Positions 1 to 64,000 of a stretch of DNA of 64,000 nt are shown here, piece by piece. This stretch comes from Ananas comosus (Eukaryota > Streptophyta > Magnoliopsida > Poales > Bromeliaceae): positions 2,383,902 through 2,447,901 of the forward strand of contig NC_033638.1 in assembly GCF_001540865.1 (NCBI RefSeq), in the 5' to 3' direction. How positions within the stretch are numbered: position 1 is the first letter of the stretch; every line of letters begins with the position of its first letter. Both the position numbers and the translations under genes were made by a program. The notes under the pieces are model-generated. The model did not search any database. It was given only the letters and a program-made list of their open reading frames with translations, and was not told the DNA's origin.

Positions 1-1872
1 CTTATTTCTTCATCTGTTTATGTGATGAAAGAAATTATAAAATTATTTATTGGAGAGAAAAATGGCAAGTGTGTATATGTTGGAAGAATGAAATTACATA
101 TATATATCATGCCTGGATTAGCTTCCGTGTGAGATTGATCCTTACAGCCGAAGTCGTATATATATTATTTCTATCTTATGTATGATGCATATGCCGGCTT
201 AGTTGGTACATTTCCAGGTGTGAGCAGATAATGATTTAACTTTTACCACGTTGCCTTTTTTTTGTTGCCTCGTCGTTGCAGCCATAGTATATTTAAAATT
301 TTTGCCTGACGATTCTTATACGATGTTTTGTTTTGTCTCTTTGAGCCTTTGAGATCCGACACGCGAACAGAGGAGCGGTTATTTCATGGTACCGAATTTC
401 GTGTCGGGTCTTCGGCGTGCCCGATATTCGACCAATTGGCGTTCGGAGCTTGACAAGAAGTATTCAAATCAGATGAAATTTGGATTAGAAATTCTTTATA
501 CTATGTGTATTCAGATCTAGAGATCAGTAATGGTTTGATTTCCGATTTTTAATCGCTATTATCAGCCATTTTTATGAGATTTTATTTTTCATGCCTTTCT
601 ATTCACACCGATTTCAATCGTTAGCGTAAATATATCGGTTGAAAATCACAACAATCCATTATTTATTTTCTAAATTACTTTAAATATTGTCTTAAGAGTT
701 CAAAATCTAATGAGTGTTCCGATCTTGTTGATTCTAAATACTTAAATAGATTAATGTAATTTTAAATTTAAATTTTTTATTGTTGATGGTAGCTTTATTT
801 GAGCTTTCTTTTTATAACATCTTATAATGCTTTAATCCTTTTGTATATTTTAGGGCTGAACTCCTGGACTGAAATTTAGTGACAGGTCTTGCATGCGCCG
901 TGTTTCGGGCTACTATAGTTTGAATCCGTGCGACTGCTGTGCTTGAGTTATATTAAGCACCCCGCGTTGCCGGGAGCGGCACTGTTGAGTGCGCAGCACA
1001 GTTTGCCGCGAGCGATACGCGACGTTGCGGACGGACGCTATTGTGGCTTCTTGGGTCTCCAGTGAAAGCGTTTTGGCCACAGTATATATCCTCTAGTGTT
1101 GTGGCGCGAATTACGCTTGCGCGCGCTTGCGTGTGCAACGATGAGGCTATTTTACTTTCAGCCCACGATAGCTGTTGCGGTTATGATGGCTTCTTGAACT
1201 CGGCCGTGAGATACTCTCCGCTTGCTCCCTGCGGCTACGCCCGGCGGGTGTCCTGCCGGTTATTCCACATCTGGGGGACAATGTTTACGTCGTTGCCAGG
1301 TCACGTGATCGCTCCGGGACTATGCTGTTTCCGTACCTGGGGACGGCGGGCTGAACCCGCGGACAGACTTGGGCCATGCGCGCTGCGGGCGGCGGGCCGG
1401 CGCGAATGCGAGCCCGAGTATTGCGGGCCGCATACAAAATAATAAATTAAATTAAAATTTAAAATTTTTCTTTTGAATGTTGCTTATTTGGCTTTCTTTT
1501 AAACATCTTCATATAAAGAAAAAAAAATACTGTATTGAATTTTAAATTTTGTATTTGAATATTGAATTTTAAAATGTTAAAATTCGAATTTTTAAATTTT
1601 TTTACATATATATCAACATTGTTCTTTAGATGATCCAAATGGCTTATTATTTTCTCTGTAGGAGAGCCAAATGACTGATTTTTTTCTTGTAGGAATGTGT
1701 TGCGGACTTTTGTAGGTGTAGGCTAATATCCACAAACAAATATGCAAGTTTGTTTTTGTTTGTTTAATTATTGGTACTCATTTTATTCTGAAAACTACAA
1801 ATCCTGTTGGTAACTTAATATAGATTATATATATACTTGGAGTTAGATATATTTTAATCGGTTTATATGCAG
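1..1872. other. No recognised gene; AT-rich with a GC-rich island
   Basis: I see no coding exon I can name here. The stretch is AT-rich except for a sharply bounded GC-rich island at about 950-1440. That island holds an open frame of 133 codons on the plus strand (1041-1442), but its translation (many Cys, Arg and Gly, no known motif) looks like chance reading of GC-rich DNA. Earlier exons of the peptidyl-tRNA hydrolase that follows should lie upstream, but the conserved N-terminal motif of that family (GLGNPG) was not found. Confidence 0.4.
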
Positions 1873-2098
1873 GCCGTATTAGTGATTCTCCTATCATGCT
1901 TGTCAAACCTCAAACTTTTATGAATGTAAGTGGTGAATCTGTAAGTAAATGCCTATAACCCATCTAAATTATGTACAAATATCTGAAGAAATATTTATTA
2001 TAGTTCTATTCTAGTTTTATGATGCAAATTGGGACTTCTTCATGTAGGTTGAATCGCTGGTTTCATATTACAAGGTACCACTGAATCAAGCACTTCTG
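1873..2098 (+). CDS. Peptidyl-tRNA hydrolase (CRS2-like), two exons only
   Basis: Two exons of the Pth family, whose enzymes release peptides from peptidyl-tRNA stalled by drop-off; plant chloroplast relatives (CRS2) act in group II intron splicing. Exon 1873-1940 follows an AG and reads SPIMLVKPQTFMNVSGES, the KPQT-[YF]-MN-SG core of the family. Its donor is GTAAGT at 1941. Exon 2048-2098 reads VESLVSYYKVPLNQALL and ends at a GTATAT donor. The next family block (FDDLDL and the GGHNG loop) was not found downstream, nor was the N-terminal GLGNPG motif upstream. This is therefore either a gene fragment or a gene with very long AT-rich introns cut by the window edge. It has no link to the neighbouring carboxypeptidase gene. 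Confidence 0.72.
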
Positions 2099-2159
2099 GT
2101 ATATATATTATATTGTTGTTATGCAACTATTGATGTTTCGTTCTTACTATTAGTTTTTG

Positions 2160-2730
2160 ATGGATTTTTAGTTCTACCTTCTGCAAAATTGTTTGAAATT
2201 TCACCATTTAAAATTTAACAATTGATTTTTTTTAATTCAATCTATAATTTAATATGTAAAATATTAAAATTTAAAATTTAAAATTTAAAATTGTATATTT
2301 TTCCTTAATTATTAAAAATAAATTTAAAATTTTTCTGTTTTAAATTTTATATTTTAGTTTCTGAATTGTAGATTTTAAATTTTATATTCAAATTATAAAA
2401 TTTAAAATTTTAAAAATTATATATATTAATTTACTAAATATATCATGGAATGTCAAATTACCTAGCTGAATTTTTAAAAATTCAAAATTACAATGAGTTA
2501 TTCGATGCATATAAAAGTTTAAAATTAGAAAGATTAGGAATCAACAAAACTCTAACTAAAATCATATATTCAAAATATACAAATTGAATTAAGATAAAAT
2601 GTATTTTTTAAAATTTAAATGTTCAAAATATTAATTTCAAATTTTAGGGATTCTTAAACAAAAGGCGTTATAAAATCTTTAATTTTAAATAATACATAAA
2701 TTTTACCGCACGGGAAGAGGCACTTAGTGT
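2160..2730. repeat. AT-rich low-complexity AAATTTAAAATTT block
   Basis: Short direct repeats of TTAAAATTTAAAATTTAAAA type fill much of 2200-2420, and the whole interval is strongly AT-rich. It lies where the third intron of the peptidyl-tRNA hydrolase would be. No coding signal was seen. Confidence 0.6.
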
Positions 2731-3117
2731 AATATAAGTATATAGTATTTATATCACTATATATTTGGGAAAGAAACCCGTGAAAACGGCTGTGTACGAT
2801 TCTCTTCGATAGCCGATGAGCAATAATTAAGAGATAAGGGCAGCGCTAGCCGTACGTGATCTGCTCTTCACACGTGTTGGTGTGTAGAGTTGATTAGGAA
2901 CGTTTAGCAAGGTACACTTTCCGCTATTTGCTCAGCATGAGTGCAGGTTCAGTGGATTACTTTTTATTACAAAATAGGCGTTTTTTTTTGGAAGTAAGAT
3001 AGTATCTATCCAGCCGACCACCTACACCATCATCTCAACCCTCACATCTCTCCAATCCAAGAGCTTAAAAACACACAAGTACACTGTGTGATAGCTTGTA
3101 AAGATATTCTAGCCCTA

Positions 3118-3185
3118 CCTATATATATATAATATATAATATTATATATATATATACTTATTAATATATATATATAATATATCAA
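3118..3185. repeat. TA-rich microsatellite upstream of the SCPL gene
   Basis: Interrupted TA dinucleotide repeats about 60 bp before the carboxypeptidase start codon. The surrounding 2760-3245 stretch is the likely promoter and 5' UTR; I cannot point to a certain TATA box because of the repeat. Confidence 0.6.
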
Positions 3186-3236
3186 ATATGACTGGAAGCG
3201 TTATTTGGGGGACCGGAGAGAATTTGAACTAAATAA

Positions 3237-5425
<2,189 letters not shown>

Positions 5426-5506
5426 GTTTGTACATGCACGCCTATAGATACAAAGTAGCGCAAACTAATTCAACTATGTATATATAAAGTAGGTCTTGCT
5501 TGCTAT

Positions 5507-5857
5507 TAGGAGCACGGAGTCCTCCGTGCTTCTAAGCCGTTTTCGATGATGGAGCTTCCGAATCGACGATCGGATCCGTTAGACTTATCTAACATATTTG
5601 AAGTATCTATAAAATAAATTTTGTGACTTTTTGATATCATTACCTAACGATCGAAAGAGTTCAAAATCAACGGCTGAAAATAAAAATCTCACAAAAAGTG
5701 TTGATATGGCATTAAAATTTTCGATCAAACAGATTGATCTTGCTGTAAATAGTATAAAGAATTTTCTATCAAAATTTTATTTGATTTGAATATTTTTACA
5801 CTGTTAAACTTGCAAACGGTATACATCAACTATTAAAAATTATTGATTTTGAACATT
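5507..5857. mobile_element. Foldback MITE copy 2, cut at an N
   Basis: It begins with a subterminal hairpin (AGCACGGAG-TC-CTCCGTGCT) and the shared segment TTTTCGATGATGGAGCTTCC, then runs about 350 bp to the N at 5858, where the right half is lost. It lies directly behind the last recognisable SCPL exon. Confidence 0.65.
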
Positions 5858-5858
5858 N

Positions 5859-6249
5859 GGAAAGTAGAGAGGTTCATCAAACACAGTACCACATAAAATA
5901 GAACTTAATGACACTGGCCAATTTAGGCAAGCAAGATATAAAGAAAATGATTCACTTTTTAAATAATTTACATACTTCTATTTGTCATATCTGCAATGCA
6001 AATCTAGTTATAAATTACAAAGGAAGCTCCTGACATCTGCATGTCTAAAGAATTTTCAGAACTAACAAAGTTGCTTGAAAAAGTATATTTAGGCAAGCAG
6101 AACTGGAACCTAAAAGAAATGGCTAATTGAGCGGTTAAATAAAAGCGGGGTTTTCTCATTCAGATATGCAATATCAGTCTATCAAACTTCTAGCAAACAT
6201 ATTTCAAGATAAAGTAGCCAAGGTATAAGGACCTTTAGTAGTGGGCGGA
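5859..6249. other. No feature recognised
   Basis: AT-rich sequence after an N join. No exon, terminal repeat or tandem repeat was seen. It forms the immediate left flank of the copia LTR that starts at 6250. Confidence 0.4.
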
Positions 6250-6444
6250 TGTTACGACATATTTAATATCTCATGCTATATAAGGATATTATATATTACG
6301 ACATATTTAGAGTAGGATTATATAATATGAGATATCTAGTTATATTGTTACTATATTAGACATTGTTACTATATTAGACTAATCTCTTGTACTATATAAC
6401 ATCATCAATAGAATCATGAGGGTATGCTTTTTGCCCTTCTTTCA
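6250..6444 (+). mobile_element. Short 5' LTR of a copia retrotransposon
   Basis: A 195-bp segment starts TGTTACGACA and ends CTTTCA. A TATA-like CTATATAAGG lies at about 6278. It is followed at once by TGACATCAGAGC, which resembles the usual plant primer binding site TGGTATCAGAGC (initiator Met tRNA). The gag relic further downstream is of copia type, so this is read as its 5' LTR. The other LTR is absent because a second LTR element cuts in at 7463. Confidence 0.65.
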
Positions 6445-6584
6445 TGACATCAGAGCAGGAACTCTAATTTGGAAATATCGATCCATAGCCACTATTCACC
6501 ACAAGTCTCATATTCTTCCATAGTTGCATTTTTCTTTTGGTGTTCTATCTCCCCTTATCCTTGAATTTTTATCTCCTCGGCACT

Positions 6585-6674
6585 GCTACAGTACCGGCGC
6601 TACAGTACCGACGCTACAGTTTGTGCTACAGTATGACCGCTACAGTACCAGTGCTACAGTGGTTCTGCTACAGT
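6585..6674 (+). repeat. Seven GCTACAGT 8-mers at 14-bp spacing
   Basis: GCTACAGT starts at 6585, 6599, 6613, 6625, 6639, 6653 and 6667. The 6-base spacers differ, and the phase is 14 bp except for one step of 12. It lies in the 5' leader of the copia relic between the primer binding site and gag. It could be a regulatory repeat or a structural element of the leader RNA. Confidence 0.85.
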
Positions 6675-6879
6675 GATTTTCAGCCTATTAGAGTTTCTTC
6701 TTATATCGTTGGTGCTGTTTGCTGGTGTCGCCTGGTTGATCTCAAGTATTAGGTTCAACTCTGACTCCTTTATATCTTTCCTCTGGATCTGTGATTACTT
6801 GGTCTATTTTTCGAATTTGTCTCTTTCGTGGTAGATCTTTTTTTTTTTTTTCCTTCTTGGTGGTAACATGTCTTCCTCT

Positions 6880-7456
6880 TCAAACCTGCCAGTAAAATAT
6901 CAAAACTCTCATACCACTTGAACTCACGGATTCCACATATCTGGTGTGGAAACAAATTTTTCTTAATATTTTGGAGAGTTTTGATGTTACATCGCATGTG
7001 GACGGAACTGGTACTGTACCGCCTCAAACTATTGAAACTGATGATAAGAAAACAAGTGCAAACCCCGAATATCAAAAATGAAAAAGAAAAGACACCACTA
7101 TACTCTCATGAATAAATGCCACTCTTTCTCTTAGCATATTACAGATAGTTGTTTCTAGTTCTCCTAAAACTGCATATGATGCTTAAAAAACTATTGAAGC
7201 ATATTTTCTTGATAAAACTGCTTCCACGGCTTTCTTTCTAAAGTCCAAATTGCGAAGTATCAAGAAAGGTTCAATGAACATAAGCGATTACATGCAAAAG
7301 ATTAAATCGATTGGTGATGCTCTTCAAGTGATTGGTAAAACTGAGTCTGACCATAACTTGGTCATGACAGTACTTCTTGGGTTACCGGAAGAATATAGAA
7401 GTTTTGTCAGTGCCCTTAATACACATCAACATAAGCCCATAAGCAAGCTGAAATAG
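6880..7456 (+). pseudogene. Copia gag relic (UBN2-type)
   Basis: The plus-strand translation shows a copia Gag: WKQIFLNILESFDVTSHVDG near 6947, FFLKSKLRSIKKGSMNISDY near 7230, then MQKIKSIGDALQVIGKTESD and LVMTVLLGLPEEYRSFVSAL. These match the conserved Gag region of plant Ty1/copia elements that packages the RNA. The frame is broken: several positions where Trp is expected are TGA or TAA (near 7078, 7110 and 7182), and the N-terminal part is out of frame before 6947. The reading ends at 7456, just before a new LTR starts at 7463, so the rest of the polyprotein is lost. Confidence 0.8.
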
Positions 7457-7636
7457 ATGGACTGTAACATATCGAAATCTCGGCAATTAAATTCGAACCT
7501 TGGTCAAACTGACGAAAGTGTGAAATTGGTACACTTCGGAGAGGCCGAAGGCGTCAAGTAATGCAAAATGCATCACTGGGGATCTTCAAGAGCTTTCGGA
7601 AATCAAAATCTGCAAACTGCAGGTTTTGTGCTCTCG

Positions 7637-7866
7637 GGGACCGGTCCCTAGTGGGAGAGACCGGTCCCCGAACACGTAGGCAGCGAGGTGGCTGAGAAAT
7701 CGGCTAAGTCCTGAAAAATCAGCTCTCGGGAACCGGTCCCTGCGAGGAGAGACCGGTCCCCCAGAGACCGGTTCCATCGAGGGAGACTGGTTGCATCGCG
7801 CGCAGCCTGCTCATTCCGTGGGAGGAGCTCTCGGGAACCGGTCCCAGGTCGGGGAGACCGGTCCCT
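7637..7866. repeat. GGGACCGGTCCC palindrome doublets, cluster 1
   Basis: ACCGGT cores come in pairs about 20 bp apart, for example ACCGGTCCC-TAGTGGGAGAG-ACCGGTCCC. Three doublets plus a single copy are seen within about 230 bp. The same arrangement returns at 52792 and 54532. Confidence 0.8.
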
Positions 7867-7934
7867 TACTGCGAAAAATGCCCAGTCTAGGCAGTGCACT
7901 AGAGATAAAGTGCGAGGGCTTAAATGCAATTGTC

Positions 7935-8258
7935 ACAACACCTTATATGGCTCAATCCTCTCCCCTCTTCACAGCAAACACCCCAAACACAACACCTTAT
8001 ATGGCCCAATCCTCTCCCCTCTTCACAGCAAACACCCCAAACACAACACCTTATATGGCCCAATCCTCTCCCCTCTTCACAGCAAACACCCCAAACACAA
8101 CACCTTATATGGCCCAATCCTCTCCCCTCTTCACAGCAAACACCCCAAACACAACACCTTATATGGCCCAATCCTCTCCCCTCTTCACAGCAAACACCCC
8201 AAACACAACACCTTATATGGCCCAATCCTCTCCCCTCTTCACAGCAAACACCCCAAAC
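7935..8258. repeat. 54-bp minisatellite, six copies
   Basis: Six tandem copies of a 54-bp unit containing ACCTTATATGGCCCAATCC and CAAACACCCCAAACAC. Copies 2-6 look identical by eye; copy 1 has CT for CC in ATGGCTCAAT. The unit is 18 codons long, so several frames stay open on both strands; I do not take these as genes. The array is inside an LTR. Confidence 0.95.
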
Positions 8259-9549
8259 ACCTCTCCCTCTCATTTCCTCTGCTCTCTCTCTCTAGAGCTC
8301 ACCTAGGGCTTGAAGGAGAAGAAGAAGAAGCTTGGGGGAGGATTTTTGGTGGATTTGGTGGGTTTAGGATCTCTCCTATAAGAAGGATCTTGGAGAGCTT
8401 TGGACCAAGGTATGGTTTCATGAAAACCTAGGCTAGGGTTTGGATTTCTCCCAAGAAAACTTAGGTTTTGGAGCTTCTTCGATGATTAGAGCACCTCTTG
8501 AGGCTTGAGCTCCATGAAAATCCATGGAAGCCCAAGGTCCTCTCATGATGAACTTCTTGGGTTCATCTTGGATGCCCTAGAAATGGCTTAGTTGGCCTTA
8601 GATGAGCACCAAGAAGCTTGACAAGCTCTATTTTGCTTGTTTTAGAGATCAAAACCTAGGGTTTAGCAATGGATTTGGTTAGGGCACCAAATTTGGGGCT
8701 TTTGCCCTAGAATTTTTCAGGGGCGAATTGACCCTGTAGAAACCTAATTGGAGGTGTCCTCGACGCGTTGGGCAACTCCGTTTACGAAAATATTTAAGTA
8801 TGGTTCATGTACAAAGGGCCTAATATGGCACTATTTTGGTAATGGGACTTGGAATCGGCTTTCGTAAAGTTCGAGAGTCGTCGTATTCTACACCTACACG
8901 ACCCCTCGAGTTGGGTGGTGCATTCCAAGGACCTCGGAAATCCCTTTATGTCTAAAACTAGATAAATTGTCACGCTCCGGATTACACGTTTTCCGGGCAC
9001 GCCGACAAATCCGCCGTATACGAAGGAATTTTTCTTGTATACGAAGCGACAACTGTACCTGTAAAATATACAATACTACAAACAGTAGTATAGAGCTGCT
9101 AGAAGAACTAGAAAAGTAAAAGAAACCGAGTTCTATATACATACACTGAATCCCAGAGTACAAAACTACTCGCGCTGGCGAGTTAAAAGTCTATATGTAC
9201 ATGAACCCAAACCAAAACATTTACCTGCAGTAGAGGTGCCTCTACTTCTGCTCCTCGGATAGGGCTCTAACTCACGATGCCCTTGCCTAGATTCTGATCA
9301 GCAACAGCAGCAGCCGAAGACGAAGGGTCTACAAAAACGGGATAACAACTGGGCGTGAGAACTACTGTAGAAACAAGTAGTCCTCAGTGGGTGCCGCCCT
9401 CAACAATCATCGGTCTACCCACTAAGTCTACAAAAGGTAATAAGGCTAGCAGGAAAAGCTGGAAAGAAAACTACAGCTACATATCGCTACACTAGCATGA
9501 TCTACACTAACCAACTGTAGTAAAAGTCACAACTGACTCAATCTCACTA

Positions 9550-9850
9550 GGGAGTGTGAACACACCCGTCCCGCCTGTCGGATCGAACCCGTAACCTACT
9601 CCAGGAGTAGCTGGTGGAGAAAACTCTCTAGGGACTGTGAATACACTCATCCCGTCTAATTAGGTCACACCGTAGCTCAAGAGTAACCGGCGGAGAAGAC
9701 TCTCTAGAGACTGTGAATACACCCGTCTCGTCTACTCGACTACACCGTATCTCAAGAGTAACCGGCGGAGAAAACTCTCTAAAGACTGTGAATACACCCG
9801 TCTCGCCTAATTAGACTACACCGTATCTCAAGCGTAGTCGGTTCCAGAAA
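9550..9850. repeat. 76-81-bp tandem repeat inside the solo LTR
   Basis: About four diverged units begin at 9550, 9631, 9707 and 9782. They carry GACTGTGAATACACCCGTC, then ACACCGTATCTCAAGAGTA and CGGCGGAGAAAACTCTCTA. Unit length shrinks from 81 to about 76 bp. Confidence 0.8.
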
Positions 9851-11298
9851 AAGTCCAATAGGACGGCTAAGACTCCACTCACGTCACAACCTCACTAAAG
9901 GTAGGAAAAAACGTCACTCACTATCTCACCCGGGCTGCCCAAAACGGACCCACTCTGCCTGTATCTAGCTGCGCCGTACACCACCTCGAGGGTAGCCGGC
10001 TCAAGAACTGTCCAGCAGAAACTGCGACACTCATCGCACTAAAACCTCATTCCGGAATGGCATTCGTGGGTGCAACCCAACCGAGTTTACAAGTGTCTCT
10101 GTCAAGTTCGTACTGCTCTCACAGGCTAAGGTCAAGTAACCAACTCTAACTGGTCTAACAACTAACAGATCACGTGCCCTCAGTACAATCCGTCGCCAAA
10201 AAGGCGATACGGGTCCACCGTCAACCCCAACGGCCCCCAACAGTCCGGAACAGCCTTAAAGCTACTATAAAAAAATTCTCTCGACATCCCAGCACGAGCG
10301 TAAATACATTCTAATCTACCTGGGATACTCACTATGATGATACTGCAACAGTATAAAATCATACAATGGCCCCTGGGCTAAATCAGGTAGTTTAACATAT
10401 GATGATTAATATCGCAAGTTTTCTCCTAAGTCTTATCCAAGTCCAACATGTATGTATATCCATAAATAAATAGACTAAGCTCCAATTTAGATTATTACAA
10501 AACCAAATCAATGAACCGAGCAATTGCGACATGCAAAAGAATTCCCCTAATACATGTTGACTATATAGGCACTTAGGAGTAAGCCGATGATTAACCCACC
10601 TTTAGTGCAATTCCTCTGGCAGCAATCACGGTCTCGGATCACAAGTAACACAGCTGGAAACACCTCCAAACCAGCAACAATCCCCTTAAAATCTGGACAT
10701 TACAATTCACCCAAAATCCATTAAAATTCGTCAATTTTAGCACTTAAACTTAGAATTTACCCAATTCCAATGTCAAAACTCACCTAACAATCTCCAAATC
10801 AGGTGAAGAGGGTTCCAATTCCAGTACTGGTTGATAGGGAATGTGACTCAACTCCACAAAGCCCTTGCGTCCAAAGTTCACCCCAAGAAAACTCAAAAAC
10901 TTGCAATTCTGCCCATAGTAACAGCAGCAGAGGAAAACCTGAGTTTGACTAGGCTAACCTTCACCAAATTCTGCAAGTCAAGGCTTCGTGGATTCCTCTG
11001 AAAGTCTAGAATCCAGCAAACCAAGTTTCGTCGAAATTCGATATCTCTACGTCGCGTACGAGCCAAAACACTGAAGGTCGTCGCTGAAGAACTGCAGAAT
11101 CAGCACCTATCAAGCTTGGAGTTGTGGATTTTGAAGCAATTTATGGAAATTCGAGAGTAGAAGATGAAATCCAAGGGCTCACTGTGAAGGAGTAAAAAAA
11201 GCTCACCAGGGTCACCTTCCATCTATTTATAGGCTGCTGGGAGGGTAAAATAAGCCCCAAGAGAAGTAGCTGTAATCTGGTGTCCCTGCAGAAACGGG

Positions 11299-11572
11299 GG
11301 TTTTGGGCGCCCGGAACCATGTTCTGGGCGACCGAAACATCCAAGCTGCACAAATCATGCTCCTCGGGCTCTACGCTCGCGGTGTGCTGCGCCCGTAAAC
11401 GGCTCCGGCGGAACTTACCTACCACCCTGCCACGCGTCGAAGCAAACGATATTCACGATGTAGAATTTCCGGACCCACTTCTGGGCGCCCGGAACATAGG
11501 ATCCGAATTGGCTCCAGTTTCAGTTAAATTTAACACTCGGTTCTGGGCGACCTAAAACATGTTCTGGGCGCC
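11299..11572. repeat. TTCTGGGCGCCCGGAA motif copies in the solo LTR
   Basis: Imperfect palindromes of GGGCGCCC type (GGGCGCCCGGAAC, GGGCGACCGAAAC and similar) occur five times, with two clear pairs whose starts are 21 bp apart. A degraded copy of this block lies at 23975-24270 in the related LTR. Confidence 0.7.
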
Positions 11573-11738
11573 CGAATCTGGCAAAACTCCAGTTTTGCTT
11601 ATTTGAGTGCACCGAGTTCAATTCTGCATCCAGTTCGTGCAGAATTGACTCTGACTCAGTCCGACACTCTCCAGAGATGTCGACCAGTCACTAATACTTA
11701 AGCCAATCATATCCAAAACTCAGGAACACTACATAAAT

Positions 11739-12248
11739 AATGTCATAAAATTATGAAATATATTGGGTAAGAATTTTAAAAATCTAGATTATGTTTAGTA
11801 GTATCGATTGTCGATTTGGATCGCCCATAATGAGAAAGATTAGAAAGTACTTTAAGGGTTTGATGCTCATATTAAGAGTAATTTAACTCAGTTCTATTTA
11901 TTTTTCATCTTTAAATAAAAATTAGGTAAAAATATACATAATTAACTTATCTGAACTATAGACTATTTTGAATCTATTACCAACCCAATATTTAATTTAT
12001 TTGATTTGACTTTGCCAACGACATTTTGATTTCAAAATTTAAGCTAATTTTTTTATTTTATTGGATTGCATGAATTATACTAACTAAATCTATAAAGATA
12101 ACAAATTTTAAAGCCAAATAATAGTTGCTTGACTCAAATTAAACTTATTGAAAGGTTAGTTAGTAAAAAATCAAAATTTTGATAGATTGGATTGTCGATT
12201 CAAAATGCATGTTCCAGACAGTTTATCTAAAAATTATGGCTAAATTAT
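11739..12248. other. MITE remnant and AT-rich spacer
   Basis: About 11800-11850 holds a short piece (TCGATTGTCGATTTGGAT) like the arms of the foldback MITE family. The rest is AT-rich with no coding or repeat signal that I can name. Confidence 0.45.
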
Positions 12249-12884
12249 ATAAAACCCTCTTATTAATACCCGCTTTTTCACTTTCTCCTCTGTCGTTTAA
12301 AAATCTATACTTTACCCACTTGTAAAATAAAAAATGTTCACAGGGGAGTACGGTGTGAACTGTGATGACAAAATGACCAATTTGCCCATCATTATTTTTG
12401 TCTCCTCCCTCATCTTACTCATCCGTCGCCTCGATCGGCGGCGATTCGTGCCTCGATCGGCCTCGATTCTTTCTATTTTCTTCTTCACCTGTTCCCCTTC
12501 TCCTCTTGCACCTTCGTCACCCCTCCATTTCGGCAACAGTAGAGAGAAAATTGAGGTGGTGTGGATGGAGAGGTGGGCAAGAGCAATGAGGGCTAAGACG
12601 AGGCAGCGGAGGCAGGCGAGGGGGTGTTTGTGGGCGAGGACGGAGATGTAGGCAAGGGCGAGGCGGCGAGGCGGCAGGAGGGCGAGGTGATAGGGGAGGA
12701 GGTTGAGAGTATTTATGGTTTATAAAATATATAATAATATTTTATAAATGGAACCCTAACGGGGTACTAACTGCAGGGGGTGAAGTAAACATTTTTTATT
12801 TTACAAAGGGGTAAAGTATAGATTTTTTAAATGACAGGGGAAAAGTGAAAAAGCGGGTATTGACAGAAGAATTTTTAGTTATTA
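12249..12884. mobile_element. MULE-like element with long terminal inverted repeats
   Basis: The segment AATACCCGCTTTTTCACTTT near 12264 returns inverted as AAAGTGAAAAAGCGGGTATT near 12846. The inversion continues inward for about 75 bp (CTTGTAAAATAAAAAATGTT against AACATTTTTTATTTTACAAA). The interior is unusually GC-rich with a repeated GGCGAGGCGGC style between AT-rich ends. Long inverted ends around a GC-rich, possibly captured interior fit a non-autonomous Mutator-like element. I did not find a clean 8-10-bp target duplication, so the exact ends are uncertain. Confidence 0.6.
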
Positions 12885-12889
12885 TATTT

Positions 12890-13075
12890 ACACTTTAATC
12901 AATTCCATCCATTAGATCACACTATTCAACCAACCACCCACTCAACCCTAGAGGGACCACCACTAAACCCTAGGAGACCACTATCATTCTAAAGCTACAA
13001 TTTTTTATTCTAGAGTTAAAAACTTGATTGCAAAAAAGGCTAAATACTATTAATAGTATTCTAGCCCAATTTAAT
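12890..13075. mobile_element. Small MITE-like repeat (ACCACCCACTCAACCCTA family)
   Basis: ATTAGATCACACTATTCAACC, CACCCACTCAACCCTAG and GGGACCACCACTAAACC recur in altered form at 15255-15480 and, inverted, at 59898-60100. No ends were defined with certainty. Confidence 0.5.
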
Positions 13076-13099
13076 CTCTCTCTATATATACGTGAAGCC

Positions 13100-13690
13100 A
13101 GGATGTTTATAATGTTCTTCGAGTCAAAATTATAAAATTTAATAATTTTCACATACTTTTAATAGTATATATCAAATCTAACGGAGTCGATCGTCCATTT
13201 GGATGCCTCCGTGCTACCAAATTGTTTTCAATGATTCGGCATCCAAATCGACGATCGACTCCATTAGACTTGATCTATATTATTAAAAGTATTTGAAAAC
13301 TAAATTTTATAATTTCTCGACATTTTTTACCTATCAAATGAGTAGTCTAAATATGAACGGTTGAAAATAAAAGTCTTGTAAAAATGATGATAAAATACTT
13401 GAATTTAAGATCCGAGGTACTGATCTTACTCTAAATAGTGAAAATAATTTTGTATAAAAATTTTATCAGATTTGGATTGTTTTACACTGTTAAATTCACA
13501 AACTCATCACATCGACCATTAAATTTGTTAATTTTGAGACATTTTGATCACTAACTAAACAATATTAAAAAATTATAAAATTTAATTTTTAAATATTTTT
13601 AATAATATAAATCAAGTCTAATGAAGCAGATCGTCAATTTAGAATCCCAATAGTTGAAAACAACTTTCCACCCAGTACTACAACCCGGAA
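13100..13690. mobile_element. Foldback MITE copy 3, with a partial second arm
   Basis: A full inverted-repeat copy of the foldback family runs from about 13236 to 13690 (TCAATGATTCGGCATCCAAA ... its inverse near 13640). It is preceded by a partial right arm (13115-13235) that contains GGAGTCGATCGTCCATTTGG. It looks like one copy abutting the remnant of another. Confidence 0.6.
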
Positions 13691-14019
13691 AACAGCAACA
13701 ATATTCGGCTGCTGCGACGTTACAATCAACCCACGTGTTCCGGAATTGTATATTCGCTAATTAAAGGGAATAATCAATAATAGAAAGGTTCACCAATAAA
13801 CCTTGCAGTGGCCAGTATCTATCTATATCTATTTATACAGTAGGTAGGCGCTGTGCACAAGCATGCAACTGTGGGCCACTTCCTAAGTCCTCAAACTCTC
13901 AAGTATAGCTTCAAATAAAATAAGACGCCACTTAAATTAATTTAATCATATTATTATTTTAAGAGGAAAATTTAATAAGAAAGCCACGACTTACTTTTGA
14001 GTCTCTTACAATTAATTAA

Positions 14020-14021
<2 letters not shown>
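13691..14021. other. No feature recognised
   Basis: Spacer between MITEs with no open frame, splice-like exon or repeat that I could support. Confidence 0.4.

Positions 14022-14106
<85 letters not shown>
14022..14106. repeat. TA microsatellite, about 42 units
   Basis: An uninterrupted TA run of about 85 bp, the longest in the window. Foldback MITE copy 4 begins at its right end, and a shorter TA tract follows that copy. Confidence 0.95.
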
Positions 14107-14109
<3 letters not shown>

Positions 14110-14648
14110 CTAGGCTCCTATGCTTTCGAAAGTACGGAGGCTTCCGTACTTATAAATTGTTTTCGATGATGGGACTTCCAATTCGGTGATCGGTTCCGTT
14201 AAATATGATCTACGCTATTGGAACTATCTAGAAACCAAATTTCATAATTTTTTGACTTTGTTTACCTAGTGAACGAGTAGCTTCAAAATGAACGGCTGAA
14301 AATAAAAATCTCTTAAAAAACAGCGATAAAGGACTCAAATTTCAAATCGAAAGTATTGCCCTTGCTCTTGATGCTAAGTAGAATTTTTTATTAAAGTTTC
14401 ATATAATTTGGATACTTCTACACCGTTGAACTTAAAAACGTGCCACATCGGCCGTTCAAATAGTCAATTTTGAGACCCTTTGATCGCTTGGTAAATGAAG
14501 TCGAAAAATTATAAAATTTGGTTTCTAAATAGTTTCAGTAGCGTAGATTATGCCTAACACAGCCGATCGTCGAATCGGATGTCCTATCATCGAAAACAAC
14601 TTACAAGCACGGAGGCCTCCGTACTTTCGAAAGCACGGGAGACATACT
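14107..14648. mobile_element. Foldback MITE copy 4 between TA tracts
   Basis: Arms AGGCTCCTATGCTTTCGAAA and, inverted, TTTCGAAAGCACGGGAGACA. A subterminal hairpin AAGTACGGA-GGC-TTCCGTACTT follows, then GATGATGGGACTTCC and the inner segments shared with copies 1-3. The second half mirrors the first. TA repeats flank both sides. Confidence 0.78.
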
Positions 14649-14660
14649 ATATATATATAT

Positions 14661-15199
14661 AAGAAAGGCTACTATGCTTTTGAAGCACGGAGCCTTCCGT
14701 GCTTTCAGGTTGTTTTTCATGTTGCGACTTTCGATCGTCGATCAGCTCCGTTAACTTGATCTAAGTATTTGAAGTACTAGAAAATAAATTATGTGATTTT
14801 TTCGATATTATTTGCCTAGTGAAGGAAGGGGCTCAAAATCAACGGCTGAAAATAAAAATTTTCAAAACATGATAATATGACATTAAAATTTTAGATCAAA
14901 AATATTGATCTTATTTTATATAATATAAAGAATTTTCTATCAAAATTTCACGTGAATTTGGATATTTCTACACCGTTAAACTTCCAAACGGCTCACTACG
15001 GCCATTAAAATTATTGATTTTTGAGCCCCTTCGATCACTAGGCAAATGATATCGAAAAATCATAAAATTTATTTTCTAGGTACTTCAATACTATGATCAA
15101 GTTTAACGGAGCCGATCGGCCGATTCGAGAGTCGCAACATCGAAAACGACCTGGAAGCACGGAAGGCTCCGTGCTTCCAGAAGCATAGTAGCCTTACAC

Positions 15200-15200
<1 letters not shown>
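14661..15200. mobile_element. Foldback MITE copy 5 between TA tracts
   Basis: It starts AAGAAAGGCTACTATGCTTT and ends with the inverse, AAGCATAGTAGCCTTACACT. The subterminal hairpin is AAGCACGGA-GCC-TTCCGTGCTT. Compared with copy 4, both strands of the stem have changed together (GTACGGA/TCCGTAC against GCACGGA/TCCGTGC). TA tracts lie on both sides (from 14648 and from 15198). Confidence 0.78.
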
Positions 15201-15233
<33 letters not shown>

Positions 15234-15249
15234 AATATATATATATATA

Positions 15250-15482
15250 GTCCGGTTACTATACTTTTATGAGTATTGACTCCCTTATACTCATAAATTT
15301 TCAGCCCTTAGATTGTTTACATTGATCATTTTTAACCGGTTAGATCATATTATTCAACTAAATACCCACTCAACATTAGGGAACCACTATCATTCTAAGT
15401 GGGACCACCATCATCCTAACACACATTCACATCATCATACAACGTTAAAAATTTATGAGACAAGAGAATTCTATACTTATAA
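15250..15482. mobile_element. Small MITE-like repeat, second copy
   Basis: It shares AACCGGTTAGATCATATTATTC, read here in two parts, and CCCACTCAACATTAGGGAACC with the 12890 repeat. Its ends (TTATGAGTATTGACTC and the partly inverse TTTATGAGACAAGAGAATTC) are only weakly inverted. Confidence 0.45.
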
Positions 15483-15494
15483 TATATAAATATA

Positions 15495-16717
15495 CTAGAT
15501 TTTCACTCCGCGATGCACGGTAATATAATAATATACGAATATATAAAAATTATTATGTGATAATAATAAAAAATTTTCTAATTAATTTTCATATTTTTTA
15601 ACAAATAAAAAAATATACTATTAACTTAATTATAGTACATATTAAAGTATACAAGCTATGAGAAAAAAATTTGGACAAAGTAAATATTCAACTAAAATGT
15701 AAAATTCAATCCTAGCTCTATTATCTATGAATTGTATCAAAAAATTTATATTTACCATATTGATGGCGAATAAAATGATAATTAAAATTGATATGAAAAT
15801 TACAATGACATTAATATTTAAGTTATATAATGAGATCATACTAAACTTTCATATTTGACACAAATTAGGAGTAAGCACCATATATTAGTTCCTACTGTCG
15901 CTTTTAAGATTTAAAAATATATAGATGTTGGTTTTCAAGAAAATATAAAGAAAAAAAATTTTGTTGCATGAAGATGAAAGTTACATGAGTGACAGAAGGG
16001 AAAAAAATTACGAAAATGAAAATTACAGAGAAGTGACAGTAGGAAATAATATGTTCTATTTAAAGCATCAATATTTAAGAGCGAAGAAAATTACAGGAGT
16101 GATGTGAGTTTTAAATTTTTTTCTCTTTCCAAAAATGCCTCTATCTTTTTTTACTAATATTTTTATGTCCAGAAATTTTCAACCAATCATTTTAAATAAT
16201 TAGCTAAGTAATAATTTATTCCCAAATAAAGATAAATATTTTTCTTCTCACGCGTAATATCCGCACCGCCAATTCTTTCGCAACATAATATCCATAAATT
16301 TCTCAAATATCTCAACATAATTATAGGTGACTTTGAAATAAAATTTTCTTCATTATATGTGATTTTTAATAATATAGTAAAAGATATTAATTTTTATAAA
16401 AACGTGAGTTTTGAATTTTTTCTCTTTTCAAAAATGTCTCTATCCATTTTTACTAATATTTTTATGTCCAGAAATTTTCAACCAATCATTTCAAATAATT
16501 AACGAAGTAGTAATTTATTCCCAAATACACATTTATATCCTATTTTCTATCTTTTCTAAAATAAAATATCTATATTTGAACTTTACACGTAGATTATTAA
16601 TAATTTGTAACCAAATATTCATATTTGAGTTTGACACGTGGCAAGCATATAGAAAGCCACGTGTCAGCTTCTTACATAGGGTTCATTAAGGGTTCTACTT
16701 TTATATATAGTAATAGA
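15495..16717 (-). mobile_element. Non-autonomous Helitron
   Basis: Read on the minus strand it begins TCTATTACTATATATAAAAG and ends in CTAG. A short hairpin (CCGTG-CAT-CGCGG, one mismatch) lies about 12 bp before the CTAG end. The host bases are A on one side and T on the other, the usual Helitron target. At 1,223 bp it has no Rep/helicase coding sequence. Inside, about 125 bp at 16106-16230 is directly repeated at 16404-16530 (TTTATGTCCAGAAATTTTC is shared). Confidence 0.68.
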
Positions 16718-16718
16718 T

Positions 16719-18072
16719 GTCATGTTTGAACATATATGTATATATTGAGCATGTTGAATAGTAGGGTTAATTGTGAGCTTTTATTGCATGATTGTGAGTT
16801 TAATTTTGTATGAAATACTTGTAAGAATGTGAGAATTATAACCCTATTTATGCATGACAAGTGACAAGAACCTAGAAAGGTTAGTGAACAAAAGTGACTC
16901 ATGGACATAGATCTAGCGAGTGACATTAATGAGTCTAGAACACTTAGAAAAACAAGTGTGGCATTTGGCATGAAAACAAGAACATAGCACTTAGAAAACA
17001 AGTGTGGCATGAGTACAAGAACTTGGTAGTGTATATGACACTAAAGTTGGTAAAGAATGCAAAGAAAAGAATGATTGAGATATTATGACATTGCAACCTT
17101 AGAGTTAAGGGTCATTGAGTATGGTCTTCCTTAAATTTAAGGAATGGATTGAACTTGGAATCCTCAATATAGGATTGATTGTACTCACCTTTAGTCCTTG
17201 CTCGAGGGTGGTAGCTCCCCCTCGGGCAATGTGCTCCGGAGTCGATATCACTGGGTTGTAGCGGGTATCTCCCCAGAGGACAGTCCTATCGGGTTGTAAC
17301 GGGTATCTCCCTGGTTAGTAGGATTTTGGGTGGTGAGTTTGTTGAGGGCGAAACCTACGGGTTAGCCAAGAGATTGGGTAAAGAAATTGTGATCTTGCAT
17401 TCATCATGAGCATTATATCGAGCATCACATTTTATATTGTTCAGGCATATTAGTTGCATTTGTTAGTTGGTTATTTTCTTTCTTCTATTCTTATTATGCC
17501 TGATTAGACCTAGTGGGATAGTCGGCGTGGTTGGTGCCGAACCCACTGGAAACTTTGTTGTAGTTCTCACACCCCTTTTTCCTCAGAGCCGGGACCCAGC
17601 GTGCCGGCGGACGATCGCGGTAAGGGCATCGCGCCCTAGGTAGAGACCGCCCGAGATGTTTTATTTTCATAGTTGCATACCCCTTATTATCATCTTTTGT
17701 ATTTGATGATGTTAGTATTGTGATCATGTTAAAAGAATGATGTAGAAGACTCCATTTATGTTAAATGGAAAAAGGATCATATTTTTGGAGAACTTGTGAT
17801 GTATAAAAGAAATGATGCAAAGTTGTATGAAAGTCGAATGCACGTATGTGAACTAAATCTAGTCAAATACTTGTATGATGATTTAGTAGATTCTTTCACT
17901 ATTGGCTATTGCTTGCCCTCGTGCAAGCCATTGTGTATGTTTCCGCTTATGCAAACTTTATACTCTATTAATACTTGTTGTTGAGCCTTGGACGGACAGG
18001 GGAAGCTCTGTCCGTTCGGCGTCTGTTCGACGCTCTCGAACCGGCCAAAAGGATCGGGCTCGGGGCGTGACA
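16719..18072 (+). mobile_element. 3' part of an LTR ending GGGGCGTGACA
   Basis: It contains blocks common to the LTRs of this window: the GGGTATCTCCC segment (17250-17320), the GCCGAACCCACTGGAAACT segment (17540), GGTAAGGGCATCGCGCCCTA (17620), and the end block GACAGGGGAAGCTCTGTCCG with a terminal GGGGCGTGACA at 18072. The left end is displaced by the Helitron. Its right end touches the 3' flank of the helicase gene. Confidence 0.65.
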
Positions 18073-18493
18073 TGGACAGAATAAAGTGCACAAATCTAGC
18101 TAAAAGTAAAGATGAAGAGATTGCCAAACATACCGATTGCTCATATTCTTTATATCTCCTCTACAGAATTAACTTTATCAAGCAAAATAAAAAGGTATTT
18201 TATACATTGCAACAAAGCACAACGATCCCATCCAGAAGGCCGCTTTCTCTCCCTTGGCCTATCCCGTGAAGTGCAATTCAAACAAAAACAAATGATATCG
18301 GGAATAGTAAGAGAAATTTAGTAGAGATAGTATCTCCCAGTAGGTGTAGGAGACAACAATCACAGCAGTAACAAACATTTATTCAAAGTCGCAACTACTG
18401 AGCTACATTTATGCAGATTAACTGAAAAGGACTAATCTGTCGGGGTTCTTATTCCCATTTTCGTTTGTGCTTTCTTCAGGCTTGGACGGAGGG
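18073..18493 (-). other. Probable 3' UTR and downstream flank of the helicase gene
   Basis: Single-copy-looking sequence between the LTR end and the helicase stop codon. No poly(A) signal could be singled out with confidence. Confidence 0.4.
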
Positions 18494-21400
18494 TTAAAGG
18501 AGCGACCGGTTGTGTTTTATATGCTGCCTCTCCACCATCGTACCACCAGAAACAAAACCTCGTAGAACGGGTCTTGCGCTGGGAGCACTACCGCTTGGGG
18601 TTCTATTATTGCTCTGAGAACTCGAAGCGGCAGCAACAAAATTGCATTTGAACTGTTGCATCATCCCAGTCCTCAGCGAATTAACAGCAGCAGATCTACC
18701 TGGAGCTGGCTGAGATGTTGCATTTGACTCCTCGGGTTTATAACCGATTCCAAGGCCGTAATCAACACCACGAACACCTCGCCTGCTACCACCGCCACCA
18801 CCTCCTTTTCCTCTTCCTCCACCTTTTTTACCTCCTGAGAAAATATTTTCTATGGTTAAGAACAAATATCGGAAAGCTGAGTTGACACTATATAGCAGAA
18901 AATGAGTTATATAGCTGCATAGCTGAGGCAAAATGTAAGAAAAATATTTTGTTATCTTATAAACTATAATATGCTTCAACAGCGTACACATACCTGAACC
19001 TTTTCTTTGATCACGTTTGGACCTGAACCTTGCATCCTATGATTGAAAAATCCAACTTAGAAGCCACCATTTCACAAAAAATAGCTCATATAACCTTTAT
19101 TTAAGTATGTGCTGATGGAAACTATTAGAGTTCATGCTACTCATTCCAATAATATTTAGTTTGAAGGTAACAACAGTATATTGATCTGGAAAGAATCACA
19201 GAGACGCTACAAAGCATTCCAATATAAAAGAGAACAAGAAAGGGTTTTATGACCAAACCACAGAAGAAAGAAAGGAAAGAGGGAACAACAAAAAGGAGAA
19301 TTAGTCGTGCAAGCTTTCGATACGTATACTGTGTGCAAAATTAAGTATAACGTTGCTCCGACAAATAATACAAAAGAAAATGTAGTGCAGGCTTCTCATC
19401 CTAAGGAGAATGAAATGCAGGAAAGAACATAAAAAGATAGGACTTAATAGACCTCACCTTCATAGCCAGATCCATCAATTCGACAGAAACATCTTGACCA
19501 GCAGCAATCAAATTGTTGACTAGTTCACCAGCAAAGCGTGCCTCCTTCTGCGTAATAAGAGTGTAGGCCGTCCCATCTTTATCACCAGCACGGCCAGTTC
19601 TCCCTATACGATGGATGTGCATGTCCATGTCTTTTGAAATATCATAGTTAACAACTGACTTTATCGACTTTATGTCTAGCCCACGAGTGGCAACATCAGT
19701 TGCAACTAGAACATGGTAAATCCCCGATTTGAACTTCTGCAAGGTGTCCATTCGAGAGGCCTGGTCTTTGTCCCCATGCAGTGCCGCGACCTTGAACCCT
19801 TTCTGAACCAGCTGGCTTTCGATTTCATCTACTGTTACCTTTTTCAACGCAAAGACAAGAACATCCCCATCATCAATCAATGACGGCAACTTCTCAAGCA
19901 GCCGAGGCATCTTCTTAGAATCAGAAGGAATTACGTGGACAAGTTGGGCGATGTCTTCGTTGGCCCATCCAACCTCACCGACGGTAACCCTAAAAGGATC
20001 TACAAGAATTTCTCTAGCTAAGTGCTCGACTTTATACGGCATGGTCGCAGAGAAAAGAAGTGTCTGTTGGTCCGGTCTGATTTGGCCAACGATAGTCGTA
20101 TTTGCGGCTCGAACCCAAGGTCAAACATCCGGTCAACTTCATCGAGCACCAGGTAAGTTGCCCTAAACATCTTCAAGGCTTTCATCTTCAGCAAGTCTAT
20201 TAATCTCCCTGGAGTAGCAACAACTATTTCACAACCTGCTTTAAGATCTTTAAATTGGTCATGCTTTGAAACACCACCATAGACAGCGGCAACTCGTAGA
20301 TCGTGTAAGGCTTCGCAAACTTCTTGGCTTCTAGATATATTTGATGTGCCAATTCCCTGGTGGGAGCACATATCATGCCAATTGGACCTTTTTCTTTTTC
20401 AATTTCGGGCTGGTCCATAATGTGAACAATCATAGGGAGTACAAATGCCACAGTTTTTGTAAGGTACCGTACTTCTAAAACTACGAAGTTACGGTGTACA
20501 TTTAAATGGTTCCGGTGAGGTTGCGGTGGAATGTAACATACCGGATTTTGAGTATAAAGGTGAAAATAAATAAAAATAGTATGAGATACTATTTTATTGG
20601 GTTTAGAGAAGTGAAATATAGATTGGAAATGACTTGTGCTGAAATCGGAGCGAAAACAGAAGATTTAAAATTTTCTGTGAGAAACGGGGCAGATAAATTA
20701 GCAGAAAATGCACAGTGTCAGAAAATTATGAAAACTGGAGGATATATCAGAAATATTTTTATGAGGCTAGATTTAAAGTTTCATACCATTCTGACACCCG
20801 TAGAGTGAGAAATAAAATCCGACAGTCATCTGATAAAGGTTACAGTTCGGCACAGTTTTCGGTGACCAAACGGGGTCGAAACTGAAAACTTAAGATATAT
20901 TCTTACTCAGTACGTTAAACTGAAGCTGCCTGTCAAATTTGAGCTCAAACGGACATTCAGAAGGGCTCCAACGAAACTTATCAGATTTAGGGACTAAACT
21001 GGAAGGTTGAATAGTTGAGGGGCTAACTTGTAAAAAGGGATTAAATCCCTTTCTTCTCCTTCCTCAGCCGAATGCAACCCGCACACACACACAACACACA
21101 CGCATACATGGAAAGGGTTNTATATATATATTATGCTGTCACACCTACAATTAAGGACATTCTAACCAACCTCACACCTACTGGATCATGTAGTCAAAAT
21201 TCAGTTGGTGTGTTTCAATTCAAATTAATATCTGCCAAACAATCGATAGCTCCGAAAACTTAACTTCTAGAAAATAATGTACTACAAAAGATCATTATTT
21301 CTCAAAACTAGTCTTAGTACACTCCCCTACATGGGTGTAGACGTGTTGAAACACGCCACATAGACTATCAAAAATTATATGCCAAAAACTGGTGAATGCA

Positions 21401-24400
21401 GAAATTGCACCTAGGATCTCATGGAATGTGAGGGCACTAGAACTCGGCTCTGATACCATATGAAAATTACTTATTATTTTTTAAGCATATGCTATCAAAA
21501 GATAATATTTTTCTTATTCTTATATTTACCATTCAATCATTTCCAAAAAAAAAAAAGAAAAAGAAAAAAAATTCTTTTTGTGTGCTGGATCTTTTTCACT
21601 GCTTACACAAGCACCTTCACTTAGGGTATGTTTGTTTCAGCGTAAGTAGACTTTGGGTAGAAGTAGACTTTGGGTTGAAGTGGAGCTTGGGTGAAAATTA
21701 GTTCATTTCTGCTGTTTGTTTTTAACTGTGGAAGTGCAATTCTGCGAGTTCTGTTGTTTGTTTGGTAGGAAGTAGATGACGTAAAAAGTGTAACTCTTCA
21801 CCCCCGGTATGGTTGTCACGCCCCGGATTACACTTTTTTCGGGCGCGCCGACAAATCCGCCGTATACAAAGGAATTTTCTCTGTATACGAAGCGATAGCT
21901 GTACCTGTAAATCAAACACTACTACGAACAGTAGTAGGGAGCTGCTAGAGAAAACAGAAGCTCAACCAATACTGAGTATTCATTATACAATAGTCCAAAT
22001 CGAAAATACCAATAGCCTACTCGCCACTGCGAGTAGGTCCACTATGTACATTAAACTCGAAACACAAAACATCTACTGCCAGTAGGAGGCCCTCTAGCCT
22101 CAGCACGTCGGGAGGCTCTAACTCGCGACGCCCCTTGCCTCGTATCCTATCCGCGGTAAGGCGCAGCAAGCGAAACCTGTGCGCTCTGCCAAAACAGGGC
22201 AGTTTAACAACTGTGGACGTGAACTACTGTAAAAAACATAGTCTCAGTCGGGTAACCGCCCCAAACTAACATCGGTCACCCACTAAGTCTACAGAAAGGC
22301 GAGCAAGAATAGCCCAAAGCTAGGAAATAAAACTCAACCGGCTACAACTACACTATACTATCAGGCTCTAGCAACTAACAATACTGTAGGAAATGTCAAA
22401 TCTGAACCAATCATCGGGACTGTAAGCCATACCCGTCCACTGGGAACTGCTGAATACAGCCGCAGTCCCTGCCCCGTTGTGACTATCACCAGCTCTATCC
22501 ACACATAACCTGGTCCGGGGAGAGCAAGTCAACCGCGGTCCCGAATTGAGCGATCACCAACCGGCGAAAGCACAAGCACTGACTCTCCGCGGTTCCATAG
22601 TCGGCACTCTGGCGCTACCCACGGTACTGCAGCGATATCTCTGGTCGAGGCTCCAACCTACAGGCTTCCAACCTAGGCCAAAGTCAACGATGAAACAGGG
22701 TACAACGAGTCTACAAACCAAACCACGTCGCCCTCGCGCACAATCTGATAGCCAAAACAAGAATCTGTGGTCCAGCGCTATCCCGTAACGGCACCCAACG
22801 ACGCGAAACAGTCAATATACTCTGCTTGGAAAAATAAGCTCGTGCATCCCAGCACCGAGCGTAAATGCCTTCTAACTATCCCAGAGTATCCATCGCACTG
22901 ACTCTCTTTTGCAACGATCACAATCGAAAGCACGGCTCCTAGAGCTAAATCTGTCTAGTTTAAGCATATGGACGGCCTCAAAACGCAGGTTTTCTCCTAA
23001 GTCAAATCAAGTCCACACATGATATAAATAAACATTCATTTCAGCATTGCTTTATATTGCATATTACGTCCAAAATGCTAATCAGATGAAATTAAACATG
23101 ATAGTACAAACATCGACACTATACACGTCGGCACTAAATGCCCACTTAGCTCACAGCAAAACGATGATAACACCCACCTTGAGAGCAAATCCTGGCATGC
23201 AGAGAAGCGTCAGCTCAAGCCTGACGAAGCACGCCTGCTGGAACCATTCATACCTAGCCTTACAGCCAGCAAAGATCGAAAAAGTAGGATCCTAGACATC
23301 ACACTCACACAACACACTAACAAAATTCAATTTCCTAACTTATGCTATTTATCAATTTCAATGTCAAAACTACACTAAGTGGAGCTGCCAATTCGGTGTG
23401 AGCGGACAGATCCAAATCAGCAAACTACTGACGGGCGTCAATCATAACTCAGGTCGCAAAATTCCACAGCTGCAACAAACGATAGCCATGCAAGAAAAAC
23501 TCAGAAAATCCATTTTCGCTCAAAGCCAAATAGCCAGTCCAGAAAAATCTCAATATCGATCTCAAGCTAACCTCAAACCAAATCTGCCATTCAGGGTTCG
23601 TGGATTCCTCTTGCGAAGTCTAGAATCCAGCAAACCAAGTTTCGTCGCAAATCCGACCTTCCTACGATTCAGACGGCACGAGCCAAAACACTGGAGCTCG
23701 CGGCGTCGAATCGCTGGAAGGAACTGCAGAAATCAGTACCATCAAGCTGGATTTCATGGAAAGTTTTGATGCACTTTGAGGGCAACAATCGAGGGTAGCA
23801 GATGCTAAAACGAGGCTTCTCTGTGAAAGAAAGGTGATGGAATAAGAGCTCACCGGAACACTTCCTCAGCTATTTATAAGCGGTGAAAAATAGGATCACA
23901 TGAACCTAAACAAACAAAGCTAATGCAATCTGCACATTCCAGCACGCCAAACTAGGTCCCTGCAGAAAACTGGCGTTTGGGCCGCCGGAACCATGTCTGG
24001 CGCGACCAGAACAATTCCAGCCTGCACAAACGGGGCTCCTCGGACTCTCGCTCGCGCGTTGCGCTTCGCCGCCGGTGAAACGGCTCCGGCCCGTTAACTA
24101 TCCTACCACTCTGCCACTGCCGTCAAGCAAGGCCGATATTCACGATGTCGAATTCCGGACCCACTTCTGGTGCGCCCGGAACTTGGGATCCGAATTGGCT
24201 GTCCAGTTTCAGCTTAAATTCAACTAATCGTTTCTGGGCCGAACTAACAACCTTGTTCTGGGCGCCGAATCTGGCAAATAACTCCAGTTTTTGCTTATCT
24301 TTGGAAGTGCGCCGAGTTTCCAATTCTGCATTTCAATTCGGTGCCAACGAATTGACTCCGACTATAGCTCCGACAGCTCGTCCAGAATGTCGAAAGTCTT

Positions 24401-27400
24401 ATAATTACTGAAGCCATCCTATCCGAAAGCTCGCACAGAAACTACAATAGCTTACCTCTGAAGTATCTATTGTCTATTTTGGTAACTTTAGTAGATAATA
24501 AATTATAAGTAAAAAATTAATATAATATATATATGTATAATTATAAAATAAAATTTTAAAAAATTATATTATTTGTTTGCATATAAATTATAATAATGCA
24601 ACAAATAAAATTCTAAAGTTAAAAAATTATTAACATTTAACAAATTCATTTTTCATCATTTTCTAAATATACATATTAAACAAAAAATATATTAAAACTT
24701 ACCTAACCAAATTTGATCATATTTTAGACATACAATCCAAATAAAAAATTTAATTACTTCCATAATTGAATATATTTGGATGAAAGGGTAGAGAGGAGGT
24801 AACCCTAACACATTAATCCCACTCTTGCCTTTTTTTCACTTCACCGGAATTGACTTCGCCCCGTGGTAGGGCGAAGTCAATTTCATTATTTTGGGTGAAC
24901 TGGACTTTCGGGCGTAATAAAATTACGGTGAACCAAACAACGGAAGTGGGCAGTTTTCACCGAAAATTACTTCTCTCTTCCCACTTCCACCCCACTTTCG
25001 TGCAAACAAAAAGGCCCTTAAAGTATGAATATTATTGAATTTTGAGAGAGTTGATACTACCAAAATACTTTTCATTATTATAGAAGCAAAAATATTTAAA
25101 TATCAATTTGATTCTATGAATTTACCTTGCATTCTCAAATAAATTCCTAACAATATAAACTTCCGAACTATGATACTGTTTTGATCATAAGAGATTAATA
25201 TGTTTTGTAGCTTTATAGACATTAGAAAAGAGTCAATGTCGAGCCACAATCTGAAAGAAATATTGTTACACTACAACAAAAATGGTGTATAGCGACACTT
25301 TTAAATATTGGTATAGGTCAAAAAAAAAGTACTGCTCCCTAAATTACCGATACTTTTTAAAAGTGTTGCTATATGTGGGGTCGCTATAGGTAGGGCCGCT
25401 TTGATATTCGGCATTTACTCCAGCGACCTGTGGCGGAGGGATATGTGGCGGTCGTAGCCCTCTACGGTCCCTGCGAGATCCTCGCGGTCGAACTCCAGCC
25501 GCCGGAACCCTATCTCGTCGGCTGCAGCGGCGGAGGACGAGAAGGGGAGATGGTGATCAATTTTTCTTTTTTTTTTTTCCTTTTTTATTGTAATCGGGCC
25601 GAGTGGGCTGAGTGTGGTTAGTTGAGTAGAGTAACGTTTTATTTTTTATTGGATTGGGCTTTATATTTAAGTCTTAGTAGATTTTTAAAAAAATTTTGGC
25701 ATAAATGGGACACTTATATAAAAGTGTCTCAAGAATATGTCCCTATAGCCGAATTCTGTTGTAGTGTTAATGTTTCTCATATTGCTGCGAGCCGATCTTC
25801 TTTGATCGCTGGTTTGGTCAAAACACTCCTTCGGGAAGCGCACTAGGAGGATAAGCGGCTACGAATAATGACCCTCGAAACTTGCACCCGCTGTCGGATC
25901 AAGTGATTCGGCCGATGAGGGATTGGATCAGTCAAGTTCAATTCACACACTAGGCTCGGTTCGGCCGGATCAGCTATGAGGTAATGAATCCTTGATGTGT
26001 AAACCGAATCTTGGTCGAAATTGACTGAAGTGTGATATTGGACACTTTAGAGAGGTCCGTAGAGTGTTTCGAGTGATCGGAATGACTTACAAGGGTGTAA
26101 GGGACCAAAAGAGACCTTGTTTGGTGAATTTCGAAAATTTTCAAATTTGTGGTGCTCTCGGGGTCCGGACCCTACATGTAGGGTCCGGACCCCGTACATG
26201 GGAAAACGTGAAAAATTGCAAAAAGGTCATTTGTGTGACGGGCTAAGTGCATTGTGCAAGTGGGAGTGTATATAGATGGGTTTTATCCCATTTCTTCACA
26301 TTTCCCCTTCACACCCCAACAAAAGAGAGTTCTATTTCTCTCTCTAAACTTCTCTCTCTCTCTCGTAGGGTTTGATCCAAGAGGAGGAGTTGGTAGAGAA
26401 AGGTTGCTTGGAGGTGAAGCTACCATCTTCTTCTTCATTTGGCTTGAGGAGAAGCTTGTGTTGGAGGTAAGCTTCATGTGATTTAGTGGTTTGTAGTTTG
26501 GGTTTTGAAATAATCCCTTAGAAATGAGTTAAATGGAAACCATAGGTGATGTTACACTAGATTATTGCATGAATCATGATTGTTATATGTATTCTTGCAA
26601 TAATGGGTTTTTAGGTTTTCTAAAGAGGGCTTTTGATCATAGAAGGGTTTGATCTAAATTGAGCCTATGTAAACTTAATTGAAGGTAAAACTGACACGGT
26701 GGGCAACTCGAATTGAAATTCCTACGGACGTGCGGCGAGTCGTTGAAGAAAAGTACACTTTTCGGTTCGTTTGTGTTGGGTCGAGCCGAAACGATGCTCA
26801 TAAATTGCGAGGCTTGAATTCTCGCATCGCGGCATCACCAAGAGATGGGGGGTGCTATCCGAAAAAATCGGATTTCCTTTTATGTCTAAGTTGTTATTGT
26901 TGAGCATTTATACTCATATGTTGATATCATGCATTGTAGGATATATGGTTAGATGTATTTCAATTCCTTGTATGCTTCCATGGTAAAAATAGAAATTGTG
27001 AGTTGGACACATGATCTAGTGGATGCATAAGGATTGTGTCTTGACATGGAATCCTATAGTACTAAGAACAAGTGATGAACTTGAACAAGTAAATAACATA
27101 AAAGAATGGCATTTGGAAATAGTGTAGTAGTGGCACTATGTAGCATACCGATTTTTTTTTTAATAAAAGTGAATATAAATAAAAATAGTGTGAGATACTA
27201 TTTTTATTCGACTTTTAGAAGTAAATATAAATTGGAAATGATCTGTGCTGAAATTGGAGCGAAAATAGAAGATTTAGAATTTTCTGTGAGAGACGGGGCA
27301 GATGAATTAGCAGCAAATGTACAGTGTCAGAAAATTATGAAAATAGGAGGATATGTCAGAATTATTTTTATGAGGATAGAATTAAAATTTCATCCCATTC

Positions 27401-30400
27401 TGAGACTCGGAAGGTGGAGAATAAAATCAAACTGCTATCTACTAAAGATTACAGTTCGGTAGAGCTCTCGGCGACCAAACGGGGTCGAAACTGAAAGATT
27501 AAAATTTTTTTCGTTAAGTTAAGTAAAACCGAGCATGACTGCCAAATTTGAGTTCAAATGGACATTTAGAAGGGCAGGCGAAAAATATCTGTACCTGAGC
27601 TACAAACTGAAGTGAATAGTATTTTGGGGATATATATATATATATATATATGTGAACTTGTACTCTTTTCTCATTTGTGCCCAACCCAAGAGAGGCTTGG
27701 AGAGCAAGCTTCCTTTCTCTCTTTCTCTCTTTGTCTCTATGACCTCTATTTCTCTCTACCAAAGAGAGGATTGGAGGAGAAAATTGGAGCAAGCTTGATA
27801 GAGAAGAAAGCTTGGAGTTGAAGCTTCATCTTTATCTTCATCTTCTCCTTCCTTGGTCTAAGAGGAAACTTGAGAGGTAAGCTTCATAGGGTTTTAATGG
27901 TAGAATTTTGAAGCCTCAATTATATGCTCTAGGAATGAGTTTAGAGGACTCCCTAGATGCTAATAACATGTTAATTGCATAAATCAAGTTCCAATTTAGT
28001 GATTTCTTGCAATAGTAGCATGTTAGGGCTCAAAATAGGGGTTTTGCTAATAAGGGGGTTTGATCTAAATTCAGCCTGTATAGACCTAATTGTTAGGTAT
28101 ACGAACGCGCTGGCAAAGTCGGTTCGGCGATACGACGAGGCTTCGCGAAGATATTGAAGAAAAGGCCGATTTCGGTACAGATTGCCGCAGCTCGCGGCGT
28201 GAGCTTCCTAAAATCACGAAACCGGAATCATAGCATCGTGATATCACCTAAAGTCTTGGAGCTAAGAGAATCGTGGGCACGAAGGGTCGCGTGGAGCTCT
28301 CGGTGGGTTTGACCTCGCTACAAATGAGAAAATCTCATTTATGTGGATTTAAGTATCATAAAATGAAAAATCACGCATTTTCATGGTAGATGCATTATTT
28401 GTGAATTTTATAATGCTTGAAATGCTTATGTTACATACAATACATTTTTGGACCTCTATGTAGTAGAGAGTTTTCGTGTTGGGCTTTGCCCTATGAATAG
28501 CATTCTTAATTGTGGCTTTGGATCGCGTTGCATTTAGTAAATATGACAAGTATAAATGCACATGTTATATACAATGCATTTTCGAACCTCTATGTGGTAG
28601 AGAGCTTGCAAGTGAGATTTATGCATGGGTTTAGCATTTTAATTGGGACTTGAAATCATGCTCCATATAGTAGACATGACAAATGTAATATGCCTTGTAC
28701 ATAAATCTGATTTGGACATAGGAAAATACATTAGGCCATAAAGTGGCTTTGGACTTGAATAACTTGTGAGTTAGGGAGCTAATGTCGTAATGCGACATCG
28801 GGCTTGAGTTATGAATGAGCCTAGCAAAGTAAGGCCATAAAGAGGCATTAGACTTGAATGATATGTGAATTGTATGTGCATGGTAATTTTATGAGAATTA
28901 TGCTAAGTTGGTAGTTGTATTGGAAAGCGTATGCATGTAGTATTATGAGAATTATGCTAAGTTGATAGTTGCATACGGACGCATTGAAACCATATGCTAG
29001 TGGATAGATGCATGTTAATAGTTATATGCATTGTGGAATACATGCTAGGTACATATTAGCAATATGAAATNGCCTATGTGGGGTCCCGATGACGGCTCCC
29101 TACGAATCGAGATGGCTCGCCAGTAGATTGGGTAATGTACTCACGAGAATTATGCAAATTAGGCATGAGCGGTAGTCGAGTCCTAGTAGAGTGGACATTA
29201 GGCTGAGGTGCGAGTGAGACGTCCTTCGCCTCGAGCCTAGCTTGTGCGGTACTCCGCAGTCGATTGACTCAAGACCGAGTTGGGCGGTTAGCTTTGTAAA
29301 GGTAGATGAAACTTTATGACAAAGGCGGTAAAGGACAGAAAATCTTAAATGTCAATTGGATGAAAGTAGTAATCGATTGAACTACTAGTTGGTTGTATAG
29401 TTGCATTATTGCATGATCTTCATATTGCATATCACGAGGCAATGCATGGTATTGTTAGTTGCATAATCCTATTATCATATATATCTGTTTATTGAACTAA
29501 CCTGCAGTTGCCTCCTTCGGACCTGTCGGTCGAGCTTTTCCCTTGGGTGGCCGTACCCACTGGGAACTATGGAGTTAGTTCTCACCCCACGTTGCTTTTG
29601 GGGTGTTACAGGTTCACACGTGAGCGGCGCGGCGGCGCGAGGTGAGGGCGTAGCTCCGTAGATAGCGCCCTACCACCGTGACCAGAGATAGCAGTACCCA
29701 AGTCAGCCAAGTTAGGGGTTGTAGAAAAGGAAAGCAAAATGATCAAACTTGTAATAATCTTGTGATGATTGATTGTATTCGGAAGTTTAAATGTATTTGA
29801 AAGGAAAAGAAATGTAAATAATATCAAGTGAATGAATGTAATAACTTAGGATGTGTTTATGTTATTTGATACCTTCCTTATGCAATCGTTGTATGTTGAA
29901 TACTGTTCCTGGTTGGAACCTGTTGATTGCGACGTCTAGGACGTACAGGGGAAACTCTGTCCGTTCGGCGGTCTGTCCGCGTGCCGAACCTGACCAAATA
30001 GGCGGGGCTCGGGGCGTGACAATTTTACCGGAACCTGTTTTTGCAATGCCAATAATATCTCTACCAGACAGTACTATAGGTAAAGCTTGGCACTGTATTG
30101 GTGTTGGCTTTTCATAGCCCTGCTTGGAAATAGCATTCATCAAAGCAGTAGAGAACCCACAATCTTCAAAGAGTTTGATTGGCTTTGATACATCAAAACC
30201 AGAAACACGAATTCCTAAGCTTTTCCTGTAATCTGCGACATCCTGTTCGCTCATTCCTAAAATCAACAAAGAACCACATTTAAAATGCATCCGCGATCCA
30301 TTTCGACTTCCATACTGAAAATGAGGACTATATTTTACCTAAGAAATTATAACATCAAAAGTGTTGAATGTCGAACGTATTACACATCTAAGACTTACAT

Positions 30401-32467
30401 TAACATGTAACATCGTGTATTCATGTGGACAACAAAATGCCATGTGGAAGTAGTTCCAGGTTATGTTACTACTTGCTAGTAAGTAATTAAACAGTTCGTG
30501 TGAGTTATGTACGAATTTCATACTTTCCACGACCTGTTAATGTTAAACACTTCAACCTTTTACAAGGTTAAAAAAAAATATTTCCAGAAAAAGATTTGTA
30601 TGGAATCACTTGGTAATATATAATTATAATAGTGGGAAAGAATCACCAACATATTGGAAACTGCAGATTCTTAAAAATGTAATAGGCATAAGATATTTGT
30701 GACATTCTACTTACTATCTTAACAAAAAGGGGAGCAAAATCAATATAACAGCTATAACCTGAGGCAGTAACATCATAAAGAACAGAATTATTAGATGACA
30801 TATTCAAGCTTTCCACCAACAATATGCATNATACGGACGCATTGAAACCATATGCTAGTGGATAGATGCATGTTAATAGTTATATGCATTGTGGAATACA
30901 TGCTAGGTACATATTAGCAATATGAAATCATGCTAGAGAGCATGCGTATTAACCTATTATTGATAGGGTAAGCTAATGTCATAAAGAGGCATTAGGCATG
31001 GAATTGGTATATTAAGCTAATGTCATAAACCGATATTGAGCTTGGGACACATATGAACCTAGTAAATAATGCCATAAAGAGGCATGAATTTTGGAACATA
31101 CTTTGATATAATAATGTTCTAGTGCCCTAAAGAGGCACTAGACTTAGTGAATGATTAGAACTTCACTTGTGGATATTAAACTAGACCTATGAGTTGCGCG
31201 GTATTAAGAAGCCTACGGGGGCCTGGAGGGTTAGACTCATTCCTCGAGGGGGAATGTTGGAGCTACCACTGGCACTTAGGCGGCACAAGCCGGCACTCCG
31301 GAGTTAGCCTACGCGATTTATGCTCGCTTGTGCGGTATTGAGAAGCCTACGGGGGCCTGGAGGGTTAGACTCATTCCTCGAGGGGAATGCTCGAGCTACC
31401 ACTGGCACTTTGGCAGCACAAGTCGGGCTACCTTGTGTGGGCCCTTAATTGAAAATGGAAATCAACACGGTGTCACATAAGTAACAATCACTACTAGACA
31501 GTTCATAGTAGTTGGATTTATCGGGCATTTGGACATGTAGTGTATTTGATAGTAATGCTTATTGCATTATAGCATACTTGATTGCCATGTTGGAGCATAC
31601 TAATGTATCGGCATATCAGATTATGATAGAATAGGTGTACATCATGTTGCCATCATGTATACATGTGGCATAGTAGAATAGCATTTTATTANACCTGAGG
31701 CAGTAACACCATAAAGAACAGAATTATTAGATGACATATTCAAGCTTTCCACCAACAATATGCATTCAATAGAGCACACAGTTATACGATGCGGAGAGCA
31801 ATCTAAATGAAATGATTAAACCTTTTCTTTTTTACCTGATATAGAGGGCTTCTCTTCATAGTAAGTCCTTATTAAACTGATCATACTCAATTGCGCCATG
31901 ATCCAACGCCAGAATCGGCTCGATCTTCCTCTCATCCAACACAATCGGGTTATCGTCGGAATCGTACTCGATCATCCCTGCGTGGACAGCCTTCGCGGCC
32001 GCGTACACCTCCTCGTCCGAATTGTACCCCGCGTGCAACGCGTCTGCAGCAAGGGCGAGGCCCACGTCCTTCTTCGCCCTCAAGAAGCTCTCCACGGGGT
32101 CGTCCTCGTCCTCGTCCTCGCCCTCGTACCTATCCACCTTCTCCTTCGCCGCCCCGGGTGGCGGCGGCGGCGGCGGGGCGCGGATCTCCTCGTTGATGCC
32201 CTCCATGAACGCGTCGAGGGGATCGATCTCGTCCACGTCGCCGCCGCTGCGGCCATCGGCGGCCGCTGCGGCCATCGGCGCCCGCGGCGTCGTCGCTTGC
32301 TCGTAGTCGATGTTGTCGAGATCGTTGTCCTCGTAGTTGTCGTGGTTGCTGCCGCCGCGCGAGGACGGGGGCACGTAGAGGCGCTGCGGGGCCTGCGAGC
32401 GCTCGAAGCTGTAGGTGGCGGGGCGATTGATGCCGAAGCCCTCGAATCCGAACTTCCTCTTCGACAT
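18494..32467 (-). CDS. DEAD-box RNA helicase 24-like (DDX42 relative), disrupted
   Basis: ATP-dependent RNA helicase of the plant RH24 / human DDX42 group, linked in animals to the U2 snRNP. Exons in transcript order: 31836-32467, 30022-30256, 19458-20457, 18994-19036, 18494-18834. Removing one copy of the 5-bp target duplication and a net +2 of indels leaves 2,244 bp (747 residues), close to the family length. Seen: N-terminal [16 protein letters not shown], an acidic/Pro region, [20 protein letters not shown], the Q motif (PTPIQ), motif I (AKTGSGK, interrupted), Ia (PTRELAHQ), Ib (TPGR), II (DEVD, where DEAD is usual), V ([10 protein letters not shown]), VI ([10 protein letters not shown]), and a Gly-rich tail with LRGFVSGGT. 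Defects: an LTR insertion at 20458-30021; an extra base near 31865; a lost base near 20087 and two extra bases near 20302. Intron 1 holds an N-bounded LTR piece. Confidence 0.88.
20458..21119 (+). mobile_element. 5' LTR portion (TGTAAGGTACC / TGTAACATACCGG)
   Basis: Start of the outer LTR. From 20533 it aligns by eye with the LTR starts at 27139 and 37017: TGAGATACTATTTT, then GAAATCGGAGCGAAAACAGA, then AATTTTCTGTGAGAAACGGG. An internal second TGTAACATACC at 20533 may be the true start of that family. It is cut by the N at 21120. Confidence 0.65.
21121..21620 (-). mobile_element. Copia-type fragment with inverted primer binding site
   Basis: At 21446-21458 the plus strand reads GGCTCTGATACCA, the inverse of TGGTATCAGAGCC, a Met-tRNA primer binding site. 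It is followed by TG at 21461, the expected edge of an LTR in minus orientation. An A-rich tract lies at 21545-21572. No coding sequence is left. Confidence 0.55.
21624..25017. mobile_element. PIF/Harbinger-like element split by an LTR
   Basis: The ends GGGTATGTTTGTTT and, inverted, GGGCCTTTTTGTTTG are partly alike. The element is flanked by TTA at 21621-21623 and 25018-25020, the usual 3-bp Harbinger target. A 2.6-kb LTR (21814-24446) lies inside, so the element itself would be about 760 bp. No transposase was seen. Confidence 0.6.
21814..24446 (-). mobile_element. Diverged LTR related to the 8968 solo LTR
   Basis: It starts TGTCACGCCCCGG and ends GAAACTACA, and shares ACAAATCCGCCGTATAC, the TCGTGGATTCCTC segment and the TCTGGG(C)G motif block with 8968-11733. 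It shows many scattered 1-3-base insertions against that copy. Flanks are ATGGT and ATAGC, too different to call a target duplication. Confidence 0.7.
25269..25766. mobile_element. CACTA (En/Spm) non-autonomous element with TTA duplication
   Basis: It starts CACTACAACAAAAATGGTG and ends with the inverse CTGTTGTAGTG. It is flanked by TTA on both sides (25266-25268 and 25767-25769). The subterminal repeat AGCGACACTTTTAAA occurs in both orientations at the ends. The 498-bp element has a GC-rich core (about 25400-25555) but no transposase. A second, truncated copy lies at 60644. Confidence 0.85.
25770..27138 (+). mobile_element. LTR-like fragment with a 36-bp perfect palindrome
   Basis: It resembles the 7463 LTR in plan: ACTTTAGAGAGGTCC, GTGCTCTCGGGG, a palindrome block, CT-rich TCTCTCTCTCT, then ACGGTGGGCAACTCG and TCGGTTCG segments. 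It ends where a new LTR starts at 27139. No coding sequence is present. Confidence 0.5.
26159..26194. repeat. 36-bp perfect palindrome (GGGTCCGGACCC twice)
   Basis: Two copies of GGGTCCGGACCC flank TACATGTA, and the outer bases also pair, so all 36 positions are self-complementary. Centre-to-centre distance of the two inner palindromes is 20 bp. Confidence 0.95.
27139..29070 (+). mobile_element. 5' part of a gypsy LTR (TGTAGCATACCG family)
   Basis: It starts TGTAGCATACCG and matches 37017-38991 nearly throughout: the CTGTACCTGAGCTACAAACTG segment, a TA tract at 27630, GGTATACGAACGCG, the TCGCGTGGAGCTCTCGG segment, then the CATGCTAGGTACATATTAGC tail. It is cut at the N at 29071. Pieced with copies at 41890 and 48141, the full LTR would be about 3.2 kb. 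Confidence 0.75.
29072..30021 (+). mobile_element. 3' LTR end reaching the helicase exon
   Basis: It contains GGCCGTACCCACTGGGAACT, GGTGAGGGCGTAGCTCCG, the end block ACAGGGGAAACTCTGTCCG and a terminal GGGGCGTGACA at 30021, directly before helicase coding sequence. Confidence 0.7.
30831..31691 (+). mobile_element. N-bounded LTR fragment in helicase intron 1
   Basis: An internal piece of the TGTAGCATACCG LTR family (GCCTACGGGGGCCTGGAGGG appears twice) has an N on each side. The 73 bp before the left N (30757-30829) are repeated after the right N (31693-31765) with one mismatch. It lacks LTR ends and a target duplication, so I read it as a misplaced contig. Confidence 0.7.
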
Positions 32468-32928
32468 GGTCGATGGGGATCGGAGCTCGCGGGCGTCGAC
32501 GGAGAGGGAGGAAACCCTAATTACGATTTGGGAGGAGAAGGGGCCATCGCACGAAGACGAAGCAACCCGAGTTTAGAGAGAGAGAGAGAGAGAGAGAGAG
32601 GCGCCGCCCATTGACGGATAAAGGCCTCTGGACCCGGCCCAACTTTTGAAGTCGGCAACTACTTCAAAGTCGGCGACGGTTTAAGAGAAATAAATTGCCT
32701 ATAATTCCAACTCCGCCGACTTTAATTTTACACTTCCGCGGGTTCCGCACAAAAGAAAAATAAAATAAAATAAAATAAAATAAAAAATAGGGTTAAACCC
32801 CTCACTGTCCCCTTTCCTTCTTCTTCTTCGCTCTCCTGAACCCTCTTAGGTTTTTTTTTTCTCTCCCTTTCCTGCTCCCGAACCGAACCGGAGATCGCCG
32901 GAGATCGGCGGCGGCGGCGGCGGCGGGG
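32468..32928. promoter_or_regulatory. Shared divergent promoter interval, helicase / PRP38A
   Basis: 461 bp separate the two start codons, which point away from each other. The interval holds a GA microsatellite (about 32575-32600), a run of AAAAT repeats (32756-32786), CT-rich leader tracts and a CGG repeat directly before the PRP38A ATG. Both genes act in RNA splicing or helicase roles. That they are co-regulated is an inference. Confidence 0.65.
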
Positions 32929-35900
32929 ATGGCGAACAGGACGGACCCGTCGGCGAAGAGCATCCACGGGACGAACCCGCAGAACCTGGTGGAGAAGATC
33001 CTGCGGTCGAAGATCTACCAGAACACGTACTGGAAGGAGCAGTGCTTCGGCCTCACCGCCGAAACCCTAGTCGACAAGGCCATGGAGCTCGACCACCTCG
33101 GCGGCACCTTCGGCGGCAACCGCAAGCCCACCCCCTTCATGTGCCTCGTCATGAAGATGCTCCAGATCCAACCCGAGAAGGACATCGTCGTCGAGTTCAT
33201 CAAGAACGAGGACTACAAGTATAATCAATCCCTTTCCTCCCCTCCGCCTCCTCATTCTCTGAATCATTAAGAAAAACCGTGTTATATACGGGATGGATTA
33301 TATATAAGGCGCGCTTAATACTCCCTTGTTCACAAAACAATGAATTTTTCAGACTTTTGTACGAGTACGAAACCGGAGAATTATTATTCACTTGTGCATA
33401 CTGACCTGAATAATTTGGGAATTATTCTCAAATTTGGATTTTTGATTAGGTATGTCAGGGTTCTCGGGGCCTTCTATATGCGACTCACGGGCACGGTCGC
33501 CGATGTGTACCAGTATCTCGAGCCGCTCTACAACGATTACCGGAAGCTTCGGCGGAAGCTACCGGATGGGAGTAAGCATCTGAAGCCGATAAAAATGATA
33601 TTTTTTGTGGTATTATCATTTATTATTATCGGATGTTGATTGAACGGTGTTCGAAATTTTGGTTCTAGGTTTTTGCTTGACTCATGTGGATGAGGTGATT
33701 GATGAGCTTTTGACTAAAGATTACTCCTGCGACATTGCCCTCCCACGAATCCAGAAGAGGTGAGTGTGTGTGTCTTCTTCATCCCGTTTTTCACACTTAA
33801 CTCTTTTCATTTTATTTTCCTGTTAATTTTGTTGGCACTCGGGCAGCATATGATAGTGTGATTACTGCAATGATGCGTTTTACATTTTGAGTAATTCAGC
33901 TGTGCTTTGATTTTGTGTATTTCGTTGCTAAATTGGTAAGAAAAGGACTTGATACTGTATATTTAATGTCTATTAGTATATTCATTGCTAAGTTGGTCAG
34001 TAAGCCTCTATAATCTTATGGTGTTAAAGTGCTAGAACATGACTTGCTAATCGCTAGAGTTCATGCTGTTGAATGCACTGCAAATAGACTATTTAATCAT
34101 GAATCATGCTAATATATTCGTATGTCTTTTTTTGTGAATGTGTTAAAGAGAGGCTCCTTTTAAGTGATTGGTAGAGTTGCGTAAATCTTCTTCTTCTTTT
34201 TTTTTTGGTGGTGCCGAAGAAGAAATTGTTTGACATGGCTTGGCTTTTCTTGTGGCTCTCCGTTCTGGTCTAGTAATGCTCATGATCATCTAACTGCTGC
34301 TTTTTTAAAACAGATGGAATCTTGAGACTACTGGGGTATTAGAGCCAAGAAGAAGTGCTTTAGAAGATGATTTTGAAGAGGAAGAAGAAAAAGAAGAAGA
34401 AGAACAACCGATGGAAGTAGAAGCTGATGGACATGAGAAGGTGGGTAAATCAATCTGCTTCTATGTCGTGCCCAAGCCACTGTTTTCTTTAGGTGTTCAT
34501 TTCTTGGTGTTTTGGTNTTTCAGTTCTGCAGTTATTTCAGTTATTCATATCTACTTATGTTTTGGGCCTAGTGGTGCATTTGGCTATAGTCAGTAATTGC
34601 CCACTGGGGACTATAAAATTATAGTTCTCACGCCCCCTATTTTATATTTTTATTCAGAGCCTTCCACTCACGGAGAGGCTCAGGATGGCGAGAAAGGAAT
34701 CGCCTCGAGCTAGCTAGCGAAGGATTGGTTGATAGGTGGTCTACCTCTCTTTTGTTTCTTTTTGGAGAGGTTGAGAGACTTGTACCATTTTGTAAAGACC
34801 ACCCACTATTTGTATCTTGAGACTTATGATGTACTACTTTATATTTTACTTTAGCAGTTTAGCTTCTGTGATTTCTACTGGTTGATAGAACCTAGCTGTA
34901 TACTTGCTCTCATATTCTCTATTTATTGTTCTTTTATTCGCTATCGTTGTAGACGCCTTCTATGTGCAGGCATATGGCGGGTCTCGACACGCACCGGGCG
35001 GGTCTATGCCAGGTCCCGGGGCGTGACAGATTAATTTGGTATCAGAGCCTAGGGTTGAGTCTTAGTGTACCTAGCAAACCTTAGGCCGGTTGGACTATAG
35101 GAAATAGGCTCGTGAGAGACGATGTCTATTTGATTTGTGAGCGAAAGTATTGTGATTGGGTATTGATATAACTCTAAAAAGTTAGAGTTTGATCGGAGTG
35201 TATAGCTTCTAACTTCGCTGAGGGTTACGTTGGTGGCCGACAACGTAACATCGGGAGTTAGTAGTAAAGAACACTTCCTTATTTTTGCATGATTTGGGTA
35301 TTGGTTAGTCGAGCGGGGCTGCGTTAGCTTGGGTTGTTTTCACCCGTGCTTGTTATGTTTGCTGCAGCTTGTGGCGTCGGCAACACTCATGATGGTAGCC
35401 GAGGCAACCGAGCCGGGGAAGCCTGCATCCCCCCGATCCGGCGAGATTAGGAAGTTGAGGGAACAGATGGCCACTTTAGTTGGCGTAGTGGAGCGACAGA
35501 CAAGTATGGTGCTACTTCAGGCCGAAGCTTTATGCCGACAGGACGAGGGAATCAGGCGTTTGGAGAGCCTGTTGAACCAACAGACGGCCAACTTTGGAAG
35601 GCCCCAGGAGGGTTTGGATCAAGCCTTACCCGCGAGGAAAGGCATGAAAGTTACCGGGGTGTCAAAGGAGACCACCAAGAGCGATATATTGCATGTCGGC
35701 GAGTCGTCGAGGAAGGTAAAGAAGAACCGATTTCGAGGACGCGGTTCTTTCGCCGGGAGAAGGCCGCCAAGACATCCCAGGAGCCAGAGCCGGTCACGAG
35801 GACGTGGCTCATCTACTCAGCATGGAGGATCAGACCGTCGACAGGCTCTGCGCTGCGTGATCTGCAGTGGTCCTCATCAGCCATGGCTGTGCCCGTGCAG

Positions 35901-37499
35901 TTGGGGAAGGTATTACTTGTGTGGCCAGGAGGGCCACTTCCAGTCGGACTGCCCGAGGGGATCTGTTCCAGCGCCGTCATCAGCATCGGCACCAGCCTCA
36001 CCGGGTCCCAGCCAGGGAGCGCCTTCTGCTCACTACCAGGCAGGGCGGCCACCTGTCCTGAGACAGACGGAGGGGTCACGACGGGCCCCGAGCGGGCGCA
36101 TGTATACGGCCCAGACTGAGGAGGCAGCAGCAGCCGAGTTTGTGGCTGCAGGTACCATTATATTATTATGGCATTCGAGTTTATGCATTTTGTGATTGAG
36201 ATGTTTGCATCATTTGCATACCTGGATCGGCTGTTCGTCGAATTGTTTAGCATTGATCCTTTTTCGATGCATGATCGGATGATCGGGTGTGTCGTTTCAA
36301 ACACCCTACCTTGTGAGAGGGTTTTGTGCGCCAACAAATGGATTGGCCTTACTTGGTGTAGAGTTTTGTGGGGTACCTTGTACCTTTGGTCTTGCGAGCT
36401 GACTTGACTCGCCTTAAGATTTTGAGCACGAAATAGTACGTTTTGAGGATTTATATTCGTTGGTTGTGTTGACTATCCCCTTACCTAAAATCGGGTAATT
36501 ACTGGAGAGGATGGTATTTGTGGCTCATTAGAGCATGTCGTGTAGGACAACGACGTCGGGTGCTGCTTGGGGGACGATCCATGCCTGGACCATTTGTGGA
36601 CTGTGGAGCCTAGGCCCTTGGGGCAGGCGCAGTCAGCTGTGAGTGACAGCAGCTCGGTACCTACGGGTAGGGAAGAGGTTTGGTCAGGACGGTAGTTCGA
36701 GCTTAGACCCGGGAGTATGGAATGCCACGTGTTGGATCATGGATAGCCATGTGGAATCTGAGGATAATGCTCTTTAGGGGACTAAAGGTGGAGATGTGCC
36801 GGAGTGTGCCATCTCACGGTAGAGCTAAAGTCCATGTGGAATTAGAGCACTCACGATGGAGCGATGCACCTGTGATATTGCTTCTAAGCAATGCCGGCGA
36901 TCGAATCGGAGTGTGTTCCCTAGGGAGATGTATGCTAATGTTCTCAATGGCTTGATAGGTCGAGTTGAGGTGTGATTGAAGTTTCGAGGACGAAACTCTT
37001 TTTAAGAGGTGGAGAATGTAGAATACCGAATTTTTTTTAATAAAAGTGAATATAAATAAAAATTGTGTGAGATACTATTTTTATTGGACTTTTAGAAGTA
37101 AATATAAATTGGAAATGATCTGTGCTGAAATCGGAGCGAAAACAGAAGATTTAAAATTTTCTGTGAGAGACGGGGCAGATGAATTAGCAGAAAATGCACA
37201 GAGTCAGAAAATTATAAAAATTTCAGGATATGTCAAAATTATTTTTATGAGGCTAGAATTAAAATTTCATCCCATTCTGACACTCGGAAAGTGGAGAATA
37301 AAATCAAACTGCTATCTGCTAAAAATTACAGTTTGGTAGAGCTCTCGGCAATCAAACGGGGTCGAAACTGAAAGATTAAAATTTCTTTCGTTAAGAAAAA
37401 CCGAGCATGACTGCCAAATTTGAGCTCAAACGGACATTCAGAAGGACAGACGAAAATATCTGTACCTGAGCTACAAACTGAAGTGAATAGTGTTTTGGG

Positions 37500-37541
<42 letters not shown>

Positions 37542-40500
37542 AACTTGCACTCTTTTCTCACTTGTGCCCAACCCGAGAGAGGCTTGGAGAGCAAGCTTCC
37601 ATTCTCTCTTTCTCTCTTTGTCTCTATGATCACTCTTTCTCTCTACCAAAGAGAGGATTGGAGGAGAAAATTGGAGCAAGCTTGGTAGAGAAGAAAGCTT
37701 GGAGTTGAAGCTTCATCTTCATCTTCATCTTCTCCTTTCTTGGTCTAAGAGGAAACTTGAGAGGTAAGCTTCATAGGGTTTTAATGGTAGAATTTTGGAG
37801 CCTCAATTATATGCTCTAGGAATGAGTTTAGAGGACTCCCTAGATGCTAATAACATGTTAAATGCATGAATCAAGTTCCAATTTGGTGATTTCTTGCAAT
37901 AGTAGCATGTTAGGGCTCAAAATAGGGGTTTTGCTAATAAGGGGGTTTGATCTAAATTGAGCCTGTATAAACCTAATTGTTAGGTATACGAACGCGTTGG
38001 TAAAGTCGGTTCGGCGATACGATGAGGCTTCGCGAAGATATTGAAGAAAAGGCCGATTTCGGTACAGATTGCCGCAGCTCACAGCGTGAGCTTCCTAAAA
38101 TCACGAAACCGGAATCATAGCATCGTGACATCACCAAAAGTTTTGAAGCTAAGAGAATCATGGGTACGAAGGGTCGCGTGGAGCTCTCGGTGGGTTTGAC
38201 CTCGCTACAAATAAGAAAATCTCATTTATGTGGATTTAAGTATCGTAAAATGAAAAATCATGCATTTTCATGATAGATGCATTATTTGTGAATTTTATAA
38301 TGCTTGAAATTCTTATGTTACATACACTGCATTTTTGGACCTCTAAGTAGTAGAGAGTTTTCGTATTGGGCTTTGCCCTATGAATAGCATTCTTAATTGT
38401 GGCTTTGGATCGTGTTCCATTTAGTGAATATAACAAGTATAAATGCACATGTTATATACAATGCATTTTCGGACCTCTATGTGGTAGAGAGCTTGCAAGT
38501 GAGATTTATGCATGGATTTAGCATTCTAATTGGGATTTCGAATCATGCTCCATATAGTAGACATGACAAATGTAATATGCTTTGGACATAAATCTGATTT
38601 GGACATAGGAAAATACATTAGGTCATAAAGTGGCTTTAGACTTGAATAACTTGTGAGTTAGGGAGCTAATGTCGTAATGCGACATCAGGCTTGAGCTATG
38701 AATGAGCCTAGCAAAGTAATGCCAGAGAGAGGCATTAGACTTGAATAATATGTGAGTTGTACTGTATGGTAATTTTATGAGAATTATGCTAAGTTGGTAG
38801 TTGCATTGGAAAGTGTATGCATGTAGCATTATGAGAATTATGCTAAGTTGATAGTTGCATACAGACGCATTGAAACCATATGCTAGTGGATAAATGCATG
38901 TTAATAGTTATATGCATTGTGGAATACATGCTAGGTACATATTAGCAATATGAGATCATGCTAGAGAGCATGCGTATTAACCTATTATTGANGTGCCCAA
39001 GCCACTGTTTTCTTTAGGTGTTCATTTCTTGGTGTTTTGGTGTCTTTTCTGTTAGGATTACTATCGAGGACGGAGTCCCACGAGGGGGAGAGACAGGGAT
39101 AGAAAGCGCGACGGCTACAAATATAGGTATGATGTCCTTTACTATGTTATTTTTTGTTTTTAATTCTCTTGTAAGCAGTTTTAAGTACAGAGAAATGCTA
39201 CTTGTACACCTAAACGTGGGGCATAAATCTAACACCCACCTATCCAAGGATTTAGACACTCCTTTTGGAGTTTTTGATATTAAAAAAAGAGGGTTTATAA
39301 GACTAGTGTGAAAATATTGGCCCTTGAATAGATATGGTGTAAGATTTACCCTCACTTTTTGGGTATACAGGTTAGTATTGCTCAAGTATACTATTGTAGC
39401 TCGTAGCTTCCTCTTTTTTTCTTTTTTTTCTTCTAGCTATTGTTTTTATGGGGTAGGATGGAATTAGATGTTGTTGAGGAGCCTTTCAGTCAAGCTTATT
39501 TCTAGATCTCATCATTCAGTTGTCACTTTTCTGATGCATGAAATATGCTTTACAGCTTATTTAGGAAAAGGTCCAAAGATGTATACTATTCTGACACGCA
39601 CGTGCTATATCATTTACAGACCCTTTCAGATGAGATCTTAGTATGAAATTGGAAATTCTGAATTTGGACCTTGGATCTGGTTTAGGGAGGAATATACTAT
39701 TTACCCATGTATAATATACAATAGAACCTTTGCCGCTATCTGATTAATTTGAAAACAAACTTGTTCAATTGTTGAGTATATGAATTTATCTTATTTAATG
39801 TACTCTAATAAAATTTTACTTTAAGCTTCTAGCGCATATAAAAGCAGCCCCTTCCCTCTTGAGCTACTAAGAGTTGTGATAAGAAAAATTGAAAGATTTT
39901 AAGCTTCTAGGGCACAGAAAAACAGTAAAGTAGTACTCATAGCTTCAAGTGATTCATAATAAGTTTAATTCCTTTTAAGCTATGCCTTGTGTAAAACCAT
40001 TGCATTGAGATTCTCCGTTAGGCCAATTAGTGCCGCTGAGTGAATAGAGATTCTCATTGTATGTTTTTCTGTGATATGATCTGTATTTAGCCCCATGCTT
40101 TACTGGAGATGCATCTCGACATCCTAAGCCACCAAATTTTCTTTACTGATGCATTTAATGCCTAATGATGAGCGGTTTTGTGGTATCATCCTAGTAGGAG
40201 GAACTTTATGGGACCTTTTTCTTTTTAAAGGACATTATTTTTATCTGCTACATGGAATGAGCATTGGGTTTCACCTTTACGGTAAAAACAATAAGAAAAA
40301 AGATGTATATCTGATGATTCTGGCCTTGATTGTCCAACTTCGCTTTGTTTATTGAATTGGTGTTGTCCCAGTTCTTAAGTTTAAACTTTTTCTACTTTTA
40401 CAGGGACCGGGATTATGATCGTGACTATGATCGAGATTATGCAAGGGGCCGTGAGAGGGATCGCGATCGAGATAGAGACCGCGATAGAGATAGGGACAGG

Positions 40501-40869
40501 GAAAGGGATAGAGACCGACACAGGGCAAGAGACGAAAAGGACTATGGTAGGGAGAGAGAGCGAGAGCGAGACCGTGAAAGAGAAGGTAGAGACAGGGAGA
40601 GGAGAGAGAGGGAGAGAGGAAGGCGGAGAAGCCGTTCCAGGAGCAGGAGCAGGAGCAGGAGTAGAGACCGAAGAGACCGGGACCGTGAAGAAGATGGCGA
40701 ATATCGTAAGAGGCGGACCCGCGGCAGTGTGAGCCCCACCAAAGAGGAGTCTAAGAAGAAGAAAGAGAAGAAAGAGAAGAAGAGTGACGGCACCGACCAT
40801 CCCGATCCGGAAATTGCAGAGGCCAACAGGCTTCGTGCTTCTCTTGGGTTGGCGCCGCTTAAGCTGTGA
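32929..40869 (+). CDS. Pre-mRNA-splicing factor 38 (PRP38A)
   Basis: Spliceosomal protein of the B complex, needed for activation of the spliceosome. Exons: 32929-33218, 33450-33571, 33669-33759, 34314-34440, 39056-39126, 40404-40869. They sum to 1,167 bp (388 residues), in frame, with no defect. The PRP38 fold covers the first four exons: NRTDPSAKSIHGTNPQNLVE, GNRKPTPFMCLVMKMLQIQP, LGAFYMRLTGT, YLEPLYNDYRKLRRK, THVDEVIDELL and LPRIQKRW. An acidic Glu-rich linker follows, then a long Arg/Asp and Arg/Ser tail with SRSRSRSRSRSRDRR, a Lys-rich KKKKEKKEKK block and the plant end NRLRASLGLAPLKL. The start is the only ATG before the conserved N-terminus. Intron 4 is swollen by a 4.5-kb N-bounded retroelement contig that probably does not belong there. 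Confidence 0.95.
34518..38991 (+). mobile_element. N-bounded gypsy retrotransposon, internal region shortened
   Basis: Order: 3' part of an LTR ending GGGGCGTGACA at 35028, primer binding site TGGTATCAGAGCC (35037-35049), gag and protease remnants, polypurine tract AAGAGGTGGAGAA before 37017, then the second LTR from TGTAGAATACCG (37017) to the N at 38992. The internal region is only about 2 kb; no reverse transcriptase, RNase H or integrase is left. The 49 bp before the left N (34468-34516) are repeated exactly after the right N (38993-39041). Confidence 0.85.
35310..36330 (+). pseudogene. Gypsy gag-protease remnant
   Basis: The open frame from 35329 to 36195 shows the late Gag part: a Lys/Arg/Gly-rich stretch, CVICSGPHQPWLCP, then YYLCGQEGHFQSDCPRG, a CCHC knuckle whose first Cys is Tyr, then a Pro/Ala/Ser-rich linker and TAQTEEAAAAEFVAAGT, the usual run-up to the protease. 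The Gag core expected between about 35590 and 35640 is missing. Behind 36150 the protease region is frameshifted: GIRVYALCD is followed by a stop where the active-site triad is expected. Not functional. Confidence 0.78.
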
Positions 40870-41888
40870 AAACAAGTTTTTGAGTTACATATGAGGCTAA
40901 TGTTGTAATAACAGTTAATGTTTCTGATTTTCGATCGAGGAAAACGAAGTTTTATTGCTATTTGTTATGCACAGATATTTCTTGCAGATTCATCCGGCCG
41001 ATCGAATCTATGCATGCCCACTGATGTTTCAATGTTATATTGGTTCACTTTATTTGGCTAGAGCTTCAGCAGAAATGTTTGAGCTGTTTGAGAAATCTAA
41101 TTGCTTTTGGGTCTGCCCCTACTGCATGTACAAACCCTGGTTATAAATTTGGAGTAAAGCTATTCGAAGAAGTTGGTGAAGAGTGTTGAGGCAGTAGAAA
41201 GATATCCTTATAACCAAATTCTACGAAAAATAGATGTTATTAAACAGATTAAGATTTTACTGCACCTGGATTTATAGAATCTGGTAATTGTTAATTGGCT
41301 GATTTTGAATGTATTGAATTAAACGTGATCAATCATTAGTAATATCATTGCGCAAAATGGATCAAAGTTTTTGGATACAAAAAAAGCAGGTGAAAATGTA
41401 AGGGGCCCTGTCAACTATAGGTCATTTCAAACAAAAAAAAAATTTGCTGACATTAACTCTACTTTCTAAAAAAAATTATTTAGGTGATGTCAGTCATATA
41501 AATCAGATATTTCACTAAATCTAAGTGTAATTTCTTTCCATTTAATAGCTTTAATTATTATTCAGTAAACAAACTGTGACAATAATGATAATAGTTATTG
41601 ACCTGTCACATTTAAGAAAAAACACAGCTTAACCAATGAGAATAACTCAACTTAAAAAAGATAGCAGTTTGTCTCTTGTATGACAATGGAAAATGCTAGA
41701 CCTACTATACCTGATGCTGTAGACTAGGCACTTAAAGATTGATACTTGACATCTCTCAAGAATGAAGTTTAGTCGTTTCATATTTCAGCTTAGCTAAGTT
41801 CATCTTAAAAAAAAAAACAAAAAACAAAACGGATAGCATACTACATTTCTCTTTAAAAAAAATGAAAAATGCTACCTTATCACCTATG
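40870..41888. other. PRP38A 3' UTR and spacer
   Basis: AT-rich sequence with no second gene. The last 48 bp (41841-41888) are repeated after the next insert (42778-42825). Confidence 0.5.
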
Positions 41889-41889
41889 N

Positions 41890-42776
41890 ATGCATGTTAA
41901 TAGTTATATGCATTGTGGAATACATGCTAGGTACATATTAGCAATATGAGATCATGCTAGAGAGCATGCGTATTAACCTATTATTGATAGGGTAAGCTAA
42001 TGTCATAAAGAGGCATTGGGCTTGGAATTGGTATATTAAGCTAATGTCATAAAGCGACATTGAGCTTGGGATATATATGAACCTAGTAAATAATGCCATA
42101 AAGAGGCATGAAAATTGGAACATGCTTGGATATAGTAATGTTCTAGTACCCTAAAGAGGCACTAGACTTAGTGAATGATTGGAACTTCACTTGGGGATAT
42201 TAAACTAGACCTATGAGTTTCATGGTATTAAGAAGCCTACGGGGGCCTGGAGGGTTAGATTCATTCCTCGAGAGAGAATGTTTGAGCTACCACTGGTACT
42301 TAGGCGGCACAAGCCAGCACTCCGGAGTTAGCCTACGCGACTTATGCTCGCTCGTGCAGTATTGAGAAGCCTACGAGGGCCTGGAGGGTTAGACTCATTC
42401 CTCGAGGGGGAATGCTGGAGCTACCACTGGCACTTAGGCAGCACAAGTCGGACTACCTTGTGTAGGCCCTTAATTGGAAATGAAAATCGATACGGTGTCA
42501 CATAAGTAATAATCACTACTAGACAGTTCGTAGTAGTTGGATTTATCGGGCATTTGGACATGTAGTGTATTTGATAGTAACGCTTATTGCATTATAGTAT
42601 ACTTGATTGCCATGTTGGAGTATACTACTTATGTATCGGCATATCGGATTATGATAGAATAGGTGTACATCATGTTGACATCATGTATACATGTGGCATA
42701 GTAGAATAGCATTTTATTATATGCTTTCAGTTCTGCAGTTATTTCAGTTATTCATATCTACTTATGTTTTGGGCCT
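41890..42776 (+). mobile_element. N-bounded LTR fragment with 48-bp flank repeat
   Basis: An internal piece of the 3.2-kb LTR family, from GCATGTTAATAGTTATATGC to TTATGTTTTGGGCCT, nearly the same as 30831-31691 but longer at the right. The Ns at 41889 and 42777 and the exact 48-bp flank duplication indicate a contig placed between two overlapping contig ends. Confidence 0.75.
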
Positions 42777-42777
42777 N

Positions 42778-44680
42778 CTACATTTCTCTTTAAAAAAAAT
42801 GAAAAATGCTACCTTATCACCTATGCATTGGTGCAAAATCTTGCACCTCCATCATTTTAGGGTTCACAAAAACTCAACTCAATTTTTAGTTAAAAAAATT
42901 GATAAAACTAGTAGAAAATAAGAGACCTTAAATTAAATAGGGCTTAAGATTTTACACCTACTCGAGGAGCGCAGCCATAGCATTGCTCAATGACAATAGC
43001 TATAATTTCATTTAGAAATAAATGATACAAAGCAACAGGTAAAGAATGACTTGTCAAGCTTAAATCTAATCCATTAATCATTTTCAACTGCCAAAGAAAA
43101 AATAGATTGTTTCACCTTGCTATATACACTTCATTACATTATTATTAATCTACCGATCTAGCTTATTAGAATATACCTCCACACTGCTAGAAACCCTACT
43201 ACTTTGTGGCCAATTGAACAATTAAACTTAATAAATAGAAGAAAATGGTGACTTCAAATAATGAGAATTGGGGGAAATGCTTCTAAAAGAAAAGCTTTTT
43301 GAGTCAATAACATAGACAATGATTGCAAGGACAAACAAAATGAAGGGGCTTGTAATAACCAAGTTAGAAAGTTTTTATGAGTATCACCCATCTCATCTGA
43401 TGATCATCAGTTCTACCTTCTACAATCCTTTCTTTTTTCCTTTTTTTGTTGAGAAAATCTCTCCCTCACTTTTATTTAGCTTTCTCATTCTTGAGGGCGC
43501 ATCCATCACAAGGAACTAACAAGTTTGTATTCAATCATCTGAGTTGAAGCACAGATCATAATGTAAAACAACAGGAAACAGTGAATGGGGGAAAGGGTGT
43601 GAAATAGAAGAATAGATGTTCAGGTTCCATATGTAATCTTCTGCACAATAAAATGGGCAGATGAATGGAAGTAATTTCAGGCTACAAGCTGTTGAGAGCT
43701 ACCATCAATAAGGAAAAAAGTACAACAATCCAAAGAAAATTGGAAAATGAAAACTAACACCACAATTTGTAGAACCTCATCTCTCATAGAATCCGTGATA
43801 CTCTCTAATGACAATTCCCTGAATCAAATCTTGCTACCTGCCTCAGTGTTGGCATTCCTTCTAACCTTATTCTAATTTTCCTGTAACCATATTGCTTAAG
43901 AATTCAATTATCACATAAAACAATCCATCTGTGTGATCTCCTGTTTCTCAGTATTGTTTGGTTTCTCAACATTCCATTGCAAGTTCAAGATTAGCAGAGA
44001 CGAGATCTCACAGAAAAATCCTAGGGAATTGGAGGACTAATGCGATTGAGAATTCACAGGGAAACATGTATAAGAACTCCTTTCTGAGACTAGTATCATA
44101 TCTTCTCTTATCATCTCCTAAGAACATCCAAACAATTCTCCAAATCCGACTAAAACTAACGAATTCGTAAAATGCTTCTCAATAGTAGCCCTTTCTGCCG
44201 ACCAACCACCAAGAACTCTGATGGACAGAAATAAATATACCTAATAATCCAAGCGATAAACTGACAGCGGCTGATTTGATCCACTTCCACTAGTCCCTTA
44301 GAAATGCTATCTACAATACATGGGAACCTGCCAGCTTTTCCCAAACATTTCAGTCAGCTTCAATATGCTATCGACAGTAATTGATTCAATATCTCAAACA
44401 ATCTGCTTCAAACTTGATAAGGAAGAACTAAGAATATGTCAGTTCAAATAGCTCAGTCAAACTGAACTGATGATATAATCTAGGCAGCAGACAATCTTCT
44501 AGGTATGCTTCAATAAAGAGATACAACCATCAATTCAATTCCATGCCACCAGCAATTCCCGGTCTATTGTTTTACGAAGCATATTTTAGCACAAATTTTG
44601 TTAGAGTGAATGTATGTTGTTTTAGGACCTTCAAACCTAAGAAAAAAGCCAGCCTCATTTTCTTAAAAATTAAAACCTTC
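42778..44680. other. Intergenic, nothing recognised
   Basis: AT-rich sequence without supported exons. Short open frames are present on both strands but show no motif or codon pattern. It could be retroelement-derived or long non-coding DNA. Confidence 0.4.
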
Positions 44681-45265
44681 ACCAAAGTTCCTGTGTGTGG
44701 ATCGTTGGCACTAGCCACTATTCCAAAAACTCGAGCTGCTATAACAGGGGCAACCAACTCAGTTACAAGCATACAGATATAGTGTGCACATCAATTATGG
44801 CTTGGCCGATCCTAGCCTCTGCCACGTTGGTAGGATGTTATCTGCCAACAACCCCTCCCTTCCTACACATGCACATATTGCAGCATGCGGGGGGTTGAAC
44901 CAGTTGGCAGGAAGTTGGCCTAGTAGCCTACAACCCTCTTTTCCAGCACCTGAACATATTGCAGCACGCAAAAATCAAATTCGTGACCTCAGGATGCTGG
45001 CCTACCTGCCAACAACCTCCCTTCCCAGCACCTGCACATATTGCAGCATGCGGGAATCGAATCCGTAACTCGCTCTTATAATATCACCTGTGGATCATTG
45101 GTACTAACCATTATTCCGAAAGCTCGAGTTGATGGAAGGAGAGTAACCAAATTACTTAAAGTGTACAGATATAGCGTCCATGAGTCTCTATTGTGACTTG
45201 GCTCACCTCGACCTCTGCCATGTGCGCAAGATGCTAGCCTACCTGCCAACACCATGTGGTTAAAT
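44680..45265. repeat. Diverged duplicated repeat with three inner copies
   Basis: TGTGGATCGTTGGCACTAGCC (read in parts) at about 44695 returns as TGTGGATCATTGGTACTAACC at 45090, with the same order of following blocks (CTCGAG, ACAGATATAG, CCTCTGCCA, CCTGCCAACA). Between them ACATATTGCAGCA occurs at about 44873, 44948 and 45034. On the minus strand GGATTCGATTCCC resembles an RNA polymerase III B box, so a tRNA-derived origin is possible but unproven. Confidence 0.55.
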
Positions 45266-47199
45266 GAAAAGACAAATAGGTTAACTCATTTGACTTTAAA
45301 GAGTAAGGTACTAAAGGGTGAAATCCAATCACTTACAAAGGGTTATCAAGGAATTAAGAAAGATAACAAGGCCCCGAAATAGATGATCCATAGAGAGGTA
45401 CCTTGTCTGCTGGATAAAAGAGCAACAGGAAAAAGTCTCGATCGAAATGGGAAACACAAAACATATTGGTGCTTTAACTACACATCCACACATATTATAT
45501 CAAAGTCAGCAAGTTGCTACTCATCCCCTGCTACTACAGGACTTTCAGAGATAGCTTAAACTTGTCATTGTGGAAGCAAAGGACAGTCATGGAAGACAAA
45601 TAACAGCATCAAGATCCTACATCAGCTTGCTGGTCGCTTTAGATAGCTATCTAACCTGAAGAAGAACAGAGGGTATAGCTAACAACCTTTGTAGTCAGAA
45701 GGGTTTAAAAGAGGAAATGAGAATGGGTGGGAGGTAGGGAGGCCGCAGACATAAGCAGTACAAGGTCAGCAACCCGGCAGCAAGTTTCCTCAGTTATTCA
45801 TCATGGAAAGAAGCATTGAACAGATAACGACATATAAGAGGCAGAAACAAGATACTTAAAGCTTAATGCAGTTCTATAAAAATTATAAAACCTCATGAAG
45901 AATATAAATTACAGTCCAAAAACAGAGCAAAACTGGAAAAGGAGAAAAAAGAACAAAAATAAAGCACACTCACATGCAACTTAACTTTCCTATAAAGATA
46001 TGGCAAAACGAGTGACAAATTGTAGGTAAGGTATCATATATATTTTGAAATTTTGATGAACTTGAATTGCAAGCCAACTCCCTCAGACTTTGAAAAGCAA
46101 GATACAAACTAGTTTGAAAATGAGATGATGGGAGAAGAGAAACAGAAGGAAAAAGAAAAAAACGATTTCTCACCCGTGGATCGTAAAATTTTCACAAAGG
46201 ATTCTCTTTTACACTTCCGGTCAATAAATCTGGGCCGGATTAGAACCCAAAAGAGAGATTAACATGATAAGCTTCTTCAACATTTTAGGACGGTTGGAAA
46301 GTTCCCACAGCAGAAGAATTCCAAAAGTTGGGTCAAGTAAAACCACAAGACAACAAACAAAGACACAATAGCTCGTGAAGTTAATCGGTAAGCTTTTCTA
46401 GTGCATGACAAACTACAACTTTTTCAACTCAATTAGCACTCATGACATTAACAAGTGCATCATCGTGCAAAACCAAAAAACGTTGGCACGTAGAAGAGAG
46501 AAATATGCAGCCTGTTGTAACTAGAATAATCGCTCTTAATTACAAAATCTGTCTTTCTCAGGCACATTGAATGGTTTTATCCACTGATAAACTAGTCAAC
46601 ACCAAAATAGACGATCGATCTGGTTATAAATTACAACTGCCAACAAAACCAAAAAAACAACAGCTTTTCAGAGCCTATAATCCAAACAGGAAATAACTTT
46701 GTGGAGTAGAATGGAAGAAAACAACAGGAACAATAAATTCAAGTTCAGTTTTAGCTATCTAGAATATGACAAGATTTTGCTTTCGAATTTTGTCATTACT
46801 CGAAGACTTAAGGCAAAGATAAAAACAAACCGCGACTGAACGAGGGAGGAAGCAACCAAGCAAGATTTCAATTAAATCGCGGATTTATGATAAAAAAATT
46901 CTGCGACCATGCAAAAAAACTCCAGAGAATTATAAAAATGAAACAACTAAAGAACATTTCATAAGCAGCAGCAGCAGCAACAAAATTCAGTTTCGTATCC
47001 CCGAAATCCTACACGAACGAAATAAACAAACAACAACATTACACTGTTAAAAAAAAAAAAAAAAGGGGTCGGAAAAAGGCCCTATGTAATCCATGCTTCG
47101 GATCATAGTCATTGCAACCCTAAATTTAGCTACAACAAATAGAAGAAGCATAATTAAAAAGAGGATATTTTTCTTAAAAAAAATATTCTTTTACTCATT
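45266..47199. other. Intergenic and 3' flank of XXT, nothing recognised
   Basis: No exon, RNA gene or repeat family that I can support. The last part is probably the 3' UTR of the minus-strand XXT gene. Confidence 0.4.
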
Positions 47200-50100
47200 T
47201 TATGGTTGGGATTGGGAATCGGCGTCGGCGGCGGCGGCGGCGACGTCGACGGCCTTGAAGGAGGGGTGGAGCAATCCGAGATCGTCGTGGGCGTCGAGCG
47301 GGGCGGCGGTGTCGTTGCGGATGCGCTTGACCCTCCTGCTGGAGAGGGATTTTGTGGGCGAATCCGTACATCTGGAGGATCTGGTTGTCGCCGAAGTTGA
47401 AGGCGCGGTCCATCTGCTTGAGGCAGCGCTCGATGGGGTAGTCGCCGAACTTGGCGCAGGGCTTGCAGCCGACGAAGTGGGTGACGAGGGGCCAGCGGTG
47501 GTCGCCGAGGCTGGGCCGGTGGTTCTCGATCATCTCCTCGTAGCGGTGGACGAGGATGCCCCAGTACCCGTGCAGGTAGTAGCCGCTCTCCAGGTGGACC
47601 TTGGGCCCCCACCTCTCGCGCTGCGTCGCCAGGAGGTAGACCATGGCCGACTGGTCGTCGGCCTCGAAGACGGGCCGGTCCTTCAGGGCGGAGGTGAGGA
47701 GCTTGCCGGCGGCGGCGCGGACGGGGCCCTCGGCGCCCAGGCGTCGAGCAGGTTGAGGGACCACTGGCAGTTGCGGAGGAGGAAGCTCCCCCCGTGTTGA
47801 GCCCGATCCAGTTGCGGTCGTCGTAGACCATCTCGTCCCAGCCGTGGAGGACGAGGTTGTAGGCGCCGTAGCGGGACCAGGGGAACTCGAAGGCCATGTC
47901 GGTGAACATGGCGTCGGAGTCCATCCACCAGAGGAACTCCACCTCCCAGGGGCAGCTTCGCCCAGAACCCGGCCATCTCCGCGTCGAGCAGCGCCGTGTT
48001 GTAGAAGATCTCGAGCCCGTGGACGCGGCAGTAGTCGACCTTGTTCTTGATCGACTTGAGCAGGTAGTGGTCGCCCACGGGGTTCTCGTACGGCCTCGGC
48101 GACGACCCCGTCACCAGCAGCACCCGCGGCTTCCCCGCCNAGTAGAATAGCATTTTATTATATGCTTTCAGTTCTGCAGTTATTTCAGTTATTCATATCT
48201 ACTTATGTTTTGGGCCTAGTGGTGCATTTGGCTATGGTCAGTAATTGCCCACTCGGGACTATAAAATTATAGTTCTCACGCCCCCTGTTTTATGTTTTTA
48301 TTCAGAGCCTTCCACTCCGGAAGAGGCTCGAGATCGCGAGAAAGGAATCGCCTGGAGCTAGCTAGCGAGGGATTGGTTAATAGGTGTCTACCTCTCTTTT
48401 GTTTCTTTTTGGAGAGGTTGAGAGACTTGTACCATTTTGTAGAGACCACCCACTATTTGTATCTTGAGACTTATGATGTACTACTTTTCATTTTACTTTA
48501 GCATTTAGCTTCTGTGATTTCTACTGGTTGATAGAACCTAGCTGTATACTTGCTCTAATATTCTCTATGTATTGTTCTTTTATTCGCTGTCGTTGTAGAC
48601 GCCTTATATGTGCAGGCATATGGCGGGTCTGGGCACGCACTGTGAGGGCCTATGCCGGGTCCCGGGGCGTGACACACTATGACATGAATATTGGGATAGA
48701 TGGATTCTCGAGTTGTTGATAACCCTAGTCAGTAGGGTATCCTCGAGTTGAGAGGATTGGATCATACTCACTTAATAGTCTTTTTTGAGCTTGTCGGTGG
48801 TCGCTCCACCTAAGCGGTGAGCTCCGGTGTCATCACACGATGGGTTAACGTACCTACCCAGCAGACGGTCTCGGGTGTGTGTAGCGCAGAGTCTCCTCAC
48901 TTATGGGATTTAGTTGTGATTTGGGGCTTAACCTTTGGGTTAGCCACGATGATTGAGTGACAAGTATATGAATGACATGAATCATGAGTATAGTAGATAC
49001 TTCATTCATACTATGTTGTTGAGGTATAGTAGCATAATAGTATATTTCATTACTATATTAGCAGATTTCATTATCCTGTTTATATATCTCTACTTATGCC
49101 TTCTTAGACCTAGTGGAAAAATCAGCGGGGTCGGCGGCCGAACCCACTGGAAACTTTTCTTAGTTCTCATCCCACTTTGTTGCAGGGCCTAATTCGAGCG
49201 GATCGACTGAGGATTGCGGTAAGGGCATAGCGCCCTAGTTAGTAGCCTCCTTTTGCATTAGAGTATCATGTGTATATGAGAGACTTGATATATTTTTGTG
49301 AGGTTGCTTGTGGATGTATATGTATCATGAGATGAAACTTGTAACCAAATGTATTTATTTTGGTGGTTAAAAGTAAAGTGAATGTAATAGCTAGTTTTCT
49401 CTCTTGCTCTCGCTTGTGTTATACTTGCACTCTTCATGTATGTTGACTTTGTTTACCTGGGCAACTAGATGTACATGATTGATGTTTGTTGAGCCTTGGG
49501 CAGACAGGGGAGGTTCTGTCTGTTCGGCGTCTGTTGAGCGTACCCAAACCGACCAAATTGGCGGTTGCAGGGCCTGGTAGATAAATTGGTATCAGAGCAT
49601 GTGTCACGCCCAGGGACCGCCAATTTGGTCGGTTTGGGCACGTCAACAGACGCCGAACGGACAGCACCTCCCCTGTCCGCCCAAGGCTCCGCCAACATGT
49701 ACAATCAAGTAATTCAATACAAAATGAATGCAATTATACATGGTTTGCTCGATGGCAAACAACAACCAACGATAAGTGAAAGTACTATGTACTAAAGTAA
49801 ACCACTCCACATACAAGTCATTTGATTATATTTTAACAAAAAACAAGTGAACTAAAGTTATTACATTCATTCTCTTTGCATTTATGATTATACATCACCT
49901 AGTCATCCAACAAAACATATGATTTACATATTTATACATCGCTTTTCAACATACAAAAGTTAAACTGTAACATAGGGAATGACTAAACTCTGGTGGCCAC
50001 TATCTACGGCGCAATACCCTTGCCTCGATCCTCCGCCGCCCCGCTCGTACTAGGATCTGGAGGGTTAGTGGTGTGAGAACTACAACAAAGTTCCCAGTGG

Positions 50101-53100
50101 GTTCGGCCGCCGACCTCGCCGATTTGCCCACTAGGTCTATTCAGACATATGTAATTCAAGAAAAGATAGATGGCAAACCAACTAATGCTACTACTAATAC
50201 AATGCCTGCAAGAAAGCTGATCAACAGATAGATAATCATATGTATGGTAAATATGCATGCATGCCTTTCCACATTCACTTTGGCTTTTACCCAATTAACC
50301 CGGTTAACACTTGTTAACCCCAAAACTCACAACCCAAAATCCCTCTCAATCGGGGGACTCGAACCGCCCAAGGAGCCGTCTTCGGGGACCGCTCTCCCCA
50401 TGGTGTCAATTTCGGAACGCACCGCTTGAGAGGAAGCTACCTCCCTCAAGCCAAGACTCAATGTGAGTATGATCCAATCCCCAATTTGGGAATGTATAGC
50501 CACACTTGCTACTTTGCCACAAGCCACAATGCCATAATGCAATAACAGGTTTTTACCTTGTCATATATATATCACTCTCTAGGCCACACTTGCCGTAATG
50601 CCACAATGGTTTAACCTTGTTTAGCAATTCATCTTTCGGTGCCAATCTCGTCGCTAATGTCAATGTCACCTTTGTTTACTAATGTCATAGTCCACATGTC
50701 ACGCCCCGAGACTGCTACCAATTTAGTCCGGATCGGACGCATCAAACAGACGCCGAACGGACAGCACTTCCCCTGTCCGCCCAAGGCTAAGTAACGAGAT
50801 CATGTACAAGAATTTGCACAGGAAAAGAAATTCAATACATACATGATAAACTAGAAGCACACAAGTGCCATACAAGTAAGAGCAAGAACTACAAGTGTAT
50901 AACAAGTGAATAAAGAGAGATATTCTAGCTATTACAACCATTCAACATTAATTCTTTTAATTACACATCCATCTCCCAAAATGTGATACATAATCATGTT
51001 CAAAATACATAAGTAGCTCTCCAACATCTATCCAAAATGTACATCATATGTCTCTAGTACACGAGGGTACTCTAATGCAGATAGGAAGCTACTAACTACC
51101 TCCGGGCGCTATGCCCTTGCCGCGTTCCTCGCCCGGCGCACTGGTACTTGGCTCTGCAATAAAGTGGGGTGAGAACTATATAAATATAGTTCCCAGTGGG
51201 TTCGGCCGCCAACTCTCCCGATCTTTCCACTATGTCTAAGCAGGCATAAGCAGATATATAGATAGATAGATAGGTAGAAATAAACTGCAACTATTCTACC
51301 GTGCCTTCAACGCGATGCCATGTATGAAATGATCATCATGCACAGTATACTATCATGCTAGTATGATGCCAAGAGTATGTATATGTAATATAGCAATGCA
51401 ATCTACAACATACACTATGTCTACTCAAGGTAAGAGTGCAATTCTACTATGCCATTCATGTTCATTACCCAATTTACCTGGCTAACCCGTAGGTTAAGCC
51501 CTCGATTCACTCTCAATCTCATAAGTGAGGAAAAGCTGCACTCGCAGACCGAGACCGTCTTCGGGACAACTACGTCTGCCCCTATGTGAAGTACTCCGGA
51601 GACCACTGCTTCGGTGGAGCGACCACCGACAAGCAAAACAGACTAGTGAGTATGATCCAATCCTCACGAGAGGTAGAGTCATAGTGCCTCTACTACACAA
51701 TCACAATGCATAATCAACGTCGGGACTTCTACTATCCCTCAGTTCATGTCATGTTTACTACACTAGATTCGATGCCAGTTGTTCGATCATTTGTAGTAAG
51801 TTTTCTAACTAGTTGACATGCCACTTGTTCATGTTTAGTGTTTCTACTACACTAGTTTAGTGCCACTCATCTAGGCTATACATATGTCCAAGTTCATTTT
51901 TATGCCACTATAGGATTCCATGTTACAAGACCCAATCCCTATGCATCCCTAGTCCATGTGTCAAGCCCACAATGCTACACTACTAAGAGGCATGCAAGGA
52001 AATAGAAATGCAACCATCTACTCATCCTATAATGCATAACATCAATATATAAGATATGATCAATATATATAACTTAGACATAAAAAGACGCCCGGTTGCT
52101 TCGGGATGGACACCCCCCACCTTCTTATGTTACCAAAAGGCTAGGGTTCCGATTTCGTGATTTTTAGATGCTTTCTCGGCGTTCCAGGCGAAAATGAAGC
52201 CAAAAATAGATTTTTCGCCAATATTTCTTCGTAGCCTCGCCGAATGCTCAAACCGAGTGCACGAACGCGTTCGGGGACCTAACAATTAGGTTAGAGAAGG
52301 GTCAATTGAGATCAAAACCCCTCACAAGAAAAATCTCTCTTTTGGATGCCCTAGAAGCCCCAATATTGCAATAGCCTCATACAAGCAATTTCTTTAGCAA
52401 TAAATGGGTTCCATTACTTCTAAAGGTCCACAAGAGTCTATCTAGCTAGGTTCTAAGAGATCAAAGCAAACCCTAAGCTACTTGCCATGAGAGAAGGTTG
52501 AAGCTTACCTCTACTAGCTAGATCAAGCAAAGAAGAAGATGGAGAAGATGATGGTAGTCCTCTCCTCTTGATCTTCTTCTTCTTCTTTTCCTTCTTCTCC
52601 TTCTTTTCTTTCTTCTTCTCCTCCTTTGCCTTGAGAGAGAAAGAGAGAGTGTGGGTGAGTGTGTGTGTGAGGGAGAAGAGAGAAATGACTAATAAACCCC
52701 TTCTATACAACCCTCTCATGCAACATTTGTATTTACACCCCTCCACTTTGCCTCTTATGCACTGCCCAGACTGGGCAGATTTCGCATGCGGGGACCGGTC
52801 CCTCTACGGGAGGACCGGTCCCCGAGAGCTGCCTCACATGAAGAGCCCTCGGGCCAGCCCTATCATGCGTACGGGGACCGGTCCTTTACTGGGAGACTGG
52901 TCCCCGAGAGCAAAACTCTGCGCAGAGCCCTTTACTCTGCCTTGCACGCGTACGGCGGCCGGTCTCTCCCGCCATGACCGGTCCCCGAGAGCAACATTTG
53001 CGTACAGAGCCTCCCTGCCGCATTCTCTGCTTACGGGGACCGGTCCCTTCCACCAGGGATCGGTCCCCGAGAGCAAAATCTGCAACTTGTGCAGATTTGC

Positions 53101-55264
53101 ACAATTTGCTCTCGAGACCCAACTTCAATGCACTTTTAGTGCATTTGACTTCTTCGGCTTCTCCAAAGCATACCAACACGACTCTTGGTCGGTTTTAAAC
53201 GAAGTCCAACTCTCGTATTTCGAGAATTCACTTCCATACACCACATCACACATTCACACAAGTATAGGGTTCTACACACATATCTCACATGGTTCCACAT
53301 CAATTAATATGTTCACCTATTTAGAAGCATACAATTGAATCTCAACCAATAACCACATGTCACTCTACCCTATCATGCATGAATGTTACTATTCACATAT
53401 ATGCTCAAACAAGCTCCTCTTCAAGCTCTAAGTCTTCAACAATGGAGGAAACCCAACAAAAAGTAAGGAGGAGAAGAAAGGAGAGATCAAAACCAATTAA
53501 AATCCACCAAAAATGGAGAAGAAATCAAAGGGGGAGAGTCTCACCTTATTCTCCACTGTTTTGAGCTCAAGAGAGCTCTCAAAGGGGCTGGGGTGAGTTA
53601 TAAAGGGGTTGCAACAATTGCAAATACACCCCTCCACAACTTCAGCGCGCAGAGCAAAGTGTACCTGTACATGGGAAAGTGTACTGGTACAAGCCCTGCG
53701 CGGCAGCAACCCGAGCCTCGGGTTCGCAGAAAATCTCTAGTATACCGGTACAACCATCAAGACGTACCGGTACAAATCCTGTACCGGTACAACCATCAAG
53801 GCTGTACTGGTACACAGCCTAGCTAAGGCCAACCCGAGAGCAGGACCAATAATCCAACTTTTTGGATTTTGGTACAAGCTTTAAATCTCAATTCTCAGGA
53901 TGCGAGCCATAGGTCGGAACACTGTCAACGACCTTCTAGAATATCTGGCAAAGCTCGGAACACAGATCAAACACTTGAACCTCGCAATTTGCAAAGGTCC
54001 AGTGTGTTACAGAACCATACCCAAGTTCATGAACTAAATCCCATAAACCATGAACCAAGTTCATGATGCTTATTCAAGTTCGTGAACGAAACACCACGAA
54101 TCATACCCAAGTCCCATAAACTATGAATTAAGTTTGTAAACCAAACACCACGAACCATACCCAAGTTCATACACTATGAACCATAAACCATACACCAAGT
54201 TCATGAATCATAAACCAAGTTCATGAACCATACCTTATGAACCATGAACCAAATAAACCAAATTCATGAACCATACACCATGAACCATAAACCATAGACC
54301 AAATTCATGAACCTCATGAACCAAATTCTATAAGTCATATCCCATGAACCATACCCAAGTTCATGAACCAAACACCACGAATGTAACACACTGGACCTTT
54401 GCAAATTGCGAGGTTCGAATGTTTGGATGTATTTCGAGCTTTCCACATTTGGTTGAGGGTTATAGAATGCTTTTCGACCCTAGAAGTTCGAAAACCTGAG
54501 TTTTGGTTTGGTCCTGAGAGTTTTTACTCTCGGGGACCAGTCCCTGGAAGGAGAGACCGGTCCCCCAGTGAGCAGTGCTGCGGCAGCCCTGAGGCAACCG
54601 GTCCCTAGCAGGCGAGACCGGTCCCCGAGCGCGTCTACGCATTGAGAGACCGGTCCCGCACAGGGAGAGACCGGTTCACGAACGATGGTTTTTCGGGTTC
54701 GGAGCGAGAGACCGGTCCCTGCTGGGGAGAGACCGGTCCCTCTGGGCGAAAACTGCCCAGACCGGGCTGATGCAATATTGAATTTTTGAGGGGCCTCTTG
54801 GGATTTGTTACAATAGAGGGTCTATATGACCCCTCCACTCTCTCTTCTCCCCATTTCTCTTCTCTCAACCCTCTCTACACCCTTGATAGAGAAGAAGAAG
54901 AAGGAGGAGAAGGAGAGGAAGGAGAGAAGGAGAAGAAGTTTGGAGCTACTAGTGGACTTGGAGCATCTTCCTCANGCGGCCCCAGCTCGTACGGCGGGTC
55001 CTCCACCGACCGCTCCGGCGGCTCCTCTTCGTCGTCCTCCTCGCCGGCGGCCGCGTTAGGGTTAGAGTTCTGTTGGCCTGGGCGGTGGTGGTGGTGGTGG
55101 TGGTGGTGGTGGTGGTGGTGCTCGGAGAGGGCGTGGTAGGGGTGGGGGTGGGGGAGGAGGCGGCTGCGCAGCTCGACGAGGTCCTGCTGTGGCGTGCCGA
55201 AGCGGCTGGCGCCGATGGTGCCGCCGAGGACGACGAAGGTGAGCAGCAGACAGAGCGCGGTCAG
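47200..55264 (-). CDS. Xyloglucan 6-xylosyltransferase (GT34), broken
   Basis: Golgi type II membrane enzyme that adds xylose from UDP-xylose to the glucan chain of xyloglucan. The N-terminal part (54976-55264) has the signal anchor LTALCLLLTFVVLGGTIGA, SRFGTPQQDL, a His tract (CAC repeat), an acidic stem and YELGP. The catalytic part (47200-48139) has KPRVLLVTGSSPRPYENPVG, HYLLKSIKNKVDYCRVHG, the DXD-type WWMDSDAMF, HGWDEMVYD, DRPVFEADDQSAMVYLLATQ, HFVGCKPC and FNFGDNQIL, with a stop at 47200-47202. Problems: about 6.8 kb of repeats between Ns at 48140 and 54975, roughly 26 codons missing at that join; about nine codons lost with a frame change near 47950; two extra bases near 47790; one missing near 47733; one extra near 47310. 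A gypsy LTR replaces the codons before the anchor. XXT1/2-like genes are often intronless. Confidence 0.87.
48141..48674 (+). mobile_element. 3' end of the 3.2-kb LTR family
   Basis: It matches 34518-35028: TTCAGTTCTGCAGTTATTTC, the GCCCACTCGGGACT segment, GGAATCGCCTGGAGCTAGC, and the end GTCCCGGGGCGTGACA. It lies beside the N at 48140 inside the XXT gene. Confidence 0.75.
48675..49571 (+). mobile_element. LTR 3' part followed by a primer binding site
   Basis: Contains GTCGGTGGTCGCTCCACC, the GCCGAACCCACTGGAAACT block, GGTAAGGGCATAGCGCCCTA, and the end block with TCTGTCTGTTCGGCGTC. The end is altered (GGGCCTGGTA where GGGCGTGACA is usual). It is followed by AAATTGGTATCAGAGCATG at 49583-49601, a Met-tRNA primer binding site. 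Confidence 0.65.
49602..50696 (-). mobile_element. Truncated LTR in minus orientation
   Basis: It starts TGTCACGCCCAGGG one base after the primer binding site of the preceding plus-strand LTR, and mirrors that LTR end. Further blocks: GTTCCCAGTGGGTTCGGCCG, GGTTAACACTTGTTAACC, CCGTCTTCGGGGACC. It stops where another LTR begins at 50697. Confidence 0.65.
52792..53072. repeat. GGGACCGGTCCC palindrome doublets, cluster 2
   Basis: Four doublets at about 52796, 52877, 52958 and 53040. Each is an ACCGGT-type core followed 19-20 bp later by a second core and the constant CCCCGAGAGC. Some cores are decayed (ACTGGT, GCCGGT, ATCGGT). Confidence 0.8.
53650..53818. repeat. TGTACCGGTACA palindrome copies
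   Basis: TACCGGTACA or one-base variants occur about six times (for example TACCTGTACA, TACTGGTACA, TACCGGTACA), some 16-23 bp apart with shared ACCATCAAG spacers. It lies in the same LTR as cluster 2 but has a different palindrome. Confidence 0.75.
54012..54381. repeat. Palindromic GTTCATGAAC satellite, left part
   Basis: Irregular repeats of AAGTTCATGAACC, CATAAACC and ATGAACCAA types. The core GTTCATGAAC is its own reverse complement. It is the same repeat as 57084-57850, separated from it by a solo LTR. Confidence 0.85.
54532..54742. repeat. GGGACCGGTCCC palindrome doublets, cluster 3
   Basis: Four doublets with ACCGGT or ACCAGT cores 20-21 bp apart, for example ACCGGTCCC-TAGCAGGCGAG-ACCGGTCCC. 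Same design as clusters 1 and 2. Confidence 0.8.
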
Positions 55265-56189
55265 TGTTATGTACCGGATGATTTGAGGTGATTTGGAGGT
55301 GAGTTTGTGAAAGAGAAGGAGAGGTAGAGAAATAGAGAGAAATAGAGAGAGAGATTGGGAGGAAGAAAATAGGGTTTTAGAAGAATTTAGAATAGGATTT
55401 TGGGGAAGGAGAAGAGAAAGGAGTGGAGAAGAAAAGGATAATTGGGGAAGAAAACAAGCTAATAATTCATTTCCATTCCTAAGCCCTAGCTTACATTACA
55501 TCCTGATACGTATACTACTTAGTAGTTCCGTACAGAAAAGAGAATTATTTAATCTCTGAGGACTAAACAGCAAAAGTGACAAAAAAGAAGTGGCCTGGTT
55601 GGGCCGCCAATTCGGTGGTAGTTGGGCCCTCTTCCTGGGCTTCCTGAGCTCCTCTGCTGCTTGTCATGTATTCGGACTTGGGTCCATCCTTTTCCGTACT
55701 ACCCGCAACCCAGCGGGTCTTGGGTTTGCCATTTTGCCCCAATCTGAGCCCGCTTTGCCCGATCCATGCTTAACGGTAAGTGGGCGTCGGTTCCAGCCTT
55801 CTCCGCATCATCCACGACCCGGCGGATATTTGGTCCGCATTTTACGCCTGCTCCGGTGATCCGACCGCCCGATCCGCCAGCTCTCTTCTTCGCCCCAAAC
55901 GCCCCGGTTCTGTCGGGCTTCCTCCTCCGACCTCGATCCTCCCATTTTCCCTTCACCACCGACTATGCCCTAGAACTATCGAGCTCGCCTGAGCCCCTTC
56001 GAAGGCGCCTTCCCGCCGGAGTTCCGCCCGAGCGCCTTCCTGCCGGATCGCTCCGCTGAGCTCACTCGTCACCAACCTCCTGGTGTCACTTCTCTGCTCT
56101 ACTTTGTAAAGTTGACATTTTTACTACTCTCCCATGCTAACTGCTGCTACTACTACTACTTTTACCATTTATTCTTCAGGGTCATTACA
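55265..56189 (-). mobile_element. Gypsy 3' LTR inserted in the XXT signal anchor region
   Basis: On the minus strand it starts TGTAATGACCC and ends CATAACA (925 bp), and the polypurine tract TTAAGGGGAAGGGAT lies directly before it. It joins XXT coding sequence (CTGACCGCGCTC) with no N between. The GAGGACAAGGATGAACTTAA segment before the tract is typical of the 3' end of plant gypsy elements. Confidence 0.72.
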
Positions 56190-56218
56190 ATCCCTTCCCC
56201 TTAAGTTCATCCTTGTCC

Positions 56219-56980
56219 TCAAGGATGGAACTTGTTGACTGGTTTGGGGGATCCCATTTGCTTCCCCTGCGGCACATTCTTCTTCTTCAAAGTTGCTTCT
56301 TTTAAGCCACCTTTGGAAACCTCCTCCGGCTGGCAGCATGGACGACGGCCCTGTTGGGGCAGGGGCTCACCCTTGGGCCCTTCAGGATGTCGCAACCTGT
56401 GCGCTACCGGATCCCCCCTCGTCAAAAAACTGGGTTGGTTCAGAGAAATGCAACTACAGTTTTGGACTCCTTCTGTCAGCTCCGCTATGCTACTTGTGGA
56501 ATATTGACTCCCAGTGTACATGTCTTCTCCTAGAGAGAATTTTACTCCTTTTTCTATCAGCATGATATGTGTTCTCTGCTGTGCTCTATTTGATTGCCCT
56601 TCAAAAATGTATAGTACTTGTCCCCTTCGCTTGAACCAACTCAAATTTGAGTCCTTCATAATATTTCCAATAGTAATCGAGGCATTAGTTGGAGGGTAAT
56701 AGGTATATTTACCTTGTAAAATTCTCTCTCCTGTTGAGAAGCGGCATCTGGTGTAGGACCACCACTCTTCAGGTTTCAGCTTCTTGTAACAATGTGTAGG
56801 CCTATTTTCTTCCTTAGCTCTTAAGCAAACTTCACATTCTGGCACTAACTGATCCACATCCCTTTCGATTCCTGACCATCGAGTGAACTGTTCAATTCCC
56901 TTATCAACTTGCCACGCCCTGGAAGTATGAAATTCAGTTAACAGATGGTCTTCTTCACTTCGATTTTGCACAGCTTGCAT
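56219..56980 (-). pseudogene. Gypsy internal remnant, possible integrase zinc finger
   Basis: An open frame of 253 codons. Its first part, HLLTEFHTSRAWQVDKGIEQ then DVDQLVPECEVCLRAK, resembles the H2C2 zinc-binding start of a gypsy integrase, with the second His lost. The remainder (TYYPPTNASITIGNIMKDSN and on) I do not recognise. It leads into the polypurine tract and the LTR, which supports retroelement origin. Confidence 0.5.
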
Positions 56981-57083
56981 CCATNTTTACTTCCGCTTTT
57001 ATTCTAGACGCCTTATATGTGTAGACATATGGCGGGTCTGGGCACGCTACCGGGAGGGCCTCCGCCGGTCCCGGGGCGTGACA

Positions 57084-57850
57084 ACGAACCATACCCAAGT
57101 TCATGAACTAAATCCCATGAATTAAACACCACGAACCATACCTAAGTTCATGAACCAAAACTCATGAACCATACACCAAACTTCATGAACCATGAACCAA
57201 ATCCATAAACCAAGTTCATACACCAAATCCATGAACCATATCTAATGAACCAAATCTTACATACCCAACCTCATGAACCATAAACCTCATGAACCAAGTC
57301 CATAAACCCAAGTTCATACACCAAATCCATTAACCATATCCGAGTTCATGAACCAAATCTTACATACCCAACCTCATGAACTATAAACTTCATGAACCAA
57401 GTCCATAAACCCAAGTTTATATACCAAATCCATGAACCATATCCAAGTTCATAAACCAAATCTTACATACCCAACCTCATGAACCATAAACCTCATGAAC
57501 CAAGTCCATAAACCCAAGTTCATATACCAAATTCATAAACCATATCCAACTTCATGAACCAAATCCCACATACCCAACCGCATCAACCAAGCTCATGAAC
57601 CATGAAGCAAATCTCATGAATCATGAACCAAACCATACCTAAGTTCATGAACCAAATCTCATGAACCAAATTTCATAAACCACATACCAAACCTCATGAA
57701 CCGTAAACCAAGTTCATGAACCAAATGAACTAAGTTCATAAACCAAGTTCATACACCACATCCCATGAACCATATACCAAACCTCATGAACCATACACCA
57801 AATCCTATGAGCCATACACCAATCCATACCTAAATCTCATGCCCAAAGTT
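57084..57850. repeat. Palindromic GTTCATGAAC satellite, right part
   Basis: About 770 bp built from CATGAACCA, AAGTTCATGAACC, CATAAACC and ACATACCCAACCTC elements in irregular order, with a higher-order repeat of about 113 bp at 57230-57590 (ATACCCAACCTCATGAACCA returns three or four times). It runs directly into the stem-loop array. Confidence 0.85.
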
Positions 57851-57866
57851 CATCATGAACATTTTC

Positions 57867-58608
57867 TTTACTCTAGCTCATATACCTAGAGTAAAAATTA
57901 AATATCGACTACCCCTAATACATATACTTAAGGCTAAGTCAATCGCCTTAGCACATATAACTAAGGCAAAACATCTTCAAATCGACAGAGTTCTAAATTA
58001 TATACTTAGAATTCAGTCAAATGATATCAAATATACTTAGAGTTCATCCGACTAACCCTAATACATACCCTTAGGGTCTAGTCAACTTTTTGCTCTAGCA
58101 CATATATCTAGAGTTGAAGTCAAACTAAGCTCGACTGGTCCTAATACATACACTTTAGGTCTAGTCAGTCTTTTACTCTAGCATATCTACCTAGAGTGAA
58201 ATCCATACCCGATTGAGCCTTAATACATATATTTGAAGCTCATGCAAATCAAACCCGACGAACCCTAGCATAATACCTTAGGGCTTAGTCAGATCCTCAC
58301 TCTAGCACATATAACTAGAGTGGAAAAGATATTAAACTCGGTTAATCCTGATACATATACTCAGGAATTAGCCACTCTCTACTTTCGGGTAATTCAACCC
58401 ACCTCAATACATATATTTGGGGTCGAGTCACATCTCCACCTTGGAATATACAACCAAGGTGAATATAATCGGACTCTAAGACATATACTTAGAGCCAATT
58501 AGACTCTAATACATAGAGTTTAATATCGACTAGGTCTTAACACATATACTTAAGACCTAGTCAATCTCAAATCCAACTGAATTCTAATACATATACTTAG
58601 GATTCAAT
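57867..58608. repeat. Array of about 19 stem-loops with constant loop, varying stems
   Basis: At about 40-bp steps, short inverted repeats enclose a loop near YACATATAC. Examples: CACTCTAG-CACATATAA-CTAGAGTG (58298), CACCTTGG-AATATACAA-CCAAGGTG (58438), ACCCTAA-TACATACCC-TTAGGGT (58055), GCCTTAG-CACATATAA-CTAAGGC (57946), TCCTGA-TACATATAC-TCAGGA (58346). The unit at 58529 has a 13-bp perfect stem from GACTAGGTCTTAA. The stems differ in sequence yet stay paired. Two units (58026 and 58502) have lost an arm or part of the loop. No coding sense. Confidence 0.85.
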
Positions 58609-58639
58609 AAACCGAGATACAATTCATCTCATCCAATCT

Positions 58640-59896
58640 ATAAAGGTCTCTTAATCGAAGGTGCCCCAATGCCACGGGGGTAATTAACAATAGATGTTTA
58701 CATCTATGAGAAGCCATGGATCCGCAAAACATATACATATAAATACTAATCTGAATCATGAATACAACCCCACGGCCCAAAATCCATCGACCGTGCGAGG
58801 TGCGTCATTCGTTGTGGCATACATACTTATGCATGTTGCATTGAGTTGCTAGTGGACATATGCATGAGGATATGATGTGAGAATAGACTAGATTCATGAG
58901 GAACTAGTATGTGAACCAATGATATTGTAAAATTGGAAACCATTGCATATGTGGCCGACTTGAACATAACATGCCTTGTGATTGTTTGGGGTTTGGGATC
59001 CCCGATGTCCTCGGGCGGGAGGACTAGATCATACTCGATTCGTCTGTTGTATTTGAGGAGGTCGCGCCTCCCATTTCTGTGAGCTCCGGAGTTGTATCAC
59101 AGTGAGATTGAGACGGGGGAGGTGGTCACGACGGTGTGCCCCCGGCAGACGGTCACGGTGGCGTGACGGTGTGGAGCGAGTCGTGGTTCGACCTTTGGGT
59201 GAACCAATTGGATTGAATCAAGGCATGTTCATGGCATTACATAGAGTGCATACATGGTAGAACTTAAACTTATTCTTGTTGACATGATTGGTACAGGCAT
59301 AGCTACACATTTGAAGCATGATGTAGATGTCTATGAGCAAGTTAGGCTTATTGTTTATCTATTATCTCTTTGACATATTGTCCTATTTATTGCTTCTATG
59401 CCTTTCTTAGACCTAATGGGAAAATCGGCGGGGTCGGCGGCCGAACCCACTGGGAACTATGGATAATAGTTCTCACACCCTGTTTTGCAGAGCCTAATAC
59501 GAGCGCGTGCGTCGAGGATCGCGGCAAGGGCATCACGCCCTAGATAGAGTGGACCACCGGCGTTAGCTCACTACCCTCAAGTATAGAAAGGAAAGAATGA
59601 TATGTAAAACCCTTTTGTGAAGAAATGTGATGTATATGAGAGATGGCATTTTGGTTATATGTATGAGAAGTAAAGTGAAATATGTAATGGTTCATGTATG
59701 TGAACAAGTGATGTAATAGATAGTTTAAATTCTCTTATATCTGTGATTGTCTCTCTCAATGTTGAATGCTAACATCTCTTGTTGGATACGTATGCATAGA
59801 CTTTGTTACGCTTCGGACGGACAGGGGAAACTCTGTCCGTTCGGCAGGTCTGTTTCGAACCCGAACTGTCCAAATTGGCGATGTCGGGTCATGACA
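58640..59896 (+). mobile_element. LTR 3' part ending GGGTCATGACA
   Basis: Shares with other LTRs the GTGAGCTCCGGAGTTG block, a CGGCAGACGGTCACGG segment, GGCCGAACCCACTGGGAACT, GGCAAGGGCATCACGCCCTA and the end block GACAGGGGAAACTCTGTCC. Its left edge against the stem-loop array is not defined; 58640-58790 may belong to either. Confidence 0.6.
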
Positions 59897-59897
59897 A

Positions 59898-60110
59898 CTT
59901 CTAATACCACTAAGTTATTGATGCTATTAGGTTTTCGGCCATGAAAGGATATGCGATTAAAATGATAGTGGTCTCCTAGGGTTGAGTGGGTGGTTGGTTC
60001 TGCAGTATGATCTAATGAATGTAAATTGTCAAAGAGATAAATCTAACGATGGAAAACTTGGTAGCAACAAGTGCTTAGTGCTATTAGAAGCACCCCAGCC
60101 GGGCTTTCTC
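59898..60110. mobile_element. Small MITE-like repeat, inverted copy
   Basis: Carries GATAGTGGTCTCCTAGGGTT, GAGTGGGTGGTTGG and ATGATCTAATGAATG, the inverse of blocks at 12890 and 15255. Confidence 0.5.
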
Positions 60111-60643
60111 TCTCTCTCTCTCCCCCCTTTCCTCTATATATATATATATATCCAATCCTAGTATTGTTAAGAGTTCTAGTTTAATTTAAATTCTATTTAA
60201 TTTATCTCTAATAGATTTAAATACTTATTCTAATCTAACTAGAATTTAGCAATAAATCTAACTAAATCCTAACATATGGCCTTTCAATTTTGTAGCAATA
60301 GGTTGGATTTTTTACATTCAAAGAAGGCTTAGGGTTGTCATGGACTTAGCTAAATGGCTTCTTTAGTCCGTGCGGCGCTCACCTTCCTCCGCAAAGTGAG
60401 CAAGCCTACTTCTCTACTTGATAAGTTAGGACCTACTTGCCCTGGACTAAGTACAAAAGAAAGAGTTTGAAGAAAACTCTTCTATTACTTGGAGTAGAGG
60501 ATTACAAGTGAGGATTCTTGAGTTGAGGGCGTGGAGGCCACATCTATTTAAAGACCGCTCGCCACCTGTAAGGCAAATGAAAAGGTGTCAAGTGGCGCAA
60601 AGCTACAAGGCAAAAAGAGAAGCTACAAGCTCCTAAGAGACCT
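60111..60643. other. CT/TA microsatellite and unassigned repeat-like DNA
   Basis: A CT run and a TA run at 60105-60152, then sequence with no recognised gene. ATTTAAATTCTATTTAATTT low complexity lies at 60180-60230. Confidence 0.4.
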
Positions 60644-60929
60644 CACTACAACAAAAACAGCGTACAACAATACTTTTAAATATCGGTACAGGTCAAAAAA
60701 GTGCTGCTGGCTAAATTACCGACACTTTTTTAAAATATTGCTATATGTGGGGTCGCTATAGGTAGGGCCGTCTTGATATTTGGCACCCACTCCTCCAGCG
60801 ACCTATGGCGGAGGGATACGTGGCAATCGTAGCCCTCTACGGTCCCTGCGAAATCCTCGCGACCAAACTCCAGTCGGCGGAACACTACCTTGTCGGCTGC
60901 GGCGGTGGAGGAAGAGAAGGAGAGATAAT
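60644..60929. mobile_element. CACTA element, left part, cut by an LTR
   Basis: It starts CACTACAACAAAAACAGCG and follows the 25269 element closely, including the GC-rich core GGCGGAGGGATACGTGGC. It stops at 60929 where an LTR starts, so its right inverted end is missing. Confidence 0.78.
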
Positions 60930-63900
60930 GTCACGCCCCGCCCCGAGACCGCTACCAATTTGGTCCGGTTCGGGCGCGGCGAACGGACGCCGAACGGACA
61001 ACACCTTCCCTATCCGCCCAAGGCTCAACAACCATATCATGTACAAGAATTTGCCGAGGAGAAATTCAACAACATACATGATACAACGAGCACCGCAAGT
61101 GCTAGATAATTAAGAGCAAGAATCACAAGTAACATACGAGTGAAATAAAGAGAGATACGTCTAGCTATTACATCCACAAGGCATTCAACATTTACATTTT
61201 TTATTACATTTACATCTCCAAAATGAAAACATATTCTTCTCATAATACAAAATGGCTCTCCAACATAAGTAACTCCCAAATATATCACATCTCTATGTAC
61301 ACGAGGGTACTCTAATGCAAAAGGGAAAGCTACTAGCTACTAGGGCGCTATGCCCTTACCACGGTCCTCTGCCGATGCTCTCTCGCTAGGCCCTGCAACA
61401 AAGTAGGGTGAGAACTATATAAATATAGTTCCCAGTGGGTTCGGCCGCCGACTCTGCCGATCTTCCCACTAGATCCAAGCAGGCACAAGCAGATAGATAG
61501 ATAGATAGATATGAAATTGAAGTGCAACATAGTAAAGTAATATGCAACATTCTACTATGCCTTCAATAACCAATGGAATGAGCTACAACATAGTATATGA
61601 TCTATGCCTCAATAATCCAATGTATGAACAACTACATAGTATGCAATCTACACATGCTACTATGCCTCAACAGTAAAGAATGCATAGAACTACTACATAG
61701 TATGCAATCTACTCAATAACAAAGGTGAGGATACGCTCACTCACCCAACTCACAATCTAGTCTCAAAGGGGAGGATCCGCTCACTCGCCCGACTCACAAT
61801 CTAATCACAACGGGGAGGATCCGCTCACTCACCCGGCTCACAATCAATCTCAACGGGGAGGATCAGCTCACTCGCCCGGCTCACAATCAATCTCAACGGG
61901 GAGGATCCGCTCACTCGCCCGGCTCACAATCAATCTCAACGGGGAGGATCTGATCACTCGCCCGACTCAACACAGGTACCACAACCCAATCTCAATCTCA
62001 CAAGTGAGGATCAGCTCACTCACCCGACTCACTTGGAGAGGATCTGCTCACTCGCCCAAGACCGTCTGCAGGACCCCATAAGGCTATCCCTCGGGACCCC
62101 ATAAGGCTATCCCTCCCGTGTGACAACTCCGAAGCGCACGCTTGTGCGGAGCGAGCGCCTACAAGCTCTGAACAAACATGTGAGTATGATCAAATCCTCG
62201 TCACAGAGGATACCCTGCTACTAGGGTCAACATCCACTTGGGAACTATTTAATCTATAAGTTCAACATGTAACAAGTATTTTCATCTATACACTACTTGT
62301 CATGCCACTCGTCAAGTTGTCAACATTGTCTAGATGCCACTCGTTCTCTAGTCCTTGTCAACACAAGATTAAGTTCATCATTTAACTTTACCACTGTAGG
62401 GTTCTATGTCACAATTCCTCTATTCTCATGCCTCCTAACTCAAGTGCCAAACTCATGTTGCTACACTACTCAGGATCATGCAAGAATGGAAATGCGACTG
62501 TCCAATACCCTATCATGCATAGTACTAACACTAGTCCAAATGCCACTCTTCTAGGCCATTTACATGTCCAAGTTTATCTTTATGCCACTATAGGATTCCA
62601 TGTCACAAGACCCAATCCTCATGCATCCCTAGTCCATGTGTCAAGCTCACAATGCTACACTACTAAGAAGCATGCAAGGAAATAGAAATGCAACCATCTA
62701 CACATCCTATAAAGCATAATGTTGATATATGATCAATACATTTAACTTAGACATAAAAGGAAGCCCGATTACTTCGGGATGGACACGCCCCACCTTTTAT
62801 CGCGTTCCGATTGCTCGTAGTCACTTGCAATCGGCCTCCCGCGGCAACCGCTATCCGGCTCGGCCCGCACTTGCAATTGCGCACCAACCGTGCGCCGCTT
62901 CGCAGCCTCAGAAATTATAGGTCTAGGTTTGCCGCCACGGTGCTCCAAATCCGTTTCCATGATTTTTAGTCGTCACCTCGGCCGTCCAGGCAGAAACGAA
63001 GCTAAATTGTCAGTTTCTTCAATATCTTTAGAACGGCTCGACGAATCGTCGAACCGACTTCGCCAACGCGTTCGTGTGCCTAGCAATTAGGTTTGTATAG
63101 ATTCAATTTAGATCAAACCCCTATATTTTACAAAACTCCATTTGGAGCCCTAACATACAATTAACCTCCAAATAATCTAAATTAAATGGAGCAACATGCT
63201 AACAATACTCATTAGAGGCTACTAGAATCTCATACATAAAGGGTTAAACTAAATCCTTGCTTAATCATGAGATCTCGCCTTAAGCCACCATGCTCATCAA
63301 GCTAAATCCACCATTGGAAAGCTTGCTTCCACCATTAGAGAGCTTCAACTTCATCTCCAACATCATCTCCTCCGAAATTTCGAATTTGAGAGATGGATCT
63401 AGAGAGATGGAGGAGGAATCTAGAGAGAGAAAGGAGAGTTTCTCTCTCCCACCATGTGTGCGTGTGTGTTGTGTGTGTGTGTGCATTCGGTTGAAGGAGA
63501 AGAAGAAGCCTAGTAGCTTCTACTTATAGTCAACACCCCTCAATAGTAGTATACACTATTCACTTCAGTTTGTAGCGCAGGTACAGATATTTTTTGCTTG
63601 CCCTTCTGAATGTCCGATTGAGCTCAAATTTGGCAGTCATGCTCGGTTTTACTTAAATTAACGAAAGAATTTTTAATCTTTCAGTTTCGACCCCGTTTGG
63701 TCACCGAAAGCTCTACCGAACTGTAATCTCTAGCAGATAGTAGTCGGATTTTATTTTTCACTTTCCGGGCGTCAGAATGGTATGAAACTTTAAATCTAGC
63801 CTCATAAAAATAATTCTGACATATCCTACAGTTTTCATAATTTTCTGACACTGTGCATTTTCTGCTAATTTATCTGCTCCGTTTCACACAGAAAATTCTA

Positions 63901-64000
63901 AATCTTCTGTTTTTTCTCCAATTTCGGCACAGGTCATTTCCAACTTAAACTTCACCTCTCTAAATCCAATAAAAATAGTATATCATACTATTTTTATTTA
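60930..64000 (-). mobile_element. LTR in minus orientation, running off the window
   Basis: It starts TGTCACGCCCCGCCCC and contains the inverse of the usual LTR blocks in reverse order: GTTCCCAGTGGGTTCGGCCG, the 43-bp repeat, AGCCCGATTACTTCGGGATG, ACGCGTTCGTGTGCCTAGCA, then CTGTACCTGCGCTACAAACT inverted, and ends inside the TGAGATACTATTTTTATT region near the LTR start. A GT run lies at 63460-63482. Confidence 0.75.
61715..62060. repeat. 43-45-bp tandem repeat inside the terminal LTR
   Basis: Seven or so units with ACGGGGAGGATCCGCTCACT and CGCCCGGCTCACAATCAATC. The central copies are almost identical and the outer ones decayed. Each unit carries GGATCCGCTCACTCGCCC or a close variant. Confidence 0.85.

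Follow-up and report, generated by a model that had tools for sequence, protein, structure and literature searches.

The window analysed here, a stretch of 64,000 nucleotides of the pineapple (Ananas comosus) genome, contains an array of short hairpins that is the distal U3 of a retrotransposon long terminal repeat (LTR). As listed in Table 1, 18 intact hairpins and one hairpin without its left arm were found, in agreement with the preliminary description, which had counted about 19 stem-loops at this place. The stems are 6 to 16 bp long, with mismatches counted in, and enclose loops of 7 to 10 nt, close to YACATATAC; the loop of the unit at 58498 is only 5 nt long. Exact copies of the loop core ACATATA number 10, and 15 are counted when up to one mismatch is allowed. 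The units belong to two partly alternating classes, GACTnnCCTAA-loop-TTAGGnnAGTC and TTTACTCTAG-loop-CTAGAGTAAA, and the main types at the loop end are CTAA/TTAG or CTAG/CTAG; the units are thus of two types and not of one. The one-armed unit has lost approximately 20 bp, including the left arm, in the window copy and in one other (L010), and the remaining 10 of the 12 copies compared have both arms.

Table 1. Positions of the hairpin array and of the associated LTR features in the window.
Feature	Position	Strand	Remark
LTR minisatellite of the CATGAACC type, upstream part	54016..54381	+	start of the LTR fragment; same minisatellite, split by the insertion
Insertion TGTAACAC...GGGGCGTGACA inside the minisatellite	54382..57083	.	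read from the sequence
LTR minisatellite of the CATGAACC type	57084..57866	+	same LTR, directly 5' of the array
U3 hairpin array (18 of 19 loop-anchored units intact)	57867..58608	+	
Hairpin units 1-4	57867-57895, 57910-57936, 57945-57967, 57984-58018		
Hairpin unit with deleted left arm	58028..58045	+	deleted in the window copy and L010; from comparison of copies
Right arm of that unit, the only arm present	58037-58045		
Hairpin units after the one-armed unit	58055-58077, 58093-58113, 58133-58166, 58171-58201, 58216-58240		
Hairpin units, continued	58253-58294, 58297-58323, 58346-58366, 58398-58426, 58432-58466		
Last four hairpin units	58474-58494, 58498-58524, 58525-58565, 58578-58606		
TATA-like box CTATAAAGG	58638..58646	+	31 bases past the last hairpin; putative function
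Block GGTCTCTTAATCGA	58645..58658	+	few changes across the three array types
Single-locus hairpin downstream of the TATA-like box	58688..58709	+	presumed R region
LTR 3' end	58823	+	GGCATACA in the window, GGCAGACA in most copies compared

In the window, the LTR is a fragment truncated on its 5' side, and its 5' part was not found there. The minisatellite, the length of which varies between copies, is interrupted by an insertion flanked by a 5-bp duplication, ACGAA (54377-54381 and 57084-57088). The ends of this insertion are unlike each other (TGTAACAC... and ...GGGGCGTGACA), and the left end is the inverse of the sequence that ends at 54015. A search of Rfam gave 11 matches with E values of up to 1, all of which fell short of the gathering score and lay outside the array; nine of these are located at 54827-54940 and two at 53640 and 63372.

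In each of three genome searches for copies, 40 candidates were scored, out of 485, 657 and 299, respectively. The search with positions 57860-58720 (40 of 485 candidates scored) gave at least 41 matches including the query itself; of the 40 non-self matches among those scored, 38 extend over 700 or more of the 861 bases, and identity to the query is 85-92%. Like arrays are thus present elsewhere in the genome, as the preliminary description had suggested might be looked for, and two further types of array, F2 and F3, were found in addition. Thirty copies, including that of the window, were aligned hairpin by hairpin, two of them being the LTRs of one element; because the whole array is repeated in this manner, it was inherited via retrotransposition. 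The copies have in common a sharp right end, after which the sequence continues into differing flanks or into AAAATGGCACGCCCGGTGGGAC, and this common end with AAAATGGCACGCCCGGTGGGAC is the 3' end of the LTR with the primer-binding site (PBS). Junctions of this kind at three mismatches or fewer occur at 73 places, while a reversed-pattern control gave 0. In one element (C468), the two LTRs are 97.0% identical across 1589 bp, the polypurine tract AAAAGGTGGGGGG precedes the 3' LTR, and the coordinates give an LTR length of approximately 4.8 kb, for which the exact 5' end is approximate.

No recognised pol was seen in the two copies inspected (C468 and L059): a Pfam search with 10 of the 16 internal open frames (at least 90 aa) of C468 and with 4 of the 12 frames of L059 gave no transposon-related match, and the frames of a further copy (L096) were judged by eye. 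Two open frames after the PBS of L059 (5-1387 and 1321-1794) appear gag-like by eye, and the frame at 1321-1791 gave no match in Pfam at E values of up to 10. Non-autonomous LTR elements without a recognised pol, the TR-GAG and LARD elements, are known in pineapple (PMC6022998, available in part); in the available main text of that paper, the words "hairpin", "palindrom" and "tandem" do not occur.

At most of the 73 junctions, the LTR terminates in GGTGG, GGTCG or CGCGG. The regions upstream of 13 junctions (5 GGTCG, 5 CGCGG and 3 others) were sampled, and an array was matched in seven of them (L060, L061, L062, L064, L066, L067 and, partially, L068), with no array match in the remaining six (L063, L065 and L069-L072). 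The arrays were assigned to types by similarity, the window array being F1, those of L060-L064 F2, and those of L066-L067 F3. The two F3 copies align to the window array at 77-80%, and the F2 arrays align to F1 in short pieces only. In the F2 arrays, successive hairpins have TACATACAC or ACATATA as the loop and longer arms rich in A+T (for example, AAATTAAACTCTAA/TTAGAGTTTAATTT); their order, spacing and outer arms differ from those of F1. The commonest F2 inner arms (AATCCTAA and GACTCTAA) are found in F1 too, and the F2 stems therefore do not count as independent of those of F1; common inner arms occur in all three types. Fold z scores, against 20 shuffles each, are -24.1 for one F2 array and -11.0 for one F3 array. 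Twice in the window array, like units are spaced 83 bp apart, and the number of dimers of approximately 83 bp varies among F3 copies, which makes tandem duplication of dimers visible.

The LTR end tags GGTGG, GGTCG and CGCGG do not correspond one to one with the array types. Four F2-type matches (one on C1362 and three on C3) lie directly before GGTGG junctions, which suggests a reshuffling of arrays and LTR ends among families. F2-type arrays are carried by L083 and L087 (on C1362 and C1) and by the matches on C3. The LTR of L078 combines an F1-type array and extra dimer copies with an F3-type downstream part and is possibly a recombinant. In the F3-like LTR of L079 (340-1000), tandem AACCGACCGTCATGTCATTAAACTGAGC units take the place of the last F1 hairpins between the array and the promoter. 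A local expansion of repeated matches on C2945 was set aside as another repeat unit, distinct from the hairpins.

Folding of the window array gave z scores of -11.6 for RNA and -12.5 for DNA against 20 shuffles each. The adjoining CATGAACC minisatellite, which is itself self-complementary, scores -8.9, so the fold z score alone is poor proof and its weight is limited. The covariation test was anchored by the loop motif only, which gave 21 anchors, some of them out of register. Watson-Crick pairs fill 99 of the 168 arm cells, compared with a mean of 61.3 (sd 6.5) after swapping arms between units, and none of 20,000 swaps reached 99. With swaps restricted to units that have the same two inner bases, 66 pairs were observed against 53.1, a value reached by 28 of 20,000 swaps. 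Like loops elsewhere in the window (n = 347) have a mean of 1.81 of 8 positions paired, with a maximum of 8, compared with a mean of 4.71 in the array. The arms change together, as originally claimed, far beyond what swapped arms give, and these results support the view that simple duplication and drift fail to explain the joint changes between units.

The array is followed by a candidate promoter, from which transcription would start near 58670. A 27-base pattern taken from the TATA-like box matches 285 places in the genome at three mismatches or fewer, compared with 4 for the control; F2-type copies are among these places, and the F2 box there reads TACAAAGG. The TATA-like box is not preserved as such in F2, where it is TTACAAAGG or TTACAGAGG. 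The single hairpin farther downstream, beyond the presumed start of transcription, keeps an almost constant distance to the block GGTCTCTTAATCGA, and its position recalls the R-region hairpins of retroviruses. Its loop is the tetraloop CTTG in most copies and TTTA in the window. The form CAATAGATG-CTTG-CATCTATTG is found in many F1 copies, and the corresponding forms are CAATAGACG-CTTG-CGTTTATTG in F2 and CAGCAGATT-CTTG-AGTCTGTTG in F3. CUUG closed by a G-C pair is a stable RNA tetraloop.

Registered by the tetraloop alone, 46 of 48 places could be compared (30 F1, 4 F2 and 12 F3, with L070 and L072, which have other end types, counted with F3); the window, because of its TTTA loop, and one of the two L064 places were left out. 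Over the eight outer pairs, 98% of the cells are canonical, compared with 30% and 39% when the arms are slid by one, and the 46 places contain 44 G.U and 6 A.C cells. For the 17 distinct arm pairs, canonical cells number 143 of 153; the arm-swap mean is 135.2, 14 of 10,000 swaps reach the observed value, and G.U and A.C account for 19 and 7 cells, respectively. The R hairpin covaries between the three LTR types through G.U states and is clearer evidence of a selected RNA structure than the array; an RNA role for the array itself gains plausibility from it.

For comparison of array units among copies, 941 motif anchors were collected from 58 sequences (30 F1, 20 F2 and 8 F3). The 34 recurrent unit types, some of which are out of register, have a Watson-Crick count of 128, compared with 85.0 (sd 7.7) after swaps, of which 1 in 5000 reached this value. 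In the same set, A.C mismatches number 18 against 32.5 expected and G.U pairs 32 against 34.3; A.C is depleted and G.U is not. In the majority stems, the ratio of G.U to A.C is 8:3 in F1, 7:8 in F2 and 7:1 in F3, and chance hairpins in window positions 1-54000 have a ratio of 198:188. Pairs with shared variants have ratios of 27:24 (F1), 43:25 (F2) and 27:15 (F1 and F3 together), counts in which duplicated units are not independent.

Substitutions on internal and terminal branches were compared with the structure defined by each copy in turn. In F1, stems have fewer internal-branch substitutions, with a median odds ratio of 0.67 (range 0.50-1.03) and p < 0.05 for 17 of the 30 defining copies; stratified by substitution type, the effect is weaker (odds ratio 0.71, 13 of 30 definers, median p 0.075). 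No significant stem depletion was observed in F2 by this test (median 0.77, 4 of 20 definers). An initial version (odds ratio 0.44 and p 3.7e-6 for F1, 0.89 and p 0.5 for F2) was dropped, since its stems had been defined from majority pairs and the test was biased. Fixed differences between F1 and F3, taken on 7 of the 30 F1 rows and 8 F3 rows, occupy 8 of 168 stem columns and 19 of 252 other columns, or 6 of 180 and 21 of 239. Two shared Watson-Crick states were seen at 3 of 244 pairs in F2, at none in F1, and at 10 of 201 pairs in F1 and F3 together, the last figure being partly due to alignment of non-orthologous units. Stem changes among copies are mostly ordinary decay, confined to one arm and dominated by C>T and G>A. 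Selection on pairing in the array, the first of the two explanations in the preliminary description, is moderately supported by these comparisons, and the strand and molecule that pair, sense RNA or DNA, weakly so.

The reading that we prefer, with a probability a little under one half (about 0.47), is that selection on pairing maintains the U3 hairpin array, probably at the level of the sense RNA. A few progenitor hairpins would have been multiplied, partly as tandem dimers of approximately 83 bp, and the units would then have diverged while master copies stayed selected for the pairing of each unit. The hairpins would most likely act in the sense RNA, where U3 lies at the 3' end of the genome-length transcript and precedes the second hairpin, that of R, either as a structured element of the retrotransposon life cycle or in an encounter with small-RNA silencing. 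It is doubtful that the array is, in particular, a structured RNA element of about 19 hairpins with the same 9-nt loop and a self-complementary ATAT core, its pairing selected through G.U steps; multivalent loop recognition, a kissing-loop signal for dimerisation or packaging, or a Dicer decoy, beside the TAR-like R hairpin, would be examples of such an element. The main alternative to an RNA role is that the same dyads form a promoter array in DNA, each palindrome being an enhancer site for a dimeric factor or a cruciform, with no part for RNA. This is rather unlikely, because a protein dyad needs constant half-sites, whereas the outer arms vary and are yet complementary; the depletion of A.C but not of G.U also argues against it, as do the F1 loop columns, which change as often as the spacer (0.34 and 0.34 changes per column on internal branches, 0.89 and 0.88 on terminal branches). 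The location directly 5' of the TATA-like box, as for the repeated motifs of Sireviruses, the different dimer copy number in F1 and F3, the near equality of G.U and A.C in F2 majority stems, and the inner arms common to the three types nevertheless speak for a DNA array.

If the pairing were a relic of ancestral hairpins that were duplicated, spread with the LTR and are now unmaintained, the decay-like changes with C>T and G>A dominant, the nonsignificant F2 branch test, and the inner arms common to F1 and F2 would follow; double changes to Watson-Crick pairs in F1 also number only 4, no more than the approximately 6 estimated by hand from single-change rates. We consider a relic unlikely in view of the pairing across unit types, which far exceeds that of swapped arms, the F1 stem depletion on internal branches, and the scarcity of F1-F3 fixed differences in stems. 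Rewriting of one arm from the other, by the hairpin-templated repair that the preliminary description had offered or by template switching of reverse transcriptase, would give covariation without selection, and perfect stems do exist (e.g., 58528-58562). However, replacements that altered both partners on a single branch and gave a Watson-Crick pair number 3 in F1 and 9 in F2, all terminal and none internal, and stem changes are mostly restricted to one arm; templated rewriting is therefore rejected as the main process and is very improbable. The window contains 13 N, and single N occur at some loci, but an assembly or chance artefact is refuted by the dispersed copies, 30 of which align hairpin by hairpin, and its probability is negligible.

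Clusters of palindromes in plant LTRs are already known. In the available parts of the published account, LTRs of Sireviruses (Ty1/copia) contain 8-32 copies per element of palindromic repeated motifs upstream of the TATA box, and the stems of these motifs are constant, with a CGG-CCG signature in all but one and 66.5-100% identity between copies (PMC2829016). The pineapple array is similar in that many short palindromes are clustered just 5' of the LTR TATA box and have an element-specific sequence. It differs in that the loop is constant and the stems vary but re-pair, in being AT-rich, in lacking the CGG-CCG core in its main unit types, and in the PBS of its element, which does not match TATCAGAGC of Sireviruses; multiple AGGGGGAG polypurine tracts and an integrase signal are among the Sirevirus's own features. 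In maize, the Sirevirus palindrome clusters are hotspots of small RNAs (Bousios et al. 2016, as described in PMC10760457 and PMC5311732); they resemble the pineapple array in their strong predicted hairpins in the LTR cis region, with high variability reported. The repetitive hairpin elements of sponge mitochondria (PMC2800124, available in part) are likewise repeated hairpins in non-coding DNA; they belong to organelle genomes, outside any LTR, and elements of this type were ruled out by context. In the titles and abstract openings of the literature searched, with incomplete coverage, no name was found for an array with a constant loop and varying stems. The view that the repeat is unlike any named in plants is thus qualified: the array is the U3 of a multicopy LTR, and palindromes 5' of a TATA box have been published (PMC2829016 and PMC10760457, available portions).

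For the palindrome clusters of plant LTRs, a role as sites in the DNA has to be told apart from one as structures in the RNA. Since the Sirevirus stems are constant, pairing and sequence are inseparable there, whereas in pineapple the stems vary and pairing is kept in 58 sequences of three array types, which makes the question testable by covariation, probing and stem-swap reporters. The promoter block behind the array matches 285 places in the genome. Another tandem array, with a 43-bp unit (TCAATCTCAACGGGGAGGATCCGCTC...), was observed at 61713-61969, apparently within another LTR that starts near 60932.
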